Translations under genes and position numbers: made by a program
Origin: Synechococcus sp. LTW-R
GTDB taxonomy: Bacteria; Cyanobacteriota; Cyanobacteriia; PCC-6307; Cyanobiaceae
Direction of reading: 5' to 3'
Assembly (NCBI RefSeq): GCF_014217875.1
Contig: NZ_CP059060.1
Coordinates: forward strand, 1,426,001 to 1,490,000
DNA length: 64,000 nucleotides
Shown: in pieces, positions 1-64,000 of the stretch
Layout: every line of letters starts with the position of its first letter
Position numbering within the stretch: position 1 is the first letter of the stretch
The notes under the pieces: model-generated
Database searches by the model: none
Told to the model about the DNA's origin: nothing
Seen by the model: the letters and a program-made list of their open reading frames with translations, nothing else

Positions 1-1
1 G

Positions 2-712
2 CTGGCCCAGCGGATCGAGACCGACCCGGCCGTGCTCGAGGACTGCGGCCTCGTGATCCTGGCCCTGCCCCTCGATCGCCTGCTGGATCCGGACCCCGCC
101 CTGGTGGCGGCCTTGCCTGCGAACGCCGTGATCACCGATGTGGGCTCGGTCAAACAGCCCATCCAGGAGCGCTGGGACAAGCTCCACCGGCGTTTCCTGC
201 CCAGCCATCCGATGGCAGGCACCGCCCAAGCCGGCGTCGAAGCCGGGCTCAGCGGCCTCTTTCAGGGCCGCCCTTGGGTCGCCACCCCCACGGCGGGGAC
301 CGATTCAGACGCCCTGGCCTCGGTCCGGGCCTTAGCTGAAGCCGTCGGCGCCCACTGGCTGGAATGCCCAGCCGCGGCCCATGACCAGGCCGTCGCCCTG
401 ATCTCCCACATGCCCGTTCTCGTCAGTGCTGCCCTGCTGAAAAGCGCCGATCAGGGGGGCAGCGCGGTTCAGGCCGAGAGCCTCGTGCGGGCCCTGGCCT
501 CCAGTGGCTTTGCCGACACGAGCCGCATCGGCGGCGGCAACCCGGAACTGGGCACCTTGATGGCCCGCACCAACCGCAGCGCCGTCCTCGCGGCCCTGGA
601 GCAGTACCAACGGCAACTGGGAGCGCTGCAAGGCCTGGTGGTGGAGGAGCAGTGGGAGGCCCTGCATCAGCAACTGAGCCGCTGCCAAGCCCTGCGGCCT
701 GAATTCCTCTAG
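2..712 (+). CDS. tyrA: Prephenate/arogenate dehydrogenase TyrA, 5' end outside window
   Basis: NAD(P)-dependent dehydrogenase of tyrosine biosynthesis; cyanobacterial TyrA enzymes usually prefer arogenate. The reading frame is open from base 2, so the start codon and most of the nucleotide-binding fold lie left of the window. Visible family features are the strand VILALPLDRL, the substrate-site motif HPMAGT near residue 70, and a C-terminal helical dimerisation region containing NPELGTLMARTNR. The stop codon overlaps the stop of the convergent crtD-like gene by a shared CTAG. The family assignment is firm; cofactor and substrate preference are inferred from the phylum. Confidence 0.9.
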   Translation: MAQRIETDPAVLEDCGLVILALPLDRLLDPDPALVAALPANAVITDVGSVKQPIQERWDKLHRRFLPSHPMAGTAQAGVEAGLSGLFQGRPWVATPTAGTDSDALASVRALAEAVGAHWLECPAAAHDQAVALISHMPVLVSAALLKSADQGGSAVQAESLVRALASSGFADTSRIGGGNPELGTLMARTNRSAVLAALEQYQRQLGALQGLVVEEQWEALHQQLSRCQALRPEFL

Positions 713-2211
713 GCCTTCAGATCCAAGGAGCGCCCATGGCTTTGCAGGAGCTGCCGGCAGGCCATGAGGGCCGAGAGGCTCACCCCCGCGGTGCCCTCAC
801 CCGGATAGATCGCATCACCACAGAGCCAGAGTCCGCTGAGGGGGCTGCGGCTGGCCAACCCAAAGGGACCAAAGCGGCTGGGGTGCTGCCCCAAACCACC
901 CACAAAACCAAAGGGCCGCCCCGTCCAACCGGCAAAACCGCGCGGCGTCGCCAATTCGGCGTGGCGGTAGTGCTCGGGCTTCAGTCCCAAGAACGCCTCG
1001 AGCGCCGCCTGAATCCCAGCCAGCGCCTGCTGCTTGCGCTGCTGGTACTCCGGCTCCGGCAAGCCGAACCAGGGCTTGGCAGGGGTAAAGACACTGGCGA
1101 TCACGGTCGCCTGACCGGCCGGGGCCCGTCCATCGCCCTCGGCGCTGAAGGAGAGGAAGACGCTGCCGGGGTCCTGCCAATCCAACTGGGCATGCAGGCC
1201 GAGGGCCGGCGACAGCCGCTCGCGATTCACCGCGGCATAGAGCACCAACGCCCCGGAGGGGTCCGGGAAGCTGGCGATGCGCCGGCCATAGGCCGCCGGC
1301 AGCGCCTCTCCCAGGAGCTCGGGCAGGGTCTGGGGCGGCAGCGCACAGACGACATCGTTCGCCTGGAGGGCAAAAGACTTCTGGGCCGGCCCCTCGCCGC
1401 TGAGCTGCCAGCCGCTGGCCCCTGGACGCATCGCACTGACGCGGTGGCGCAGACGCAAACGACCGCCCTTGGCCGCGAGCACCTGCTCGAGGGCCGTGCA
1501 GAGCTGCTGCATCGACCCGTGGAGATGCCAAAGCCCCAGCGGTTCCTGGGCCATGGCCAACACCGTGGCCCCGTAGAGCGCCGCCGTGCGATCAGCCGGC
1601 TCTTGGGAATAGAGGCGCAGCTGGAGATCAAGAAAGCGACGCAGGCGCTGGTCCGCGCCGCAACCGGTCAGGACCAGCAGGTCCGCCACCGTTGCGGTCG
1701 TGAACAGGCCACTGGCCAAGGTGCCGGCCCCCATCGCCCCCAGCAGCTGGCGCAGATCCCAGAGGGTGCGCGGCGGCAGCACCGGATCCTTGGCCGCAAA
1801 GGTCCAATTGCTGCGGTGCAGCAGAGCGCAGAGGGCCCAGAAGCGTTCGCTTCCGGGGAATTGGCGTTGGCGCTCCAGACGCCAAGACTCGGGATCCCGC
1901 CAGAGCTGAACCGGGGCTTCAGCGGCGCGGAGCTGGACGCTGCAGCCGGGATCAAGGGGTGTGGCCGCGGGGAGCGGGGCACCGAAATGGGCCATCAGGC
2001 GCTGATGAATGCCCCCCGGTTCAAAGCCCGCGACCTGGGTCGCCCCGACATCAAAGGTGTAGGGACCGCGGCGAAAGGTTCCCGCGCAGCCCCCGGTCTG
2101 GCTGTGGGCTTCCAGCAAGTCCACCTGCAGACCCTCAGCGGCCAACAGGGCGCCTGCGGTCAGGCCCGCGATGCCTCCCCCAACCACTGCGACATCACAG
2201 GATTTGACCAT
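709..2211 (-). CDS. crtD: Carotenoid desaturase/isomerase family FAD protein, probable CrtD
   Basis: Predicted 500-residue FAD-dependent amine-oxidase-fold protein of the phytoene desaturase superfamily. The N-terminus has the dinucleotide-binding motif VVGGGIAGLTAG at about residues 9-20, and the C-terminus has the second FAD motif LWLCGDAIYPGEGTAG. In picocyanobacteria a protein of this size beside tyrA is usually annotated C-3',4'-desaturase CrtD, which acts on the ends of acyclic carotenoids in myxoxanthophyll-type synthesis. The start was placed at the ATG just before the FAD strand; an open extension to 2694 lacks homology-like sequence and overlaps the divergent kinase gene. Exact substrate is inference; a CrtO/CrtH-like role is the main alternative. 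Confidence 0.72.
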   Translation of the reverse strand: MVKSCDVAVVGGGIAGLTAGALLAAEGLQVDLLEAHSQTGGCAGTFRRGPYTFDVGATQVAGFEPGGIHQRLMAHFGAPLPAATPLDPGCSVQLRAAEAPVQLWRDPESWRLERQRQFPGSERFWALCALLHRSNWTFAAKDPVLPPRTLWDLRQLLGAMGAGTLASGLFTTATVADLLVLTGCGADQRLRRFLDLQLRLYSQEPADRTAALYGATVLAMAQEPLGLWHLHGSMQQLCTALEQVLAAKGGRLRLRHRVSAMRPGASGWQLSGEGPAQKSFALQANDVVCALPPQTLPELLGEALPAAYGRRIASFPDPSGALVLYAAVNRERLSPALGLHAQLDWQDPGSVFLSFSAEGDGRAPAGQATVIASVFTPAKPWFGLPEPEYQQRKQQALAGIQAALEAFLGLKPEHYRHAELATPRGFAGWTGRPFGFVGGLGQHPSRFGPFGLASRSPLSGLWLCGDAIYPGEGTAGVSLSALMACRQLLQSHGRSLDLKA

Positions 2212-2248
2212 CGCGGCATGCTGGCAGCGCCCCTGCCTCCACCGCGTC

Positions 2249-3154
2249 GTGTCCAGCCCGCAGGCCTTCTCCGACTGGATCGAGGCCACCACGGGAGCGC
2301 GCCTGCTCAGCCGCTCGGCGGTCGGCGGTGGCTGCATCCACAGCGCCTGGCGATTGACCCTGGCCAATGGCCAAACGCTCTTCGCCAAAACCAACCGCGC
2401 TGCACTCCTGCCGGTGCTCGAGGCCGAAGCCCAGGGTCTCGAGGCCCTGGCGCAGGCCGTTGAGCTGGGCGGTTCAAGGCTTGCCATTCCGCAGCCCTCC
2501 GGCCTGGGCCTCGCGGGGCCCGAGGCCGTTCTGCTGCTGAATTGGCTGGAACTCGGGACCCCGACCGATTCAGCCCAAGCCTGGGGGGCCCTTGGAGCGG
2601 GACTGGCCCGGATGCACCGCGGCAGCCTGCAGGGCCATGACGGACGCTTCGGCTGGGAGCGCGACAACTTCATCGGCTCCGGTCCCCAGACCAACCGCTG
2701 GGGGGAGAGCTGGGGACACTTTTTTGCCGAAGAACGCCTTGGAGCTCAACTGCGCTGGGCGGCAGCGTCGGGCAAGACGCTCGATGGAGCCGAAGAGCTG
2801 CTGGAGCGGGTCCCGCTTTGGCTGGCGGAGCACCACGCTGAGCCGGCCCTGGTCCACGGCGACCTGTGGAGCGGCAATGCCGCCCTGCTACAGGCCGGCG
2901 GGGGCAGCATCTTTGACCCCGCCGTCTACCGCGGAGACAGGGAGGTGGATCTCGCGATGGCGCAGCTCTTTGGCGGATTCCCCCGCAGCTTCTTCGCCGG
3001 CTACGAGCAGGAATGGCCCTTAGAGGCAGGCCACCGGCGGCGGGTCGAGCTCTACAACCTGTATCACCTGCTCAACCACGCCAACCTCTTTGGCGGGGGC
3101 TACTGGCAGCAAAGTGCCGCCAGCATCACCGCGCTGCTGCGCGAGTGGCACTGA
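2249..3154 (+). CDS. Fructosamine kinase family protein
   Basis: Predicted 301-residue kinase of the fructosamine/ketosamine-3-kinase (APH-like) family, which phosphorylates sugar adducts on proteins so that they decay. Visible features are a glycine loop VGGGCIHSAWRLTL near residues 25-38, the catalytic loop HGDLWSGN, and a DPAVYRGDREVDLAM metal-binding segment. A GTG start at 2249 is chosen because it avoids overlap with the divergent crtD start at 2211 and places the first helix (SDWIEATTG) at the usual distance from the loop; an in-frame ATG at 2171 is the alternative. The physiological substrate is unknown. Confidence 0.85.
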   Translation: MSSPQAFSDWIEATTGARLLSRSAVGGGCIHSAWRLTLANGQTLFAKTNRAALLPVLEAEAQGLEALAQAVELGGSRLAIPQPSGLGLAGPEAVLLLNWLELGTPTDSAQAWGALGAGLARMHRGSLQGHDGRFGWERDNFIGSGPQTNRWGESWGHFFAEERLGAQLRWAAASGKTLDGAEELLERVPLWLAEHHAEPALVHGDLWSGNAALLQAGGGSIFDPAVYRGDREVDLAMAQLFGGFPRSFFAGYEQEWPLEAGHRRRVELYNLYHLLNHANLFGGGYWQQSAASITALLREWH

Positions 3155-3185
3155 CGGCACCGAGAAGAGCTGAACCCAACTGAAT

Positions 3186-3551
3186 TCAGCCGAGGTATTC
3201 CTTGCGCAGACCCTGGACCTTGTTGATCACGGCGGTGCGCTTGTCGCTGGTGGTCAGGTTCTTCCAGCTCCACTGACCGACCACAACCAAACCCAGCAGT
3301 TCCAGCAGACCAGGAACAACCGGCAGCAGGTTGATGGTGTCCAGAACGCCCTTGATCAGCACCTGGGCCACGATGACGATCACCAGGACACCGACGCCCT
3401 TGCCGATGCGGCCCATCTGGTTCCAGTCCACCTTGTCGAGGGTCTCGTTGACCTTGCCCAGGACTTCGGTGTAGCGCTCGGTGAAGTTGGCGGCGGCCTC
3501 TTCTGCAGTGGGTGTCACCGATTCCTTCAGATCGTTGCTCTCGTCGGTCAT
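3186..3551 (-). CDS. CAAD/CURT1-like thylakoid membrane protein
   Basis: Predicted 121-residue membrane protein. After an acidic N-terminus there is an amphipathic stretch (VNETLDKVDWNQMGRIGKG), two adjacent hydrophobic segments at about residues 52-70 and 77-92, and a C-terminal helix ending in VQGLRKEYLG. This is the layout of the CAAD domain, shared by CurT/CURT1 proteins that bend thylakoid membranes and by appended domains of some cyanobacterial aminoacyl-tRNA synthetases. Length and topology fit a stand-alone CURT1-like protein. A role in thylakoid margins is inferred from the family. Confidence 0.82.
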   Translation of the reverse strand: MTDESNDLKESVTPTAEEAAANFTERYTEVLGKVNETLDKVDWNQMGRIGKGVGVLVIVIVAQVLIKGVLDTINLLPVVPGLLELLGLVVVGQWSWKNLTTSDKRTAVINKVQGLRKEYLG

Positions 3552-3592
3552 CAGGATGGGCTTGGATTAAAACCTCGACACAAGGTATCCGG

Positions 3593-4069
3593 GTGACTAC
3601 CCAAGCGCCAGACCAGTTGCGCGTTGATGGTCATTGCCTGATCGTTTTGGAGCGCACTCTGCAGGCGGCGTTTCCAGAGGAGGGATGCGCGCTGTTGCTG
3701 GGGCAAACCAGGGGTACAACCTTGGAGCTGCATCGGGTTTGGCCCTGCTGCAACAGCTGGGAGCCCGCCCAGGAACGGGATCACCGCTTCCAGCTCGACC
3801 CAAGGGAGCAACTGCTGGCGCAACGCTGGGCCAGGGAGAAAGAACTGCAGGTGATCGGCGCCGCCCATGGCCACCCCAGCAGCCCCGCCATCCCGTCGGC
3901 CACTGACCTGGAGCTCTGTTTCGGACCCACGTTGATGCTCATTCGCTCCGGCCTGGAGCAGAACCCTTGGCGGGCCTGGTGGATCGAAGGCGAGGAGGGT
4001 CCGAGCGAACCCCGCGAATTGCCTTTGCGGCAGGGGCTGGCCGCAGGGGACCAGCGTTTGGGAAAGTAG
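3593..4069 (+). CDS. M67/JAMM-family metallopeptidase (Mec+-like)
   Basis: Predicted 158-residue JAB1/MPN/Mov34 metal-dependent peptidase. The complete JAMM signature is present: Glu30 in PEEGCALLLG, then H92-x-H94-P followed after six residues by S102-x-x-D105. Bacterial members of this size trim the C-terminus of ubiquitin-like sulfur carriers or release cysteine from them. The downstream gene, 25 bp away on the same strand, is a MoeB/ThiF-type E1-like enzyme with a rhodanese domain, which fits a sulfur-carrier role. The GTG start at 3593 is chosen since the longer frame reaches into the divergent CURT-like gene. No carrier protein gene lies beside it. Confidence 0.82.
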   Translation: MTTQAPDQLRVDGHCLIVLERTLQAAFPEEGCALLLGQTRGTTLELHRVWPCCNSWEPAQERDHRFQLDPREQLLAQRWAREKELQVIGAAHGHPSSPAIPSATDLELCFGPTLMLIRSGLEQNPWRAWWIEGEEGPSEPRELPLRQGLAAGDQRLGK

Positions 4070-4094
4070 GGAGCTGGAAAGCGATCAGCACTCC

Positions 4095-5267
4095 ATGCTT
4101 CCCCTTGACACCACCGGCATCGAGCTGAGCCCCGATGAGGTGGCCCGTTTTGCGCGCCACCTGATCCTGCCGGAAGTGGGCATGGAGGGCCAAAAGCGGC
4201 TCAAAGCCTCTTCCGTGCTCTGCGTTGGCACCGGCGGCCTGGGTTCTCCTCTGCTGCTGTACCTGGCCGCAGCCGGCGTTGGCCGCATCGGCATCGTCGA
4301 CTTCGACGTGGTCGATCACTCCAACCTGCAGCGCCAGGTGATCCACGGCACCAGCTGGGTCGGCAAACCCAAGATCGAATCGGCCAAGGCGCGGATTCTC
4401 GAGATCAACCCCCACTGCCAGGTGGATCTCTACGAGACGGCGCTCAGCAGCGAGAACGCCCTCGACATTGTTCGGCCCTATGACATCGTCTGCGACGGGA
4501 CCGACAACTTCCCCACCCGCTACCTGGTGAACGACGCCTGCGTGCTGCTGGGCAAACCGAACGTCTACGGCTCGATCTTCCGCTTTGAAGGCCAGGCCAC
4601 GGTCTTCAACCTGGATGCCGAGAGCCCCAACTACCGCGACCTCTTCCCCGAGCCCCCGCCGCCGGGCATGGTCCCCTCCTGCGCCGAAGGCGGCGTGGTG
4701 GGCGTTCTGCCCGGAATCATCGGCGTGATCCAAGCCACCGAAGCGGTGAAGATCATCACCGGCATCGGCACCACCCTCAGCGGCCGACTGCTGCTGTTTG
4801 ATGCCCTTGGCATGAAGTTCCGGGAGCTCAAGCTGCGCCCCAACCCCGAGCGCCCGGTGATCGAGAAGCTGATCGACTACCAGGAGTTCTGTGGTGTGGG
4901 CGGCACCGCCCCGGGCCAAGAGGAAGCCGGCTCCGTCGAGAGCATCAGCGTCAGCGAACTGAAGACCCTGCTGGATGGGGACACCTCCGGCCTGGTGCTG
5001 ATCGACGTTCGCAACCCCCCCGAAGCCGAGATCGCTGTCATCCCCGGCGCCGAGTTGATTCCCCTCGATCAAATCGAGAACGGCACCGCCGTGGACCGCG
5101 TCAAGGAACTGGCCAAGGGCAAGCAGCTCTACGTCCACTGCAAACTGGGCGGCCGCAGCGCGAAGGCCCTGATCGCCCTGAAGCGCCATGGCGTCGAGGG
5201 CATCAACGTGGCCGGCGGCATTGATGCCTGGAGCCAAGAGGTGGACAGCTCCGTCCCCCGCTACTGA
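4095..5267 (+). CDS. moeB: MoeB/ThiF-family adenylyltransferase with C-terminal rhodanese domain
   Basis: Predicted 390-residue E1-like enzyme that adenylates the C-terminus of a sulfur carrier such as MoaD, with a rhodanese domain that supplies sulfur. The nucleotide loop VGTGGLGSP is at residues 44-52. The conserved segment SCAEGG matches the active-site region of the MOCS3/Uba4 group. The rhodanese domain spans about residues 275-390, with the sulfur-carrying Cys349 in the loop HCKLGGRS. The zinc-site CxxC pairs of E. coli MoeB and human MOCS3 are absent: the first position reads NYRD. I recall this as common in cyanobacteria. A canonical terminator follows. Confidence 0.88.
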   Translation: MLPLDTTGIELSPDEVARFARHLILPEVGMEGQKRLKASSVLCVGTGGLGSPLLLYLAAAGVGRIGIVDFDVVDHSNLQRQVIHGTSWVGKPKIESAKARILEINPHCQVDLYETALSSENALDIVRPYDIVCDGTDNFPTRYLVNDACVLLGKPNVYGSIFRFEGQATVFNLDAESPNYRDLFPEPPPPGMVPSCAEGGVVGVLPGIIGVIQATEAVKIITGIGTTLSGRLLLFDALGMKFRELKLRPNPERPVIEKLIDYQEFCGVGGTAPGQEEAGSVESISVSELKTLLDGDTSGLVLIDVRNPPEAEIAVIPGAELIPLDQIENGTAVDRVKELAKGKQLYVHCKLGGRSAKALIALKRHGVEGINVAGGIDAWSQEVDSSVPRY

Positions 5268-5279
5268 TCCCAAGGCCTG

Positions 5280-5304
5280 AGCCCGGGGCAACCCGGGCTT
5301 TTTT
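5280..5304 (+). terminator. Rho-independent terminator after moeB
   Basis: An 8-bp GC-rich perfect stem (5280-5287 with 5292-5299), a GCAA tetraloop and a run of six T lie 12 bases after the moeB stop. Confidence 0.92.
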
Positions 5305-5316
5305 CATGGCTAGCGC

Positions 5317-6516
5317 TCAGTAATCGACGCCGCGCTTGAGGTCCACGCCCCGCTCGGCGTAGTGCTTGTGGCAGACCATCTCGGAGTGGACGCTGGCCAA
5401 ATCAAAGTACGCCGGGGGGTGCTTGCAGCGCCCGGTCAGGATCACCTCGGTTTCGGCCGGCTTGCGCAGCAAGGTCTGCACGATCGGCTCTACCGGAATC
5501 AGCTCGAGATCCACGGTGGGGTTGATCTCATCGAGGATCACCGTTTTGTAGAGGCCGCTGGAGATCGCCGCGCGGGCAATTTCCCAGGCCCGCTCCGCTT
5601 CGACGTAATCAATCGGCTGCTGCTGGCCGCGCCAGACGATCGCATCACGGCCGGAGCGCAGGTGATCGACCAGATGCGGATAGCTCTCACGCAGGGCCGC
5701 AATGGCGGCGTCCTCCGTGTAGCCATTACCCCCCTTCAGCCACTGCAGGATCAAGACCCGATGACTCTTGTCCTGGGAGATGCCGCGGCCAATGGCCTGT
5801 AGGGCCTTGCCCAGGGCACTGGTGGATTTGCCTTTGCCTTCACCGGTGTAGACCTCGACTCCCTCGAGGCCCGCCAAGACGGGCTCACCGGTTTGCTCCT
5901 CGAGCTCCGGGGTGTCGGGGCGGCGGTGGGCGCGCATCTCCGAATGGAGATCCGCGATCTGGACCAGCGGGCGCGGGGCGCCGCGGCCGGTGACGATCAC
6001 CTCCATGCCCGCGGGCTTGGAGGAGAGGGTGCGGACCACTTCCTCGGTGTCCAGCAGGCCGAGGTCGAGCACGGGGTTGAGCTCGTCGAGCACCACCACC
6101 GAATAGAGCTCGCTGGCGATCGCCCCCTTGGCGATGGTCCAGCCCCGCTGGGCCTCCTGGACATCGACGCGGGTGACCTCATCGACACCGAAAAATTCGC
6201 CGCGCCCGGTGCGCACCTGATCGATCAGGTGGGGGAAACCCTGCTGCAGGGCTTCGATCGCGGCGTCTTCGTCATAGGCGCGGCCGGGACCCTTTAAAAA
6301 GCGCAGCAACAGGACACGGGTTTGCTTCTGCTCGCAGATCCCCAGACCGATCGTGCGCAGGACGACACCCAGGGCCGCCTGACTTTTGCCCTTGCCTTCG
6401 CCGTCATAGACGTGCACTTGGCCGCGGCTGCGCTCACTTCCATCGGCGGCAGTCCGGATCCCAATGCCGCGCCCGGTGCTGCGGGTGGAGCTGGCAGAGG
6501 TTGCCTGCGGAGCCAT
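5317..6516 (-). CDS. cobO: Cobalamin adenosyltransferase (CobO/CobA type), tandem duplicated
   Basis: Predicted 399-residue P-loop enzyme of the CobA/CobO/BtuR family, which transfers adenosyl from ATP to cob(I)yrinic acid a,c-diamide or cobalamin. The protein is an internal duplication: the N-terminal copy has its P-loop GEGKGKSQ at residues 39-46 and LDELNPVLDL near 143-152; the C-terminal copy repeats both as GEGKGKST at 225-232 and LDEINPTVDL. Single-domain relatives are about 200 residues, so this is two complete domains. Each copy also keeps the RPxTPELEE/HSEM-like region. Both ATP sites appear intact by eye. Confidence 0.87.
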   Translation of the reverse strand: MAPQATSASSTRSTGRGIGIRTAADGSERSRGQVHVYDGEGKGKSQAALGVVLRTIGLGICEQKQTRVLLLRFLKGPGRAYDEDAAIEALQQGFPHLIDQVRTGRGEFFGVDEVTRVDVQEAQRGWTIAKGAIASELYSVVVLDELNPVLDLGLLDTEEVVRTLSSKPAGMEVIVTGRGAPRPLVQIADLHSEMRAHRRPDTPELEEQTGEPVLAGLEGVEVYTGEGKGKSTSALGKALQAIGRGISQDKSHRVLILQWLKGGNGYTEDAAIAALRESYPHLVDHLRSGRDAIVWRGQQQPIDYVEAERAWEIARAAISSGLYKTVILDEINPTVDLELIPVEPIVQTLLRKPAETEVILTGRCKHPPAYFDLASVHSEMVCHKHYAERGVDLKRGVDY

Positions 6517-6554
6517 CGACGCGCCTCTTACCGTTGGATCCTAACGAGAGTGAT

Positions 6555-7412
6555 TTGAAGCCAGGGCACCCGATCGTGGAACGACTGGAGCCTCCCTTGG
6601 CGGAGGCCCTGGAGGCCCTGCGGCAGCGCATCGGATCGCTCCCGGCGGCCATCGTGGCCTACTCCGGCGGAGTCGACAGCGCCCTGGTGGCCGCCATCGC
6701 AGCTGAACAACTGGGGGATCGGGCCCTGGCGGTCACCGGGATCTCACCGGCCCTGGCTCACCATCTGCGCGCAGAAGCCCAGCAACAGGCGGCCTGGATG
6801 GGAATCGAGCAACAGGAGCTGGCCACCGCGGAACTGAACGATCCGGCCTACAGCAGCAACCCCGACAACCGATGCTACGCCTGCAAGCGCGAACTCCACA
6901 GCGTGATCGCGGAGCTGGTGGAACAACTCAGCGAACCCTGGCGCTCCGCCACCGTCCTCGATGGCGTCAACCGCGATGACCTCGGCGACCATCGCCCCGG
7001 CATCGACGCGGCCCGGGAACGGGGGGTCTGCTCACCGCTCGCGGAACTCCAGATCGACAAGGCGGGGGTGCGGGCGCTCTCGCGGGCCCTGGGCTTCCCC
7101 TGGTGGGACAAGCCCGCCCAACCCTGCCTGGCCTCGCGCTTTCCCTACGGCGAGGGGATCAACGCGGAGCGACTCCAGCGGGTCGGCGCCGCCGAGGCCT
7201 GGCTGCGGCAGCGGGGATTTCAAGAGCTGCGGGTGCGCAGCCAAGGGGAAACGGCCCGCATCGAGGTGCCCCCGTCGGCCCTGCACCGCCTGGTGGAAGA
7301 ACCCACCCGCAGCGCCGTCGTCGAGGCTCTGCTGGCCCTGGGCTTCAGTGCCGTCAGCCTGGATCTCGAGGGGTTGGTGAGCGGAAAGCTCAACCGGGCC
7401 CTCAAGCGCTGA
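6555..7412 (+). CDS. larE: LarE-like ATP-dependent sacrificial sulfur transferase
   Basis: Predicted about 285-residue PP-loop ATP pyrophosphatase. The PP-loop SGGVDS is at residues 37-42, and the motif QPCLASRFPYG holds the cysteine that in Lactobacillus plantarum LarE donates its sulfur to the nickel-pincer nucleotide cofactor. A RCYACK motif lies near residue 100. A TTG at 6555 follows a GAGAG four bases upstream; a GTG at 6576 is an alternative, and the frame stays open to 6501 inside the divergent adenosyltransferase start. No larB, larC or lactate racemase gene is nearby, so the real acceptor in this organism is unknown. Confidence 0.82.
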   Translation: MKPGHPIVERLEPPLAEALEALRQRIGSLPAAIVAYSGGVDSALVAAIAAEQLGDRALAVTGISPALAHHLRAEAQQQAAWMGIEQQELATAELNDPAYSSNPDNRCYACKRELHSVIAELVEQLSEPWRSATVLDGVNRDDLGDHRPGIDAARERGVCSPLAELQIDKAGVRALSRALGFPWWDKPAQPCLASRFPYGEGINAERLQRVGAAEAWLRQRGFQELRVRSQGETARIEVPPSALHRLVEEPTRSAVVEALLALGFSAVSLDLEGLVSGKLNRALKR

Positions 7413-7671
7413 GCAACTGATCGATCAGCTCCGCCTTACGCAGGCGGCTGACGCCAGAGAGCCCGCGGGCACGGGCAAGTTGCTGCAATTGCACCACGGT
7501 TTGCCCCTCCAAATCCATCCGGGGAGACGGGGGGCGATGGGCCCGGATCGGCTCCGCGGGAGCGGCGATGGCCTGATCAGCCGCCGCCGGAACCCGGGAG
7601 GCCAGGGCCAACAGCGCCAAGCTGCCGCCGGTGAGCAGAGCCGCCTCAACGGCGAAGGTGATCTCCTGCAT
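7402..7671 (-). CDS. Small protein with hydrophobic N-terminus and SAP/Rho-N-like C-terminus
   Basis: Predicted 89 residues. The first 25 residues are a hydrophobic segment (ALLTGGSLALLALASRVP), followed by an alanine/proline linker and a C-terminal helix-turn-helix with the pattern VVQLQQLARARGLSGVSRLRKAELIDQLL, typical of SAP or Rho N-terminal domains that bind nucleic acid. It overlaps the 3' end of larE by 11 bp on the opposite strand and lies just past the speD terminator. An ATG at 7671 was chosen; no clear ribosome binding site is seen. It may be a membrane-tethered nucleic-acid-binding protein, which is inference. Confidence 0.6.
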   Translation of the reverse strand: MQEITFAVEAALLTGGSLALLALASRVPAAADQAIAAPAEPIRAHRPPSPRMDLEGQTVVQLQQLARARGLSGVSRLRKAELIDQLLSA

Positions 7672-7741
7672 GGGGGAGAGCTCAAGATTGGCGGCATTAC
7701 AGCCAATCCACCCCGGGCGCGCCAGCAACGCCTTGCCATCT

Positions 7742-7767
7742 AAAAAGCCCTCCACCAGGGGAGGGCT
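7742..7767 (-). terminator. Rho-independent terminator after speD
   Basis: On the minus strand an 8-bp stem (7760-7767 with 7746-7753) with a 6-base loop is followed by a run of T (A at 7742-7746 on the plus strand), 17 bases after the speD stop. Confidence 0.88.
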
Positions 7768-7783
7768 GAAGATCCTGTGGCGA

Positions 7784-8263
7784 TCAGGCCGCGACCAGGT
7801 CCGGTTCGCGCTCGGTATCGGCCACGGCGGCAGGGGTTTCGCGGCGGAAGCTCTTGAGCTTGTAGTTGCCGGCATTGAGCTCTTCGCTGAGCACGATGCA
7901 GGCCCGCTCGGGCATGGTGTGGTCACCGCAGGTGAACACGTCCACGGCGGCGTAGCCGGATTCCGGCCACGTGTGGATGGAGATATGGGATTCGGCCAGA
8001 AGGGCCAGCCCCGTCACACCCTGGGGTTGGAAGTGGTGGGTGATCAGATTGAGCAGGGTCGCGCCAGCACGCTTCGCAGCGGTGGTGAGGGCGTTCCTGA
8101 TGAAAGCTTCGTCGTCGAGCTTGTCAGCGTCGCAGTTGTAGAGCTCGAGAATGCAGTGTTTACCCACCATGTCGGTGGCACTGGGTGCTTGGGGGCTAGC
8201 GGAGAAGGTCTCAGCTCCAGTCCATCCCGGGTTGGGGTGGAGACAGGCTGCTTGGCTCATCAA
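7784..8263 (-). CDS. speD: S-adenosylmethionine decarboxylase proenzyme
   Basis: Predicted 159-residue prokaryotic-type AdoMet decarboxylase, which supplies decarboxylated AdoMet for spermidine synthesis. The proenzyme cleaves itself between Glu91 and Ser92 in [13 protein letters not shown] to make the pyruvoyl group. The conserved [13 protein letters not shown] follows. The first 31 residues look unconserved; an internal ATG at residue 32 ([14 protein letters not shown]) would match the usual family start, so the true N-terminus may be shorter. It is followed by its own terminator. Confidence 0.92.
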
Positions 8264-8286
8264 CGTGAGGCAAAGAGTTCAAGACT

Positions 8287-9465
8287 TTACCGGCCAGAGA
8301 GCACCGCTCCGGCCTCAACGGTGACCACCTGAGAACCCTGATGCCAGCCGCCGTTGAAGGCGCCCAGATGGGTTGCACTCACCAGGCACTGATGGCCTTC
8401 GCCCACCGCCTCCAGCAGGAGCTGCTGCCGGCCTGGATCCAGCTCCGCCAGCACGTCATCGAGCAGTAGCAAGGGGGGCTCGCCCCAGAGCTGCTGCACC
8501 AGCTCGAGCTCAGCCATCTTCAGCGCCAGCACCAACGTGCGCTGCTGTCCCGCTGATCCGTAGCGCCGGGCGGGCTGCCCCCCGAGCTCCATCGCCACCT
8601 CATCCCGATGGGGACCGACGCTGCACTGCCCCAGGCGCAACTCCTGGGGACGCTGCTGGAGCAACTGCTCAGCCAAGGCATCCCGCCACGGCGCCTCCGC
8701 CTCCTCCCCCTCCAGTTGACTGCCCGGGCAATAGCGCAGGCCAAGGAGCTCCCGGCCATCGCTGAGGCGGTGCTGCCAGGCCTGGGCCAGGGGTTCCAGG
8801 CGCCGCAGGGCCCGCAGCCGCCGGCGGTGCAAGCGGGTTCCAATCAGGGCCATCTGCTGATCAAACGCATCCAGCAGTCCCTCGAGCTGAGCCTGGGGGA
8901 AGCGCCGCCGCAGCAGTTGGGAGCGCTGACGCAGCAGCCGGCCGTAGCGGCTGAGCAGCTCGGCATAGACCGGCTCGAGTTGCAAAACAACCCGATCGAG
9001 CCATTGCCGGCGCAGGGCCGGCTCACCGCGCACCAACTCCAGGTCCAATGCACTGAAGCCGACGCAGCGCAGGGGGCCGATTAACTCGTGCTGACGCTCC
9101 AGCACCTTGCCGTTGCGGCGGGCCTGCCGTCCCCCTTGACGGCGCAATTCCAGCTCCAAGCGATCACCGCCGCTGCATTCGGCGGCAATCAAGCCCTGAC
9201 GCTCCCCCTGGCGAATCAGATCTCGGTCGCTGCTGCAGCGATGGGAGCGCAGACTGCCCAGCAGCTCCACCGCCTCCAGCAGGTTGGATTTTCCCTCCCC
9301 ATTGCGCCCAATCACGAGCAGCCGCGGAGCCTCCAGGGTCAGGCTCAGCGCTCCGTAATTACGGAACTGACGCAGCTCCAGGCGATGCAGCCGAATGGGT
9401 CTCTGGGGCCGTCTGACCAGTAAGGTAAGGCGGTGACGGTGGTCTGCTGCCTGCACACGCCCCAT
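8287..9465 (-). CDS. recF: DNA replication and repair protein RecF
   Basis: Predicted 392-residue SMC-like ATPase that helps load RecA at gaps with RecO and RecR. Features are the Walker A motif [13 protein letters not shown], the ABC signature region [13 protein letters not shown], and the Walker [16 protein letters not shown]. The family normally begins close to [14 protein letters not shown], about 22 residues into this frame; no ATG, GTG or TTG sits exactly there, so the ATG at 9465 or the GTG three codons later is used. The 3' end is 23 bp from speD on the same strand. Confidence 0.93.
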
Positions 9466-9494
9466 CTGAGCAACTGAACTTGCTCAGACCCCAG

Positions 9495-9568
9495 GGGCAT
9501 GTAGCTCAGTTGGATAGAGCATCAGATTCCGGTTCTGAGGGTCGGGGGTTCGAGTCCCTCCATGCTCG
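9495..9568 (+). tRNA. tRNA-Arg (anticodon CCG)
   Basis: A cloverleaf can be drawn by eye: a 7-bp acceptor stem GGGCATG with CATGCTC (one G-T pair), the D-arm TAGCTCAGTTGGATAGAGC, an anticodon stem TCAGA/TCTGA with loop TTCCGGT giving anticodon CCG, and a T-arm with GGTTCGAGTCC. The 3' CCA is not encoded. Confidence 0.95.
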
Positions 9569-9598
9569 TGATCAGGTCAAAGGCCCGTCACTGAATCA

Positions 9599-9620
9599 CC
9601 CCGCCGCGGCGGGGTTTTTT
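9599..9620 (+). terminator. Rho-independent terminator after tRNA-Arg
   Basis: A 16-base perfect GC palindrome (9599-9614) is followed by six T. It lies 30 bases after the tRNA and directly before the convergent acetyltransferase gene end. Confidence 0.88.
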
Positions 9621-9626
9621 GTTGCC

Positions 9627-10094
9627 CTACAGGCGGAGACCCATGGCGCGAATGCCGCCGGGGTCGACGACGAATCCGTTTTGCTTGAGGGCGTCGAGGG
9701 CCACGCTCGGGGCCGCCACCGAAATGCTGCAACCAGGCAATTCCCGGCGCAGGCGTCCCATAGCGGCATGGACGATCACCAGCAAAACCTTGGCCTGGGC
9801 TGGATCCGCCGGGTCCGCTGAGAGGTCCCAGAGATTGGCGTTCAAGGCGAGGTCACTGGTGGCCCGCACAAACCCGACCAACACTCCATTGGGGTTGCGC
9901 ACGCTGAACTGCCAGTTGCTGCAGGCCAAGGCTTGCTCGAGCCGCGCCTCCAAACGCTGGGGGTCGCCGCACTGCACGAGCAGTCGGTTGAGCTCCGCCC
10001 CACTGGGGGATTGCAACCCATCAAGGCTGTAGCCCTCCGGCAAGGCCGGAGGCTGGGGCTGCGAGCGGAATGGAACCAGAAGCGAGTCGAGCAC
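9627..10094 (-). CDS. GNAT-family N-acetyltransferase
   Basis: Predicted 155-residue protein with a GNAT-like layout: the central strands WQFSVRNPNGVLVGFVRATSDL and the later helix-strand region AKVLLVIVHAAMGRLRRELPG, where acetyl-CoA would bind, then a C-terminal NGFVVDPGGIRAMGLRL. It starts 12 bp after the ppc stop on the same strand and probably shares its transcript. The acceptor substrate cannot be told from the sequence. Confidence 0.7.
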   Translation of the reverse strand: MLDSLLVPFRSQPQPPALPEGYSLDGLQSPSGAELNRLLVQCGDPQRLEARLEQALACSNWQFSVRNPNGVLVGFVRATSDLALNANLWDLSADPADPAQAKVLLVIVHAAMGRLRRELPGCSISVAAPSVALDALKQNGFVVDPGGIRAMGLRL

Positions 10095-10106
10095 GGCAGC
10101 CGTGCC

Positions 10107-13100
10107 TCAACCGGTGTTGCGCATGCCGGCGGCAATGCCGTTGATGGTCAGCAGGGCCCCGCGCAGCAGCTCACTGCGGCTGTAGGTCCGGCCGTCGCCG
10201 CGGGCCGCCTCTTCACTCATGGGTGGCTGGCGGTTCTGGTCCCGCAGGCGACGCAGCAAGGCCACCTGGAGGAAGCCCAGCGGAATGATCGTGCGGTTGC
10301 GCAGCTCCACCGAGAGCTGCAGGGCCGGGTCACCATCCAGCAGGCGCTCGTGGCCGGTGATGGCCAGCACCAGGTCTCGGGTCAGCACGAACTCGCGGGC
10401 AATCACCGCAAAGATCTCTTCAAACGCCTCCCGGGATTCCGGGCGGCCCAGGGACTGGACGTAGTGGTGCGCCAGATCCAGGTCCACCTTGGAGAGGGTC
10501 ATCTCCACCTTGGAGATCAGCATCCGGAAGAAGGGCCAGCGCTGATAGAGCTGCTGGAACAACTCCATCTGATCGGGGTCTTCGCTGAGCTCCTCCTGCA
10601 GAGCCGTGCCCACCCCGAACCAACTGGGGAGCAGGAAGCGGCTCTGGGTCCAGCCGAACACCCATGGGATGGCCCTCAGGCTGGAGAGATCCTTCGCACC
10701 GCTCTTGCGGCGGGCCGGACGGCTGGAGATCTGCAATTTGCTGATCTCTTCAATCGGCGTGCACTGTTGGAAGAAGCCGACCAGGTCGGGGTTCTCGTGC
10801 ACCAGCGAGCGGTAGTGGGTGCGGGAGCGTGCCGCCAGACGCACCATCAGCTCGTTCCAGTCCGGCGTGTCATCCACATGGCTGGTGACCAGGCTGTTCT
10901 GGATCACCGCCGTGGTGACCGTCTCCAGGTTGTAGAGCGCCAGCTCCGGCAGGGAATACTTGGAGGCCAAGACCTCCCCTTGCTCGGTGATCTTGATGCG
11001 GCCGTTCAAGGTGCCGCTGGGTTGGGCCAGGATCGCCTGATAGGCCGGGCCGCCGCCCCGTCCCACGGAACCGCCGCGGCCGTGGAAGAGGCGCAAGCAG
11101 ACGTCATGGCGGCTGGCCAGCTGCTGCAGGGCGATTTGGGCCTGGTGGATCTCCCAGTTGCTCGAAAGGAAGCCGGAGTCCTTGTTGCTGTCGGAGTAGC
11201 CGAGCATCAACTCCTGCAGGGGCCGGCCGTTGGGGCTGGAGCTCGACAGGAGCTGGCGGTAGAAGTCTTCACTGAACAGCCGCTCCATCACGGCCGGAGC
11301 GGCCTTGAGATCCTCCACCGTCTCGAATAGGGGGATCACCAACAGGTCGGAGCGCTGGGCGGTGGGGTCCACCAGGCCGGCCTCCTTGGCCAGCAGCAGC
11401 ACCTCCAGAAGGTCCGACACCGTGTGACTCATCGAGATCACGTAGGTGCGGCAAATGCGGGAACCGAATTCCTGCTGCAGCCGTTTGACGACGCGGAGCA
11501 CGTCGAAGGTTTCCGCCGTCAGCGGACTCCAACTCACAGCCGCCGGGATCAGCGGCCGGCGGGTCTGGAGCTCGGACATCAACCAGCTGATCCGCTGCTC
11601 CTCATCCATCTCCCCGTAGGGGGTCGGCATTTGGAGATAGCGGGTCAGCTCATCGAGGGCATCGCTATGGCGTGTGCTCTCTTGGCGAATGTCGAGGCTG
11701 GCCAGGCAGAACGCGAAGGTGTGCACCTGGGCGATCAAGTTGTCCAGCGGCTCACAGCTCAGGCCGGTGCCCTGGAGGCTCTCGTTGATCAGCTCGAGAT
11801 CGGTGCGGAACTCGTCCACGGTTCCGTAGTGCAGCTCCGGAGCCGGGGGAGCCGGCATGGCGCCCTGGTTCCCGAAGTCGGGCTGGGCCGGGCGCGGTTC
11901 ATGGGGGGCATCCCATCCGGCAGCTGCCTGCTGCTCGTTGCGGGCCAACGTCAGCCGCAGCCGCTCAATGACGTAGCTGATCTTGAGGCGATAGGGCTCG
12001 AGCCGGTAGCGGGCCGCCCGCTCTTCGTAGACCTCCGGGAAGCGGAGGCGGTCCATCTCGAGGGATTCGAGCAAGGGAGCACTGACCTGGCTCCACTGCA
12101 TCGAAATGCTCAGCTGATCGCGGAGGTCTTCCACCGCCGCCAGGTAGCGATCCAGCATCAGCTGGCGCTGGTAGGAGGCCGTCCGCCAAGTGATATCAGG
12201 AGTGACCGAGGGGTTGCCGTCCCGGTCGGATCCCACCCAGGAGCCGAAGGTGCAGAAGGCGTCGCTCGGGGGCAGGACATCGGGGTAGTTAGAGCCCAGG
12301 GCCGTGCGAATCCTCTGGCGCAGCTGGGGCATCGCCTCAAACAACACCTGCTGGAAGTAGTGCAGGGCGTAATCCACCTCGTCGAGGACCGACGGCTTGA
12401 ACTGGTGCAGTTCGTCCGTGCGCCACCAGAGGCGGATTTCTTCCTCGAGTTGCTGGCGCAGGTTGTCGCGCTCCTCCGGGTGCAGCAGCTGACTCTTCTG
12501 CAGCTGCTGAATCAGCGAGGCCACCCGCCGTTGCTTGTGGCGGACAGTGTGGCGAACAATCTCCGTGGGGTGGGCCGTGAACACCAGACGGATGTCGAGC
12601 TCCTGCAGGAGCTGCTCGATTTGAGCCGGCGGCACCCCGAGGCCGCGCAGGCGGGTGAACAGCTCCCGGAAGGTCGCGGGTGCGGTCTGGCTCGCCAGGG
12701 GCGGCACAAAGGGATCGCTGAGCTCTTCAGCGTGGTGGGCCCGCAGGCTGGCCAGATAGCTGTCTTCCTCGATGTGCTGCTCGAGGATGTTGACCAGCTG
12801 GAAATAGAGGGAGAAGGAGCGGGCAGCGGCAATCGCCTCCGAGAGATCCATGTCTCGGATCAGCTGGACGATCCCCTCGGTCGCCGCCTCAGATGCCTGA
12901 TCAGGAGCCCCGCCGTCGATGCGGTTGCTCAGTTCTTTCATCCGCAGCAAGCGTTCCGCCTGGGGGGCGGGACATTCACTGCGCAGCACCGTCTGCCAGA
13001 GGTCTTCAACCAGCTCCAATCGATCGCCCAGCAGGCGCGTGACCCGAGGCTCAGCCGCAGGAGCAGAGGCTTCAGTTGCGGCGAGGGTGGGCCCCATAGA

Positions 13101-13133
13101 GGCGGTTTCGGCAGCGGTGCGGTCCATGATCAT
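10107..13133 (-). CDS. ppc: Phosphoenolpyruvate carboxylase
   Basis: Predicted 1008-residue PEPC, which adds bicarbonate to phosphoenolpyruvate to make oxaloacetate, refilling the TCA pathway. All hallmark motifs are present: FTAHPTE near residue 185, GSDRDGNP, the catalytic loop [30 protein letters not shown], and the absolutely conserved C-terminal MRNTG. The serine phosphorylation site of plant enzymes is not expected in bacteria. Its start overlaps the gshA stop by 4 bp (ATGA), indicating translational coupling within a trpE-gshA-ppc run. Confidence 0.97.
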
Positions 13134-14287
13134 CCCAAAGTGCCTGTTTGGGGGCTAGTGCTGAGGGCAGCAAGACGGCCTTCCAGCTGCTCCAGATCCG
13201 CCGCGGCCGAGGCAATCAGCTCCGCCACGGACGCACCTTGCCCATGGGCCGCGAGCCATTGCATCGCCTGGTTGCCCTGGGCCAGGACCGGCTGCAGCGG
13301 CGCCAGCAGGTCCACGAGCTCCAGCTCACGGGCGAGGGGCTGCATGGCCTCGAGCTCGGCCGCGATCCAAGCGCGAGCTGTGATCGGCGCACCATCGCGC
13401 CAATGGCGCAATTCAGCGCCCAAGCTGCTGCGGGCCGCGGCCTGGTCATTGGCATCCGCCAACGCGGCCAACGCCTCAGGATCCAGTCGACTGGCCAGGA
13501 GTGGATCCAGCGCAGAGGGATCCCGCAGGAGCTGGTGAATGCGCAGCTCCACGAAGGCCGTCAGGGCCAGCAGCAACTGGGGATCCGCCACCAAGTCACA
13601 GATGCGGATCTCAAGGCGGTTGAGGTCATAGGGGCGCCGCTCACCGTTGGGGCGCACCGACGTCCAGAGATGACGCACGTTTTGCATCGTGCCCAGCTCG
13701 AGCTGCTGCTCCACCCACTGGATGTAGTGCTCGTGGTTGAGGAACAGGGGCACCTGCTCCGGGGTGAGCGGGAATTGGAGCCAACGCTGGGAGTGGGCAC
13801 CGGTGACTTGCCCATCCACAAAGGGAGAACAGGCGCTCAAGGCCAAGAGCAAGGCCGCCTCACAGCGCACCAGGCGACAGGCCGCAAACAGCTGATCCGG
13901 ATCCGTGAGCCCCAAATTGATATGCACACTCGCCGTGACGACCCGGGTGCCGTAGGTGGACTCGATATAGGCGTGGTACGGGTTCTCAGGGTTCGAGCGC
14001 TCGAAGCGCTGGCTATCCCCCGTGCTCAAGGTGCTGCCCGGCAGCAGGGTGAGGCCGCGCTGGGCCAACCAGGGCCTGAGGCGACGGCGGGGCTCCAGGA
14101 GCAAGTCCAACTGGGTGGCGTAGCTGGCCGCCGGTGGGGTGATGTATTCGAGATTGCGGCAATCCGGCTCGGTGACGAAGCCCTCGAGGGCCGCGGCCAC
14201 CTCAGCGGAACAGCCCACAACGGTTCCGTCGGGACGGCCCGTATAGAGCTCCACCTCAAAGCCCTTGAGCAACAGGGGGGCGCTCAT
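13130..14287 (-). CDS. gshA: Glutamate-cysteine ligase, cyanobacterial type
   Basis: Predicted 385-residue ligase for the first step of glutathione synthesis. It begins with [10 protein letters not shown], a form of the FE(V/L)E motif of the GCS2 group, and keeps [18 protein letters not shown] and [11 protein letters not shown], which in cyanobacterial enzymes bind ATP, magnesium and glutamate. Length fits the cyanobacterial family (about 380), shorter than the E. coli GshA. It overlaps trpE upstream and ppc downstream by 4 bp each, so all three are probably cotranscribed. Confidence 0.9.
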
Positions 14288-15807
14288 GCCAGGCAGGCCA
14301 GGGCCTTCAGCATGCCCCGGGCCTTGTTGAGGGTCTCTTGAAACTCCGAGGCCGGCACCGAATCGGCCACCAGGCCCGCACCGGCCTGGACCTGAACGCG
14401 CCAGCGACCATCCCCATCGGGCAGGACCACCATCGTTCGGATCGTGATCGCCGTATTCAAGGCACCGCTGAGATCCATCGCGCCATAGACCCCCGAGTAG
14501 GGGCCCCGGGCATCGGGCTCCAAGGCATGGATCAGCTGCATCGCCCGGATCTTCGGTGCGCCACTGACCGTGCCCGCCGGGAAGGAGGCCATCAACAGGT
14601 CCCAGACATCCCGTTCTGGATCGAGCAAGCCATCCACTTCACTAACGATGTGCATGACGTGGGAGTAGCGCTCAATGACCATCAGCTCGCTGACGCTGAC
14701 GCTGCCCGGAACGCAAACGCGGCCCAGGTCATTCCGACCGAGGTCCACCAGCATCACGTGCTCGGCCCGCTCCTTCGGGTCCGCCAACAGGTCCTTCTCC
14801 AAGGCCAGGTCTTCGGCTTCGTTGCTGCCCCGGGGCCGGGTGCCCGCAATCGGCCGCAGGGAAGCCTTGACCCGGCCGCTGCCATCGGCCATGGGCTCGG
14901 CCTTGACCATCACCTCGGGACTCGAGCCAATCAGGTACCAGCCTCCGAAGTTGAAGAAGGCCATGTACGGAGAGGGATTGACCATCCGCAGGCTCCGGTA
15001 GAGCTCAAACGGCTCGCGCTCGACCGGCGTCTCGAGGCGTTGGCTGATGACCAACTGGAAGACATCACCGGCGGCGATGTGCTCCTTGGCCGTGAGCACG
15101 GCCGCTTCAAATTCATCGCGGCTGCGGTTGCTGGTGGTGGGGAGATCCACCGCCGCGTCATCCCGCCAATCCAGGGGGGTCACCCCAGCGGGCAGGGGCT
15201 GATGCATGCGCTGCTCCAGCGCGTCCAGGCGAGCGACCGCGGCGTCGTAGGCAGCGGTGGCATCGGGCTCATCCTGGAGATTGACGTAGGCCACCGCCGT
15301 GAGCTGGCGCTTGACCTGATCGAAGGCCAAGAGGCTGTCGGCGAGCATCCAGCAGCCGTCCGGAGGCCCGTCTGGATCCGTCGGGTGAATCGGAACGCTG
15401 GGCTCAATCCAGCGGATCAGCTCGTAGCCCCAGAAACCAAACAGTTGCCCCAAGGGGGGAAGCCCGGGCACCGGGGGGGCGTCGTAGGCCGCCAGGGTGT
15501 CCCGCAGCAGATCAAAGGGATTGCCACTGAGGGCGCTGCTGCGCCCATCACGCCAGCGCTGCTCCGCGGACTCACCGCGCACGCTCAGGGTCCAGAGCGG
15601 ATCGCTGACCACAAAACTCCAGCGGCCAATTCGCTCGCCGCCTTCCACCGACTCGAGCAGAACGCCATGGTCGCTGCCGGCGCCCACCTTCAGCCAGGTG
15701 GTCAGGGGCGTCTCGAGATCCGCCGGCCAAGTGCGCCAGATCGGGATGTAGTTGCTGCCCGCCTTGGCCTGGGCCAGAACAGTCGCGCGATCAGGGGAGG
15801 GCATCAC
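14284..15807 (-). CDS. trpE: Anthranilate synthase component I
   Basis: Predicted 507-residue chorismate-utilising enzyme that makes anthranilate for tryptophan synthesis, using ammonia from a TrpG partner not present here. Features are the N-terminal tryptophan-binding region with LLESVEGGERIGRWSF and the C-terminal catalytic domain with SPEVMVKAEP, RPIAGTRPRG, DLGRNDLGRV and AGTVSGAPKIRAM. The LLES motif, part of the feedback tryptophan site in other TrpE proteins, is retained, so feedback inhibition is likely. First gene of the trpE-gshA-ppc run. Confidence 0.95.
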   Translation of the reverse strand: MMPSPDRATVLAQAKAGSNYIPIWRTWPADLETPLTTWLKVGAGSDHGVLLESVEGGERIGRWSFVVSDPLWTLSVRGESAEQRWRDGRSSALSGNPFDLLRDTLAAYDAPPVPGLPPLGQLFGFWGYELIRWIEPSVPIHPTDPDGPPDGCWMLADSLLAFDQVKRQLTAVAYVNLQDEPDATAAYDAAVARLDALEQRMHQPLPAGVTPLDWRDDAAVDLPTTSNRSRDEFEAAVLTAKEHIAAGDVFQLVISQRLETPVEREPFELYRSLRMVNPSPYMAFFNFGGWYLIGSSPEVMVKAEPMADGSGRVKASLRPIAGTRPRGSNEAEDLALEKDLLADPKERAEHVMLVDLGRNDLGRVCVPGSVSVSELMVIERYSHVMHIVSEVDGLLDPERDVWDLLMASFPAGTVSGAPKIRAMQLIHALEPDARGPYSGVYGAMDLSGALNTAITIRTMVVLPDGDGRWRVQVQAGAGLVADSVPASEFQETLNKARGMLKALACLA

Positions 15808-15824
15808 TACGACGACGGGCGAGC

Positions 15825-15848
15825 AAAAAAAACGGGGCCTTCGCCCCG
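15825..15848 (-). terminator. Rho-independent terminator after psaD
   Basis: On the minus strand a 6-bp GC stem (15843-15848 with 15833-15838) with a 4-base loop is followed by eight T (A at 15825-15832 on the plus strand). It lies between psaD and the trpE start. Confidence 0.9.
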
Positions 15849-15901
15849 CCTTTATAGAGGTTGAAGCACCGCCCGATGACTGGAGCAGTGCAGGTCCTAA
15901 A

Positions 15902-16324
15902 TCAGGAATCGAAGGTGTTCTTGCCGGTGAACTTGATGCTGGCGGGGTTGCCGTTCTGGCCGATGCGGCGGGCGTTGTGGCCCACCATCTGACGACCCTC
16001 GTTCACTTTCTCGGGGAACACACCATCTTTGGGGTGCAGGAACTCGGTGTCGCCACCGGGGAAGATCCGGTAGATCTTGTAGTCCTCGATCCGGGGCTTG
16101 AACTTGGTGCGCAGCTGAGTACCGAGGGCCAGGCACTGCTCCTTGCGAGCGAAGTACATGAGGTTCTCGCCCTCGTTCATGTGAGCAGCACCACCGGTGG
16201 GCAGCTCAAAGACCTGCTCTTTGGCGCTGGTCCAGGTGATGGCGTACTTCTCTTCGGTCTCAGCGGCGTTGAGCAGACCGCCGGTGCTGCCGATGTACTT
16301 CGGGAGTTGACCGCTCAATGTCAT
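15902..16324 (-). CDS. psaD: Photosystem I subunit II PsaD
   Basis: Predicted 140-residue stromal-side subunit of photosystem I that docks ferredoxin. Recognised by full-length similarity to the family: [18 protein letters not shown] at the N-terminus, [18 protein letters not shown], and the basic segment [20 protein letters not shown] used for docking. The length is normal for cyanobacteria. It is flanked by its own terminator and a 119-bp upstream gap, so it is probably a single-gene transcript. Confidence 0.97.
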
Positions 16325-16443
16325 GGCTGTTCCGGAGGGGGTGTCGGCAGACCGCAGACCGTTTCAAGCGGAAGCTAGCACCGTGTTTTGGGGGTAACTG
16401 GAGCTGCAGCTCCTCTCTTCACACCCGTCAACATTGGCCCCGA

Positions 16444-17796
16444 TCAGGCGACGGGGAAAAACACCGTGAGGTCATTGCCCGAGCGTTCCGCCAGGCGTCC
16501 TCCGAGGCTGTGGAACAGGCGCTGGGTGGCCTGCCGGCTCAGCTGCAGGCTGCCGGTTCCTGGGTTCCAACTGAGCACCGGGCCCACCCGCTCCTGCAGC
16601 TCGGGCCCCTCCTCACTGGACGCCAAGGCGGCCGCACTTAGACGCAGCTTCAGGCGGGCACCGGCGGGCTGAAGGCTGAGCTGGACGACCGCTCCGGCGG
16701 GCAGGCCGCGGCTGAAGCGATCCATGAGTCCCCCCAACACGGTCTCCAGGCGCGCCGGGTCAGAGAGTACCGGCGGGAGGTCGGGCGTCAGCTGGAGCTC
16801 CAAGGTCAGGCTGCGGCGCTGGAGCTGCTGCTGCCAGCCGGCTTCTAACTGACCGAGCAGCTGGCTGAGGTCGGTGCGGGCCAAGGCGTGGCCGGGGGCG
16901 TCCCTGGCCGGCTCCCGTTGCAACTCCGCCGCCAGGAAAATCAAGCCAAAGCGATCGATCTGCTCGCTGCATTCCCCATCGATTTGGTGCAGCCGTTTGC
17001 GCACCAGATCCGTGAGGTCACTGCGCCGCAACAGGGAGCGAATCAGGGTGCGAATCGTGGCGAGGGGGGTGCGGACCTCATGGGTCAAGGCCTCCAGCAG
17101 CGCCAACTCACTACTCGGGCTCGGACTGCTCTCGCTGGCACTGCTGCGATGCACCAACGGCTGCAGGGTCAGGCTGGGGGCCATCGCCGCGACCCGTTCG
17201 GCCAAGCGGGGCCAAAAGAGCTGCGCCAGTTGCTCATCGTTCTGCAGCCCCCCCAGGGCCTGGATCGCCGCTCGTAGGGCCTGGCCCTGCTGGGGATCGC
17301 TGTGTTGCAGGCGTTCATCCAGCAGCGTGAGTGCCGCCGAGAGGGTGGGGGGATCAAAGCGAACCACCAACTGCCGCTGCTTGGGGGAGCCCACCAAGGC
17401 CATCGCCATTTGCAGCTTCGGGGTAATCAGCACCAACAGGGGATCGGTGCCGTCGCTGTCCTCAAGGGCCAAGCGCTGAAAGCCACCACTGACGGAGGGC
17501 GGGGCCGCCGCGGCCGGCAAAAGGGGGGAACTGTTCTGGAGCAGGTCCTTGAGTTCGGGGGGAGCCCAGACCCAACCTTGAAACTGCTGCAGCAGCGAGG
17601 GTTCATAAAGGGCCGGCAGGGGAGAGGCCAACCAGACACCCGGCTGCGTCCCAAGGGGCAACAGAAAGTCCTCCTGCAAGGTGGCCAAGGCCGCCCACCA
17701 CTGCCGCCGCACGCTGTCTTCATCGCAGCGACCGGTTGGCATCTGATGGGCCAACTGGCGCCGCAGCGCTTCAAAACTGCAGCCCAGCGCCCCCAT
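16444..17796 (-). CDS. Histidine-kinase-like protein with degenerate ATP-binding domain
   Basis: Predicted 450 residues. The N-terminal half (about 1-215) is a sensor-like region without clear membrane segments. A convincing phosphoacceptor box, ALTHEVRTPLATIRTLIRS, lies near residues 238-256. The C-terminal region aligns in length with an HATPase domain, but the N-box asparagines are missing (VLGGLMDRFS where NLLxNA is usual) and no DxGxG is visible; only a GTG-S-LQL remnant of the G2 box is seen. It overlaps rodA by one base (TGATG). It may be a pseudokinase or a divergent cyanobacterial kinase. Confidence 0.72.
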   Translation of the reverse strand: MGALGCSFEALRRQLAHQMPTGRCDEDSVRRQWWAALATLQEDFLLPLGTQPGVWLASPLPALYEPSLLQQFQGWVWAPPELKDLLQNSSPLLPAAAAPPSVSGGFQRLALEDSDGTDPLLVLITPKLQMAMALVGSPKQRQLVVRFDPPTLSAALTLLDERLQHSDPQQGQALRAAIQALGGLQNDEQLAQLFWPRLAERVAAMAPSLTLQPLVHRSSASESSPSPSSELALLEALTHEVRTPLATIRTLIRSLLRRSDLTDLVRKRLHQIDGECSEQIDRFGLIFLAAELQREPARDAPGHALARTDLSQLLGQLEAGWQQQLQRRSLTLELQLTPDLPPVLSDPARLETVLGGLMDRFSRGLPAGAVVQLSLQPAGARLKLRLSAAALASSEEGPELQERVGPVLSWNPGTGSLQLSRQATQRLFHSLGGRLAERSGNDLTVFFPVA

Positions 17797-19085
17797 CAGC
17801 GGCGTGGTTTAGCCGGTTGCTTGATGCCCCGAGCTACCGAGGCACAGAGGCCGAGGCCAATGAAATTCACCAACATCGCCGAGCGGCCGTAACTCAACCA
17901 GGGCAAGGGGATCCCCGTGATCGGCCCCAAGCCGATGGTCATGTTGATATTGACCACCACCTGGAACATCACCATCGCCCCCACGCCGATCACGACCAGG
18001 GACTCCACATCCGTGCGCGCCTGGCCGGCGATCTTCAGCAACCGCCAGATCCAGGCGACAAAGCCGAGCACCACCAGAGCGGAGCCGAGGAATCCGGTCT
18101 CTTCCCCCAGGGCACTGAAGATGAAGTCGGTGTGCTGCTCAGGGATGAAGCGCAACAGGGTCAGATGGCCCTGCAGCAAACCCGTGCCGAACCAACCGCC
18201 TGAGCCAATGCCGACGGTGCTCTGCAGCAGGTGATAGCCACCCCCCAGGGGGTCCTTATTGGGATCCAGGAAGAGGGTCAGACGGTCCCGCTGGTGGGGC
18301 TGGAGAAAGTTGTTCCACAGCCAGGGGGTGCCCACCGCAAACAGACCCTGGATGGCCAGCACCGCGAGGGGAGCCAGGCGCTTCCAGGGCAGCGAGCGCG
18401 CCGCGATCACGGCCATGGCCGGTATCCAAAGCAGCAGCAGCCAAGGGAAGACCCCAGCCAAAACCGACGTCACCACCGGAGAGATCAACAGGACCACCCA
18501 GGCCCCGGGCATCCCCGACCAGAACATCATCACGAGCAGGACCGCGCCAAACACCAAAGAGGTGCCCAGGTCGGGCTGGATCAAGACCAGGAACCAGGGA
18601 ATGCTGATGGTCGCGACCGGACGCACCAGATCCACAGGGCGCTCCACGGGATGGCGGGCGAGAACCTGCGCCAACAGCAAGATCGCGGCGATCTTGGCGA
18701 ATTCAGAGGGCTGGACATTGAAGCCAGCGATGTTGATCCAGCTCTGGGCGCCCAAGGCACTCACACCAATCAGGCGCACCGCGATCAAGCTGGCGACCAT
18801 GGCCCCATAGATCGGCCAGGTCCAGCGGGTGATGCGCTCCACCGGAACCTTGGCGAGCAGCAGGGCGATGACCAAACCAACGGCGGCCGTCACCCAGTGC
18901 TGGTACCAATCGGCGTAACCGGCCTGGCGCTGGGTACTGGCAATCAGAAAGCCCGCGACGAAAATCATCGCCAGGGGGATCCACCAGAGGATCTTGTCGA
19001 CGCCTGCAAACAAGCGGCGACGGCGTCCATCCCGTTTGAAGAGCAGGCCTCCGCGGCGGCGATCCCAGAAGCCCGAGAGCGCCAT
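17796..19085 (-). CDS. rodA: Rod-shape determining glycosyltransferase RodA (SEDS family)
   Basis: Predicted 429-residue polytopic membrane protein of the FtsW/RodA/SpoVE group, which polymerises lipid II in cell-wall elongation. About ten hydrophobic segments are visible. Family signatures include NIAGFNVQPSEFAKI (with the catalytic aspartate region downstream), IQPDLGTSLVFG, GTGLLQG..FIPEQHTDFIFSALGEE, and the C-terminal GLGPITGIPLPWLSYGRSAM. It sits between mrp and the kinase-like gene with one-base TGATG overlaps on both sides. RodA rather than FtsW is chosen from the overall match; the two are close. Confidence 0.87.
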   Translation of the reverse strand: MALSGFWDRRRGGLLFKRDGRRRRLFAGVDKILWWIPLAMIFVAGFLIASTQRQAGYADWYQHWVTAAVGLVIALLLAKVPVERITRWTWPIYGAMVASLIAVRLIGVSALGAQSWINIAGFNVQPSEFAKIAAILLLAQVLARHPVERPVDLVRPVATISIPWFLVLIQPDLGTSLVFGAVLLVMMFWSGMPGAWVVLLISPVVTSVLAGVFPWLLLLWIPAMAVIAARSLPWKRLAPLAVLAIQGLFAVGTPWLWNNFLQPHQRDRLTLFLDPNKDPLGGGYHLLQSTVGIGSGGWFGTGLLQGHLTLLRFIPEQHTDFIFSALGEETGFLGSALVVLGFVAWIWRLLKIAGQARTDVESLVVIGVGAMVMFQVVVNINMTIGLGPITGIPLPWLSYGRSAMLVNFIGLGLCASVARGIKQPAKPRR

Positions 19086-20185
19086 CAGCGAGCGGTGACC
19101 GGGAGACGGGACGCCAGTGCGGCAAAGGCGGCGGCCGTGGCCGACTCCGGTGCACTCACGGTCACCGGACGTCCCCCATCTCCGCCTTGCACCACCGCCA
19201 ATTCCATCGGGAGCTGAGCCAACAGGGGCACGCCGCTCTCGTCAGCAAGGCAATGGCCACCACCGGAGCCAAAGAGCTCGTAGCGCTTCTCGGGTGCATC
19301 CGGCGGGATGAAGGCCGTCATGTTCTCCACGACACCCAGCACGGGCACACCGAGCTGCTGGAACATCGCCAAGCCGCGCCGCGCGTCCTGCAGGGAGACC
19401 ATCTGGGGCGTCGTCACGATGATCACGCCAGCCATGGGGACCGCCTGGGCCAGGCTGAGCTGGGCATCGCCGGTGCCAGGCGGCAGGTCAACCACGAGCA
19501 CATCCCGCTCGCCCCACTCCACTTGGTAGAGGAACTGGCGAATGATGCCGTTGAGCATCGGGCCGCGCCAGATCACGGGCTGATGGGCATCGATCAGCAA
19601 GCCCATCGAGACCATGGCGATGCCGCAGCTCTCGATCGGGGTCAAGACCTGGTCATTGCCGCTGCCCCGCACCTGGGGGGTCTGGTCGGCCACCCCCAAC
19701 ATCGTCGGGGCATTGGGGCCGTAGATATCCGCATCGAGCAGGCCGACCTTGAGGCCGCTTTTGGCCAAGGCGCAGGCCAGGTTCACGGCCACGGTGCTCT
19801 TGCCCACGCCCCCTTTGCCGCTGCTCACGGCGATGACCTGTTTGACGCCGGGGATGGCCTGGCGCTCGGGGCCACCACCGCCATGGCCTGCGGCCCCAAT
19901 CGGTGCGCCGGCATGGGATGAGGCCTGCGGCTGTGCCTGGGTCAACTCGATCTGCACGTCTTCAATGCCGCCCAGTTGCAGCAGGGCACCGCGGGCGTCC
20001 GCGGCAATACGTTCGCGCTGGGATGCGGCATAGCCCGGCAGGGCCAGCTGAAACACCACGCGGTTGTTCTGAACCCGCACCTGCTGAATCCACTGCAGCT
20101 CCAGCAAGCTGCGGCCGGTGCCGGCGTCTTTGAGGGGCTCGAGGGCGGCGAGGGCCTCTGTCAGGGCCTGGTCTGCGCTGGCCAT
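19085..20185 (-). CDS. mrp: Mrp/NBP35-family iron-sulfur carrier ATPase
   Basis: Predicted 366-residue P-loop protein. An N-terminal MIP18/DUF59-like domain covers about residues 5-85, followed by a glycine-rich linker and the deviant Walker A motif [11 protein letters not shown] near residue 122. The segments [14 protein letters not shown] and [14 protein letters not shown] are typical of Mrp/ApbC. The CxxC pair that binds the bridging cluster in ApbC is missing; the site reads [14 protein letters not shown]. An Fe-S carrier role is therefore inferred from the family only. Confidence 0.9.
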
Positions 20186-20346
20186 CGGGCAATTCCACGG
20201 TGCCCCGGATCCTAAAAGCGTTGCCCAGCGCAGGCATCCCCAGGCCGGTCACGGGGTGGGATCACGAACCCTCTCGAAAACTTGTGCAGCGGTGGGTCGG
20301 ACTGAAAAGGTGGTCCGATTCCCCATGCCTCACGGCGCGAGCATCG

Positions 20347-21447
20347 ATGTTGAAGGGTCTGCTGTCCCGTGCCAAGGCCAAGCTGACGAGTGAGACCTCG
20401 GCGACCTCCAGCCCCGTCGCACTTGAGGCGCCCCCCGCGAACTCCCGAGAGCGGGCCCGCGCCCTGGTGATGGGCCTGCAGGACTCCATCTGCACCGGCC
20501 TCGAGCAATTCGACGGTGGCGCCCGTTTTGAAGAAGAAAGCTGGGTCCGCCCCGAGGGCGGTGGCGGCCGCTCCCGCGTGATCAAGGGCGGTCGGGTCTT
20601 CGAACAGGGCGGGGTGAACTTCTCCGAGGTGGAGGGCACCGAGCTGCCCCCCTCGATCCTGAGCCAACGGCCTGAGGCCAAAGGCCATCGCTGGTATGCC
20701 ACCGGCACCTCGATGGTGTTGCACCCCCGCAATCCCTATATCCCCACCGTTCACCTCAACTACCGCTACTTCGAAGCCGGTCCGGTGTGGTGGTTTGGCG
20801 GTGGCGCCGACCTAACCCCTTACTACCCCTTCCTGGAGGACGCCCAGCACTTCCACAGGACCCTCAAGAACGCCTGCGACAGCGTCAACCCGGCCTACTA
20901 CCAGGTCTTCAAGCCCTGGTGCGACGAGTACTTCTATTTGAAGCACCGGGATGAAACCCGCGGTGTCGGCGGGATCTTCTACGACTACCAGGATCCCCGG
21001 GGCGTCCTCTACAAGGGCCAAGCCCCCAACGGCCCCGCGGCGGCGGCCGGTCAAGGCGTCGGCCCCATTCCGCAGAGCTGGGAGCAGCTCTTCAATCTGG
21101 CCAGCGCCTGCGGCAACGCGTTCCTGCCCAGCTACCTGCCGATCGCTGAGAAGCGGCAGAACAACTCCTATGGCGAGCGGGAACGCCAATTCCAGCTCTA
21201 CCGCCGCGGCCGCTACGTGGAGTTCAACCTGGTCTTCGACCGGGGCACGATCTTCGGCCTGCAAACCAATGGCCGCACCGAGTCGATCCTGATGTCCCTG
21301 CCGCCGCTGGTGCGCTGGGAGTACGGGTACAAGGCCGAAGCGGGCAGCCGTGAAGCCCTGCTGACGGATCTGTTTACCAAGCCCCAGAACTGGCTCGGAG
21401 ACGACTCACTGGTGGGTCGGTGCCAACCCCACGGCGCCGTGGGCTGA
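20347..21447 (+). CDS. hemF: Oxygen-dependent coproporphyrinogen III oxidase
   Basis: Predicted 366-residue HemF, which oxidatively decarboxylates coproporphyrinogen III in heme and chlorophyll synthesis. Conserved stretches include [49 protein letters not shown], and [17 protein letters not shown] near the end. The ATG at 20347 was chosen since the open extension upstream is unlike the family and runs toward the divergent mrp start. Its last 42 bp overlap the convergent amidase gene. Confidence 0.96.
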
Positions 21448-22227
21448 AACCGGTTGTGGAGCCGCCACCAGTCGGTGGCGGCCCAAACCAGCTTCGAGGG
21501 CCGCGACAACCCGTTCCGTGATCACCGCCAGGGATCGCTCACGGCTGCGGGGATTACGCAGGGCCGTCTCAAGCGGGGCTTCAAGCTTGCCGATCTCCAG
21601 CAGGGTGATGCCGCGTTTCGGACCACCCAGACCGCCACGGAACTGCAAGGGATAGCCGCCAAAGGCAACGGCCAAGCTTTCATCCAGAGAGCTCAGCGGT
21701 CGATGCAGAGCCGGAATCACCCCTGAACCGATCCCATCGGGGCCGTAGGCATCGAAATGAATCTCCAGGGCGTAGCCCCCTGCTTCCGCATGGGCCTTGC
21801 CCACGCTCCAATTCGTGCGGGGATCATCCCCGTTGACGATCGTGCGGGCCGGTGGGTCGTAGAAGCGGATGTTTAAGCCGCGCCGTTGGCCGAGGGCAAC
21901 GACGCGCCTGGCCACCTCAAGGTTCCAGTACAGCTCGTCGCGGATGCCGGGCTGCATCGGCTTCGCCCCGCGGATGTCCACGGCATAGCCCGAAGTTCCC
22001 GAACCAGGAATGTTCTGGGAATCCGCGTGGCCAGCCATCACCAGGATCGGGACCGTGTTGGCCACTTGGCGCACGCCGATCCAGTCCCGCCCCAAACGAC
22101 CACGGGCACCGGTCAAGGTGTCGGCGGTACCGGGCGCTGGAGCCGGAGCTTGGGCGTCGGCGGCCAGGGCCAGGCTTGCAGCGGCCAGGCTGGCGAGCAG
22201 CAGCGTGCGGCGCCGGGGGAACCTCAT
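21406..22227 (-). CDS. Secreted N-acetylmuramoyl-L-alanine amidase-like protein (Amidase_3 fold)
   Basis: Predicted 273 residues with a signal peptide ([21 protein letters not shown]). The body shows the order of zinc and catalytic positions seen in Amidase_3 enzymes: [10 protein letters not shown] (His), [16 protein letters not shown] (Glu), LEIHFDAYG (His), and [14 protein letters not shown] (Glu). These enzymes cut the bond between muramic acid and the stem peptide. Overall identity to standard AmiC-type enzymes looks low, so the substrate is uncertain. It overlaps the end of hemF by 42 bp. Confidence 0.72.
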
Positions 22228-22241
22228 CGGCCCATCCTGGC

Positions 22242-22823
22242 TCAGATCGGCGAATGCAACAGGTCGCCCACACCAAAGAGCCCGAGTTGCGGCCCCATTT
22301 CCTGCTCCAGGGCAATCAACTCATCGCGGTGGGCTCGCATCTGCAGGGCGCTGCCGGTGGCCTCGTCATGGCTGATCAGACGCAGTTCGACGGTCTCCGC
22401 GCGGGCCGCACGGCGGCGATAGACCACCCCCGCCAAGGGCCCCAGCAGGGTCAGCAAGAGCGGCCACCATGCCAGGGCCGGCAACAACTGACAAAGCACG
22501 AGGCCCAGGCAGCCGGCACCCACGCCACCCAGGGCGGAGAGCAGCACGGCCAACGCACCACTGGCCTCCACCTGACCGGAGAACGTCAGCAGGCGACGCT
22601 CGGGATTGGTCTCTTCCGCCACCCAGCCGCGCCCCTGCAACCACTCCGCCAGGGCCGGAAGCACCTCAAGCGGAGGCTTGGAGGAGCGGATTTCAACAAC
22701 GGTCGTGCGGTCTTTGCTGGCGGCCCGCAGAAAGAACACCAGACCGATGACCAGCAGCAGCGTGAGGGGCAGGGTGGATCCCAGGGCCTGGGTCATGGCT
22801 GCTGGCGTGAAGATTTCGCTCAT
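22242..22823 (-). CDS. CCB-like membrane protein (cofactor assembly of complex C, subunit B)
   Basis: Predicted 193 residues. An N-terminal membrane span (LPLTLLLVIGLVFFLRA) is followed by SKDRTTVVEIRSS and a small soluble domain, then a hairpin of two hydrophobic segments near residues 88-130, and a soluble C-terminus. This layout and the SKDRT-containing segment resemble cyanobacterial CCB2/CCB4-type proteins that attach heme ci to cytochrome b6. The assignment rests on remembered family features. Its start lies inside the 3' end of the upstream PadR-like frame. Confidence 0.62.
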   Translation of the reverse strand: MSEIFTPAAMTQALGSTLPLTLLLVIGLVFFLRAASKDRTTVVEIRSSKPPLEVLPALAEWLQGRGWVAEETNPERRLLTFSGQVEASGALAVLLSALGGVGAGCLGLVLCQLLPALAWWPLLLTLLGPLAGVVYRRRAARAETVELRLISHDEATGSALQMRAHRDELIALEQEMGPQLGLFGVGDLLHSPI

Positions 22824-23187
22824 TCTCGTCGAGCCAGTGGTGCCATGGCGGCATTAACTGCTCGGCATCGCTGCGGCGCGTCGCGAGGAGGTGCAACATC
22901 CGCCGCGGACGGCCGCGACTGGGGCAGCGCTGGGCGTAGCTATCGATTGCTCCGTCCTGATCCAGAAAACCAAGGGCCTGCTGCAGGACGGTCTCCGACA
23001 GCCGCAACTTGGGATGGGAGACCGAGAGGTCCTGCATCAGAGCCGTCGGATAGGTATCGGCCTCCAGCAGACGCTCCAAAATCCAGCAGACCGCAAGCTC
23101 CAAACTCAGGTGCTGAACAGGGGGACGCTCAAAAAAGGTCCGAATCGACTCCAGACCAGGCCGTAGGGGCAAGGGACGAGAACGCAT
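22693..23187 (-). CDS. PadR-like winged-helix protein
   Basis: Predicted 164 residues. Residues 22-90 read as a winged helix of PadR type: LSLELAVCWILERLL, then a recognition-helix region (SETVLQQALGFLDQDGAI), then a basic wing (CPSRGRPRRMLHLL). An ATG at 23187 was chosen. The last 131 bp overlap the start of the CCB-like gene; this C-terminal part is low in recognisable structure, so the natural stop may be unusual or a frameshift may be present. DNA binding is inferred. Confidence 0.55.
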   Translation of the reverse strand: MRSRPLPLRPGLESIRTFFERPPVQHLSLELAVCWILERLLEADTYPTALMQDLSVSHPKLRLSETVLQQALGFLDQDGAIDSYAQRCPSRGRPRRMLHLLATRRSDAEQLMPPWHHWLDENERNLHASSHDPGPGIHPAPHAAAGHRSGVLSAGRQQRPHDRC

Positions 23188-23253
23188 TGAAAAGGAGGGC
23201 CACGCGCTACCCACCTGCTAGCGCGATCTCACTTTGATACGCAAAAGCGACAG

Positions 23254-23988
23254 ATGATCTTGGGATTTGCCCTTGGTCCGCGACGATGGATCGCAGTTGA
23301 GCACCACCCCTTGAGCAGCGCTTCCTCCGCCGTCTCCGCCCCTGCAGCGGGGTCCAGCCCTGCTCGCTTCGCCGTCCTGGACCGCGATCTCAGCCCGGAA
23401 TGGCATCAACTGCTTGGGGCCTCGAGCGCCCTGGCGGTGGACACCGAAGCCATGGGCTTGATCCACGGCCGCGACCGCCTCTGCCTGGTGCAGATCAGCG
23501 ACGAACACGACAACGTCTGCTGCATCCGCATCCACCGCGGCCAAAGCGAGGCGCCGCTGCTCAAACAGCTGATGGAGGCCGCCGGGATCGAGAAGGTCTT
23601 CCACTTCGCCCGCTTTGACGTGGCTGCCCTCGCCGAGGGTCTGGACATCCACGTCAATCCGATCTTCTGCACCAAGATCGGCAGCCGCCTGGCCCGCACC
23701 TACACCAACCGCCACGGCCTCAAGGACCTGGTCAACGAGCTCTGTCACGTGGAACTCGACAAAGGCGCCCAGAGCAGTGACTGGGGCCGGGTGGAGGAGC
23801 TCAGCGAGGCCCAGCTGGCCTATGCCGCCAATGATGTGCGCTACCTCCTGGCCGCCCGTGCGCGACTGATCGAGATGCTCGTGCGTGAAGAGCGGCTGGA
23901 CCTCGCCCAGCGCTGCTTTGCCTGCATCCCCGTGATCTCGGATCTGGATCGCGGCCGCTTCGGCGCGATCTTTGAGCACCGCTCCTAG
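23254..23988 (+). CDS. rnd: Ribonuclease D (3'-5' exonuclease)
   Basis: Predicted 244-residue DEDD-type exonuclease. Exonuclease motifs are visible: VDTEAMGL (Exo I), FHFARFDVAAL (Exo II) and YAANDVRYLL (Exo III, the DEDDy tyrosine). The HRDC domain of E. coli RNase D is missing, which is usual for short cyanobacterial forms. The first 40 residues look unconserved; an in-frame TTG near 23311 could be the real start. Likely role is trimming of tRNA or other RNA 3' ends. Confidence 0.85.
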   Translation: MILGFALGPRRWIAVEHHPLSSASSAVSAPAAGSSPARFAVLDRDLSPEWHQLLGASSALAVDTEAMGLIHGRDRLCLVQISDEHDNVCCIRIHRGQSEAPLLKQLMEAAGIEKVFHFARFDVAALAEGLDIHVNPIFCTKIGSRLARTYTNRHGLKDLVNELCHVELDKGAQSSDWGRVEELSEAQLAYAANDVRYLLAARARLIEMLVREERLDLAQRCFACIPVISDLDRGRFGAIFEHRS

Positions 23989-23997
23989 GGAAGGGGC

Positions 23998-24255
23998 TCA
24001 GTCATCCCCGAGGTACATCTCCTCCTCTTTGACCGCCTCCAGCAGCACATCCAAGAGCTGACGGGATTCTTCGCCCACGCCCTGGGCTTCCAGCAACAGG
24101 CGCTGGGCGATCAGCAGGCGCCCCTCGTTGTCACGCACCCCCTCCTTGGCTGCCACAAGATCCACCTTGCGGCGGGCCGAGGCGATGCTGATGCTCAAGG
24201 CACTGGCGAGCTGTCCGCAGGCTTTTGCGTAGTCCTTGTCCTGGGGAGCAGCCAT
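23998..24255 (-). CDS. Conserved small picocyanobacterial protein
   Basis: Predicted 85 residues, soluble and helical: KDYAKACGQLASALSISIA, then ASARRKVDLVAAKEGVRDNEGR, then a leucine-rich acidic C-terminus EEEMYLGDD. It looks like a family I have seen in Synechococcus and Prochlorococcus genomes without a function. The ATG at 24255 is preferred to the TTG at 24267. Convergent with rnd, 9 bp apart. Confidence 0.7.
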   Translation of the reverse strand: MAAPQDKDYAKACGQLASALSISIASARRKVDLVAAKEGVRDNEGRLLIAQRLLLEAQGVGEESRQLLDVLLEAVKEEEMYLGDD

Positions 24256-24290
24256 GGGGCGAAGCAACGCGGCGGTTGATCAAGCCACCA

Positions 24291-25541
24291 TCATCCCGTT
24301 GCGCCGTCCGCGCCCCCCAGGAGGCGCTCCTCGATGGCCCGCGACAGGGCGACGCTGCCCCCCGCCGTCCCCATCCGCTGGATCCCGATGGCACCCAGCT
24401 GACGGGCGAAGTCCGGCTGGCTGAGCAAGATCTCCGCCCGCTCGGCCAGAGCGGCCTGAGAGCGGCAAACCCGCACCGAACCGCCCAGCAGACGACTCTG
24501 GCGTTCCGCAAAACCCCGCTTGAACTGCGGGCCCGGCCCGGGCAGCGAGAGCGCCGGGATCCCAAGCCCCACCAACTGCTCGGTGGCCGTTCCCGCGGAG
24601 GCCAGGCCCAGCTCAGCCCAGCCCGCCCAACGGGAGAAACAACCGGGCCCCACCAAGAGCAGGCGCGCTCCACGGGCCCAGACCGCAGCGGCCCCCAAAT
24701 CCGCGAGGGCCTCCGGAGGGGCGATGGGCTCAAAACCCAGACCCTGCAGCAGCGGCTCCCATTCATGGGGAGCAGGACGGGAACCGGTCGGAGCGAGCAC
24801 CAACAGGGGCTCCTCGCAGCGCACCTCAGCCAGGGCCTCCAGCAGGCGCCTGAGGTTGCCGGTCGCCTCCGGCATGCGGCTGCCACCCAGGAGGAGCAGC
24901 CGCCGCCACTGCCGCAGCGCCAGCGGCAGGGTGCCCACATCGATGCCATCCATCATCGGATTGCCGGGGGCGCTGGCGGCCACGCCGTGGCGCCGCAGGC
25001 CGCGGGCCGTGAGCCGATCCCGCATCGCCACCAGGCGGCAGCGCCCGCCGCGCATCAGCGCCCACTCCCAGGGGTCCCACTCGCTGCCCTTGAGGCGGTG
25101 GCAGAGGGCCGCGATCCCAGGCGCGCCGGCCCAGGTGTAGTCGCTCTTGGGGGTGCCGATGAAGCCGTAGGAGCCGCCCCCCGACCAGGCCAGCAGCAGG
25201 GGCAGCAGATCCCCCACCGCAAGGACGGGATCACCCCCCTCGCCCCAGCGGCGCACAAAGCGCCACTGGCGCAGGGTCAAACCGAGCACCCCCGCCCAAA
25301 GATCCGCCAGCAGGCCCCGCAGGCTCTGGTTGCTAAAGCCACCGCTGGGCAGCTGGCGGCGAGGGCCCACCCGGCGCAGCACCCCTTGCTCTTCAGCCCC
25401 GCGATAGGCCGCACCGTCTCCCACCATCGGCAATACCGCGACTTCGATGTCGGGGCGGCGCTGCTTCAAGGCCTGGATCACCCTCAGGGCAATCAGGTCT
25501 TCCCCATGGCCGTTGCTCAAGACCAGCAGGCGGCCAGGCAT
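24291..25541 (-). CDS. Lipid-A-disaccharide synthase-related glycosyltransferase-like protein
   Basis: Predicted 416 residues of the LpxB-related cyanobacterial family (TIGR03492-type). It starts with RLLVLSNGHGEDLIALRV, with a GDLLPLLLAW segment, the GTPKSDYTW motif and the GNPMMDG motif in the middle, and the glycosyltransferase-B-like end GTATEQLVGLGIPALSLPGPGPQF. An ATG at 25541 excludes the tRNA-Cys gene that the longer frame would overlap. The true donor and acceptor are unknown; standard LpxB function is not implied. Confidence 0.78.
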   Translation of the reverse strand: MPGRLLVLSNGHGEDLIALRVIQALKQRRPDIEVAVLPMVGDGAAYRGAEEQGVLRRVGPRRQLPSGGFSNQSLRGLLADLWAGVLGLTLRQWRFVRRWGEGGDPVLAVGDLLPLLLAWSGGGSYGFIGTPKSDYTWAGAPGIAALCHRLKGSEWDPWEWALMRGGRCRLVAMRDRLTARGLRRHGVAASAPGNPMMDGIDVGTLPLALRQWRRLLLLGGSRMPEATGNLRRLLEALAEVRCEEPLLVLAPTGSRPAPHEWEPLLQGLGFEPIAPPEALADLGAAAVWARGARLLLVGPGCFSRWAGWAELGLASAGTATEQLVGLGIPALSLPGPGPQFKRGFAERQSRLLGGSVRVCRSQAALAERAEILLSQPDFARQLGAIGIQRMGTAGGSVALSRAIEERLLGGADGATG

Positions 25542-25584
25542 CCCGTGACTGATACGATCCGTCCCTGGGAGTTTGCTCCCAAGC

Positions 25585-25655
25585 GGCGGCATGGCCAAGT
25601 GGTAAGGCAGAGGATTGCAAATCCTTTACCCCCAGTTCGAATCTGGGTGCCGCCT
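25585..25655 (+). tRNA. tRNA-Cys (anticodon GCA)
   Basis: Acceptor stem GGCGGCA pairs with TGCCGCC; the anticodon stem GAGGA/TCCTT holds the loop TTGCAAA giving GCA; the T-arm is CCCAGTTCGAATCTGGG. The short D-arm GGCCAAGTGGTAAGGC is typical of tRNA-Cys. No encoded CCA. Confidence 0.95.
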
Positions 25656-25685
25656 TTCAATTCCGTTGCGCGTTGATCGCGGAGC

Positions 25686-26204
25686 TCAACGCAATTGCGC
25701 GTCGGCCGACCAGCGCTCGCCGTAGTGGGTCTTGGCGTCGCAGTGGGCCTGCTCGCCATCGATGCTGCAGGTCCCCGCCACCGGAAGGGTTTTCGGGAGG
25801 CCCACCACCAGTCCCCGGGGGTTGAACTGCGCCAAACGCAACAGCCGCACGCGCAGCACAACGGAGCCGTCGAGCTCGCAGACCCCATCACGGCAGCGCA
25901 GGGGAGCCCCGGCGCTGGCCCGCTCCCCCACAAAACTCACCTCCTGCAGGAGCTCTTGATCAGGGACCGGCGTCAGCAAGCTCACGCGCAGCACGGAGGC
26001 ATTGCGCTGGTCGACCCGCAAGCTGCGGCAGGGGCTGGGGGCCTGGCCAAAGAGGGCCAGCTCACACCGCCGGGGATCCACCTGCCAACGCCCAAATCCC
26101 TGCTGCCGCTCCTGGGCGGCCGCTGCAGGGCCAAGGGTGCCCAGGAGCGGCAGCAGGACCAGCAGCGCTCGAGGGGTCCTCAATAGCCGGAATCCGCCAC
26201 GCAC
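25686..26204 (-). CDS. Secreted hypothetical protein
   Basis: Predicted 172 residues with a signal peptide (TPRALLVLLPLLGTLGPAAAA) and a soluble body with six cysteines, including CRSLRV, LRCRDGVCELDG and TCSIDGEQAHCDAKT, which could form disulfides in the periplasm. I do not recognise the family. The GTG at 26204 overlaps the upstream gene by 25 bp; a TTG at 26183 would instead give a 4-base TTGA overlap and a tighter signal peptide. Confidence 0.65.
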   Translation of the reverse strand: MRGGFRLLRTPRALLVLLPLLGTLGPAAAAQERQQGFGRWQVDPRRCELALFGQAPSPCRSLRVDQRNASVLRVSLLTPVPDQELLQEVSFVGERASAGAPLRCRDGVCELDGSVVLRVRLLRLAQFNPRGLVVGLPKTLPVAGTCSIDGEQAHCDAKTHYGERWSADAQLR

Positions 26205-26380
26205 ATCCCGATGCAGACCAGACCGTTGTTGGCCGTGCGGCCGCAGTGACCGCAGAGCACGGGGTCCTCCTCCTTTCGCTCCGAGGTGGTCTCCGCTGCC
26301 TGGGGTGGCAGCGCGCTGGTCTCAGCAGCCGAGCTGGGCAGAGAATTCAGCACAGTGCAAGTCCGCGACGGCTCGATCAT
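26180..26380 (-). CDS. Small cysteine-motif protein conserved in picocyanobacteria
   Basis: Predicted 66 residues. The C-terminal third reads LCGHCGRTANNGLVCIGMCVADSGY, whose first CxxC and later Cx3C pairs look like a small zinc-binding knuckle; the N-terminal part is low-complexity. I recall similar short CGRT...GxCVAD proteins in Synechococcus without a known role. Its ATG shares bases with the divergent aldo/keto reductase ATG; a GTG at 26353 is an alternative. It overlaps the downstream secreted protein gene. Confidence 0.6.
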   Translation of the reverse strand: MIEPSRTCTVLNSLPSSAAETSALPPQAAETTSERKEEDPVLCGHCGRTANNGLVCIGMCVADSGY

Positions 26381-27359
26381 GACAAGAGAGGCGGACCAAC
26401 CGGGCATCGGGGTGGGCACCTGGGCCTGGGGAAACCAGTTCCTCTGGGGCTACGACCCCAAGCGGGACGACGCCCTGCTGGAGCGAACCTTCCGGCGCTG
26501 CCTTGAGCTGGACTTCCGCTTCTTCGACACCGCGGACTCCTATGGGACCGGGCACCTGAACGGCCGTAGCGAAGAGCTGTTGGGGCGATTCGCCATGCAG
26601 GCCAGCCCCAGCCAGCGGGAGCAGCTCTGCCTGGCCACCAAGTTGGCCCCCTTCCCCTGGCGCCTCGGCCGGAGGGGCTATGCGAAAGCCTTTGCCGCCT
26701 CCCAGCGGCGGCTGCAGGGGCAGATGAAACGGGTGCAGCTCCACTGGAGCACCGCGCGCTACGCCCCCTGGCAGGAGCCAGCACTGATTGATGGCCTGGC
26801 GGATCTCGTGGAAAGCGGAGCGGTGGCCAGCCTGGGGCTCTCGAACATGGGCCCCAAGCGCCTGCGCAGCGTCCACCGGCAGCTCCAGGGGCGCGGTATC
26901 CCCATCAGCAGCCTGCAGGTGCAGTTCTCCCTGCTGGCCCCGCAACCCCTCGAAGACGAAGGCATCGTCTCCACCTGCCGAGAGCTGGGGATTGAGCTGA
27001 TTGCCTACAGCCCCTTGGCCCTTGGGCTTCTGGGCCGCAGCGCGCAGGACCCCAGGCCGATGCCGAAAGGGACCCGCGGCAACCTCTTCCGCCGCCTGGA
27101 GACCTCCCTGGCTCCCCTCCGCCAAACCATGGCTGAGATTGCCGCCGGGCGCCCCGGAGGCCTGGGGGCGGTCGCCCTGAATTGGTGCCGGGCCCACGGA
27201 GCCATGCCGATCCCAGGCATGCGCAGCCCAGAGCAGGTTGAGCAAGCGGCGGCGGCCCGTCGCTGGAGCCTCACGGAAGGTGAACGGGACGCCCTCGATC
27301 AGCTGGCCCGTCAGGACGGCGCGGCGCGGATGCCGGCCAATCCCTTCCAGAGCGCCTAG
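26379..27359 (+). CDS. Aldo/keto reductase
   Basis: Predicted 326-residue NADPH-dependent oxidoreductase with a TIM-barrel fold. The catalytic tetrad is in place: Asp and Tyr in FFDTADSYG, Lys in LATKLAPFPW, and His in VQLHWST. NADPH-binding segments SPLALGLLG and IPGMRSPEQVEQ follow. The start was set at the ATG before the conserved GVGTWAWGNQFLWGYD. Substrate unknown; cyanobacterial relatives are usually called only aldo/keto reductase. Confidence 0.9.
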   Translation: MTREADQPGIGVGTWAWGNQFLWGYDPKRDDALLERTFRRCLELDFRFFDTADSYGTGHLNGRSEELLGRFAMQASPSQREQLCLATKLAPFPWRLGRRGYAKAFAASQRRLQGQMKRVQLHWSTARYAPWQEPALIDGLADLVESGAVASLGLSNMGPKRLRSVHRQLQGRGIPISSLQVQFSLLAPQPLEDEGIVSTCRELGIELIAYSPLALGLLGRSAQDPRPMPKGTRGNLFRRLETSLAPLRQTMAEIAAGRPGGLGAVALNWCRAHGAMPIPGMRSPEQVEQAAAARRWSLTEGERDALDQLARQDGAARMPANPFQSA

Positions 27360-27362
27360 CGC

Positions 27363-28064
27363 TCAGTCGCCGCCCATCTCGGGAGAAGGATCGGGAGTCA
27401 AGACCACGGTCATCTGTTCCCGCTCAGGCGGCTGGGGGGTCTCGATGCGGCGGACCATCGGCACGACCCGGGCCCGGGGGGGCTCAGGGGCAACGGGCTC
27501 AGGCGGCTGGGGTTGGACCTCCTCGGCCGGCTCACTCGGGCCTTCGTCACAGGCGGAGAGGGCCTCCTGCAACAGCGAGTCGAAGGTGGCACCGGGAAGA
27601 CGGTGCCGGGCGATCTCCAGGAAGGCGCGGGCCAAGGATTCACCGGCGGCCGCCTTCAAGGCGGGATTGGTCCGGCGCTGCTCCTGCTCCTCTTCCACCG
27701 CACGGATAAAGCGCTCGGTGACGTCGCGCTTGGTGGCCGCGCGGATGCGCGTTTCCTGCTCCTGGGGGTTGAGGCTGAGCTGTTGCTCGAGCTCCTCAAG
27801 GCGCCGGCAGAGGCTCTCCATCACCTCTTTTGCTTCCTTGCCCACATGGGCGAGCTGGCCATCGGAGAGACGCGGCAGGTCGGCCACGAACACCTTGCCG
27901 TGGTCCCTCAGGGTCAAGAAAGTAGGACGAACATTGCTACGGCCCGGGTAGGGCTCGCGGCGCAGGGGACGATTGGGAGCAACGGGGCCCGCGGAGCTGC
28001 GGCGTCGAGTGATGCGCCCGGAATTACCTACGAAAGCAGACGAAGATTGCACGTTGAAAGACAT
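27363..28064 (-). CDS. Conserved cyanobacterial protein with proline-rich tail
   Basis: Predicted 233 residues. A basic N-terminus (GRITRRRSSAGPV) leads to a well-structured core, TFLTLRDHGKVFVADLPRLSDGQ, then a helical region likely to form a coiled coil (KEVMESLCRRLEELEQQLSL), and a long acidic proline-rich C-terminus. The family is not recognised and no membrane segment is seen. Upstream is a 175-bp AT-rich gap after purM that probably holds its promoter. Confidence 0.7.
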   Translation of the reverse strand: MSFNVQSSSAFVGNSGRITRRRSSAGPVAPNRPLRREPYPGRSNVRPTFLTLRDHGKVFVADLPRLSDGQLAHVGKEAKEVMESLCRRLEELEQQLSLNPQEQETRIRAATKRDVTERFIRAVEEEQEQRRTNPALKAAAGESLARAFLEIARHRLPGATFDSLLQEALSACDEGPSEPAEEVQPQPPEPVAPEPPRARVVPMVRRIETPQPPEREQMTVVLTPDPSPEMGGD

Positions 28065-28239
28065 CTCAAACAACCCTATAAACAACAGAACCTTGAACAG
28101 AGAGAAATCTGAACAACGGCCAATAGAACTGAATTACGGAACAACCACAAAACAGCTTGCGCGGAACCTAGACAACAACAAGAGGCTGTAGCCGGGATCT
28201 TGCATGACTGAAGCAATCTGGCAGGTCTAGACCGCCGCT

Positions 28240-29274
28240 TCAGTACGGCAAACCCGCCAACGGCTCAGCGCCGGCCTCGCCGGCCTCCACGCTGCCCAGC
28301 AACCAGGCACGGTGCCCGGCCTCCTGACAGACGGCGATGGCGCGCTCCGCCTCGGCCTCCGGCAGCACCAGAGCCAAGCCCACTCCGAGGTTGAAGGTGT
28401 TCCAGAGATCGCGCTCCGGCACTTCACCCTTCTCCTGCAACCAACGGAAGAGAGCGGGACGCTCCCAGCTGCTTGGGTCAATGCGGCCATGGACACCGGC
28501 GGGCAGCGTCCGCGGCAGGTTCTCCGGCAGACCGCCACCGGTGATGTGGGCCATTCCATGCAGGTCCAGCCCGTCCTGCAGCAGGCGCTGCACCAAGGAC
28601 GGATAGAGCACCGTGGGCTCCAGCAGGGCATCCAGCACAGGCAGCCCCTCCCCCTCGAGCGGCGTGGAGGCGGTCACCCCGTGGGCCTCCAGGATCCGGC
28701 GCACCAAGCTGAAGCCATTGCTGTGAACACCGCTACTGGCCACAGCCACGATGCGATCACCGGCTTGCACGCGGCGGCCATCAATGAGCGCGTCCTCATC
28801 GACCACCGCCACGCAAAAACCAGCCAGGTCGTAGCGGCCCGGGCCGTAGAACCCCGGCATTTCGGCGGTCTCTCCGCCGAGGAGCGCGCAGCCGCTCTGG
28901 CGGCAGCCGTCGGCGATGCCCTCCACCACTTCAGCCATGGCCTCGGGCGTGAGCTTCCCGGTGGCGATGTAATCCAGGAAAAACAGCGGCTGAGCCCCGC
29001 TTGTCACCACGTCGTTGACGCACATCGCGACGAGGTCAATGCCAACCCCGTGGTGGCGGCCATGGGCCTGGGCCAACTCCAACTTGGTCCCAACCCCATC
29101 GGTTCCTGAAACCAACAGGGGCTTCTTGATCCCCTCAGGAATGCGGCAGAGCCCACCAAATCCCCCCAGGCCACCGACCACCTCCGGCCGACGGGTGGAC
29201 TCAACACTGGAGCGGATGCGCTCGACAAACGCACGCCCAGCCACCACATCAACACCAGCAGTGCGGTAGTCCAT
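28240..29274 (-). CDS. purM: Phosphoribosylformylglycinamidine cyclo-ligase
   Basis: Predicted 344-residue AIR synthetase of purine biosynthesis, closing the imidazole ring. Recognised by [37 protein letters not shown], the [13 protein letters not shown] motif and the [13 protein letters not shown] segment. Length matches the family. Single gene, with a 387-bp upstream region shared with the divergent rlpA. Confidence 0.97.
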
Positions 29275-29661
29275 GCCCTAGACGGCCCATCTCTTCTTCT
29301 GATCCTGCCCCCTCAGCCACCCCAAGACGCCAAAAACAAGTGGACAATCCCCAGATTGCACCACGCTTCAATCAGCTGAACTGATCAAAGCGATTGCCAC
29401 CGCCAATGCCGGACTGGCAATTCATGAGCCCGAAGCCCTGCCGAGGAAAGAGTTTCCCGGCGTGATTGCCAATCCTGATGAATGCCAGCCGGTCAATGTG
29501 TCAGGAGACGTTGATGCAACTCCGACTAACTTTCAGCTGACCTTTTACGTCTTGAGGAACACCTCCGCGCATTCGCTACAGAAACAACGCGTTTTTGTCG
29601 CCTTTGCCATCGAGTTGAAATCCAGCCAGTCGCGTCCCCGTGACTAGGTGTTCCGGTTGTT
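29275..29661. other. Intergenic region between purM and rlpA
   Basis: A 387-bp region without a convincing gene. It is AT-richer than its neighbours and must contain the divergent promoters of purM and rlpA. A 61-codon plus-strand frame (29462-29647) has no coding character I can support. No terminator-like hairpin was seen. Confidence 0.55.
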
Positions 29662-30180
29662 ATGCGTCGTCTCCTTTTCCTCGGCGGATTTGCGCTCCTG
29701 CTCTCTGGAAGCAGCAATGCCAATCCGGTGCTGGCCACCAAGAGCCCAGCGATCCCCGAGATCCCCGCGGCGAAGACCGTTGCCCTGAGCAACGTTGAAA
29801 CCCCAGGAACCGAGTCCGATGCCCTGAAGAAGCCCGCAGCCCCGGCTCTTCCCATTGCGACTCCCTCCGCACCCCGTGTTCGCTCCGTGAGCACCGGCGA
29901 AGCCAGCTGGTATGGCCCTGGCTTCTACGGCAACCGCACCGCCAGCGGTGAAGTCTTCCGCCCCGGAACCCTGACGGCGGCCCACCGGACCCTTCCGTTT
30001 GGCACCAAGGTGCGTGTCACCAACCTCTGGAACGGCCGCAGCGCCGTTGTCCGCATCAATGACCGGGGCCCCTTCCACGGCCGCCGGGTGATTGACCTGG
30101 CCCACGGAGCCGCCAGCCAGCTCGGCCTGATCTCCAGCGGAATCGCCCAGGTGAAGCTCGAAGTGCTGCAAGCTCAGTAG
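29662..30180 (+). CDS. rlpA: RlpA-family septal/envelope lytic transglycosylase-like protein
   Basis: Predicted 172 residues. A signal peptide (RRLLFLGGFALLLSGSSNA) is followed by a proline/alanine linker and a double-psi beta-barrel domain from about residue 75: GEASWYGPGFYGNRTASGE, AAHRTLPFGTKVRVTNL and VRINDRGPFHGRRVIDL. In Pseudomonas RlpA these residues include the glutamate and aspartate used for cutting naked glycan strands; ASGE and NDRGP are kept here. The SPOR domain is absent. Confidence 0.9.
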   Translation: MRRLLFLGGFALLLSGSSNANPVLATKSPAIPEIPAAKTVALSNVETPGTESDALKKPAAPALPIATPSAPRVRSVSTGEASWYGPGFYGNRTASGEVFRPGTLTAAHRTLPFGTKVRVTNLWNGRSAVVRINDRGPFHGRRVIDLAHGAASQLGLISSGIAQVKLEVLQAQ

Positions 30181-30196
30181 GGATTCGCCCCTCGCT

Positions 30197-31753
30197 GTGC
30201 AGCTGCTGCAAACGCGCGCCGAGCTCGAGGCCTGGCGCAACGGCTCCGCTGAACGCCCCCTGCACTGCGTTCCCACCATGGGGGCCTTGCATGGGGGCCA
30301 CGGCAGCCTGATCCAACGCGCCGGCAGAGCGGCCCCTGGGGACGCCAAGCCCCTGGTGCTCACCAGCGTGTTCGTGAACCCGCTGCAGTTTGGGCCCAAC
30401 GAAGACTTCACCCGCTATCCGCGCTGCCTGGAGGCCGATCTCCAACTCGCTGAAGCGGCCGGCGCCGATGCGCTCTTCGCCCCCAGTGTCGAGGAGATCT
30501 ATCCGGGGGGCGAGCACGAGCTCACCCGAATCCAACCGCCACCGTCCCTACAGGAGGGGCTCTGCGGCCGGCACAGGCCGGGCCATTTCGACGGGGTGGC
30601 CACGGTGGTCGTCCGTCTCTTGGCCCTCATCCGTCCCCAGGTCCTGCTGCTCGGGGAGAAGGACTGGCAGCAACTGGTCATCCTCAGACGGGTCATCCGC
30701 GACTTGGCTCTCCCGGTCCAGGTCTGGGGGTGCCCCACCCTGCGGGAGAGCGATGGTCTGGCCATGAGCTCCCGCAATCGCTACCTGTCAAGCGACGAGC
30801 GACGGCAGGCTGCCGTCCTGCCTCATGCCCTGCTGCAAGCAGCCACCCGCTGCCTGCAGCAGCCGGGCCTCGACCTCGCCCCCGTGCAAGCCGACGTCCA
30901 TCAGGCCCTGGAGGGCGCGGGCATGGTGGTGGACTATGTGGAGGCCGTGAAGCCTCTGTGCCTCCAGGCCCAACCCCGTCTCAGCGGACTCACCGTGCTG
31001 GCGGTGGCGGCCCACTGCGGCCCCAGCCGACTGATTGACCACGTCTTTCTCATGAGCCGAGCCCCAATCGTTGCCATCGATGGCCCTGCCGGTGCCGGCA
31101 AAAGCACGGTGACCCGCGCCTTTGCCGAACGGCTCGGCTTGATCTATCTCGACACCGGAGCGATGTATCGCGCCGTGACCTGGCTTGTGCAAGAGCGCGG
31201 CGTCGAGCCCAGCAATGCCGAAGCGGTCGCCCCCCTGCTGGCGGGCCTCGACCTGCAGCTCAGCAGCGGCGGCGGCGGCCAACGGGTCAGCGTCAACGGG
31301 GTCGATGTCACCGAGGCCATCCGCTCACCGGAGGTCACCGCCCAGGTCTCCGTGGTCGCCGCCCATGGCTGCGTCCGCGAGGCCCTGACCCAGCAGCAAC
31401 AGGCGATGGGCGCCCGCGGTGGCCTGGTGGCGGAAGGACGGGACATCGGCACGGCTGTCTTCCCCGACGCCGAGCTGAAGGTGTTTCTGACCGCCACCGT
31501 GAGCGAGCGGGCCCGCCGGCGGGCCCTCGATCTCGAACAGCGTGGTTTTGAGGTGCCGGAGCGGGCCGATCTCGAAGCGCAGATTGCCGAGCGGGACCAC
31601 CTGGATTCCACCCGGGCCGTAGCCCCCCTGACCCAGGCGGAGGATGCCCTCGAGCTGATCACCGATGGCATGCCCATCGACGCCGTGATTCAGCGGCTCG
31701 TGGATCTCTTCCGCGAGCGCGTCCCCCACGACGCCTGGCCGGATCCCAACTAA
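30197..31753 (+). CDS. panC-cmk: Bifunctional pantoate-beta-alanine ligase / cytidylate kinase
   Basis: Predicted 518-residue fusion, a form known in cyanobacteria. Residues 1-285 are PanC: CVPTMGALHGGHGSL, FVNPLQFGPNEDF, GRHRPGHFDGVATVV, GEKDWQQL and MSSRNRYLS; it makes pantothenate for CoA. From about residue 288 is CMP kinase: IDGPAGAGKSTVTRAFA (P-loop), YLDTGAMYRAVTWL and EGRDIGTAVFPDAELK. Start is the GTG at 30197, 16 bp after rlpA. Its end overlaps the convergent phosphatase gene by 4 bp. Confidence 0.96.
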   Translation: MQLLQTRAELEAWRNGSAERPLHCVPTMGALHGGHGSLIQRAGRAAPGDAKPLVLTSVFVNPLQFGPNEDFTRYPRCLEADLQLAEAAGADALFAPSVEEIYPGGEHELTRIQPPPSLQEGLCGRHRPGHFDGVATVVVRLLALIRPQVLLLGEKDWQQLVILRRVIRDLALPVQVWGCPTLRESDGLAMSSRNRYLSSDERRQAAVLPHALLQAATRCLQQPGLDLAPVQADVHQALEGAGMVVDYVEAVKPLCLQAQPRLSGLTVLAVAAHCGPSRLIDHVFLMSRAPIVAIDGPAGAGKSTVTRAFAERLGLIYLDTGAMYRAVTWLVQERGVEPSNAEAVAPLLAGLDLQLSSGGGGQRVSVNGVDVTEAIRSPEVTAQVSVVAAHGCVREALTQQQQAMGARGGLVAEGRDIGTAVFPDAELKVFLTATVSERARRRALDLEQRGFEVPERADLEAQIAERDHLDSTRAVAPLTQAEDALELITDGMPIDAVIQRLVDLFRERVPHDAWPDPN

Positions 31754-32229
31754 TCGCGCGTCAGGGTCTCGAGCAAACCTGAACAGGCGTCTTCGAGCAG
31801 ATCGAGGACGTGCTCAAACCCCTGCTCACCGCCGTAGTAGGGGTCAGGGACCTCCTTGTCGCCAAAACGTCGGCAATGGCTGGTCATCGACTCCACCAGC
31901 GCGAGGTCAGAGCGGGCTCCGAGTTCTCCGGCCAAGGAGCGGACCGCCCGCAAATTGTCCTCATCCATGGTGAGGATGCGATCGAAGTTGCTGAAGTCCG
32001 CCAGCTCGATCTGACGGGCACGGCTGGGGAGATGAATGCCGCGGCGCTCAGCGGCGGCGCGCATGCGCAGGTCCGCCGGGTTGCCGACATGCCAGCCGCC
32101 CGTGCCGGCGGAATCAACAAGGAACTGATTACTAAGACCACGTTCCTCAAGCAAATGCAAGAAAACACCTTCGGCTGCTGGTGAGCGGCAGATGTTGCCA
32201 AGGCAGACAAACAACAGTTTTTGGGTCAT
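31750..32229 (-). CDS. Low-molecular-weight protein-tyrosine phosphatase
   Basis: Predicted 159-residue phosphatase. The P-loop VCLGNICRS has the nucleophile Cys9 and Arg15; the general acid lies in VPDPYYGG near residue 125. Family members in cyanobacteria act on tyrosine phosphate of proteins, with unknown targets in Synechococcus. Its start overlaps the stop of the downstream-reading phycocyanin lyase F gene by 4 bp order-wise: the F gene is transcribed first, then this gene, suggesting that it rides on the cpc transcript. Confidence 0.93.
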   Translation of the reverse strand: MTQKLLFVCLGNICRSPAAEGVFLHLLEERGLSNQFLVDSAGTGGWHVGNPADLRMRAAAERRGIHLPSRARQIELADFSNFDRILTMDEDNLRAVRSLAGELGARSDLALVESMTSHCRRFGDKEVPDPYYGGEQGFEHVLDLLEDACSGLLETLTRD

Positions 32230-32855
32230 CCGGCATTGAGGCGTTGGAGGGCTTTCGAAGCCCGAAGGCGCACAACCTTGACACGTTCAGTCATTCCCGT
32301 TCGTTCCCGCAGGCTCTGGATGGCCTGATCCTCGAATGCTCCAGTTGACAAAAGGCGCTCCAAGCTTGCACAGCAGGAATATCGAACAACCCATTCGCTG
32401 TCCTGGGTGCCGTGGTTCAGCGCATGAACGCAACGTTGTCGCTGACTGCTGATCTCCATTGCTGTACCCCTCAACCTCAGGTTGCCGAGCCCCTTGGCGG
32501 CTGCTCTTCTGACGCTCGGGCCGATGTCGTTGCAGAGGGCCTCAATCAGGGCGTCCAAAGCACAACTATCCGCAATCTCGGCGAGGGCTCGAACAGACCA
32601 TGCTCTTGCTCCGTAATTTTGCGGGTCGAGGCGGTCCAGGATTTGTGGAGCGGCTTCAGGCCCTAAGGCCACAAGGCCGCTAAAGGCGATACCCGCCAAG
32701 GCGGGGTTGTTGAACCCAATGACCTCAAGCAGCTTTGGAATCGCACCCATGTGCTTACAACGAACGAGTGCAGCGGTTGCCTGCATGAGCTCAGCACTTG
32801 TCGTGGCCGCATCCACGGAAGCAATTGCTTGTGCCAGCTCGGAACCAGATGTCAT
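32226..32855 (-). CDS. Phycocyanin alpha bilin lyase, F subunit (CpcF/RpcF type)
   Basis: Predicted 209-residue HEAT/PBS-lyase repeat protein. Repeats such as YGARAWSVRALAEIADSCAL and SVRRAAAKGLGNLRL, with the later EWVVRYSCCASLERL, match the CpcF line. With the E subunit it forms the heterodimer that attaches a bilin to Cys84 of phycocyanin alpha. It is encoded downstream of its partner with a 4-bp overlap. Whether it is CpcF (phycocyanobilin) or RpcF (phycoerythrobilin) cannot be decided by reading; it is not the fused RpcG lyase-isomerase of high-phycourobilin strains. Confidence 0.85.
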   Translation of the reverse strand: MTSGSELAQAIASVDAATTSAELMQATAALVRCKHMGAIPKLLEVIGFNNPALAGIAFSGLVALGPEAAPQILDRLDPQNYGARAWSVRALAEIADSCALDALIEALCNDIGPSVRRAAAKGLGNLRLRGTAMEISSQRQRCVHALNHGTQDSEWVVRYSCCASLERLLSTGAFEDQAIQSLRERTGMTERVKVVRLRASKALQRLNAG

Positions 32856-33667
32856 AGGAGCTGGTCCATCGCTTGGAGCACCATTTGGCAGGCCTGCTCG
32901 TCGGTCATACCTAAGGGCTCATGGCCGCGGGGGTGTTCGGCAAGTCCACGTAAAGCAATCAATTTGATGCTGTTCTCAGTTGGGCTTTGACTGATCCAAT
33001 CAAGGGCAGGAATCCAGCCGACCGCACCAAGGTCGAGCAGGACTCCACGTCGAACCAGCGTGGAAGAGCTTTGAAGAAGCGAGGGAAAATCAGTCGCCCA
33101 CTTGGCATCAGCGGTGAGCAAAAGCATTGCTCTCAGCGATGCGGAGCGAATCAATGGCCTTAAGTCGCCGGTGAATCGAACCAGGGTCTCGATCACAGCT
33201 GCACTGGCATCCCCAAGATCTCCCAGTGCTTCGATCTGCGCCTCGATCAAGCGGTCGTTGGTGAGATCATCTGCATTCAGCTGGGAACAGATCACAGCAA
33301 CAGATTCAAGCAACCCCTCTGAGGCGGCAGTACGCGTGGCTTCCTCGCGGATATTGCTGTCGTGGTGAATCAAGCAGCTGAGGATTTCCTCTCGGGCTGA
33401 GCTGGAATCGAGATGGACCATGGCCCGCAGCACATTCAAGCCAAGGGTCCTGGAGTCCTCGTCTGGTTCTTCACCTGCGCTCAAGAGCTCCTGAAGAGCC
33501 TTCCGAAGCAGAGGGAGCGTGCGTGGGTGCAGGCTCCGTTCATGGCCAAGCCACCACGCGGCGTAATAGCGATCGGCAGCATCATCTCGTTGCTCAAGCC
33601 GCCTGAGCGCCTCCTCCTCGTCAATGGGCATTCCTTCCGAAGCAAAGGACTCCTGGGTCATTGCCAT
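32852..33667 (-). CDS. Phycocyanin alpha bilin lyase, E subunit (CpcE/RpcE type)
   Basis: Predicted 271-residue HEAT-repeat protein. The N-terminal segment DAADRYYAAWWLGHERSLHP is the classic CpcE opening, followed by five or six helical repeats. Partner of the F subunit downstream. The ATG at 33667 was chosen; the longer open frame runs through the cpcA terminator and has no homology. It is separated from cpcA by that terminator, so it is expressed by read-through or by its own promoter. Confidence 0.87.
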   Translation of the reverse strand: MAMTQESFASEGMPIDEEEALRRLEQRDDAADRYYAAWWLGHERSLHPRTLPLLRKALQELLSAGEEPDEDSRTLGLNVLRAMVHLDSSSAREEILSCLIHHDSNIREEATRTAASEGLLESVAVICSQLNADDLTNDRLIEAQIEALGDLGDASAAVIETLVRFTGDLRPLIRSASLRAMLLLTADAKWATDFPSLLQSSSTLVRRGVLLDLGAVGWIPALDWISQSPTENSIKLIALRGLAEHPRGHEPLGMTDEQACQMVLQAMDQLL

Positions 33668-33673
33668 GGCAAC

Positions 33674-33698
33674 AAAAAAGGCTCCCCGAGGGGAGCCT
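33674..33698 (-). terminator. Rho-independent terminator after cpcA
   Basis: On the minus strand an 8-bp stem (33691-33698 with 33679-33686) with a 4-base loop is followed by six T (A at 33674-33679). It lies between cpcA and the E-subunit gene and probably sets their expression ratio. Confidence 0.9.
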
Positions 33699-33719
33699 TG
33701 CAGCATCGCAGGCTTTGAA

Positions 33720-34208
33720 TCAGACCAGTGCGTTGATGGCGTAGTCGATGTAGGTGTTGGCTTCGCCAGCAGCGTCGCCACTCAGACCGTGGTTGGACTT
33801 GATGTACTTCAGAGCCTCCACGTACCAGGAGGGGGAAAGCTCGAAGGTGCGGTTGATCTCATCAAGACCTGCCAGGAGGTAGTCATCCATGGGACCGGTG
33901 CCACCTGCCACGAGGCAGTAGGTGACCATGCGCAGGTAGTAACCGATGTCACGGGAGCACTTGGCCTTACCTTCCGCAGTAGCCGAATAATTCGAGCCCT
34001 GCATCTGGGTGGTGTAGGGGAACTTGCTGTACACGGCCTGTGCAGCACCGTTCACCAGGGTGTCGGCCTTAGCGGTGAGAGCTTTAGCAGCTTCGAGGCT
34101 GGCCTTAGCGCGATTGAAACGACCGAAAGCGCCTTGGATTTCGGTGTTGCCCAGGAAACGACCCTGGGAATCAGCAGCTGCAACAGCTTCGGTGAGAGGC
34201 GTCTTCAT
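33720..34208 (-). CDS. cpcA: Phycocyanin alpha subunit (CpcA/RpcA)
   Basis: Predicted 162-residue phycobiliprotein of the rod base. The bilin-binding Cys84 is in [14 protein letters not shown], and the helix [16 protein letters not shown] follows. No second bilin cysteine is present, as expected for phycocyanin alpha. Bilin type at Cys84 (phycocyanobilin or phycoerythrobilin) depends on the E/F lyase. It follows cpcB by 39 bp in an operon. Marine strains often call this gene rpcA. Confidence 0.96.
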
Positions 34209-34247
34209 GACGGAGGAAGAAAAGGGTGGACGTGAACTGGTGCCGGA

Positions 34248-34766
34248 TCAGGCAACAGCGGCAGCAGCACGGTCGAAGTAGGTGCCGATCTCGCTCATGA
34301 GGGCGGTGCAATCACCTTGGGTGATGCCGGACTTGTCATTGGCGATCGAGATGGCGGCTTCCTTCATCAGGTTCACGCCAGCGGCGACGGAAGCGCCGGG
34401 GGTGCCGAGGGCCAGGTAGGTCTCACGCAGACCATTCAGGCAGCGGTCTTCCATCACGGAAGCGTCGCCAGTGAAGATCGAGTAGGAGACGTAGCGAAGG
34501 ATGATCTCCATATCGCGCAGGCAAGCAGCCATGCGGCGGGAGGTGTAAGCGTTGCCGCCAGGAGCGATCAGAGCGGGCTGCTGAGCGAACAGCTGGCGAG
34601 CAGCGGCCGACACGATGGTGGAGGCGTTGCTGGTGATGCGGTTGACGGCATCCAGACGCTTGTTGCTGTCGGAAACCATGGCGGCCAGAGCGTCAAGCTC
34701 GCCGGCGCCGATGAATTGGCCCCGGGCGTCGGCCTGGGCGACAACCTTGGTGAAGGCGTCGAACAT
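34248..34766 (-). CDS. cpcB: Phycocyanin beta subunit (CpcB/RpcB)
   Basis: Predicted 172-residue phycobiliprotein. Cys82 lies in [17 protein letters not shown], and Cys153 in [13 protein letters not shown]; the methylated asparagine position (GGNAYTSRR) is kept. Cys82 is a CpcS-family target and Cys153 a CpcT target, and both lyase types are encoded in this window. A good AGGAG site is 5-9 bases upstream of the ATG. The 265-bp region up to hemH holds its promoter and looks AT-richer than the gene. Confidence 0.96.
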
Positions 34767-35031
34767 GAGTTAACTCCTTTGGGCTTCGTCTGAGGGAGGG
34801 GACTGCAGACGCTATGGATGGGTCTGCCGGGAGGCATACCGCATCCCGTCGGTGTGATTGTCGCCACTGCCCAGTGCACACCTGCGAAGGCGTTCATAAT
34901 GTTTAACCACCCCCTGGACGACTGAGCAGTGGTGGCGAGGGATGACAAGTTCTTGAGGTCCACGCGGTTTTCCGCCTGCCCCCCTTCAGGCCCTTTACGG
35001 TCGCTTTCATCGTTTGTCAGGGGATCCGGGC

Positions 35032-36207
35032 ATGGCCAAGGTCGGCGTGGTGTTGCTGAACCTCGGCGGCCCTGAGCGCATTCAGGACGTCGGCCCCTTC
35101 CTCTACAACCTCTTCGCTGACCCGGAGATCATCCGGCTCCCCAACCCGGCACTCCAAAAACCCCTCGCCTGGCTCATCAGCAGCCTGCGCGCCGGCAAAT
35201 CACAGGCCGCCTATCGCTCCATCGGCGGTGGTTCACCCCTGCGCCGCATCACCGAGCAGCAGGCACGGGAACTGCAGAGCACCCTGCGCCAACGCGGCAT
35301 TGAGGCCACCAGCTACGTGGCCATGCGCTACTGGCACCCCTTCACTGAATCCGCCGTCGCCGACATCAAGGCCGACGGCATCGATGAGGTGGTGGTCCTC
35401 CCGCTCTATCCCCACTTCTCCATCAGCACCAGCGGCTCCAGCTTCCGCGAACTGCAACGCCTCCGCCAGGGCGATCCCTCCTTCTCCAAGCTCCCCATCC
35501 GCTGCATCCGCAGCTACTACAACGACCCCGGCTACATCGGGGCCATGGCCGAACTGATCGGCAAAGAAATCCAGGCTTGCCCCAACCCCGCTGACGCCCA
35601 CGTCTTCTTCTCCGCCCACGGCGTCCCCAAGAGCTACGTCGAGGAAGCCGGTGATCCCTATCAAAAGGAGATCGAAACCTGCGCCCAGCTGATCATGGAC
35701 AAGCTGGCCAGCGATCTCGGCCACTCCAATCCCTTCACCCTGGCCTACCAGAGCCGTGTGGGTCCGGTGGAATGGCTCAAGCCCTACACCGATGACGCCC
35801 TCAATGAGCTCGGTGAATCCGGCGTCAAAGACCTCGTCGTCGTCCCCATCAGCTTCGTCAGCGAGCACATCGAAACCCTCGAGGAAATCGATATCGAGTA
35901 CCGCGAGATCGCAACGGAAGCCGGCATCACCAACTTCCGACGCGTACCCGCACTCGACACCACTCCCTCCTTTATCAATGGCCTCGCCAACCTCGTCCAA
36001 CACGCCCTAGAAGGACCCGAGGTCAACCTCGATCAAGCCGCCGCTCTACCCACCAAGGTCAAGCTCTATCCCCAGGACAAGTGGGCCTGGGGCTGGAACA
36101 ACAGCTCTGAGGTCTGGAACGGTCGCTTGGCCATGCTCGGCTTCTCCGCTTTCCTCCTTGAAATCCTCAGCGGACGCGGCCCGCTTCATGCCATCGGGCT
36201 GCTCTAG
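35032..36207 (+). CDS. hemH: Ferrochelatase with C-terminal chlorophyll-binding-like (CAB/HLIP) helix
   Basis: Predicted 391-residue enzyme inserting iron into protoporphyrin IX to make heme. Recognised by [44 protein letters not shown], the catalytic [12 protein letters not shown] and [20 protein letters not shown]. The last 40 residues carry a single membrane helix with the motif [20 protein letters not shown], typical of the high-light-inducible/CAB domain of cyanobacterial ferrochelatases, which binds chlorophyll. Heme is the precursor of biliverdin, so the position next to pebB and cpcB makes metabolic sense. Convergent with pebB by a shared CTAG. Confidence 0.96.
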
Positions 36208-37001
36208 GCGGACTGGGACTGGAGATCGAAGAGAACATCGTGGATGTAAGCCTCGGTCCACTCCGAGCCATAGAAACGGCTGAGCATGCCTCGGGCCGGA
36301 TCCTTCTCGGCGCGGTAGCGCGTGTAGCGCTTTTGGCCAGCCAGCAGCAGCTCTGATCGTTCCGCCGCCACTGGACTCGCGGCAGCCTCGAGCTTGAGAT
36401 AAAGCTGCAAATACTCCTGAAAGGCCGGGCGGATCACGGCCTGAATCAGGTCATCACCCTCATCGCCAAGGGGAATCCGCGTCCAAAGAAATCCCGGGGA
36501 GAAGTAGGGCTGGGCCTCATCGGGTATGGGACCTCCGTCAGGCAAGGCCTGCTTCCACCGCTCAAAGATCGGCAGGAGCTCCGTCCAAACCGCTTCGGTG
36601 TGAAGGCGATCTCCCCGATCAACCGGCTGAAGATCCAAGGCCAGCAAGTGGCCATTGGGGAGGGTCACCAAATCAGCGCCAAAAAAGGGCAGGTCGTAGC
36701 GCGTCCTTGGGTTGATAACGAAGTTGAGCACCGAGGCCGCGCTCCCGGCAGACACGCAGGCGGCACGGACCTGGCGAAATTTCTCGGTCTGGCAAGCCCA
36801 GGTTGCTGTGGCCACAGGCAGCGGCTTGGCCTTGGATCCCGTCACCCCCTCACGGCTGAGGAACTGAGGATCAATGGGATAGGGCTCTGGCTCCAGCGGT
36901 TGCAGGGCGGCAACCGCTTCATCGAGAAACCCCTGCCAACGCCAACCGGGAAGTTGAACCGGGTCGAGGCTGGTCGCCCGTGGTGCCGCAGGACTAGACA
37001 T
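36204..37001 (-). CDS. pebB: Phycoerythrobilin:ferredoxin oxidoreductase PebB
   Basis: Predicted 265-residue ferredoxin-dependent bilin reductase that converts 15,16-dihydrobiliverdin to phycoerythrobilin. Family features are [26 protein letters not shown], with the aspartate that handles protons, and [31 protein letters not shown] at the end. An ATG at 37001 is used; a TTG at 37010 would overlap the pebA stop as TTGA. Last gene of the run small protein-lyase-pebA-pebB. Confidence 0.93.
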
Positions 37002-37006
37002 CGGAT

Positions 37007-38318
<1,312 letters not shown>

Positions 38319-38321
38319 CGC

Positions 38322-38537
38322 TCAGGCGTTGGTCATGATCTTTTGCTGCTTGAGCAGTTGCTCCAGCACCTCTTCGAGGCGTTGCAGTTCCGCATGCTCA
38401 GCAACAGTGGCGTCGATTCGCTTCTGCGGCAGCTTCAGCTTTTTCCCCATGGCGATCACGCCATCGCGCAGGCGGTTGCGGTACGCCTCGAGTTCTGCAA
38501 TCGAGTCGTTCAGTTCTTGCAGCGTGGGTTCGGCCAT
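38322..38537 (-). CDS. Small helical protein upstream of the lyase-pebAB run
   Basis: Predicted 71 residues, almost wholly helical: TLQELNDSIAELEAYRNRLRDG, then KLKLPQKRIDATVAEHAELQRLEEVLEQLLKQ. It probably forms a coiled coil. It ends 3 bp before the lyase start, so it leads an operon with lyase, pebA and pebB. It resembles small unassigned proteins of marine Synechococcus rod regions. No catalytic residues are visible; a scaffold or chaperone role is speculation. Confidence 0.68.
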   Translation of the reverse strand: MAEPTLQELNDSIAELEAYRNRLRDGVIAMGKKLKLPQKRIDATVAEHAELQRLEEVLEQLLKQQKIMTNA

Positions 38538-39461
<924 letters not shown>

Positions 39462-39505
39462 GTCAACCGGGTTTTCCCATTTCCTCAACACCAACCTCCA
39501 TCTAA

Positions 39506-40012
<507 letters not shown>

Positions 40013-40045
40013 GCGCCTGTTTCGCGTCACTCATTCATAGAAATC

Positions 40046-40070
40046 AGGAGGCCGAAAGGCCTCCTTTTTT
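40046..40070 (+). terminator. Rho-independent terminator after cpeBA
   Basis: An 8-bp perfect stem (40046-40053 with 40058-40065), a GAAA tetraloop and a run of six T end the cpeBA operon. Confidence 0.94.
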
Positions 40071-40184
40071 CATGCTTATGTCGACGGATGTCGTTCAACT
40101 TGGATGATGTTCATTGGCAGCAGTGCTCCACCTAGGCTGCAAGGAACCCTGATGTTCAGGGGGCTTTGCAGTTTTTGAGTTCTG

Positions 40185-40802
40185 ATGACTTCGCAGTCGC
40201 AGGTTGAACGTCCTGATCTGGATGCGTTGTTTGCGGATCTGGCCCATCCCAACCCCCATCTGCAGACCCAGGCTTATTTGGCGATGGTTGACCATTGGCC
40301 AAACGAGTCGATGCCACGCCTCATCTCGCTGTTGGATCAACCCGATGTGTCCTTGCGTCGCGCTGCTGTGCGCGGTCTCGGAGCCTTTGGTGCGACAGCA
40401 TTGCAACCCCTTGCGGAGCTGTTTGAAAACAGCACGGACGGCACGGTGCGCGCCAGCTGCGTGAAGGCCTACGCCCAGATTGCATCCAACTACCCGGATC
40501 AGACCTTCTCACCTGCCGCGATGGCTGTGCTGGAGAAGGCGCTGTCGGACGACTCCCCCGTGGTGTCGCAGTCGGCAGTGATGGCCCTTGGCCAGGTGGG
40601 TGTTCAAGCGCTTCCCTTGTTGATTCAGATCTGCAAGGGAGACAACATCGCCCATGTGCAGTCAGCTGCCATGGCGTTGGCTGAAATTCCTGATCCCAGT
40701 GCAGAAGCCTGTCTCAGAGAGGTGCTGGCTGATCCCTCCACCGATCCGCTGTGCCGGCAGATGGTGGAAGCCTCCCTCGGCCGACTTGAGAGCAGCCGAT
40801 AA
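40185..40802 (+). CDS. cpeZ: CpeZ-type HEAT-repeat protein of the bilin lyase family
   Basis: Predicted 205 residues made of HEAT/PBS-lyase repeats: DVSLRRAAVRGLGAFGATAL, SPVVSQSAVMALGQVGVQAL, HVQSAAMALAEIPDPSAE. The size matches CpeZ, which in Fremyella works with CpeY as a chaperone-like partner in adding phycoerythrobilin to CpeA Cys82. It lies directly downstream of cpeBA but after a terminator. CpeZ is preferred over an E/F subunit since both E and F are found elsewhere in the window. Confidence 0.8.
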   Translation: MTSQSQVERPDLDALFADLAHPNPHLQTQAYLAMVDHWPNESMPRLISLLDQPDVSLRRAAVRGLGAFGATALQPLAELFENSTDGTVRASCVKAYAQIASNYPDQTFSPAAMAVLEKALSDDSPVVSQSAVMALGQVGVQALPLLIQICKGDNIAHVQSAAMALAEIPDPSAEACLREVLADPSTDPLCRQMVEASLGRLESSR

Positions 40803-40805
40803 GCA

Positions 40806-40845
40806 AAAAATACGGGACAAAGGCCCCTCAGCCTTCGTCCCGTAG
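40806..40845 (-). terminator. Terminator between cpeZ and the MpeU/V-like gene
   Basis: A two-part hairpin: 8-bp outer stem (40812-40819 with 40838-40845), one mismatch, and a 5-bp inner stem. Six A at 40806-40811 give a T-run for minus-strand transcripts, so it most likely ends the MpeU/V-like gene; it may also slow read-through from cpeZ. Confidence 0.85.
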
Positions 40846-40913
40846 TTGCGCATGCAGTGCTCGACGCGAACACCACGGATGTGACATTACGTGAATGAGG
40901 CAAGCGCTTCTGT

Positions 40914-41834
40914 TCACTCGTCGCGGCTGAGCTGATTCACAGCGAGTTTGAGCACCACAGCGACTGACGGGTCGCTCTCCGTCTCCATGCACTGCTGGAG
41001 TTGCCCGATCACGGAAGGGTTCTCCAGTTTCATCAGCGACAAGGCAGCATTTTTGCGCACGAGTGCCGCTTCGTCCTGCAGGTTTGGCAGCAGAAGTGGG
41101 ATGGCCCATTCGCTTTCGTTGAGCTTGCCCATCAGGGTTGTCGCTTCAGCGCGCACGTCTTCATCTGCATCCCTCAGGGCATTGGTGAGCAGCTGACGCG
41201 CATCCTCATCCCCAAGGTTCTGGATTTGATCCCCGAGGGCGGCGATGGCTGCCGTGCGGATCTGGGCATGGGTTGATTGGGCAGCCTTGCGCAAGGCCTC
41301 CGGAGCCCGTGCGCCCACGAAGGCCAGGCCCCAGCTAGCCAGGCCCGTCTGCATGGGGGTGCTGCCGGGATCCACCAGGATGTCGAGCAATCCATCAACG
41401 GCAGCGGGGCCAATGGCGGCCATGGCGCCAACGGCCGATCCCTGGACAACGGGATCGGCATCGTTGAGCAGAGCCTTCAGCAGGAATGGAAGGGCGCGTT
41501 GATCGGAAATCAACGTCAGCGTTTTGGCGGCCGCGCGGCGCACCGTCACGTTCTCGTGGTCGCACATCGCGGTGCACAGGGCTGGAACGGCAGCACCGCC
41601 AACGGTGCCGAGGCTTTCGGCGAAGGTGAGGCGCAGCAGTCCACGCCGGTCTCCCAGGCCGGCCACCATGCGCTCGATCGCCTGGGTGTCACCAACGAGA
41701 CGCTCGCCCTGCCGCAGTTGTTGCTTCAGCTCCTCAGCCAGTTGCTCGGCTTCCTCTTCGCTCAGCTGAAGCGTTTCAGGGCTGCTTACGGGAGACATCG
41801 ATTCGGTCACGGCAAGGCTGAAGCAGCCGTTCAT
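40914..41834 (-). CDS. MpeU/MpeV/CpeF-type HEAT-repeat bilin lyase (possible lyase-isomerase)
   Basis: Predicted 306 residues. An acidic helical N-terminus (SEEEAEQLAEELKQQLRQGE) precedes HEAT repeats: FAESLGTVGGAAVPALC, VTVRRAAAKTLTLI, PVVQGSAVGAMAAIG, TGLASWGLAFVGARAPEAL. The closest remembered relatives are MpeU, MpeV and CpeF, which attach the doubly linked bilin at beta Cys50/61, in some strains isomerising phycoerythrobilin to phycourobilin. The subgroup cannot be told by eye. Start at 41834 is supported by GGGAGAAA eight bases upstream. Divergent from the next gene. Confidence 0.78.
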   Translation of the reverse strand: MNGCFSLAVTESMSPVSSPETLQLSEEEAEQLAEELKQQLRQGERLVGDTQAIERMVAGLGDRRGLLRLTFAESLGTVGGAAVPALCTAMCDHENVTVRRAAAKTLTLISDQRALPFLLKALLNDADPVVQGSAVGAMAAIGPAAVDGLLDILVDPGSTPMQTGLASWGLAFVGARAPEALRKAAQSTHAQIRTAAIAALGDQIQNLGDEDARQLLTNALRDADEDVRAEATTLMGKLNESEWAIPLLLPNLQDEAALVRKNAALSLMKLENPSVIGQLQQCMETESDPSVAVVLKLAVNQLSRDE

Positions 41835-41880
41835 TATCCGTTTCTCCCATCGCTAAGGTCACCGGATTGCACTGTTTGTT

Positions 41881-42315
41881 GTGACCCGATTCGTCCTTTC
41901 CCACAACCTGCAGATCCAAGATTCCGCGGTGCCTCCGCTGGCGTTTGAGGCCCTGGCCCAAGCGTTGGCCGAGCAGTGCGACTCTGTGACATTGGCGGAA
42001 GCGCTCAGCCACCCGCATTGGAAGATCAGCCTCGAGTCCACGGCAACTCCAGGCCAGTTGGCTGAAGAGATCGGTCAGGCCTGGCGAAAGATTCGCGCTG
42101 ATCAGGGGCATTCCACTGACCATGCCGTGATGGCTCTTGGTGGTCGTAAGGATTCCGAGGGAACTCCCGGCGCCCCGCTTCAGCAGGGCGGCTGGGGTGT
42201 GGATGTGGTGGAAACCCGCGATCCAGACGGGTTTCTGCAGGCGATCAATTGGAGTGGACTCACGGCCGGCCGGCCGGCCGATGGCATCTTCCAGGTGATT
42301 GATCGCCCGGCTTGA
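41881..42315 (+). CDS. Hypothetical protein of the phycobilisome region
   Basis: Predicted 144 residues, soluble, starting at a GTG. Visible segments are LAFEALAQALAEQCDSVTLAEAL, HWKISLESTATPGQLAEEIGQAWRKI, and a glycine-rich end GGWGVDVVETRDPDGFLQAINW. No family recognised. It lies divergent to the MpeU/V-like gene and 2 bp from the end of the convergent CpcD-like gene. Its place among lyase genes hints at phycoerythrin assembly, with no direct evidence. Confidence 0.62.
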   Translation: MTRFVLSHNLQIQDSAVPPLAFEALAQALAEQCDSVTLAEALSHPHWKISLESTATPGQLAEEIGQAWRKIRADQGHSTDHAVMALGGRKDSEGTPGAPLQQGGWGVDVVETRDPDGFLQAINWSGLTAGRPADGIFQVIDRPA

Positions 42316-42317
42316 CT

Positions 42318-42602
42318 TCAGCCGCGTGTGCGACGTCCGGCGCGTCTGGCTGGCTTCTTGGCCGCAGCTTTGGGAGAGTCCTCTGAAACGGCCACTGGTG
42401 CTGCTGCCGGGGCCGGTGCGCTGGCTTCACCGGAGCCGTAGGAGAACGCCACCGAATCAATTGCAAGGCCACGGTTGTGCATGGACTGCATGCTGCGGCA
42501 GAGCTGTGCAAACGGCACCCGTACCGAGCGTGCCGTCCAAGGGCGCGAACCGGGCTCAATCCCTGTTCGTACAGCAATGGATGTGGCAAGGGTGGGTCCC
42601 AT
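42318..42602 (-). CDS. Small CpcD-like linker-domain protein with basic tail
   Basis: Predicted 94 residues. Residues 5-54 match the CpcD/rod-cap pattern: an opening strand SIAVRTGIE, then SVRVPFAQLCRSMQSMHNRG and LAIDSVAFS, equal to the VPFxxLxxxMxxIxxxGGxIxSI core found at the C-terminus of CpeC, MpeE and CpeE. The tail (57-94) is alanine/proline-rich and ends in a lysine/arginine cluster KKPARRAGRRTRG. The ATG at 42602 was chosen because upstream frame to 42830 shows no similarity. A rod-capping or linker-accessory role is inferred. Confidence 0.68.
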   Translation of the reverse strand: MGPTLATSIAVRTGIEPGSRPWTARSVRVPFAQLCRSMQSMHNRGLAIDSVAFSYGSGEASAPAPAAAPVAVSEDSPKAAAKKPARRAGRRTRG

Positions 42603-42739
42603 GGCAGGCGATGTGACTGGGCTGAAGATGCCGCAGCTGCAGGGATTTTCGAGCCTTTCGCAATCTTCCTTACGAGAGCAGATCCACGCCTTCCGGGCTG
42701 TGGGGTCCTGCAGAATTAACCTTCCAAGAGCGTGCTGCC

Positions 42740-44038
42740 TTGACCGGAGCTTTTGACAACATCCATCCGGGGCTGTCCCAAGGCGATGCGATCCGCCTGC
42801 TGAGCACTCCGCTGGAGGAGCTGGAGTCACAGAGTGATCCCTACATGGCGGCGGCCCATCTGATCAACTTTCCGGGCCGCGAAACGGAAACGGCGTTGAT
42901 CGCCTTGGTGATGGATCCGGAGCAAGCGCAACCACGCAAATTGGCGCGGCGGAAGGCTGTGGAAGTGCTGGGACGGCTGGGCTGTCAGGAGGCAATGGCT
43001 GCCATCGCCAACTGCCTGAACAGCGACGACCCCTATCTGGTTGAAAACTCTGCTTTTGCGCTTCAACAGCTGAACTGCCAAGACGCCGCCGTTCATAAGG
43101 GGTTGCAGCAGCTGTTGTCTGACCCAGCCCAGAACCGACGGGTGTTGATTCAGAGCCTTGCCGCGCTGAATGTCGCCGAAGCTGAGCCGTTGATTGCGAG
43201 CTTTCAGACGTCGGACCAGCCGGGGGTCCGCGGTGCGGCCATCAGTGCCAGCATCCGTCTGGGAGGCAGCCGTGATCACGTCTCCGTTCTTGGCGAGCAA
43301 ACGCTGTTGCCCAATCAGATGGATCGCCAGTCGGCGATTCAGGATGCGATCAATGCCGGGGCAACCGAGCTTCTGCCTCAGATTCTGCGCGCACCGGTTT
43401 CGCCGGTGTTTCGGATGCGGGCGTTGCGTGCGCTCTGGCCTGAGGGTCGGCTGCAGAACGATGGTCTTGATCTGATCGAGCTGCTTGATGGGTTGATCGT
43501 CGATCGACCGGAAGCCTTGGAACTGGTGCACGCCTACGACCAGCCGCCCTCAGCCGATTTCCTGATTCAGGAATTTTTCGGCACGGATTTCAGTCGCAGT
43601 TACCTCGCACTGCAGACTTTGCAGGACCATTCGGCCGAGCAGCTCTGGCCAGCTCTGGAGCAGCGGTGGCATGCCGAGGCCCACAACGACTATGGGGCGC
43701 ATTACTTTTTCATCCGCCTGTTTTCCAGGATCGGGCCCTGGCCTGATGAGGCCCTCGGTCTGATCGACTCCATCCTTTCGGAAGCCATCACCACGCGCCG
43801 GCCGCAATTCATGAAATCCAAGCCCGCTGCTGTGTTGGCCATGGCCGGTTTGAAGCTTGTGAAGGATCCAGACACAACGTTGGCGTCATGGCTTGATCCG
43901 CAAGTCACGCCGTTCTGGGAAGCCCGTTATGCCGCTGCGATGGTGGCGTCTCCCGCGCAGTTGGCCTCGGCCCTGGATGACCCTGACCCCTTCGTGGCGA
44001 TGCGTGCCCAAGCCGCCTGCAAGGCCACCGCTGGTTGA
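42740..44038 (+). CDS. cpeY: Phycoerythrin bilin lyase CpeY
   Basis: Predicted 432-residue HEAT-repeat lyase. The N-terminus (DAIRLLSTPLEELESQSDPYMAAAHLINFPG) and ARRKAVEVLGRLG correspond to CpeY, which attaches phycoerythrobilin to CpeA Cys82. Its repeats YLVENSAFALQQL and its C-terminal DYGAHYFFIRLFSRIG are also shared with MpeY, which lies on the other side of mpeBA. The start appears to be a TTG at 42740. Ends convergent with mpeA across a terminator. Confidence 0.83.
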   Translation: MTGAFDNIHPGLSQGDAIRLLSTPLEELESQSDPYMAAAHLINFPGRETETALIALVMDPEQAQPRKLARRKAVEVLGRLGCQEAMAAIANCLNSDDPYLVENSAFALQQLNCQDAAVHKGLQQLLSDPAQNRRVLIQSLAALNVAEAEPLIASFQTSDQPGVRGAAISASIRLGGSRDHVSVLGEQTLLPNQMDRQSAIQDAINAGATELLPQILRAPVSPVFRMRALRALWPEGRLQNDGLDLIELLDGLIVDRPEALELVHAYDQPPSADFLIQEFFGTDFSRSYLALQTLQDHSAEQLWPALEQRWHAEAHNDYGAHYFFIRLFSRIGPWPDEALGLIDSILSEAITTRRPQFMKSKPAAVLAMAGLKLVKDPDTTLASWLDPQVTPFWEARYAAAMVASPAQLASALDDPDPFVAMRAQAACKATAG

Positions 44039-44043
44039 GCATG

Positions 44044-44070
44044 AAAAAAGGGGGCGGATGAACCGCCCCC
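44044..44070 (-). terminator. Rho-independent terminator after mpeBA
   Basis: An 8-bp GC stem (44050-44057 with 44063-44070) with a 5-base loop; on the minus strand it is followed by six T (A at 44044-44049). It ends the mpeBA transcript and separates it from convergent cpeY. Confidence 0.93.
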
Positions 44071-44106
44071 TGCAATGGAGTTCGAATCGAATCTCTCGGC
44101 TAAGAA

Positions 44107-44604
44107 TCAGGCGAGGGAGTTGATCACGTAGTCGAGAGCAGCGTTGTACTCGGTCAGAGCCTGGGGGCTCAGGTCGCGAGGAGCGCAGCCGTCGTTACGC
44201 ATTTGGGTGAAACCAGCAACGTAGGTGCCGGGGTCGATGCTGAGGGCCTTGTAGACCTCACGCTGACCGTTGATGGCGAGTTCGTCCAGAGGGCCGGTGC
44301 CGCCAACAACCAGGGAGTAGTTGATCAGACGCAGGTAGTGGACGAAGTCGCGCTTGCACTTCTCCTTGCCTTCGGTGGCGCACTGGCGGGGCTGACGGCC
44401 GGTGGCACCGTTGGGGTACTGGGTGTAGACGGCGTCGACAGCGCGCTGAGCGATGGCGTCATAGTTCTGAGCGATTTTCTCAGCAGCCTCGAGACGGGCG
44501 GCTGCACGCTGCAGGGAACCCTGCACAGACTCCAGATCGGAGCTGGTGGGGAAACGGGAGCCGCTGTCTGCGGCGCCGATGACGGTGGTGAGAACGGACT
44601 TCAT
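44107..44604 (-). CDS. mpeA: Phycoerythrin II alpha subunit MpeA
   Basis: Predicted 165-residue phycobiliprotein with three bilin cysteines at 75 ([10 protein letters not shown]), 83 ([12 protein letters not shown]) and 140 ([10 protein letters not shown]). Three sites are the hallmark of the phycoerythrin II alpha subunit of marine Synechococcus; Cys75 always carries phycourobilin in known cases. CpeA in the same window has only two. It follows mpeB by 39 bp. This gene sets the window's organism in pigment type 3. Confidence 0.95.
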
Positions 44605-44643
44605 TGATTTAAAAGAAGGTTGTGCTTGAAAATCTCAGGCGGT

Positions 44644-45198
<555 letters not shown>

Positions 45199-45328
45199 TT
45201 AAGGGAGGGGTCAGATGCGATGCATCACCCAGGGACCGTACGCCGCCCGCCGGTCATGGGGGGAATTGCTTCAGGCTTCTCAATACATGAAAAAAGAAAG
45301 AAGAATGAAAATACGAAGTAGCTTCGAT

Positions 45329-46522
45329 TTAAGAGAGAAGAAGCGCCACTTCACGGCAGCTCCACTGCAGCGGCTGCCAGGGATGGCTGCGGCCAACCTC
45401 CTCCAGCAGTGATGTTTGATCCCGCAGCCTTAGTCGCAGGCAGCTCCAGGCGCCCGCGATTCGGGACTTCGCATATTGCGGTGCTGTTTCCGCCAGTGCC
45501 TCGCGCACCAGGTCGCTGCGTTCATGCAGCTCCAGCAGTCCGGTGCAGCTCGCCAGCAGGTAGTGAACTCCGTAGTCGCTGCCGAGGCTGGAGCGCAACG
45601 CATCGATCTGATCCAGTTGGGCTGATCTGGGCAAAGCCATCAAGGCTTTGGCGGCGGCGTACTGGCGGGCTTCGTCCCGATGCTGCAGTCCCTCCTTAAT
45701 CGCTTCGGGTTCGGCAGCGGTTTCCGGAATGCCGTCCAGGTTCAACTGTCTTGGATCATCCTGAAGCAGCTTCTTCAATAGATCTGCCGCATCAGGATCA
45801 ATGGCGCCCGCTTGGCTGGTGGCCATCTGAAACGCACTCTTGGCGCGCAGGGGCATCGACACTGGGCAACGGATCAACGCCGCCAGTGCTTCGATCCGGC
45901 CCGCATCTCCCAGATCGATCACGGCGGCCCGTCTTCGACCGGGGTTGTCATCCTCGAGCTGCTCCACGAGTGGTGGAAGGCCTTGCTGGTCGCCCATCAC
46001 CCGAACGGCATAGGCATGGGCCGCTCCCGCCACCAGGGGATTGCTGTCGTTGCGGCAACGATCGATCTGGCCGCTGGCATCGTTCATGCCCAGGCGGCAG
46101 AAGGCTTGAAGAACCGCCCGGCGTTGGTTGTCGGGGCCACGAAGCGCTTGCAGCAGTGCCGTTTGCCCTTCCTTATTCAGCGGTGTGCCCAGCCGGGCGA
46201 TGGCATCAGCCGCATTGACGACGGTGGGTTCGTCATCGGCTCGCAAGGCGTCAAGAAGAACGGGAAGAGCCGAGCGGTCTTTGCGTCGGCCCAGGGCTTC
46301 GAGCGCCTTGCGCCGGGTGATGCGTTCGTAGAGGTCGTCGGAGTCGTTGGCGCCGGCTGCCAGGAGTTTCTGAAGGGACTCGGGGGATTGGCAGGCCCCT
46401 AGACGGGTCGCGGCGAGATATTTAAGGCCGGGATTCTTCAGCTCGGCAGGCGGCTTGAGCAACGTTTCCATCGCCGTCTCTTCACTCATTACAGCGAAAA
46501 GAGTGTCGAAGCGTTCGCTCAT
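45329..46522 (-). CDS. mpeY: Phycoerythrin II bilin lyase MpeY (or lyase-isomerase MpeQ)
   Basis: Predicted 397-residue HEAT-repeat protein directly upstream of mpeBA, the position of mpeY in marine Synechococcus. It opens with ERFDTLFAVMSEETAMETLL and LKYLAATRLGACQSPESL, then ITRRKALEALGRRKDRSALPVLL and several repeats. MpeY attaches phycoerythrobilin to MpeA Cys83; in blue-light strains a close paralogue, MpeQ, sits here and makes phycourobilin instead. I cannot separate the two by reading. Confidence 0.78.
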   Translation of the reverse strand: MSERFDTLFAVMSEETAMETLLKPPAELKNPGLKYLAATRLGACQSPESLQKLLAAGANDSDDLYERITRRKALEALGRRKDRSALPVLLDALRADDEPTVVNAADAIARLGTPLNKEGQTALLQALRGPDNQRRAVLQAFCRLGMNDASGQIDRCRNDSNPLVAGAAHAYAVRVMGDQQGLPPLVEQLEDDNPGRRRAAVIDLGDAGRIEALAALIRCPVSMPLRAKSAFQMATSQAGAIDPDAADLLKKLLQDDPRQLNLDGIPETAAEPEAIKEGLQHRDEARQYAAAKALMALPRSAQLDQIDALRSSLGSDYGVHYLLASCTGLLELHERSDLVREALAETAPQYAKSRIAGAWSCLRLRLRDQTSLLEEVGRSHPWQPLQWSCREVALLLS

Positions 46523-46567
46523 TGCCGATCAAGAATTTGAAAAATCTGAGGATGGTACATTTGGATT

Positions 46568-46903
46568 ATGATTCCGTCCAGCAAAAGCTTAAGCCGAATG
46601 GCCGTTGCCGAAAGCGCAGCTCAAGAGATCCGTCGATTTGTTGAATTGCATCAATCCGGATCGGCACTGAATCAAATCGCCTCGCTTGATGATCTCAATG
46701 CATTGTTGAAGCAGGCTGAGAGCCCTTTGGCTGCCTCGCTTATCCCGCTTGAGCAGGCGACGCGTCCCCCCAAGATTCTGGTGGACTCGGGCGTCACAGA
46801 ATCAAAGGTGCCCTGGCGAATTCTTCAGTGCCCGGGCGGTCCTTTGGTGCTGCAGATGATCTGTGAAAAGGTTAATTTTGCCCTCTGGATTCAGGAGTGC
46901 TGA
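46568..46903 (+). CDS. Hypothetical protein upstream of the Nif11 gene
   Basis: Predicted 111 residues, soluble. An N-terminal helix (AVAESAAQEIRRFVELHQSGSAL) and a second helix (SLDDLNALLKQAE) precede a compact strand region ending GGPLVLQMICEKVNFALWIQEC. Its stop overlaps the start of the next gene, so the two are probably made together. The family is unknown to me; base composition is AT-richer than in the flanking core genes. Confidence 0.66.
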   Translation: MIPSSKSLSRMAVAESAAQEIRRFVELHQSGSALNQIASLDDLNALLKQAESPLAASLIPLEQATRPPKILVDSGVTESKVPWRILQCPGGPLVLQMICEKVNFALWIQEC

Positions 46904-47493
46904 TGATGGCTAACTCTGAACTTGAGCGTTTCGTCCAGGCAATTGCTGATGATCACGGGCTAGCCACGGGAATCAAGACGCTTGGCTCCCATTACGACAT
47001 CGTTGCCTACGCCAACATCCGTGGCTACTCGATCACCTTGGCGGAATGGGGGAGATATCTGGCTATGGATTGGTTGCAGAGCTCCGATGCCGATCTGGCC
47101 TCTGTTCACCGAGCCGATCCAGCCCATTGGAGCTGGGCGTTCCGTCAATTGTCCCGCTGGCGTGCGCTGTTGATGGATGGTGCTGAATCCGAGGGAATGC
47201 TTGGCCCCGCAGATTTTGCAGTGACCCGGGATCAGTCCGCTGCCCCGCCGGCCAGCGTCCCGGCACCCACCCTGACGGATGCAGAGAAAGATGCGGCTTT
47301 GGTGTCGTTCATCCAGCTGGTGAAAACACGGCCTGATCTCAAGGACCAGGTGAAATCAGCACGGAACCAAGATGAGGTGATTGGCTTGGCCCAAACCCAG
47401 GGTTTTGCCATTGATTCGCTCACACTGTTGCGCAGTTGGAGTCAGGTGTCTGACTTCAGCAAACCCACCTGGTTTGGCTGGTTTGATGATTGA
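46903..47493 (+). CDS. Tandem Nif11-domain protein in the phycobilisome region
   Basis: Predicted 196 residues with two Nif11-like domains. Domain 1 (about 5-52): SELERFVQAIADDHGLATGI, then YDIVAYANIRGYSITLAEW. Domain 2 (129-179): KDAALVSFIQLVKTRPDLKD, then DEVIGLAQTQGFAIDSLTLL. They are joined by a tryptophan-rich stretch and a proline linker; the end is PTWFGWFDD. Nif11 domains occur in nitrogen-fixation loci and as leader peptides of modified peptides; no core peptide or modifying enzyme is seen here. AGGAG at 46893-46897 serves the ATG at 46903 or 46906. Confidence 0.72.
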   Translation: MMANSELERFVQAIADDHGLATGIKTLGSHYDIVAYANIRGYSITLAEWGRYLAMDWLQSSDADLASVHRADPAHWSWAFRQLSRWRALLMDGAESEGMLGPADFAVTRDQSAAPPASVPAPTLTDAEKDAALVSFIQLVKTRPDLKDQVKSARNQDEVIGLAQTQGFAIDSLTLLRSWSQVSDFSKPTWFGWFDD

Positions 47494-47498
47494 TCGCT

Positions 47499-47807
47499 TC
47501 AGCTGATCTCCGCATAGCGGGTGCGTGTGGTGCCACGTTTGGCCCAATAGGTCACCAGTGATTCACCACCGGGCCTGGGAACTGATGCTGTGGCGCGAAG
47601 GATCTTGAAGGTGCGCCTTGGCCCCATCGGCCAGTTGCCGGCAGCTGCAATTTTTCGCACGCGTCCACCGATGGCTTCAATGCAACGCTCGAATTTTTCG
47701 AGGTGGGTTTGATCCACCGTTTCAAAGATGAAATCGGTTCCTTCGCAAATCAGATGCTGCGACCGGATCCAGGTTTTCAGTTGTTTCTCGGCCTCAATTG
47801 CAGACAT
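47499..47807 (-). CDS. cpeR: CpeR-like regulator of phycoerythrin genes
   Basis: Predicted 102 residues. The segments LKTWIRSQHLICEGTDFIFETVD, HLEKFERCIEAIGGRV, WPMGPRRTFKILRATASVPRP and SLVTYWAKRG follow the pattern of CpeR, the small protein needed for phycoerythrin operon expression in Fremyella, where it is encoded at the end of cpeCDESTR. Here too it lies after cpeS and cpeT. The regulatory mechanism is unknown; no clear DNA-binding motif is visible. Confidence 0.7.
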   Translation of the reverse strand: MSAIEAEKQLKTWIRSQHLICEGTDFIFETVDQTHLEKFERCIEAIGGRVRKIAAAGNWPMGPRRTFKILRATASVPRPGGESLVTYWAKRGTTRTRYAEIS

Positions 47808-47835
47808 CGTCTAGCCGCTCAGACGAGGAGGACGC

Positions 47836-48450
47836 TCACCACTGGAGCCAGTTCTGGTCCAGCTCGTTCCCGAGGTGAGCCACACGTTTGAACCGCAGCG
47901 GCCCGTGTTCGGAGCCCCAGCGCTGCTCATCTGTGTCGGGGTCAAAGCCTCGATCGCGACTGATCCAGTCTGTGGCGTTGACATCCACTTCGCTGACCAA
48001 ATAGGTCAGCCGGCCATCCCTGGGAACCATGCAGTTCTTGCCGGGTTCCACTTCACCCAGGTATCGACCGGATTCAACCTCGCGAAAGTGCATCCCACAG
48101 CCACAACGTGGTTTCAGAGACTCAGGCTTGAGGCTGTTGAGGAGTTCAGGGCGTTGGCCTGCACCCGCCAACCGGATGGGATCGGCGAATCCGTAGTTCT
48201 CAACGATGAACGTCTCACCCTCGGCCGGGAGCAATCGATGAATGCCTTGGCGATAGGGCCTCCAGGGATCATGGTCATAACTTTGCTCTGAATAAAACCC
48301 AGGTGCTTTCAGAACATCCCAGGGAAGCGGGCGAAAAAAGATATTGATGTGAGCGAAATCCTTGGGATTCTCCTGAGACTGTTGGAGATTGCTGTAGTGC
48401 CCTGCGAGCGTCTTGGCGAAGAGGAGAAGAGCCTCGTTGTTGTCTGACAT
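47836..48450 (-). CDS. cpeT: CpeT-type phycobiliprotein lyase
   Basis: Predicted 204-residue lyase of the CpcT/CpeT family. Family features are FAKTLAGHYSNLQQSQENP, INIFFRPLPWDVL, FYSEQSYDHDPWRPYRQGIHRL, CGCGMHFREV, and GKNCMVPRDGRLTYLVSEVDV. Members attach bilin to the beta Cys153/165 site; CpeT is taken to act on CpeB. It ends 28 bp before cpeR and starts 10 bp after cpeS. Confidence 0.88.
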   Translation of the reverse strand: MSDNNEALLLFAKTLAGHYSNLQQSQENPKDFAHINIFFRPLPWDVLKAPGFYSEQSYDHDPWRPYRQGIHRLLPAEGETFIVENYGFADPIRLAGAGQRPELLNSLKPESLKPRCGCGMHFREVESGRYLGEVEPGKNCMVPRDGRLTYLVSEVDVNATDWISRDRGFDPDTDEQRWGSEHGPLRFKRVAHLGNELDQNWLQW

Positions 48451-48460
48451 TGGCGTGGGA

Positions 48461-48997
48461 TCAGCTGCTCAGGCGCCGCACTTCAGAAGCGAAGGACGTT
48501 TGCAACACACCTGATCCAGCCGATGTGCGGAGCACGGAGGAGCGGCAGCGAACATGCTCCGAGACAAACCAGATGCGTTCCTCGGCAATGGATTGCTCGT
48601 ATTGCGTGGTGAGCAGAAATGTTCCGTCGCTGAGAAAGCTGTAGCTGGATTCTGCTGGCGCTGCTTCTGCATAGCCAACACTCCGAAGCAGAACGCCTTT
48701 GCTGCCATCGCTTGGAATGGGCACAATCAGACATGAACCGGATGAAACCTCATTTGGATCATCAGGTTCCCAATCGCTTTCGGCGGCCCAGGTCATTCGA
48801 AAGGGTGCCGAGACCTCTGATTCTTGACTGAGGCTCGACGATTGAATCAAGTCCTTGATCTCTTTATCGGAAGCTTCAATCCGTGATATTTGAACTTCAC
48901 TGAGGACTTCTTCAAATTGCTGAAAAGCGAGGGAGTGGCCAGATCGCATTGATCGCCACGTTCCCTCGCTTTGAGCAACAAATTGCTCGATGTTCAT
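48461..48997 (-). CDS. cpeS: CpeS-type phycobiliprotein lyase
   Basis: Predicted 178-residue lipocalin-fold lyase. It opens with NIEQFVAQSEGTWRSMRSGHSLAFQQFEE, then GVLLRSVGYAEAAPAESSYSFLSDGTFLLTTQYE and EERIWFVSEHVRCRSSVLR. CpeS attaches phycoerythrobilin to Cys82 of phycoerythrin beta. Its ATG overlaps the stop of a newly found 56-codon frame upstream by ATGA. The second S-type paralogue is at 37.7 kb. Confidence 0.85.
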   Translation of the reverse strand: MNIEQFVAQSEGTWRSMRSGHSLAFQQFEEVLSEVQISRIEASDKEIKDLIQSSSLSQESEVSAPFRMTWAAESDWEPDDPNEVSSGSCLIVPIPSDGSKGVLLRSVGYAEAAPAESSYSFLSDGTFLLTTQYEQSIAEERIWFVSEHVRCRSSVLRTSAGSGVLQTSFASEVRRLSS

Positions 48998-49164
48998 TTG
49001 GTGCTGGAGTCGGTCTCAGCCTTCAGATCAGGACGGCTGTGCTGCACCATGTTCACCATGGAGTCGATCATCATCGACATGGCTACAGGAACGGAGGACA
49101 CAGAAGACTGGAAGCCCTGATTCGATCCCGGCTGGCTGTTGGTGGGTTGACGAAGGATGGGCAT
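48994..49164 (-). CDS. Short methionine-rich protein coupled to cpeS
   Basis: A 56-residue frame too short for a standard ORF list. It runs from an ATG at 49164 and its TGA overlaps the cpeS ATG in an ATGA, the usual sign of translational coupling. The protein is Ser/Gln/Asn-rich at the start (RQPTNSQPGSNQGFQSS) and has a Met-rich amphipathic helix (VAMSMMIDSMVNMVQHS) at about residues 27-43. No family is recognised. No clear Shine-Dalgarno site is seen. It is likely real given position, but expression is untested. Confidence 0.55.
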   Translation of the reverse strand: MPILRQPTNSQPGSNQGFQSSVSSVPVAMSMMIDSMVNMVQHSRPDLKAETDSSTK

Positions 49165-49248
49165 GATTCAAAAGCTGGCGTTTCAGGGGACGAAATCTCC
49201 CTGGATTCACCGATTGGGTCCAGACGATTTAGGCGTCAATCATGACGG

Positions 49249-49277
49249 ACTGATCCGGCCGTGAGGGCCGGATCAGT
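49249..49277. repeat. Perfect 12-bp inverted repeat after cpeE
   Basis: Arms 49249-49260 and 49266-49277 pair without mismatch around a 5-base loop, 8 bases after the cpeE stop on the minus strand. There is no T-run on either side, so it is more likely an mRNA-stabilising or processing hairpin than a terminator. Confidence 0.8.
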
Positions 49278-49284
49278 ACAAGCT

Positions 49285-50016
49285 TTAAGCGTTCGCAATA
49301 AAAAGAATGCGGCCACCCTGGGCTTGGATGCTTTGGATGGTTTTCGATAAGGAGCCGTAGCTCACAACCGAACGCTGCGCAGAGCGACGCACGCTTCCCA
49401 GCTGCAGCCGGGAGGTCCAGGAAATGGTGAAGCGTTCACCACCACCCACGACCTTGCGGGCACCGGCTGCGGTGGGGTTGGTCGAAGAAGCGACGCTCGT
49501 TTGCAAGACGGAAGCGCCATTGGTATCAAACCCGGCGTATCCCGGATCCATGGCTTGGGTGCGCTGGTATGCCAAAGTGCTTTCTCCCACAACGCTTGTC
49601 GCTGTACGAGCAAAGGGAACACCGTCGATACCGAAATTGTTCAGGTATTCATCGCTGTAGATGTAGCTCGCGATCTCCGCTTCAAAACCCTGGTCGGCGA
49701 GGCGACGAACGTGCTCGCTGACTTCGGCTTGATCGCGAGGTGGACGGCCCAGCAAGTGCTTGAAATTCAGCTCGACGAATCGGTAGGGGCTGTTGGTTTC
49801 CAAATAGAGGCGGCGGTACGTCTCCGACTGGGCAAGAGCTGTGACCAAACCCTGCACGGTCAGGTCGCCATTCATGAACAGCGCCTCGATCGAGGGCTGA
49901 ACGTCAAGCTCCATCAGGTAGCGGTTGCCGAAAACTTGGCGGTAGGCGGCACGGAGAACGTCGTCGGCTTGGCTGCGGTCTTGATTGGCTGGGCAGGTGA
50001 GTGTGGCGGTTGTCAT
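49285..50016 (-). CDS. cpeE: Phycoerythrin rod linker CpeE
   Basis: Predicted 243 residues. One PBS linker domain (PF00427) spans about 15-145: AAYRQVFGNRYLMELDVQ, YRFVELNFKHLLGRPPRDQAE, IASYIYSDEYLNNFGIDGVPF. A CpcD-like C-terminal domain covers about 192-243, ending GGRILFIANA. It places a phycoerythrin hexamer in the rod and caps it. Size matches CpeE of marine Synechococcus; MpeD is the alternative, but no bilin cysteine of the MpeC type is seen. Confidence 0.78.
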   Translation of the reverse strand: MTTATLTCPANQDRSQADDVLRAAYRQVFGNRYLMELDVQPSIEALFMNGDLTVQGLVTALAQSETYRRLYLETNSPYRFVELNFKHLLGRPPRDQAEVSEHVRRLADQGFEAEIASYIYSDEYLNNFGIDGVPFARTATSVVGESTLAYQRTQAMDPGYAGFDTNGASVLQTSVASSTNPTAAGARKVVGGGERFTISWTSRLQLGSVRRSAQRSVVSYGSLSKTIQSIQAQGGRILFIANA

Positions 50017-50041
50017 GGGTTGAGGGAAATGCGAAAGAGGA

Positions 50042-50073
50042 GGTCTCCATCTCCATTGACAGGGATGGAGACC
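50042..50073. repeat. 10-bp inverted repeat between mpeE and cpeE
   Basis: Arms 50042-50051 and 50064-50073 pair fully around a 12-base loop in the 98-bp gap between two linker genes. It could moderate read-through or protect the upstream mRNA; no T-run follows. Confidence 0.65.
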
Positions 50074-50114
50074 CTCTTGTCAGAACATGGCTAGGGGATA
50101 GAGACGAGCAGCGA

Positions 50115-51755
50115 TCACATCACTTCGGTGATGGTGACGATCCGGCCGCCGCGGGCGTGGATGTACTTCATCTGACTGCTCATGTCTTTGCCCGACACCA
50201 GGTAGCTGGCATTCGGAGTGCGCTGGCGGCCGCCGCGGGGCTGAGCCTGCACCACGATGCGGAAGCGCTTGGTCGTTGCGGAGGAAGATCCTGCGACGGC
50301 GCTGTTGCGGTTGGTGCGGGTGGTGGTGGTGCGCCAGCCACTGGGGACGCTGTTGGTGGCCACTGAGGTCACCAGCGCTGAGCTGTTCAGGACCGAATCG
50401 CTGGCTGCGAAGCCCTCGGCGAGAGAGAGATGACGGTTGAAGGCAAGCTGCGAGCGACCTTGCTCACTGAGGATCCGCATGAAGGGAACCGTGTCTTCAC
50501 CGAAGGTCGACTGGTATTCGGCGCTATCGAGGTAGCTGTTGATCTCAGCTTCGTAGCCGTCATTGGCCAGGATCTGGATGTGCTCACTGAGCTCGGCTTG
50601 AGAGACCGGGGCACGGCCCAGCAGGTGCTTGAAATTCAGCTCGACGAAGCGGTAGGGCGCATTAGTTTCGAAGAAGCGGCGGCTGTATTCCGGGGAGAGG
50701 GCAATGGAGCGCACGAATTCTCTGGTGCTGAGGTAGCCCTCAGCGAACTTGCTTTCGGCGGACATGACCCGTTCCGACTCCATCAGGTGGGGGTTGCCCA
50801 TCACTTGGCGGTAGGTGACCCGGATCAGTCCATTGATGGTGTCTGCGGTGTCCCCAGTGCAGCGCTGGAAGACTTCCTGCTCCCGCTGGCCGAGTCCAAA
50901 GCCCACATAGGCGTCGTTGCGGATCGGCGTGAAGTCGCCACCATCGCTGTAGGCCCGCTTTTTCGGCGTGAAGGACACGGCACCAGAACCCGAGCTGACA
51001 CCACCTCCGCTTCGAACGCCGGAAGGAATCTGGATGTAAGGGGTCGTGCCGCGTGCAAGAGCGTTGCTCAATTGACTGCGGCCGCCGATAGCGCTGTCGC
51101 TGATCGCAAATCCCCGCTCGAGGGCTGCCATGTTGGCGAAGCTGCTATTGGGTGTTCCAGCAGCTGAAGTGAAGGAACGGGTGTAGGGCACCACATCGTT
51201 GCCGAACACTTCTGCGTATTCCGCTCCATCGACAATGAAATCAATGACGGCATCGTGCCCGCCACTCGCCAGCAGCGTGATGTGGGCTGACATTTCCGCC
51301 TGGTTTGCTGGAGGTCGCCCCAGCAGGTGCTTCAGGTTCAGTTCGATCCCGCGCTGAGGGGCAACCCCTTCGAAGAAACGGGCGCGGTAGAAGCTGCTCT
51401 TGGCAAGGCCACGCACGAAGTCGCGCACGTCCAGTTCGCCATTGCAGAACTGAGCCTCCAGTTCAACAGAGCGCTCGTTGTCCATGACGTGGGCGTTGCC
51501 ATAAACCTGGCGATAAGCCGCGTTGATCGCCGTTTCCAGTGCGGCCGCATCGCCAGGGGCATAGCGTTGAGCGGTGACGCCATGGGGGCAATCCTCGTGA
51601 TTGCGGGGCCCGATGGCGATCTTCATCGTCGAGCAGGACTGGCGCAGAAACTCACCGTTGCTCAGGGCAGGTTTGGCGGCTGCGTTGCGGTTACGGCTGA
51701 AGGAAACGGGGCCGTCGTTAAGGGAAGCGGCACCAAAGCCTTGGGAGGCGGACAT
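50115..51755 (-). CDS. mpeE: Two-domain phycoerythrin rod linker MpeE
   Basis: Predicted 546-residue linker with two PF00427 domains and one CpcD-like end. Domain 1 (about 70-205): AAYRQVYGNAHVMDNERS, IELNLKHLLGRPPANQAEM. Domain 2 (about 310-445): VTYRQVMGNPHLMESERV, YRFVELNFKHLLGRAPVSQAEL. The C-terminus (about 480-546) ends GGRIVTITEVM. This double-linker layout and length match MpeE, which joins phycoerythrin II hexamers in type 3 strains. ATG at 51755 gives exactly this size. Confidence 0.85.
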   Translation of the reverse strand: MSASQGFGAASLNDGPVSFSRNRNAAAKPALSNGEFLRQSCSTMKIAIGPRNHEDCPHGVTAQRYAPGDAAALETAINAAYRQVYGNAHVMDNERSVELEAQFCNGELDVRDFVRGLAKSSFYRARFFEGVAPQRGIELNLKHLLGRPPANQAEMSAHITLLASGGHDAVIDFIVDGAEYAEVFGNDVVPYTRSFTSAAGTPNSSFANMAALERGFAISDSAIGGRSQLSNALARGTTPYIQIPSGVRSGGGVSSGSGAVSFTPKKRAYSDGGDFTPIRNDAYVGFGLGQREQEVFQRCTGDTADTINGLIRVTYRQVMGNPHLMESERVMSAESKFAEGYLSTREFVRSIALSPEYSRRFFETNAPYRFVELNFKHLLGRAPVSQAELSEHIQILANDGYEAEINSYLDSAEYQSTFGEDTVPFMRILSEQGRSQLAFNRHLSLAEGFAASDSVLNSSALVTSVATNSVPSGWRTTTTRTNRNSAVAGSSSATTKRFRIVVQAQPRGGRQRTPNASYLVSGKDMSSQMKYIHARGGRIVTITEVM

Positions 51756-51870
51756 GTGTTCAGGGGGGTGAGGGGAGGGTTGTGGTGTCAGGCGGGGGAA
51801 GTTCAGGCGGGCCGACCTGATGCGCAATGGTCGTTAAGCCCGCCTGGAGCGGAGGATCACGCTGGAGACG

Positions 51871-52755
51871 TCAGTTCACAGGCGTGATGCTGGCGATCTT
51901 GCCGCCCTCGCGGTGAATGCGCTTGAACTGCTCGGAGAGCTTGTCGAAGGGCACGAAGTACACCCGGTTGGAGCGGGTGTAGCGGGAGATCCGGCGGACG
52001 TTGTTGGCGCTGTAGCCGGTGACTTCCACCCGGTAGGTCTTGCCTTGTTCGCCGGCACCCACGCCGTGGCGAGTGGGGGCGTCCTGCAGGTTCTTGGACG
52101 GACGGAAGCTCCAGCCGGTGGCTTTGGTGGAGGAGGGGGGCACCACCGCCATCGGGCGGTTCTGGTAGGCGTTGCCGCCGAGTTTGCTGCTGATGCCAGA
52201 AAGATCGCCTTTCAAGCTGCTGCTGCTGTTGCCACGCAGCAGCTGGAAGCTCCAGGTGAACTCCTGCAAGGTGGTGCAGGATTCGGTCTTCCAGCCCCGC
52301 TGGAAGGGAACGGTCCACTCGCCGTAAGTGTCCTGGTAGTCGGCGCTGTCGATGAAGCTGTCGATGTCGGCTTCGTAGCCGTGGCTGTCGAGCCGCTCGG
52401 CGTGAGCACGCATCTCATCGAAGTCCACGGGGGCGCGTCCCAGCAGGTGGCGGAAGGCCAGCTCGATGTAGCGGTAGCGGGAGCAGGCGTCGAAGAAGCG
52501 ATCGCGGTACAGCTCGCTCTTGGCGATGCGGCGCACCAATTCACGCACGCTGATTTCGCCGAGCTTGAACTGGGATTCGGCGACGAGCTGACGCTCGCTC
52601 TCCATCACGTAGGCATTGCCCAGGACCTGCTTGTAGACAGCCGTGATGATCTGTTCTTTCTTGGCATCGTCATCACCGGGGATGAGCTCAAGGGGGGCTT
52701 CGCTCTCTTGGGCGAAGCGCTCAACCCCAAGGAGAGAGGCAGGACCGAAGGGCAT
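51871..52755 (-). CDS. cpeC: Phycoerythrin rod linker CpeC
   Basis: Predicted 294 residues. It opens with the family-typical MPFGPASLLGVERF, followed by a PF00427 domain at about 35-165 (AVYKQVLGNAYVMESERQ, YIELAFRHLLGRAPVDFDEM) and a CpcD-like domain at about 240-294 ending GGKIASITPVN. CpeC connects phycoerythrin I to the phycocyanin end of the rod. First clear linker of a cpeC-mpeE-cpeE series, the counterpart of cpeCDE in other cyanobacteria. Confidence 0.85.
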   Translation of the reverse strand: MPFGPASLLGVERFAQESEAPLELIPGDDDAKKEQIITAVYKQVLGNAYVMESERQLVAESQFKLGEISVRELVRRIAKSELYRDRFFDACSRYRYIELAFRHLLGRAPVDFDEMRAHAERLDSHGYEADIDSFIDSADYQDTYGEWTVPFQRGWKTESCTTLQEFTWSFQLLRGNSSSSLKGDLSGISSKLGGNAYQNRPMAVVPPSSTKATGWSFRPSKNLQDAPTRHGVGAGEQGKTYRVEVTGYSANNVRRISRYTRSNRVYFVPFDKLSEQFKRIHREGGKIASITPVN

Positions 52756-52867
52756 GGGCTGCGGACAGAATCAGCTGACTCATCCTCAGGGCAAAGGAAA
52801 CTCGGGGCCCGCCGCCTTCATAAAGCTCAACCAATTGTTTCTCAATGTTGCGTGACTCAACGAAGCC

Positions 52868-53539
52868 TTAGGTCTCGAGGCTGGTCCGCGTCGTCTCGCG
52901 GGTCAAGGGGTTCCAGGTGTCCAACTCCTTATATGGCCTCGACAGCAGTGCAGAGCGCTCGGCGTCGAGTCCCACGCAACCGCAAAAATCAGCACCGGCG
53001 AGGGTCTCAGCGCCCTCAAGCCGGGCGGAGCTCAGATCAGCGGCCCTGAAATCGGCAAAATCCAGCTGACACCCCGAGAAGCTGGCGCCCACACAGGACG
53101 CTCCCCGCAAAACAGCGAATCGCAGGTCAGCGCCGACCAGGCGAACACCATCCAAGAGCGACCCACTGAGGTCCGCACCGCTGAGATAAGCCCCCATCAG
53201 ATTGCAGCCACGCAGATCCAAGCCGCGAAGGTCCGCACTGTTGAGGAAGGCACCGTTCAGCTTGGCGCCAGGACCAACAGCCCCAGACGAGCGGTGGTCA
53301 AACCCCTCAGGGAAGCGCGTGAACACATCAAAACGCGCCAAGCGCAGGTCAGCACCATCGAGGTCACAAGCGCTGAGATCAGCCCCGCGCAAATCGACCC
53401 GACAGAGGACCGCTCCCCGAAGATCAACGCCAGCGAGGTCCCGCCCACTCCAATCAGCACCGCGACCATCCAGGGGTGCAGCACAACCAACCGTTGGCAG
53501 CAGGTCTTCAGGAGGCTGCCACTGCAGAAGGTCGAGCAC
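52868..53539 (-). CDS. Pentapeptide-repeat protein
   Basis: Predicted 223 residues of A(D/N)LxX pentapeptide repeats in two blocks (about 30-70 and 95-195), such as LAGVDLRGAVLCRVDLRGADL and LSGADLSGSLLDGVRLVGADL, forming a right-handed beta helix. Cysteines replace several repeat alanines (CRVDL, CDLDG, CNLMG, CVGAS). The GTG at 53539 is the only reasonable start. It is encoded between the CpcL-type linker and cpeC in the same direction; function unknown. Confidence 0.8.
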   Translation of the reverse strand: MLDLLQWQPPEDLLPTVGCAAPLDGRGADWSGRDLAGVDLRGAVLCRVDLRGADLSACDLDGADLRLARFDVFTRFPEGFDHRSSGAVGPGAKLNGAFLNSADLRGLDLRGCNLMGAYLSGADLSGSLLDGVRLVGADLRFAVLRGASCVGASFSGCQLDFADFRAADLSSARLEGAETLAGADFCGCVGLDAERSALLSRPYKELDTWNPLTRETTRTSLET

Positions 53540-53584
53540 TGGATTCAGTGAGATGAAGGCGGAACGCTAAGGACTCCGACGAGA

Positions 53585-54316
53585 TCAGGAGTGGCGCAGG
53601 GCCGCCAAAGCGACAGTCAGCAACACACGGGTGATCTCGACCCCGCCAACGATGGCGACAGCAAGCCACACCTTCAGCGCCCAAGCGGGAGGCTGACCAT
53701 TAACCCAAGCCTCTGAAACCTGCCCAGACAACACATTGGAAGTCGCATTCGGCGACGGGGCCCGCTTGGCCATCACATCGCGCCAGTCCGCGCCGTAGCG
53801 GGGGAATTGCTGATAGATCGGCAGCTCGCCAGTGGCACGACCAGGCAAGACCCTGGAGCGCTGGGAGGGGACCAGATCCAGGCCAAAGTTCGAGAGGTAT
53901 TCGTCGCTATCCAGCACCTGATCCACAAAAGCGGGGAAGCCCTGCTCCGCAATCACAATCGACCAGCGCAGACGCTCTGCGTTGGAATAAACCTGACGGC
54001 CAAGGACACGCCCAATGACCTGGTCGATCATCCGGTAATTCGAGTTGCACTGGTAGTAGTCGCTAACAAAGCGATCAGACAGAAGCAACCCGCGAATAAA
54101 ATCCTTCGCAGTAATCGAACCGTTGAGATATTGCGACTCTAAATATGGCTCTCGATCAACCTTTAGGGCATGAAAGAAGATCTGCTTGTACGATTTCTCG
54201 ATGACAGCTTTACGCTCGTCCTGATCAAAAGCAGCAGGATTACCCTGCAGGGAGGCCTTCAGAGAGACCCGGGAGTTTTGCGTGGAACAGGGGGCTTCCA
54301 GGAGGGGAAGAGCCAT
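53585..54316 (-). CDS. cpcL: Rod linker of CpcL (CpcG2) type with C-terminal membrane anchor
   Basis: Predicted 243 residues. An N-terminal PF00427 domain (about 33-170) has the CpcG hallmarks YKQIFFHALKVDREPYLESQ, SDYYQCNSNYRMIDQVIGRVLGR and DLVPSQRSRVLPGR. After a linker, residues 209-240 are a hydrophobic helix (WALKVWLAVAIVGGVEITRVLLTVAL). CpcG1 proteins have a soluble core-binding end instead; CpcL proteins anchor core-less rods to the membrane and pass energy mainly to photosystem I. The ATG at 54316 is used. Confidence 0.82.
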   Translation of the reverse strand: MALPLLEAPCSTQNSRVSLKASLQGNPAAFDQDERKAVIEKSYKQIFFHALKVDREPYLESQYLNGSITAKDFIRGLLLSDRFVSDYYQCNSNYRMIDQVIGRVLGRQVYSNAERLRWSIVIAEQGFPAFVDQVLDSDEYLSNFGLDLVPSQRSRVLPGRATGELPIYQQFPRYGADWRDVMAKRAPSPNATSNVLSGQVSEAWVNGQPPAWALKVWLAVAIVGGVEITRVLLTVALAALRHS

Positions 54317-54377
54317 CAACCATCAATGTGCTGCGGCCATACTGCAATGGGCCTAAGCAGGTTCCAGAAAAAGCTTC

Positions 54378-54965
54378 TTAGCTCTTTACAGAGCCCCCAA
54401 ATAGCAGTTCACGTAAATTATCAAAAGAGTCTTGAAGCAAGGTTGTGACTGGGGAGTGGTCGTAGAGCGATTCGAAGGCTGCCCTTGAGTTCGCACTCAA
54501 CTGGCTCAAGGCATACGCGAGCCCTTGAGTTGGAACGCCCATGCGTCCGTAGAGCTCGTTCAAGGCATCGATGGATGGCTGATCACTAAACCGAGGTCGC
54601 GCTGCGGCAACGGCATAAATCACCACCCGAAAAAAGTTCTCACAATCACGCCAACACGCCTCGGCACGCTCAGGGCTCGCCAAGGCCCCACCGGCAATGA
54701 ACAACTCCGGATGCTGCGAAGCCAACGCAGAACGGGCCTCGCGAACACAGGGCTCGACCAAACTCCTGAGCGCCAACAACTGCTCAGGAGGGAGGCTGGA
54801 ATGCGCTGAGAATTGAATGAGCTCAGCATCATTGAGCTGACGCTTGCTGCAATTCGCCTCAACAAGAACTTGATACAGCTCAGCTGGGAGATCGTTGAAC
54901 AGGTCAGGGTTAAAAACCTTGGCCCGCCGAATCAGAGATTGCAGATCGGAGTTGCCGTCAACCAT
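54378..54965 (-). CDS. Divergent phycobiliprotein-like protein with candidate bilin cysteine
   Basis: Predicted 195 residues. The region AEACWRDCENFFRVVIYAVAA aligns by pattern with the bilin-binding helix of phycobiliprotein beta subunits ([21 protein letters not shown]): Cys104, Arg106 and Asp107 equal Cys82, Arg84 and Asp85. The following IDALNELYGRMGVPTQGLAYALSQL equals the next helices. The N- and C-terminal parts are unlike any standard subunit. It could be a bilin-binding protein, assembly factor or regulator; no standard name can be given. It overlaps the upstream hypothetical gene by 34 bp. Confidence 0.7.
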   Translation of the reverse strand: MVDGNSDLQSLIRRAKVFNPDLFNDLPAELYQVLVEANCSKRQLNDAELIQFSAHSSLPPEQLLALRSLVEPCVREARSALASQHPELFIAGGALASPERAEACWRDCENFFRVVIYAVAAARPRFSDQPSIDALNELYGRMGVPTQGLAYALSQLSANSRAAFESLYDHSPVTTLLQDSFDNLRELLFGGSVKS

Positions 54966-55351
54966 CCGTGCCTCTCGAAATACAGGGCCCAGGCGATCGT
55001 GCCAATCAAACCGGGACAATGCTCGAGAGCCAAGGAGGCAAGGTTCCGAGAGACTCCAAGGTTCAACAGGATCTCAGTGAACTCTTCCTTGGTTTGAACG
55101 GTCTCAGGACGAATCGCGGAGCCGACCACCCAGGTCAACTTTGTCGACTCCAGGTTGCCACCGGAATTCTCACAAGCCAAGAAGAGATTGGCCGCATTTC
55201 CTTTAACAGTGGCCTCATCTTGCCACATTTGAATATAGTCTTCGCGCAAATCAATCCGCAGGACTTCACCGTCCCGATCAAACCGCAACTCTCGTTCGCC
55301 ACCAGACAGGAGACGAAGCCGATCGATCTCGGAATCAAGCAGGCGCTTCAT
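54932..55351 (-). CDS. Hypothetical protein between cpcT and the phycobiliprotein-like gene
   Basis: Predicted 139 residues, soluble. Segments include RLLSGGERELRFDRDGEVLRIDLREDYI, an NLFLACENSGG stretch and TKEEFTEILLNLGVSRNLASLALEH, followed by a hydrophobic end GLIGTIAWALYFERHGWL. Family not recognised. Its last 34 bp overlap the next gene, and it lies 28 bp from cpcT, so all three form one run. AT-richer than the core genome. Confidence 0.65.
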   Translation of the reverse strand: MKRLLDSEIDRLRLLSGGERELRFDRDGEVLRIDLREDYIQMWQDEATVKGNAANLFLACENSGGNLESTKLTWVVGSAIRPETVQTKEEFTEILLNLGVSRNLASLALEHCPGLIGTIAWALYFERHGWLTATPICNL

Positions 55352-55379
55352 GGCTCAACCGAGAGTCCGCCTGACGAAT

Positions 55380-55970
55380 TTAATTCCAACCCGCTGGCAC
55401 CTCTTGACTCCAGTCGCAAAGCTTTTCAAAACGGAATGGTCCAGCGATTGATCCCCAAAGGTGCTCATGGGTCACCGGGTCGTAACCACGGTCAATCGTT
55501 TGCATCGTTTGAGGGGTCAACTCAAACTCACTCAACAGATAGGAATCACGCCCCTTACGAAAGACCTTGCAATTACAACCCGGTTCAACCTTTCCACTAA
55601 ACCCTCCATTGGTCTGATCCACCCAATAGGTGCAGCCAGACAAAAGCCTTAAATCAGCCTCGGCAAGCTCAGCAAGCCTTGCTGGGTCCTCGACAGCGCC
55701 ATAAAAACGCTCAGGAGACTCGATCGCGAAATTTAAAATGGAAAGCGTCCCATCCTCGAGATAACCGGGCCGCAGAACCCTGACCCGATAAGGCTCATTT
55801 GGGGCTATCGCATAGGCCTGCTCAAGCAAAAGGCTATAGGCCTGAAGATGAATAATCGGACGAATCCGGACAAGGATATTTCCGTAGAGCGGTGGGTTCT
55901 CAAATGCCTGAGCTTGATTACTAAAGCTGCCCGAAAGCATTCGCGTTAGCGCGCCGGCAAGGTTTGTCAC
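55380..55970 (-). CDS. cpcT: CpcT-type phycobiliprotein lyase
   Basis: Predicted 196-residue lyase of the CpcT/CpeT family. It keeps SGSFSNQAQAFENPPLYGNI, LLLEQAYAIAPNEPYRVRVLRP, GCTYWVDQTNGGFSGKVEPGCNCKVFRKG, and SYLLSEFELTP. CpcT attaches bilin to Cys153 of phycocyanin beta, which is present here. The GTG at 55970 gives the usual length and N-terminus; an open extension to 56123 has no similarity. CpcT rather than CpeT is chosen because of the SNQAQAFENPP match. Confidence 0.83.
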   Translation of the reverse strand: MTNLAGALTRMLSGSFSNQAQAFENPPLYGNILVRIRPIIHLQAYSLLLEQAYAIAPNEPYRVRVLRPGYLEDGTLSILNFAIESPERFYGAVEDPARLAELAEADLRLLSGCTYWVDQTNGGFSGKVEPGCNCKVFRKGRDSYLLSEFELTPQTMQTIDRGYDPVTHEHLWGSIAGPFRFEKLCDWSQEVPAGWN

Positions 55971-56123
55971 TTGACTGAAATCAATAAAACCAGGATAACA
56001 CTCTATTGATCTAACAAAGCCCCAATGCGAAACAATCGAAGACCGACGTGCACTCCTTTGATTCCAGACGCTTGCGTCTTTCCCTGAAGCCGATACCATC
56101 CAGCCAATTCCAGATCTCCTCAC

Positions 56124-56516
56124 ATGTCGGCAGGATCGTCAGCCAACCCTGAGGCCCGCTCGCAATCCGCCGTGCTTGCATCGTTGAGCCAAAGCCTGGA
56201 AGCACTGAGCGTGATCGGCGAATCCCTGACCTTTCGCGTGCTTGAGCTGGAAGAACGGCTCGGAGCTCTCGAAAACAAAACCAGTGAACTGGCCGAAGTC
56301 CAGCCAACGGAAGGCCTCAACCAAGACACCGCCGCAACGCTGGAGTGCACCGAGCGCCGCATTGTCCGGCTCGAAGAGTTACTGACCAACCCGAATCGAA
56401 TCCAAGCGACACACGCCGTAGCTCTCGAAGCCATTGAGAGCGAAGAGGAATTCATCGAAGACAATCCATTCCCCGATGAGGTTGAACAACCCTTTATGGA
56501 TGAGTTCGCGGCTTGA
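56124..56516 (+). CDS. Acidic coiled-coil protein at the edge of the phycobilisome region
   Basis: Predicted 130 residues. The central part forms heptads (LTFRVLELEERLGALENKTSEL, ERRIVRLEELL), and the end is strongly acidic (ESEEEFIEDNPFPDEVEQPFMDEFAA). No catalytic motif. It is divergent from cpcT, 153 bp away. Function unknown. Confidence 0.65.
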   Translation: MSAGSSANPEARSQSAVLASLSQSLEALSVIGESLTFRVLELEERLGALENKTSELAEVQPTEGLNQDTAATLECTERRIVRLEELLTNPNRIQATHAVALEAIESEEEFIEDNPFPDEVEQPFMDEFAA

Positions 56517-56548
56517 GCTAGGCGACCAGGGACCCTGGTCAAACCCAA

Positions 56549-56785
56549 CTAGTGACCGAACAAACGAAGCCTGAAGTCAGCGACTTGGGCTGCCACTTTT
56601 GGGTTGCTCAAAAAGAAAGGATGATCGGAACAGGCCTGAATCGCCAGGTCTTTTTTCTCTTGCAGGCTCAGGTTGTCATGCGCTCCAGTGCTCGCATGAC
56701 GCTTGAACGCAGCATCAAAGACCATGCCGAAACTGTCGGCGTTATCAAAGAGTTCGCCTGGCTTATCGGGAATGCTGATTGGCAT
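56549..56785 (-). CDS. Small conserved hypothetical protein
   Basis: Predicted 78 residues: PDKPGELFDNADSFGMVFDAAFKRHAS, then LSLQEKKDLAIQACSDHPFFLSNPK, ending in VADFRLRLFGH. Helical and soluble; no family recognised. The ATG at 56785 was chosen; the longer frame reaches toward the tRNA. Lies between the coiled-coil gene and tRNA-Phe. Confidence 0.6.
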   Translation of the reverse strand: MPISIPDKPGELFDNADSFGMVFDAAFKRHASTGAHDNLSLQEKKDLAIQACSDHPFFLSNPKVAAQVADFRLRLFGH

Positions 56786-56824
56786 ACGTACCGTTCGACC
56801 GAGCGAAAATATTGAATTGATGAA

Positions 56825-56897
56825 TGCCAGGACCCAGATTTGAACTGGGGACACGGCGATTTTCAATCGCCTGCTCTACCAACTGAGCTATCCCGGC
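56825..56897 (-). tRNA. tRNA-Phe (anticodon GAA)
   Basis: On the minus strand the acceptor stem GCCGGGA pairs with TCCTGGC; the D-arm is TAGCTCAGTTGGTAGAGC; the anticodon loop TTGAAAA lies in a GCGAT-type stem and gives GAA; the T-arm is CCCAGTTCAAATCTGGG. No encoded CCA. It marks the right border of the phycobilisome region. Confidence 0.95.
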
Positions 56898-56966
56898 CCG
56901 TCGCTCGCGCGACCCGTCGATCTTAGATCACAGCCGCCCTCTCCCAGGGCCTTTGGCGCAGGGGAC

Positions 56967-57236
56967 TCAGGCCTGAGGCATGGCCCGCAACATGGACACC
57001 AGTGTCCGGTGGGCGTCCTCACTGTCGGTCAGGGTGTGGTCAAAGCGGACTTCAACGCAGGCGCCATCAACCTCAAGTTCCATCAGCTCAGGACGCACGG
57101 CCAGCATCCGAGCTGCAACCGGAGCCTCGACACCGCCGTAGTGACGCGCATAGGCGAGAACCGCCTCAGCGTGGTCGTCGTTCATGTGCTTGCAAATCCG
57201 ATCGCTGACGGCGGGAGTGAGGGGGTCAGCAGACAT
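56967..57236 (-). CDS. DUF2470-domain protein
   Basis: Predicted 89 residues. The motif ICKHMNDDHAEAVLAYARHYGG is the signature of DUF2470, a domain also found at the end of heme-oxygenase-like and pyridoxamine-oxidase-like proteins. Here it stands alone. The ATG at 57236 puts the motif near residue 16. It may bind heme or tetrapyrroles, based only on the domain's known partners. Confidence 0.78.
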   Translation of the reverse strand: MSADPLTPAVSDRICKHMNDDHAEAVLAYARHYGGVEAPVAARMLAVRPELMELEVDGACVEVRFDHTLTDSEDAHRTLVSMLRAMPQA

Positions 57237-57275
57237 CGGTGCACAGCTCAAGACTCGCCGATTCTGCCCCCTTCC

Positions 57276-57395
57276 CTAGGCCCCTGCGAAGCGCTGCCAC
57301 AGCAGAAGACCCAAGCGGACACCGGAGAAGCCGACGTACCCCGCAAGAACCACGAACAACGCAATGGAGAGCCAGGAGGCGAGGCGTTCCTTCAC
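57276..57395 (-). CDS. 39-residue membrane protein coupled to the FGGY kinase
   Basis: Predicted 39 residues starting at a GTG. One membrane helix, LASWLSIALFVVLAGYVGFSGVRLG, with a basic residue on each side. The GTGA overlap with the kinase stop suggests translational coupling. A longer in-frame ORF extends upstream inside the kinase gene but does not look coding. I recall like-sized membrane peptides in picocyanobacteria. Role unknown. Confidence 0.58.
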   Translation of the reverse strand: MKERLASWLSIALFVVLAGYVGFSGVRLGLLLWQRFAGA

Positions 57396-58651
57396 GGGGG
57401 GCAAGCGGCAGTGAGCGCCAGTCTGGCCATGCCCGCGGCCCCCGTGCAGTGGGGGCGGTTCAACACCGGGACCCCCAAGATGCGTTGACGGATCAGCCGC
57501 CACTGGGGATTGCGGGCTCCGCCCCCCAGGCTGATCACCCGCTGGATCGGCTCAGCCCCCAGGCGCTGCAGCGTCGCCCAGCCCTGGGCCTCGATCTGCG
57601 CCAGGCCCTCGAGCAGCCCCTGCAGATAGAGGGCATCGCTGATGGGCCGGGGCTCCAGGATCGGCGCCAGGTTCGGGTCGTCCACAGGGAAGCGCTCCCC
57701 CGGGCGGGGCAGAGGCCGCAGGGTCAGGCCGCTGCTGCTGCGCGGATCGATCTGGCGGCTCAGTTCAACGAGCAGGGCATCGGAGAAGAACTGGCGCAGA
57801 ACACCGGCCCCGGCGTTGGAGGCACCACCGACAAGCCAGCGCCCCGCGACGCGATGGGAACTGATGCCAGGCCCCGCCAGCGGGGTCTTGGACCATTGCT
57901 TGAGCACCAGGGTGGTGCCCAGCACCGTCACCCCATCGCCGGGCTGGGGATCAGCGGCCAACACCGCCGCGTTGGCATCGGTGCTGCCCGCTACCACCTG
58001 GCAGTGGGCCGGCAATCCCAGGGCGTTGCTGGCGGCCGGCGACAACGGACCGAGCAGCGCACCGGAAGCGACGACCTCCGGCAGGGCCCCACTCCAGGGC
58101 TGCTCGGCAATGGCGCCCTGCCAACGCCTCTGGCCCAGGTCCCAGCCCAGGCGGAGATTGTTCCCTTCCTCGCCGAAGCGCCAATCCCCCAGCAACCATC
58201 CGCTCAGCCAATCGGCCTGATGACGCACGACAAACCGTTCGCCGCTGGAGCTGGCGAACAAACGCAGGACCCGGGCCAAGCTGCCGCTGGCACTGGCCGC
58301 GGGCGACGCGGTGCTGCCCGCCAACTCAGTCGCCGCTTGCGCCTGCTCCGGGCAGGCCAAGAAATAGGGGAGGGCACTGCCGCAGGGGTCCCCGTTGGCT
58401 GAGCACGCCAGGACGGTGCCGGAGGTGCCATCAACGGCCACAGCCGCCACCCGATCGCGCAGGTCGTCGGGTAGTGCGGCGCAGAGGGTGATGACCCCCT
58501 GACGCCAGCCGAGGGGGTCTTCAAAGGAGCCGGGGTAATCGCTCGATCGCTCCGCCAGCACCGTGCCGGAACGATCGAGGACCGCCAAACGCAAGCCACT
58601 GGTGCCCAGGTCGATCCCCAGGCCCAGTGGCTCACGGCCGGTATCGATCAA
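57392..58651 (-). CDS. FGGY-family sugar kinase (D-ribulokinase/xylulokinase-like)
   Basis: Predicted 419-residue kinase. It has the phosphate-1 motif [15 protein letters not shown] near residues 11-25, [12 protein letters not shown], the adenosine region [14 protein letters not shown], and the second phosphate region [12 protein letters not shown]. Cyanobacterial relatives have been called xylulose kinase and, in one studied case from memory, act on D-ribulose. Overlaps metK by ATGA and the small membrane protein by GTGA. Confidence 0.83.
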
Positions 58652-59883
58652 GCCGCTTGGGCTGCCTTCAAGGTCGCGGCAACGGCGTCGACGTTCTCCC
58701 AGGGGAGGTTCAGGTCGCTGCGGCCGAAGTGGCCGTAAGCAGCCACGTCTTGGTAGAAGGTGCCGCCGCGCTGCTGGGGCAGATTGCGCAGGCTGAAGGT
58801 GTCGATGATCGCGCCGGGGCGCAGATCAAAGTGCTCCTGCACCAGGGCGGTCAGCGCGTCGTTGCTCACGACACCCGTACCAAAGGTCTCCACCAGGATG
58901 CTGACGGGCTTGGCGACACCGATGGCGTAGCTCAGCTGCACTTCAGCCTTGCGGGCCAGACCAGCGGCCACAAGGGCCTTCGCCACATAACGGGCGGCGT
59001 AGGCGGCAGAGCGGTCCACCTTGGTGGGATCTTTGCCGGAGAAGGCGCCACCGCCGTGGCGGGCATAGCCGCCGTAGGTGTCCACGATGATCTTGCGGCC
59101 CGTCAGGCCGGCATCCCCTTGGGGGCCGCCGACCACGAATTTGCCGGTGGGGTTCACCAGGAAACGGGTGCCGTCCTTGGAGGGCTTGAGGGTCAGATCC
59201 GCGGTGGCCGGCTCGACCACATGGGCCCAGAGGTCAGCAGAGATGCGCTCGCGGATGGCCTTCTCTTCGCTCACCCCGTCGATCTCGGAGATGTGCTGGG
59301 TGGAGATCAAGATCGTGTCGATCGCCACGGGCTGGTCGTTCTCGTAGACGACGCTGACCTGGGTTTTGCCGTCCGGCAGCAGGTAGGGGAGGGTCCCGTT
59401 GTGGCGCACTTCGGCCAGGCGACGGGAGAGACGGTGGGCCAGGCTGATGGGCAGCGGCATCAGCTCCGGCGTCTCGTTGCAGGCGTAGCCGAACATGATG
59501 CCCTGGTCGCCAGCACCCACCAGGTCCAGGGGATCACCGGCGTGGTCGTCGGCCTCATTCACCCCTTGGGCGATGTCCGGCGACTGCTGATCGAGGGCCA
59601 CCAGAACGGCGCAGCTGTTGGCATCGAAGCCACCTGCGCGGGCACCGGAGTAGCCGATCTTCTCGATCACACCGCGCACCAGACCGATGTAATCGACCTT
59701 GGCGGTCGTCGTCACTTCGCCGGTGATCAGGCAAAGACCGGTGTTGACGACGGTCTCGCAAGCCACTCGAGAGGCGGGGTCCTGGGCGAGCAGGGCGTCT
59801 AGCACCGCATCGCTCACCTGGTCGCAGATCTTGTCGGGGTGACCTTCGGTCACCGACTCCGAGGTGAAGACGTAGCGGCTCAT
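58648..59883 (-). CDS. metK: S-adenosylmethionine synthetase
   Basis: Predicted 411-residue MetK, making AdoMet from methionine and ATP. Signatures are [37 protein letters not shown] and [19 protein letters not shown]. Length is normal. It leads a run with the FGGY kinase and the small membrane protein. AdoMet also feeds SpeD, encoded at 8 kb. Confidence 0.97.
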
Positions 59884-59899
59884 GCCTGGACTGGTCTCT

Positions 59900-60697
59900 T
59901 TAGTTGAGAGCCAACCTAGGGGACGGTCCCACGCTCAATTCGCTCCAGGCATGCACCAGGGGATGTGGTTCCGCCAGGGGGGGTGGGGTGCGCCAAGCCG
60001 CGGTGTAGCCCAGGGCCAAGGGGTGGGGAATTCCCGCAGCAACGGCCATGTGTAGGTCGCTGTTGGCATCGCCGATCAGGGCACAGCGATGCGGCTGAAC
60101 GCCCAGCTCGGCGCAGAGGCCATGGACGGCTGCAGGGTCGGGTTTGCGGGGACGGTGCTCGGCGCTCCAAAGCCCCGAAAAGAACGAGCGCAGACCGTGG
60201 GCGGCCAAAAAGTGCTCAATGCCGGCCATGTCGTCGTTGCTGATCACGGCGCAACGCACACCGGCCGCCTGCAATTGCTCGAGCCATGGCACCAGCCCCT
60301 CGGTGGTGGAGCTCGTCGGGGTCGTGGACGCGGCTGAGCGGCGGGCATCCACGGCATCGGCCTGGGCAAACACCTGCTCGCCGATGGCCAGCGCCTCAGG
60401 CCAGCCCAGACCCACTTGAACCAGAGCCGTCGCCGTAGCGATCAGGTTGTGATCGCGGGTCGCCACCGCCGTGATCCCAGCCGGGCAGACGCCATCGGCC
60501 CGCAGGCCGTAGGCCCGTTGCAGCAAATCCTTGAGCGTCTCGCGCCGCTCAGAGCTGACCTGCTCCAGACAGAGAAAAACCCTGGCTTCCGCCAGGGTGA
60601 ACAGCTGGGGCTCACTAATGCTGAGGGTGCCGTCCTTGTCGAACAGCACCGCATCAATGGCTCCAAGCTCCGTGCCACGCAACAGGAGCTCAGCCAT
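59900..60697 (-). CDS. HAD-family hydrolase (phosphoglycolate-phosphatase-like)
   Basis: Predicted 265-residue haloacid-dehalogenase-type phosphatase. Motif I is [14 protein letters not shown] (nucleophile Asp), motif [10 protein letters not shown], motif [11 protein letters not shown] (Lys), motif [15 protein letters not shown]. The cap domain lies between motifs I and II. Resembles Gph-like enzymes of cyanobacteria; substrate not provable. It begins 9 bp after rps1 ends. Confidence 0.87.
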
Positions 60698-60706
60698 GGC
60701 TCAGCT

Positions 60707-61771
60707 TCACTCGTAAGCCATTTCGCCGTCTTCAGCCTGCTCAAGCAGCATTTGCTTGTAGCGGGCGGCCATTTCCTCAGCCTTCTCGAACACCTTCTGG
60801 GGATCGGTGAGCATGTCACCGGGCTCGGGCTCGAGGGCTTTGGTGGAGAGGGAGATCCGACCGCGCTCGGCGTCGAGGTCGATGATCATCACCTTCATCT
60901 GGTCGTTGACATTGAGCACCGTGTGGGGGGTCTCAATGTGCTCGTGGCTGATCTCGGAGATGTGCAGCAGGCCGCTGACACCGCCGATGTCGATGAAGGC
61001 GCCGTAGGGCTTGATGCCACGGACGGTACCGATCACCACTTCGCCCACCTCGAGGCGGTTCATCTTGCGCTCAACCAGAGCGCGGCGATGGCTGAGGACG
61101 AGGCGGTTGCGCTCTTCGTCCACCTCAAGGAACTTCAGAGGCAGGAATTCAGCAACCAGCTCTTCCTTGGGCTTGCGGGTGCTGATGTGGCTACCGGGGA
61201 TGAAGCCGCGCAGACCTTCCACCCGCACCAGTGCACCACCACGGTTGGTGGCAAACACTTCGCTGTAGATGGTGGCGTCTTCCTTCTGAAGCTGACGCAC
61301 GCGCTCCCAAGCGCGTTGGTACTCAATCCGACGGATCGAGAGGGTGAGCTGACCGTCTTCGTTCTCTTCGCTGAGGATGAAGAACTCGCGCTCTTCGCCG
61401 GGCTCGAGCACGTCGCTGAGGTGCTCAACGCGGTTGATCGACACCTCTGCCATAGGCATGAAGGCGGCGGTCTTCGCGCCGATGTCGATCATGGAGCCCT
61501 TGGACTCGATCGCGAACACGGTGCCCTTCACCACGTCGCCAGGCTTGAAGTTGTAGTCGTACTTGCTCAGCAGCGACGCGAACTCATCCAGGGTGAAGCC
61601 AACGCCATCGAGGTCGCGAGCCACAGCACGGCTGCTGGGGTCGTCGGCGCTGGGCACCTCTTCCGGAATATCCAGATCGAGCTCAGCAGCAGCATCAACG
61701 ACGTCTTGATCGACAGCCTCTACGGCCACGTCGGTCTCGCTGGTGTTGAGATCGGAAGGGGTCACGGTCAT
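60707..61771 (-). CDS. rpsA: 30S ribosomal protein S1 (three-S1-domain cyanobacterial form)
   Basis: Predicted 354 residues with an acidic N-terminus and three S1 RNA-binding domains at about 68-140, 155-225 and 235-310: GDVVKGTVFAIESKGSMIDIG, LQKEDATIYSEVFATNRGGALV, and VGEVVIGTVRGIKPYGAFIDIGGVSGLLHISEIS. Short S1 proteins with three domains are usual in cyanobacteria and chloroplasts. S1 helps mRNA binding, which fits the many leaders here without Shine-Dalgarno sites. Confidence 0.94.
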   Translation of the reverse strand: MTVTPSDLNTSETDVAVEAVDQDVVDAAAELDLDIPEEVPSADDPSSRAVARDLDGVGFTLDEFASLLSKYDYNFKPGDVVKGTVFAIESKGSMIDIGAKTAAFMPMAEVSINRVEHLSDVLEPGEEREFFILSEENEDGQLTLSIRRIEYQRAWERVRQLQKEDATIYSEVFATNRGGALVRVEGLRGFIPGSHISTRKPKEELVAEFLPLKFLEVDEERNRLVLSHRRALVERKMNRLEVGEVVIGTVRGIKPYGAFIDIGGVSGLLHISEISHEHIETPHTVLNVNDQMKVMIIDLDAERGRISLSTKALEPEPGDMLTDPQKVFEKAEEMAARYKQMLLEQAEDGEMAYE

Positions 61772-61858
61772 GGAGAGTTGGCGGACTGCCCAAGGCAGCG
61801 CGAAGGAACCAATGCGTCGGCCGCCACCGTCGCAGAGGAATCTAAAACTATAGAGGTC

Positions 61859-61897
61859 GGCTGCCGCAGCCCCTTTCAGCTAGGGGCTGCGGCAGCC
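61859..61897. repeat. Perfect 16-bp inverted repeat across the nrdR stop
   Basis: Arms 61859-61874 and 61882-61897 are fully complementary with a 7-base loop; the nrdR stop (61876-61878) lies in the loop and the last codons form one arm. No T-run follows on either strand. The mRNA would form a very stable hairpin between nrdR and rpsA. Confidence 0.85.
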
Positions 61898-62367
61898 GCG
61901 AGGGATTTGCCCTTGGGCTTGCGATTCAGGCCATCCAGGGTCGCCACAAAATCAGCAACGCTCTGGAACTGGCGATAGACCGACGCGAAGCGGATGTAGG
62001 CGACGTCACTCATCCCTGCGAGGTGCTGCAGGGCCAATTCACCGATGTCCTTACTGGAGACTTCTCGACCGCTGCGGCTCTGGAGCTCCAGCTCCAGCTC
62101 GTCGACCACCAGTTCCAAGCGGCTGGGCTCCAGGCCCGTCTTGTCGCAGGCCCGCAGCAGACCGTGGAGGAGCTTGCCGCGATTGAACGCTTCCCGATTG
62201 CCGTTGCGCTTGAGAACCGTGATCGGCACCGTCTCCACCCGTTCATAGGTGGTGAAGCGAAACTCGCAATTCAGACACTCCCGACGACGACGCACACTGC
62301 GACCGGTGTCCGCGGAACGCGATTCAAGAACGCGGCTATCGGTGTGCTGACAGGAGGGGCACTGCAT
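61876..62367 (-). CDS. nrdR: Transcriptional repressor NrdR
   Basis: Predicted 163-residue regulator of ribonucleotide reductase genes. The N-terminal zinc ribbon has Cys3, Cys6, Cys31 and Cys34 ([27 protein letters not shown]), followed by an ATP-cone with [24 protein letters not shown]. Both domains are complete. The ATG at 62367 is the family start; the longer frame is non-conserved. No nrd gene is in the window. Confidence 0.95.
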
Positions 62368-62570
62368 GCCCGAAGTTCCGCCGGAGAAGTTGCTCAAGTT
62401 TAGACAGAACAATTCCCTTTGAGAAGGGCTGCTGCAACTTGGGTCTTGCACAGCAACAGTTCAACTCCCCGCATAAACCAATGAGACTCAGCGCTCAAAC
62501 AAGGGGCAGAAAAGTCGAAATGAGATTGCCTAAGAGCCGCAGCTCCGTTGACTGGGATCCCCAGCCATGA

Positions 62571-62594
62571 AAAAACCCCCGCCGGTGGCGGGGG
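62571..62594 (-). terminator. Rho-independent terminator after psbBT
   Basis: An 8-bp GC stem (62587-62594 with 62576-62583) with a 3-base loop, followed on the minus strand by six T (A at 62570-62575). It ends the psbB-psbT transcript 23 bases after psbT. Confidence 0.92.
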
Positions 62595-62617
62595 CCTGTG
62601 GACTCAGGAGAGTCGAA

Positions 62618-62713
62618 TCACTTGCCGATCTTCGGGGGATCGCGGAAGGCGATCGCGAAGAACAGGGTGGAGATGGCTAACGCCAGGATCAGGATGTAAG
62701 CAAAGCTTTCCAT
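62618..62713 (-). CDS. psbT: Photosystem II reaction centre protein T
   Basis: A 31-residue single-helix subunit of photosystem II ([17 protein letters not shown], then [12 protein letters not shown]), too short for a standard ORF list but matching PsbT over its whole length. A GGAGGT site is 5-6 bases upstream of the ATG. It follows psbB by 18 bp, the usual cyanobacterial arrangement. Confidence 0.95.
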
Positions 62714-62731
62714 GAGTTACCTCCGAGGCGC

Positions 62732-64000
62732 TCAGCTGAGGGTGGTGCCTGCGGGGGGCACGTAGCCCTCCGGCAGACGACGGGTGGAACGGTCGCCCAG
62801 TTTCTGGAACAGACCGAACTCAACCTGCTCACCGAGATCGGGATCGATACCGGCGAACACATCGCGGTACAGGGTGCGAGCACCGTGCCAGATGTGACCG
62901 AAGAAGAAGAGCAGCGCGAAGCAGGCGTGGCCGAAGGTGAACCAGCCGCGGGGGGAGCTGCGGAAGGTGCCGTCGGAGTGATAGGTCTCGCGATCGAATT
63001 CGAACGCTTCACCCAGCTGGGCCTTGCGAGCCAAGCGCTTCACGTCCGCGGGGTCGGTGAAGGTCTGACCGTTCAGGGCACCCCCGTAGACGGTGGCGGT
63101 CACGCCGGTCTGCTCGAAGGAGTACTTCGCTTCAGCGCGGCGGAAAGGAATGTCAGCGCGGACGATGCCTTGGCTGTCTTCCAGAACCACAGGGAAGTTC
63201 TCGAAGAAGTTGGGCAGACGACGCACCTCGAGATCGCGACCCTGGTTGTCGGTGAAGGCAATGTGACCCAGCCAGCCGGTGGGCAGGCCATCACCGTTGA
63301 CCATCGGACCGACGCGGAAGAGACCGCCCTTGGCAGGGCTGTTACCGACGTAGTCGTAGAAGGCCAGCTTTTCAGGAATCTGGGCGTAGGCCTGTTCCTT
63401 AGTGGCACCGTTGTCCAGAGCGGTCTGAACGCGGCGGTTGATCTCGGTCTTGAAGTAGCCCTGATCCCACTGGTAGCGGGTCGGACCGAAGAGCTCGATG
63501 GGGGTTGCAGCGGCGCCGTACCACATGGTTCCAGCCACGATGAAGGCGGCGAAGAACACAGCGGCGATGGCACTCGAGAGCACCGTCTCGATGTTGCCCA
63601 TGCGGAGAGCCTTGTAGAGGCGCTCGGGCGGACGAGTGGTGATGTGGAAAACGCCGGCAATGATGCCGACAATGCCTGCTGCGATGTGGTGGGCAACGAT
63701 GCCACCAGGGTTGAAGGGGTTGAACCCTTCAGGACCCCAAGAGGGCTGTACAGCCTCAAGGTGTCCGGTCACGCCGTAGGGATCAGAGACCCACATGCCG
63801 GGGCCAAAGACGCCGGTGAGGTGGAAGGCACCAAAGCTGAAGCAGCCGAGGCCAGCGAGCAGCAGGTGGATGCCGAAGATTTTGGGGAGGTCAAGGGCAG
63901 GCTCGCCAGTGCGAGGGTCCTGCCAGATCTCCAGATCCCAGTAGGTCCAGTGCCAAATGGCGGCCAGCATCAGCAGGCCACTGAAAACGATGTGAGCAGC
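62732..64000 (-). CDS. psbB: Photosystem II CP47 chlorophyll apoprotein PsbB, 5' end outside window
   Basis: 423 codons of CP47 are present; the reading frame runs to the window edge, so the first roughly 100 residues are missing. Transmembrane helices carry chlorophyll histidines, for example [38 protein letters not shown], and [36 protein letters not shown] near the end. The large lumenal loop E is complete. It is the inner antenna of photosystem II and is cotranscribed with psbT. Confidence 0.97.

Follow-up and report, generated by a model that had tools for sequence, protein, structure and literature searches.

The gene unk6 was described in 2007 as coding for a very short protein conserved in phycoerythrin (PE)-containing Synechococcus (Six et al., 2007, Genome Biol 8:R259; PMC2246261). 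In the available portions of that paper the product is given as 57-61 amino acids, the gene is placed upstream of cpeS in Prochlorococcus as well and is said to occur in all Prochlorococcus strains, annotation software is reported to miss it often owing to its small size, and Table 4 gives unk6 for WH7803 and not for RCC307. A literature search with thin coverage of subscription journals returned no later functional work on unk6. The lyase CpeS first attaches phycoerythrobilin (PEB) at Cys82 of the β-subunit CpeB; before this step β-subunits dissolve poorly, and CpeZ assists in keeping them soluble (PMC7948978, sections available). In HL Prochlorococcus a PE remnant of one β-subunit and a lyase has been discussed as a possible photoreceptor, and cpeB and cpeS make up most of the antenna reads reported for oceanic Prochlorococcus (PMC4890579).

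The small frame upstream of cpeS and its relation to unk6

The window, a stretch of 64,000 nucleotides from Synechococcus sp. LTW-R, carries on its minus strand the order rod linker, unk6, cpeS and cpeT, as read with the help of Pfam (Table 1). The first-pass annotation of this DNA had pointed to a 56-codon frame on the minus strand that ends in an ATGA overlap with the cpeS start, and both are present, the frame being read from an ATG. Its further statement that the product resembles nothing recognised does not hold, as by location, size and phyletic pattern the frame fits the unk6 already described in 2007 (PMC2246261, available portions). Searched at E up to 1, the window peptide matches nothing in Pfam or NCBIfam; the gene was described long before, yet no model in either collection recognises this copy.

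Table 1. Features of the window near unk6 (positions in the window).
Feature	Position	Strand	Remarks
unk6	48994..49164	-	56 aa plus stop; ATG 49164-49162, TGA ending 48994
unk6 codons 27-42 (VAMSMMIDSMVNMVQH)	49039..49086	-	conserved Met-rich segment, predicted helix
ATGA overlap, unk6 stop and cpeS start	48994..48997	-	read in the sequence
cpeS, bilin lyase family	48461..48997	-	PF09367, E 2.7e-59
cpeT	47836..48450	-	PF06206
probable cpeR	47499..47807	-	no Pfam match above cut-off; named from position
cpeE-like phycoerythrin rod linker	49285..50016	-	PF00427 and PF01383 (CpcD domain); taken to be cpeE from position
perfect 11-bp hairpin, CTGATCCGGCC / GGCCGGATCAG, 5-nt loop	49250..49276	-	in linker-unk6 gap, without T run, by eye
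CpeZ candidate	40185..40802		205 aa, HEAT repeats; taken to be CpeZ from size
Nif11 protein	46897..47493	+	198 aa, two Nif11 (PF07862) stretches; strand opposite to the cpeS operon

As in the published description, the window copy lies directly upstream of cpeS. The published pattern of presence in PE-containing strains such as WH7803, and of absence from RCC307 and from strains that lack PE, is also matched, for the WH7803 locus (L161) has an unk6 frame, 57% identical to the window copy, and in G070, which we take to be RCC307, unk6 does not adjoin cpeS. Two genomes with only a distant CpeS, G220 and G231, have no match to the unk6 profile. At 56 amino acids, the products counted in the window and in WH7803 fall just below the 57-61 stated in the available text (PMC2246261). 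Where that text has unk6 in all Prochlorococcus strains, there is here no match in G293 and none beside cpeS in seven g79 genomes.

The length of the frame was dropped as an argument for a gene, since 38% of 20,000 Markov-shuffled intergenic sequences hold an ATG frame of similar size (about 55 codons) on this strand. The idea that the frame is open by chance or non-coding, with which so unremarkable a length would agree, is refuted by conservation across Synechococcus and Prochlorococcus, by dN/dS and by constant position, and has practically no probability left. A profile built from 14 relatives, run against 400 genomes belonging to the family, matches 363 of them (E up to 0.01), paralogues included. 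A scan of named genomes, several of whose loci come from the same genomes as the G-numbered set, gave 57 unk6-profile loci, and in all 57 (one of them, L211, without the unk6 start at a contig end, another, L215, with CpeS cut by a contig end) tblastn places CpeS directly downstream. With L211 left out because its start is cut off, 56 loci can be compared. The two genes overlap in 47 of them, by 11 nt in 38, by 4 nt in 6 (the cpeS start of one, L207, being uncertain) and by 1 nt in 3; in the other nine they are separated by 9-16 nt. Within the stretches fetched, a CpeT match follows cpeS in 54/56 loci and a linker match precedes unk6 in 53/56.

The frame is under purifying selection. The Ka/Ks check suggested beforehand gave, for unk6 against the window copy, dN/dS of 0.09-0.38 in those 14 of 17 comparisons in which dS is finite, single values being rough because dS exceeds 1 in many of them. 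In unk6, the three nearest relatives each show only 1-2 nonsynonymous differences and 3-4 synonymous ones. Across loci the sense frame holds zero stops, a count that follows partly by construction, the loci having been found by matching this same frame. The claim of a true gene translationally coupled to cpeS is thereby strongly supported by comparison, while cotranscription is read from gene order.

Around the gene itself, hairpins similar to that in the linker-unk6 gap were seen by eye in the leaders of the near relatives G174, G334, G235, G189 and G331; the window hairpin is perhaps a processing or attenuation site. Some 80 nt before unk6, an element GTCATGATTG seemed by eye to be conserved in relatives, and was dropped as a signal when the window proved to hold 3 matches with at most one mismatch against 3.24 expected. 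A search of 48900-49400 for RNA families gave one weak lncRNA match on the other strand (E 0.11, below the gathering score), which is taken as chance. The Nif11 protein of the window resembles a fused and reversed unk7/8 of WH7803 (Six et al., 2007; PMC2246261, available portions).

Protein anatomy, distribution and relatives of the helix

In 42 aligned members the residues M1, A28, M29, S30, M31, M32, S35, V37 and M39 are invariant. AlphaFold2, run on the same alignment, predicts a single helix at residues 27-42, with a mean pLDDT of 60 overall (52, 51, 63, 81, 61 and 45 in successive ten-residue blocks, the 81 being that of residues 31-40) and a pTM of 0.30; outside the helix the chain, modelled with low confidence, is probably flexible. 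Mean pairwise identity is 0.85 in the helix and 0.53 over the whole peptide, compared with 0.53 for CpeS and 0.83 for its best 16-column window. The helix looks like a partner-binding segment within a flexible chain. The methionine-rich amphipathic helix of the first-pass annotation thus survives as a predicted methionine-rich helix; its amphipathic character is weakly supported for the window core, where the hydrophobic moment of 0.27 (shuffle mean 0.16) is reached by 10.9% of shuffles, against 2.0-3.5% for Prochlorococcus, paralogue and freshwater cores and 19% for the g40 core.

Searches of the 42 members against Pfam and PHROGs gave scattered weak matches, the best in Pfam being E 0.0032 for one member, and none to the linker, CpeS, CpeT or HEAT models of Pfam. 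No solved structure matches at E up to 10. All 36 matches among 291 genomes of the class (E up to 0.001) fall within the family of the window's genome, which leaves zero homologues outside it. A phage-borne unk6 was considered and rejected, phage records giving no match and none of six pattern matches in viral contigs being confirmed.

The loci surveyed for unk6 beside cpeS are a selection from the listed CpeS matches, made with the unk6 matches already known, rather than a random sample, and joint presence of unk6 and CpeS was counted on the fetched loci and listed genomes. Frame disruption or a lack of amino-acid conservation under the same gene order would speak against a gene, and among marine Synechococcus-like loci from the CpeS list the frame is kept in 20/20 (19 by script, G294 by eye). 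In divergent, partly freshwater-like loci a recognisable unk6 is present in 16/20 (5 by script, 11 by eye), in some of them strongly diverged; the profile also matches beside cpeS in G126, G007 and G006 (E 5e-8 to 1e-4). The remaining four, G070, G115, G125 and G171, have no unk6 within 330 nt of cpeS, and in G070 a helix-bearing frame stands before sufE. Low-light Prochlorococcus-like loci (presumed ecotype) have unk6 in 9/10; in G153 (L124) the copy contains a stop and is either decayed or misread, and this genome has one profile match (E 6.5e-16). Among g79 genomes with CpeS, unk6 precedes cpeS in 0/7, and all seven have a profile match at another place, within a frame 118-142 codons long. 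Two of the 20 listed genomes without an unk6-profile match, G073 and G227, have a strong CpeS match (E < 1e-48). The g9 loci of G032, G191 and G237 hold a CpeS relative with neither a linker match nor unk6, and these relatives could be something other than true cpeS. On contig L211, labelled Deltaproteobacteria (UBA6967), the terminal part of unk6 precedes a CpeS that shares 69% identity with the window protein, so the contig is probably misbinned Synechococcus DNA.

The helix is also found away from cpeS. A second helix gene in the window's genome (G000:C1, 1091059-1091181) is a 78-aa frame (L072 4964-5200) upstream of sufE, sufE and the other neighbours being named by eye from translations, and this relative carries the same helix (ALSMMVSSMVHMVQ). 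Paralogue-type genes occur at another locus where the only CpeS is distant, as in G005, G013, G014 and G083; a pattern scan upstream of sufE gave no helix frame in G278, G174, G134 and G107. Eleven of the 20 listed genomes without a CpeS match have an unk6-profile match (E 4.9e-17 to 9.8e-5), among them G157, G224, G232 and G267, each at least 96% complete; of the matches whose type was inspected, that of G267 is repeat-bearing and that of G003 a paralogue. The helix itself is therefore not specific to phycoerythrin.

In the Prochlorococcus copies L064, L065 and L066, 11-residue repeats of the RARADLERVDQ type directly follow the helix. Such repeats lie in the cpeS-adjacent gene itself in G077, L175 and L182, and in a non-adjacent copy in the g79 genomes G102 and G213 and in G267. 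Further repeat-extended Prochlorococcus copies are L016, L051 and L129, some at a separate locus and some before cpeS. In each of four sequences examined, hydrophobicity over helix and repeats has a single period of 3.6-3.7 residues, which would suit an uninterrupted helix, and the methionine face may form the coiled-coil core of the repeat types.

A side observation concerns the origin of the region. The window CpeS is 94-97% identical to proteins of other genera (G174, 97%; G334; G235) as against 71-72% to those of the same-genus genomes G023 and G024, whereas a SufE query from same-genus G005 is 90% identical in the window's genome, 91% in G023 and 71% in G174. This discordance suggests, as far as sequence relatedness can, that the PE rod region of the window was gained laterally from another lineage; lateral transfer of rod genes has already been proposed (PMC2246261, available portions).

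Gene retention in Prochlorococcus and the proposed role

Seven small, HL-Prochlorococcus-like genomes (g40; presumed ecotype) were fetched at their unk6 matches. Because they were picked for unk6, only the presence of CpeS and CpeB and the absence of other genes are independent observations. In all seven the unk6 variant, recognised by eye, is followed by a CpeS-like protein (36-38% identical; PF09367 confirmed for one), and all seven have a CpeB relative (PF00502 confirmed for one). Matches to the window CpeT and to the window cpeE linker were found in 0/7, both being found in the control genome G033. A convincing match to the window CpeZ candidate was likewise found in 0/7, four giving weak ones of E 0.001-0.004, like G293; in two control genomes the candidate matches at E 7e-35 and 1e-23. 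G293 itself, from the same genus as the g40 genomes and with 100% completeness, lacks any match to unk6, CpeS, CpeT, linker or CpeB. With unk6 staying beside CpeS and CpeB while CpeT, linker and CpeZ are not found, the partner of Unk6 most likely lies in that pair.

We tentatively propose, with confidence that falls somewhat short of even, that Unk6 is a helical helper of the CpeS/β-phycoerythrin maturation step. The earlier suggestion of a small assembly or stability factor for phycoerythrin stays plausible in its general sense; the pattern of gene loss points to the CpeS/β-subunit step and away from linker or rod assembly, since unk6, cpeS and cpeB persist in the seven g40 genomes, where the CpeE linker finds no match. 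Unk6 would act together with CpeS on the β-phycoerythrin subunit, its helix docking on CpeS, on apo-CpeB or between the two, and might thereby help to hold the aggregation-prone apo-subunit, or to hand it over, so that phycoerythrobilin can be attached at Cys82. Coupled translation could bring the synthesis of Unk6 close to that of the lyase in both space and time. Unk6 would be a helper and not an essential part of the catalyst.

Several observations speak against such a helper. Some cpeS genes have no adjoining unk6, namely those of the four divergent loci and of the seven g79 genomes named above, and relatives of the helix occur in genomes without a close CpeS. The CpeS of MED4 is reportedly, by a cited title, a lyase on β-PE. 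CpeS also attached PEB to CpeB in E. coli, in an account whose available sections make no mention of unk6 (PMC7948978).

A broader proposal is that Unk6 is the founding member of a family restricted to picocyanobacteria, mostly disordered around a Met-rich helix, dedicated to the hand-over between apo-β-PE and CpeS and belonging with CpeB and CpeS to a minimal HL-Prochlorococcus set, its helix having been reused twice, in the sufE relative and in the coiled coil of 11-residue repeats. In this full form it is speculative and rather unlikely to be right throughout. If Unk6 is indeed a third constant member of the remnant, it would offer a concrete handle on the role of the remnant, and perhaps supply what has been missing for a cell-free reconstruction of phycoerythrin maturation.

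Alternative roles and comparison with known systems

The same evidence can be read in other ways. Unk6 might be a general helix adaptor, or a membrane or oligomer anchor, whose Met helix localises partners via coiled-coil or membrane contacts and whose link to phycoerythrin is by operon only. Such an adaptor would fit the helix copy that precedes sufE, both in the genome of the window and in others whose CpeS is only distant, as well as the profile matches in genomes lacking a CpeS match and the Prochlorococcus repeats with their single helical period, which also occur in cpeS-adjacent genes. The close tie to cpeS and the joint absence of unk6, cpeS and cpeB in G293 would be unexpected for it, and the four genomes that gave no helix frame upstream of sufE in the pattern scan weigh on the same side; altogether this seems unlikely, if by no means negligible. 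Less probable again, and on balance improbable, is a regulatory leader, in which translating the frame would govern how accessible the cpeS start is, the peptide itself doing little. The overlapping or touching frames in most of the 56 loci, one with an uncertain start, are what a leader would require, and against it stand the amino-acid conservation with dN/dS well below 1, the copies at other loci without cpeS downstream, and the nine loci with a gap in place of an overlap.

NblA, which is small and helical, tags phycobilisomes for degradation, and Unk6 could in principle be an adaptor of phycoerythrin turnover that works in the same manner, given its similar size and a structure of mainly one helix. 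No NblA model is among the Pfam matches of the 42 members at E up to 1, and unk6 sits among biosynthesis genes, so that this reading is very doubtful, more so than the leader.

Under the preferred reading, that of a helper to CpeS and the β-subunit, Unk6 can be set beside two known systems. With NblA it shares being a small helical protein of phycobilisome biology, and it differs in having no family match and in its opposite genomic context. With CpeZ it would share the kind of help, which consists, as described for CpeZ in the available sections of PMC7948978, in keeping β-phycoerythrin available to lyases; unlike the CpeZ candidate of the window, a HEAT-repeat protein of 205 aa, Unk6 would do so with 56 aa, a single predicted helix and no HEAT match.
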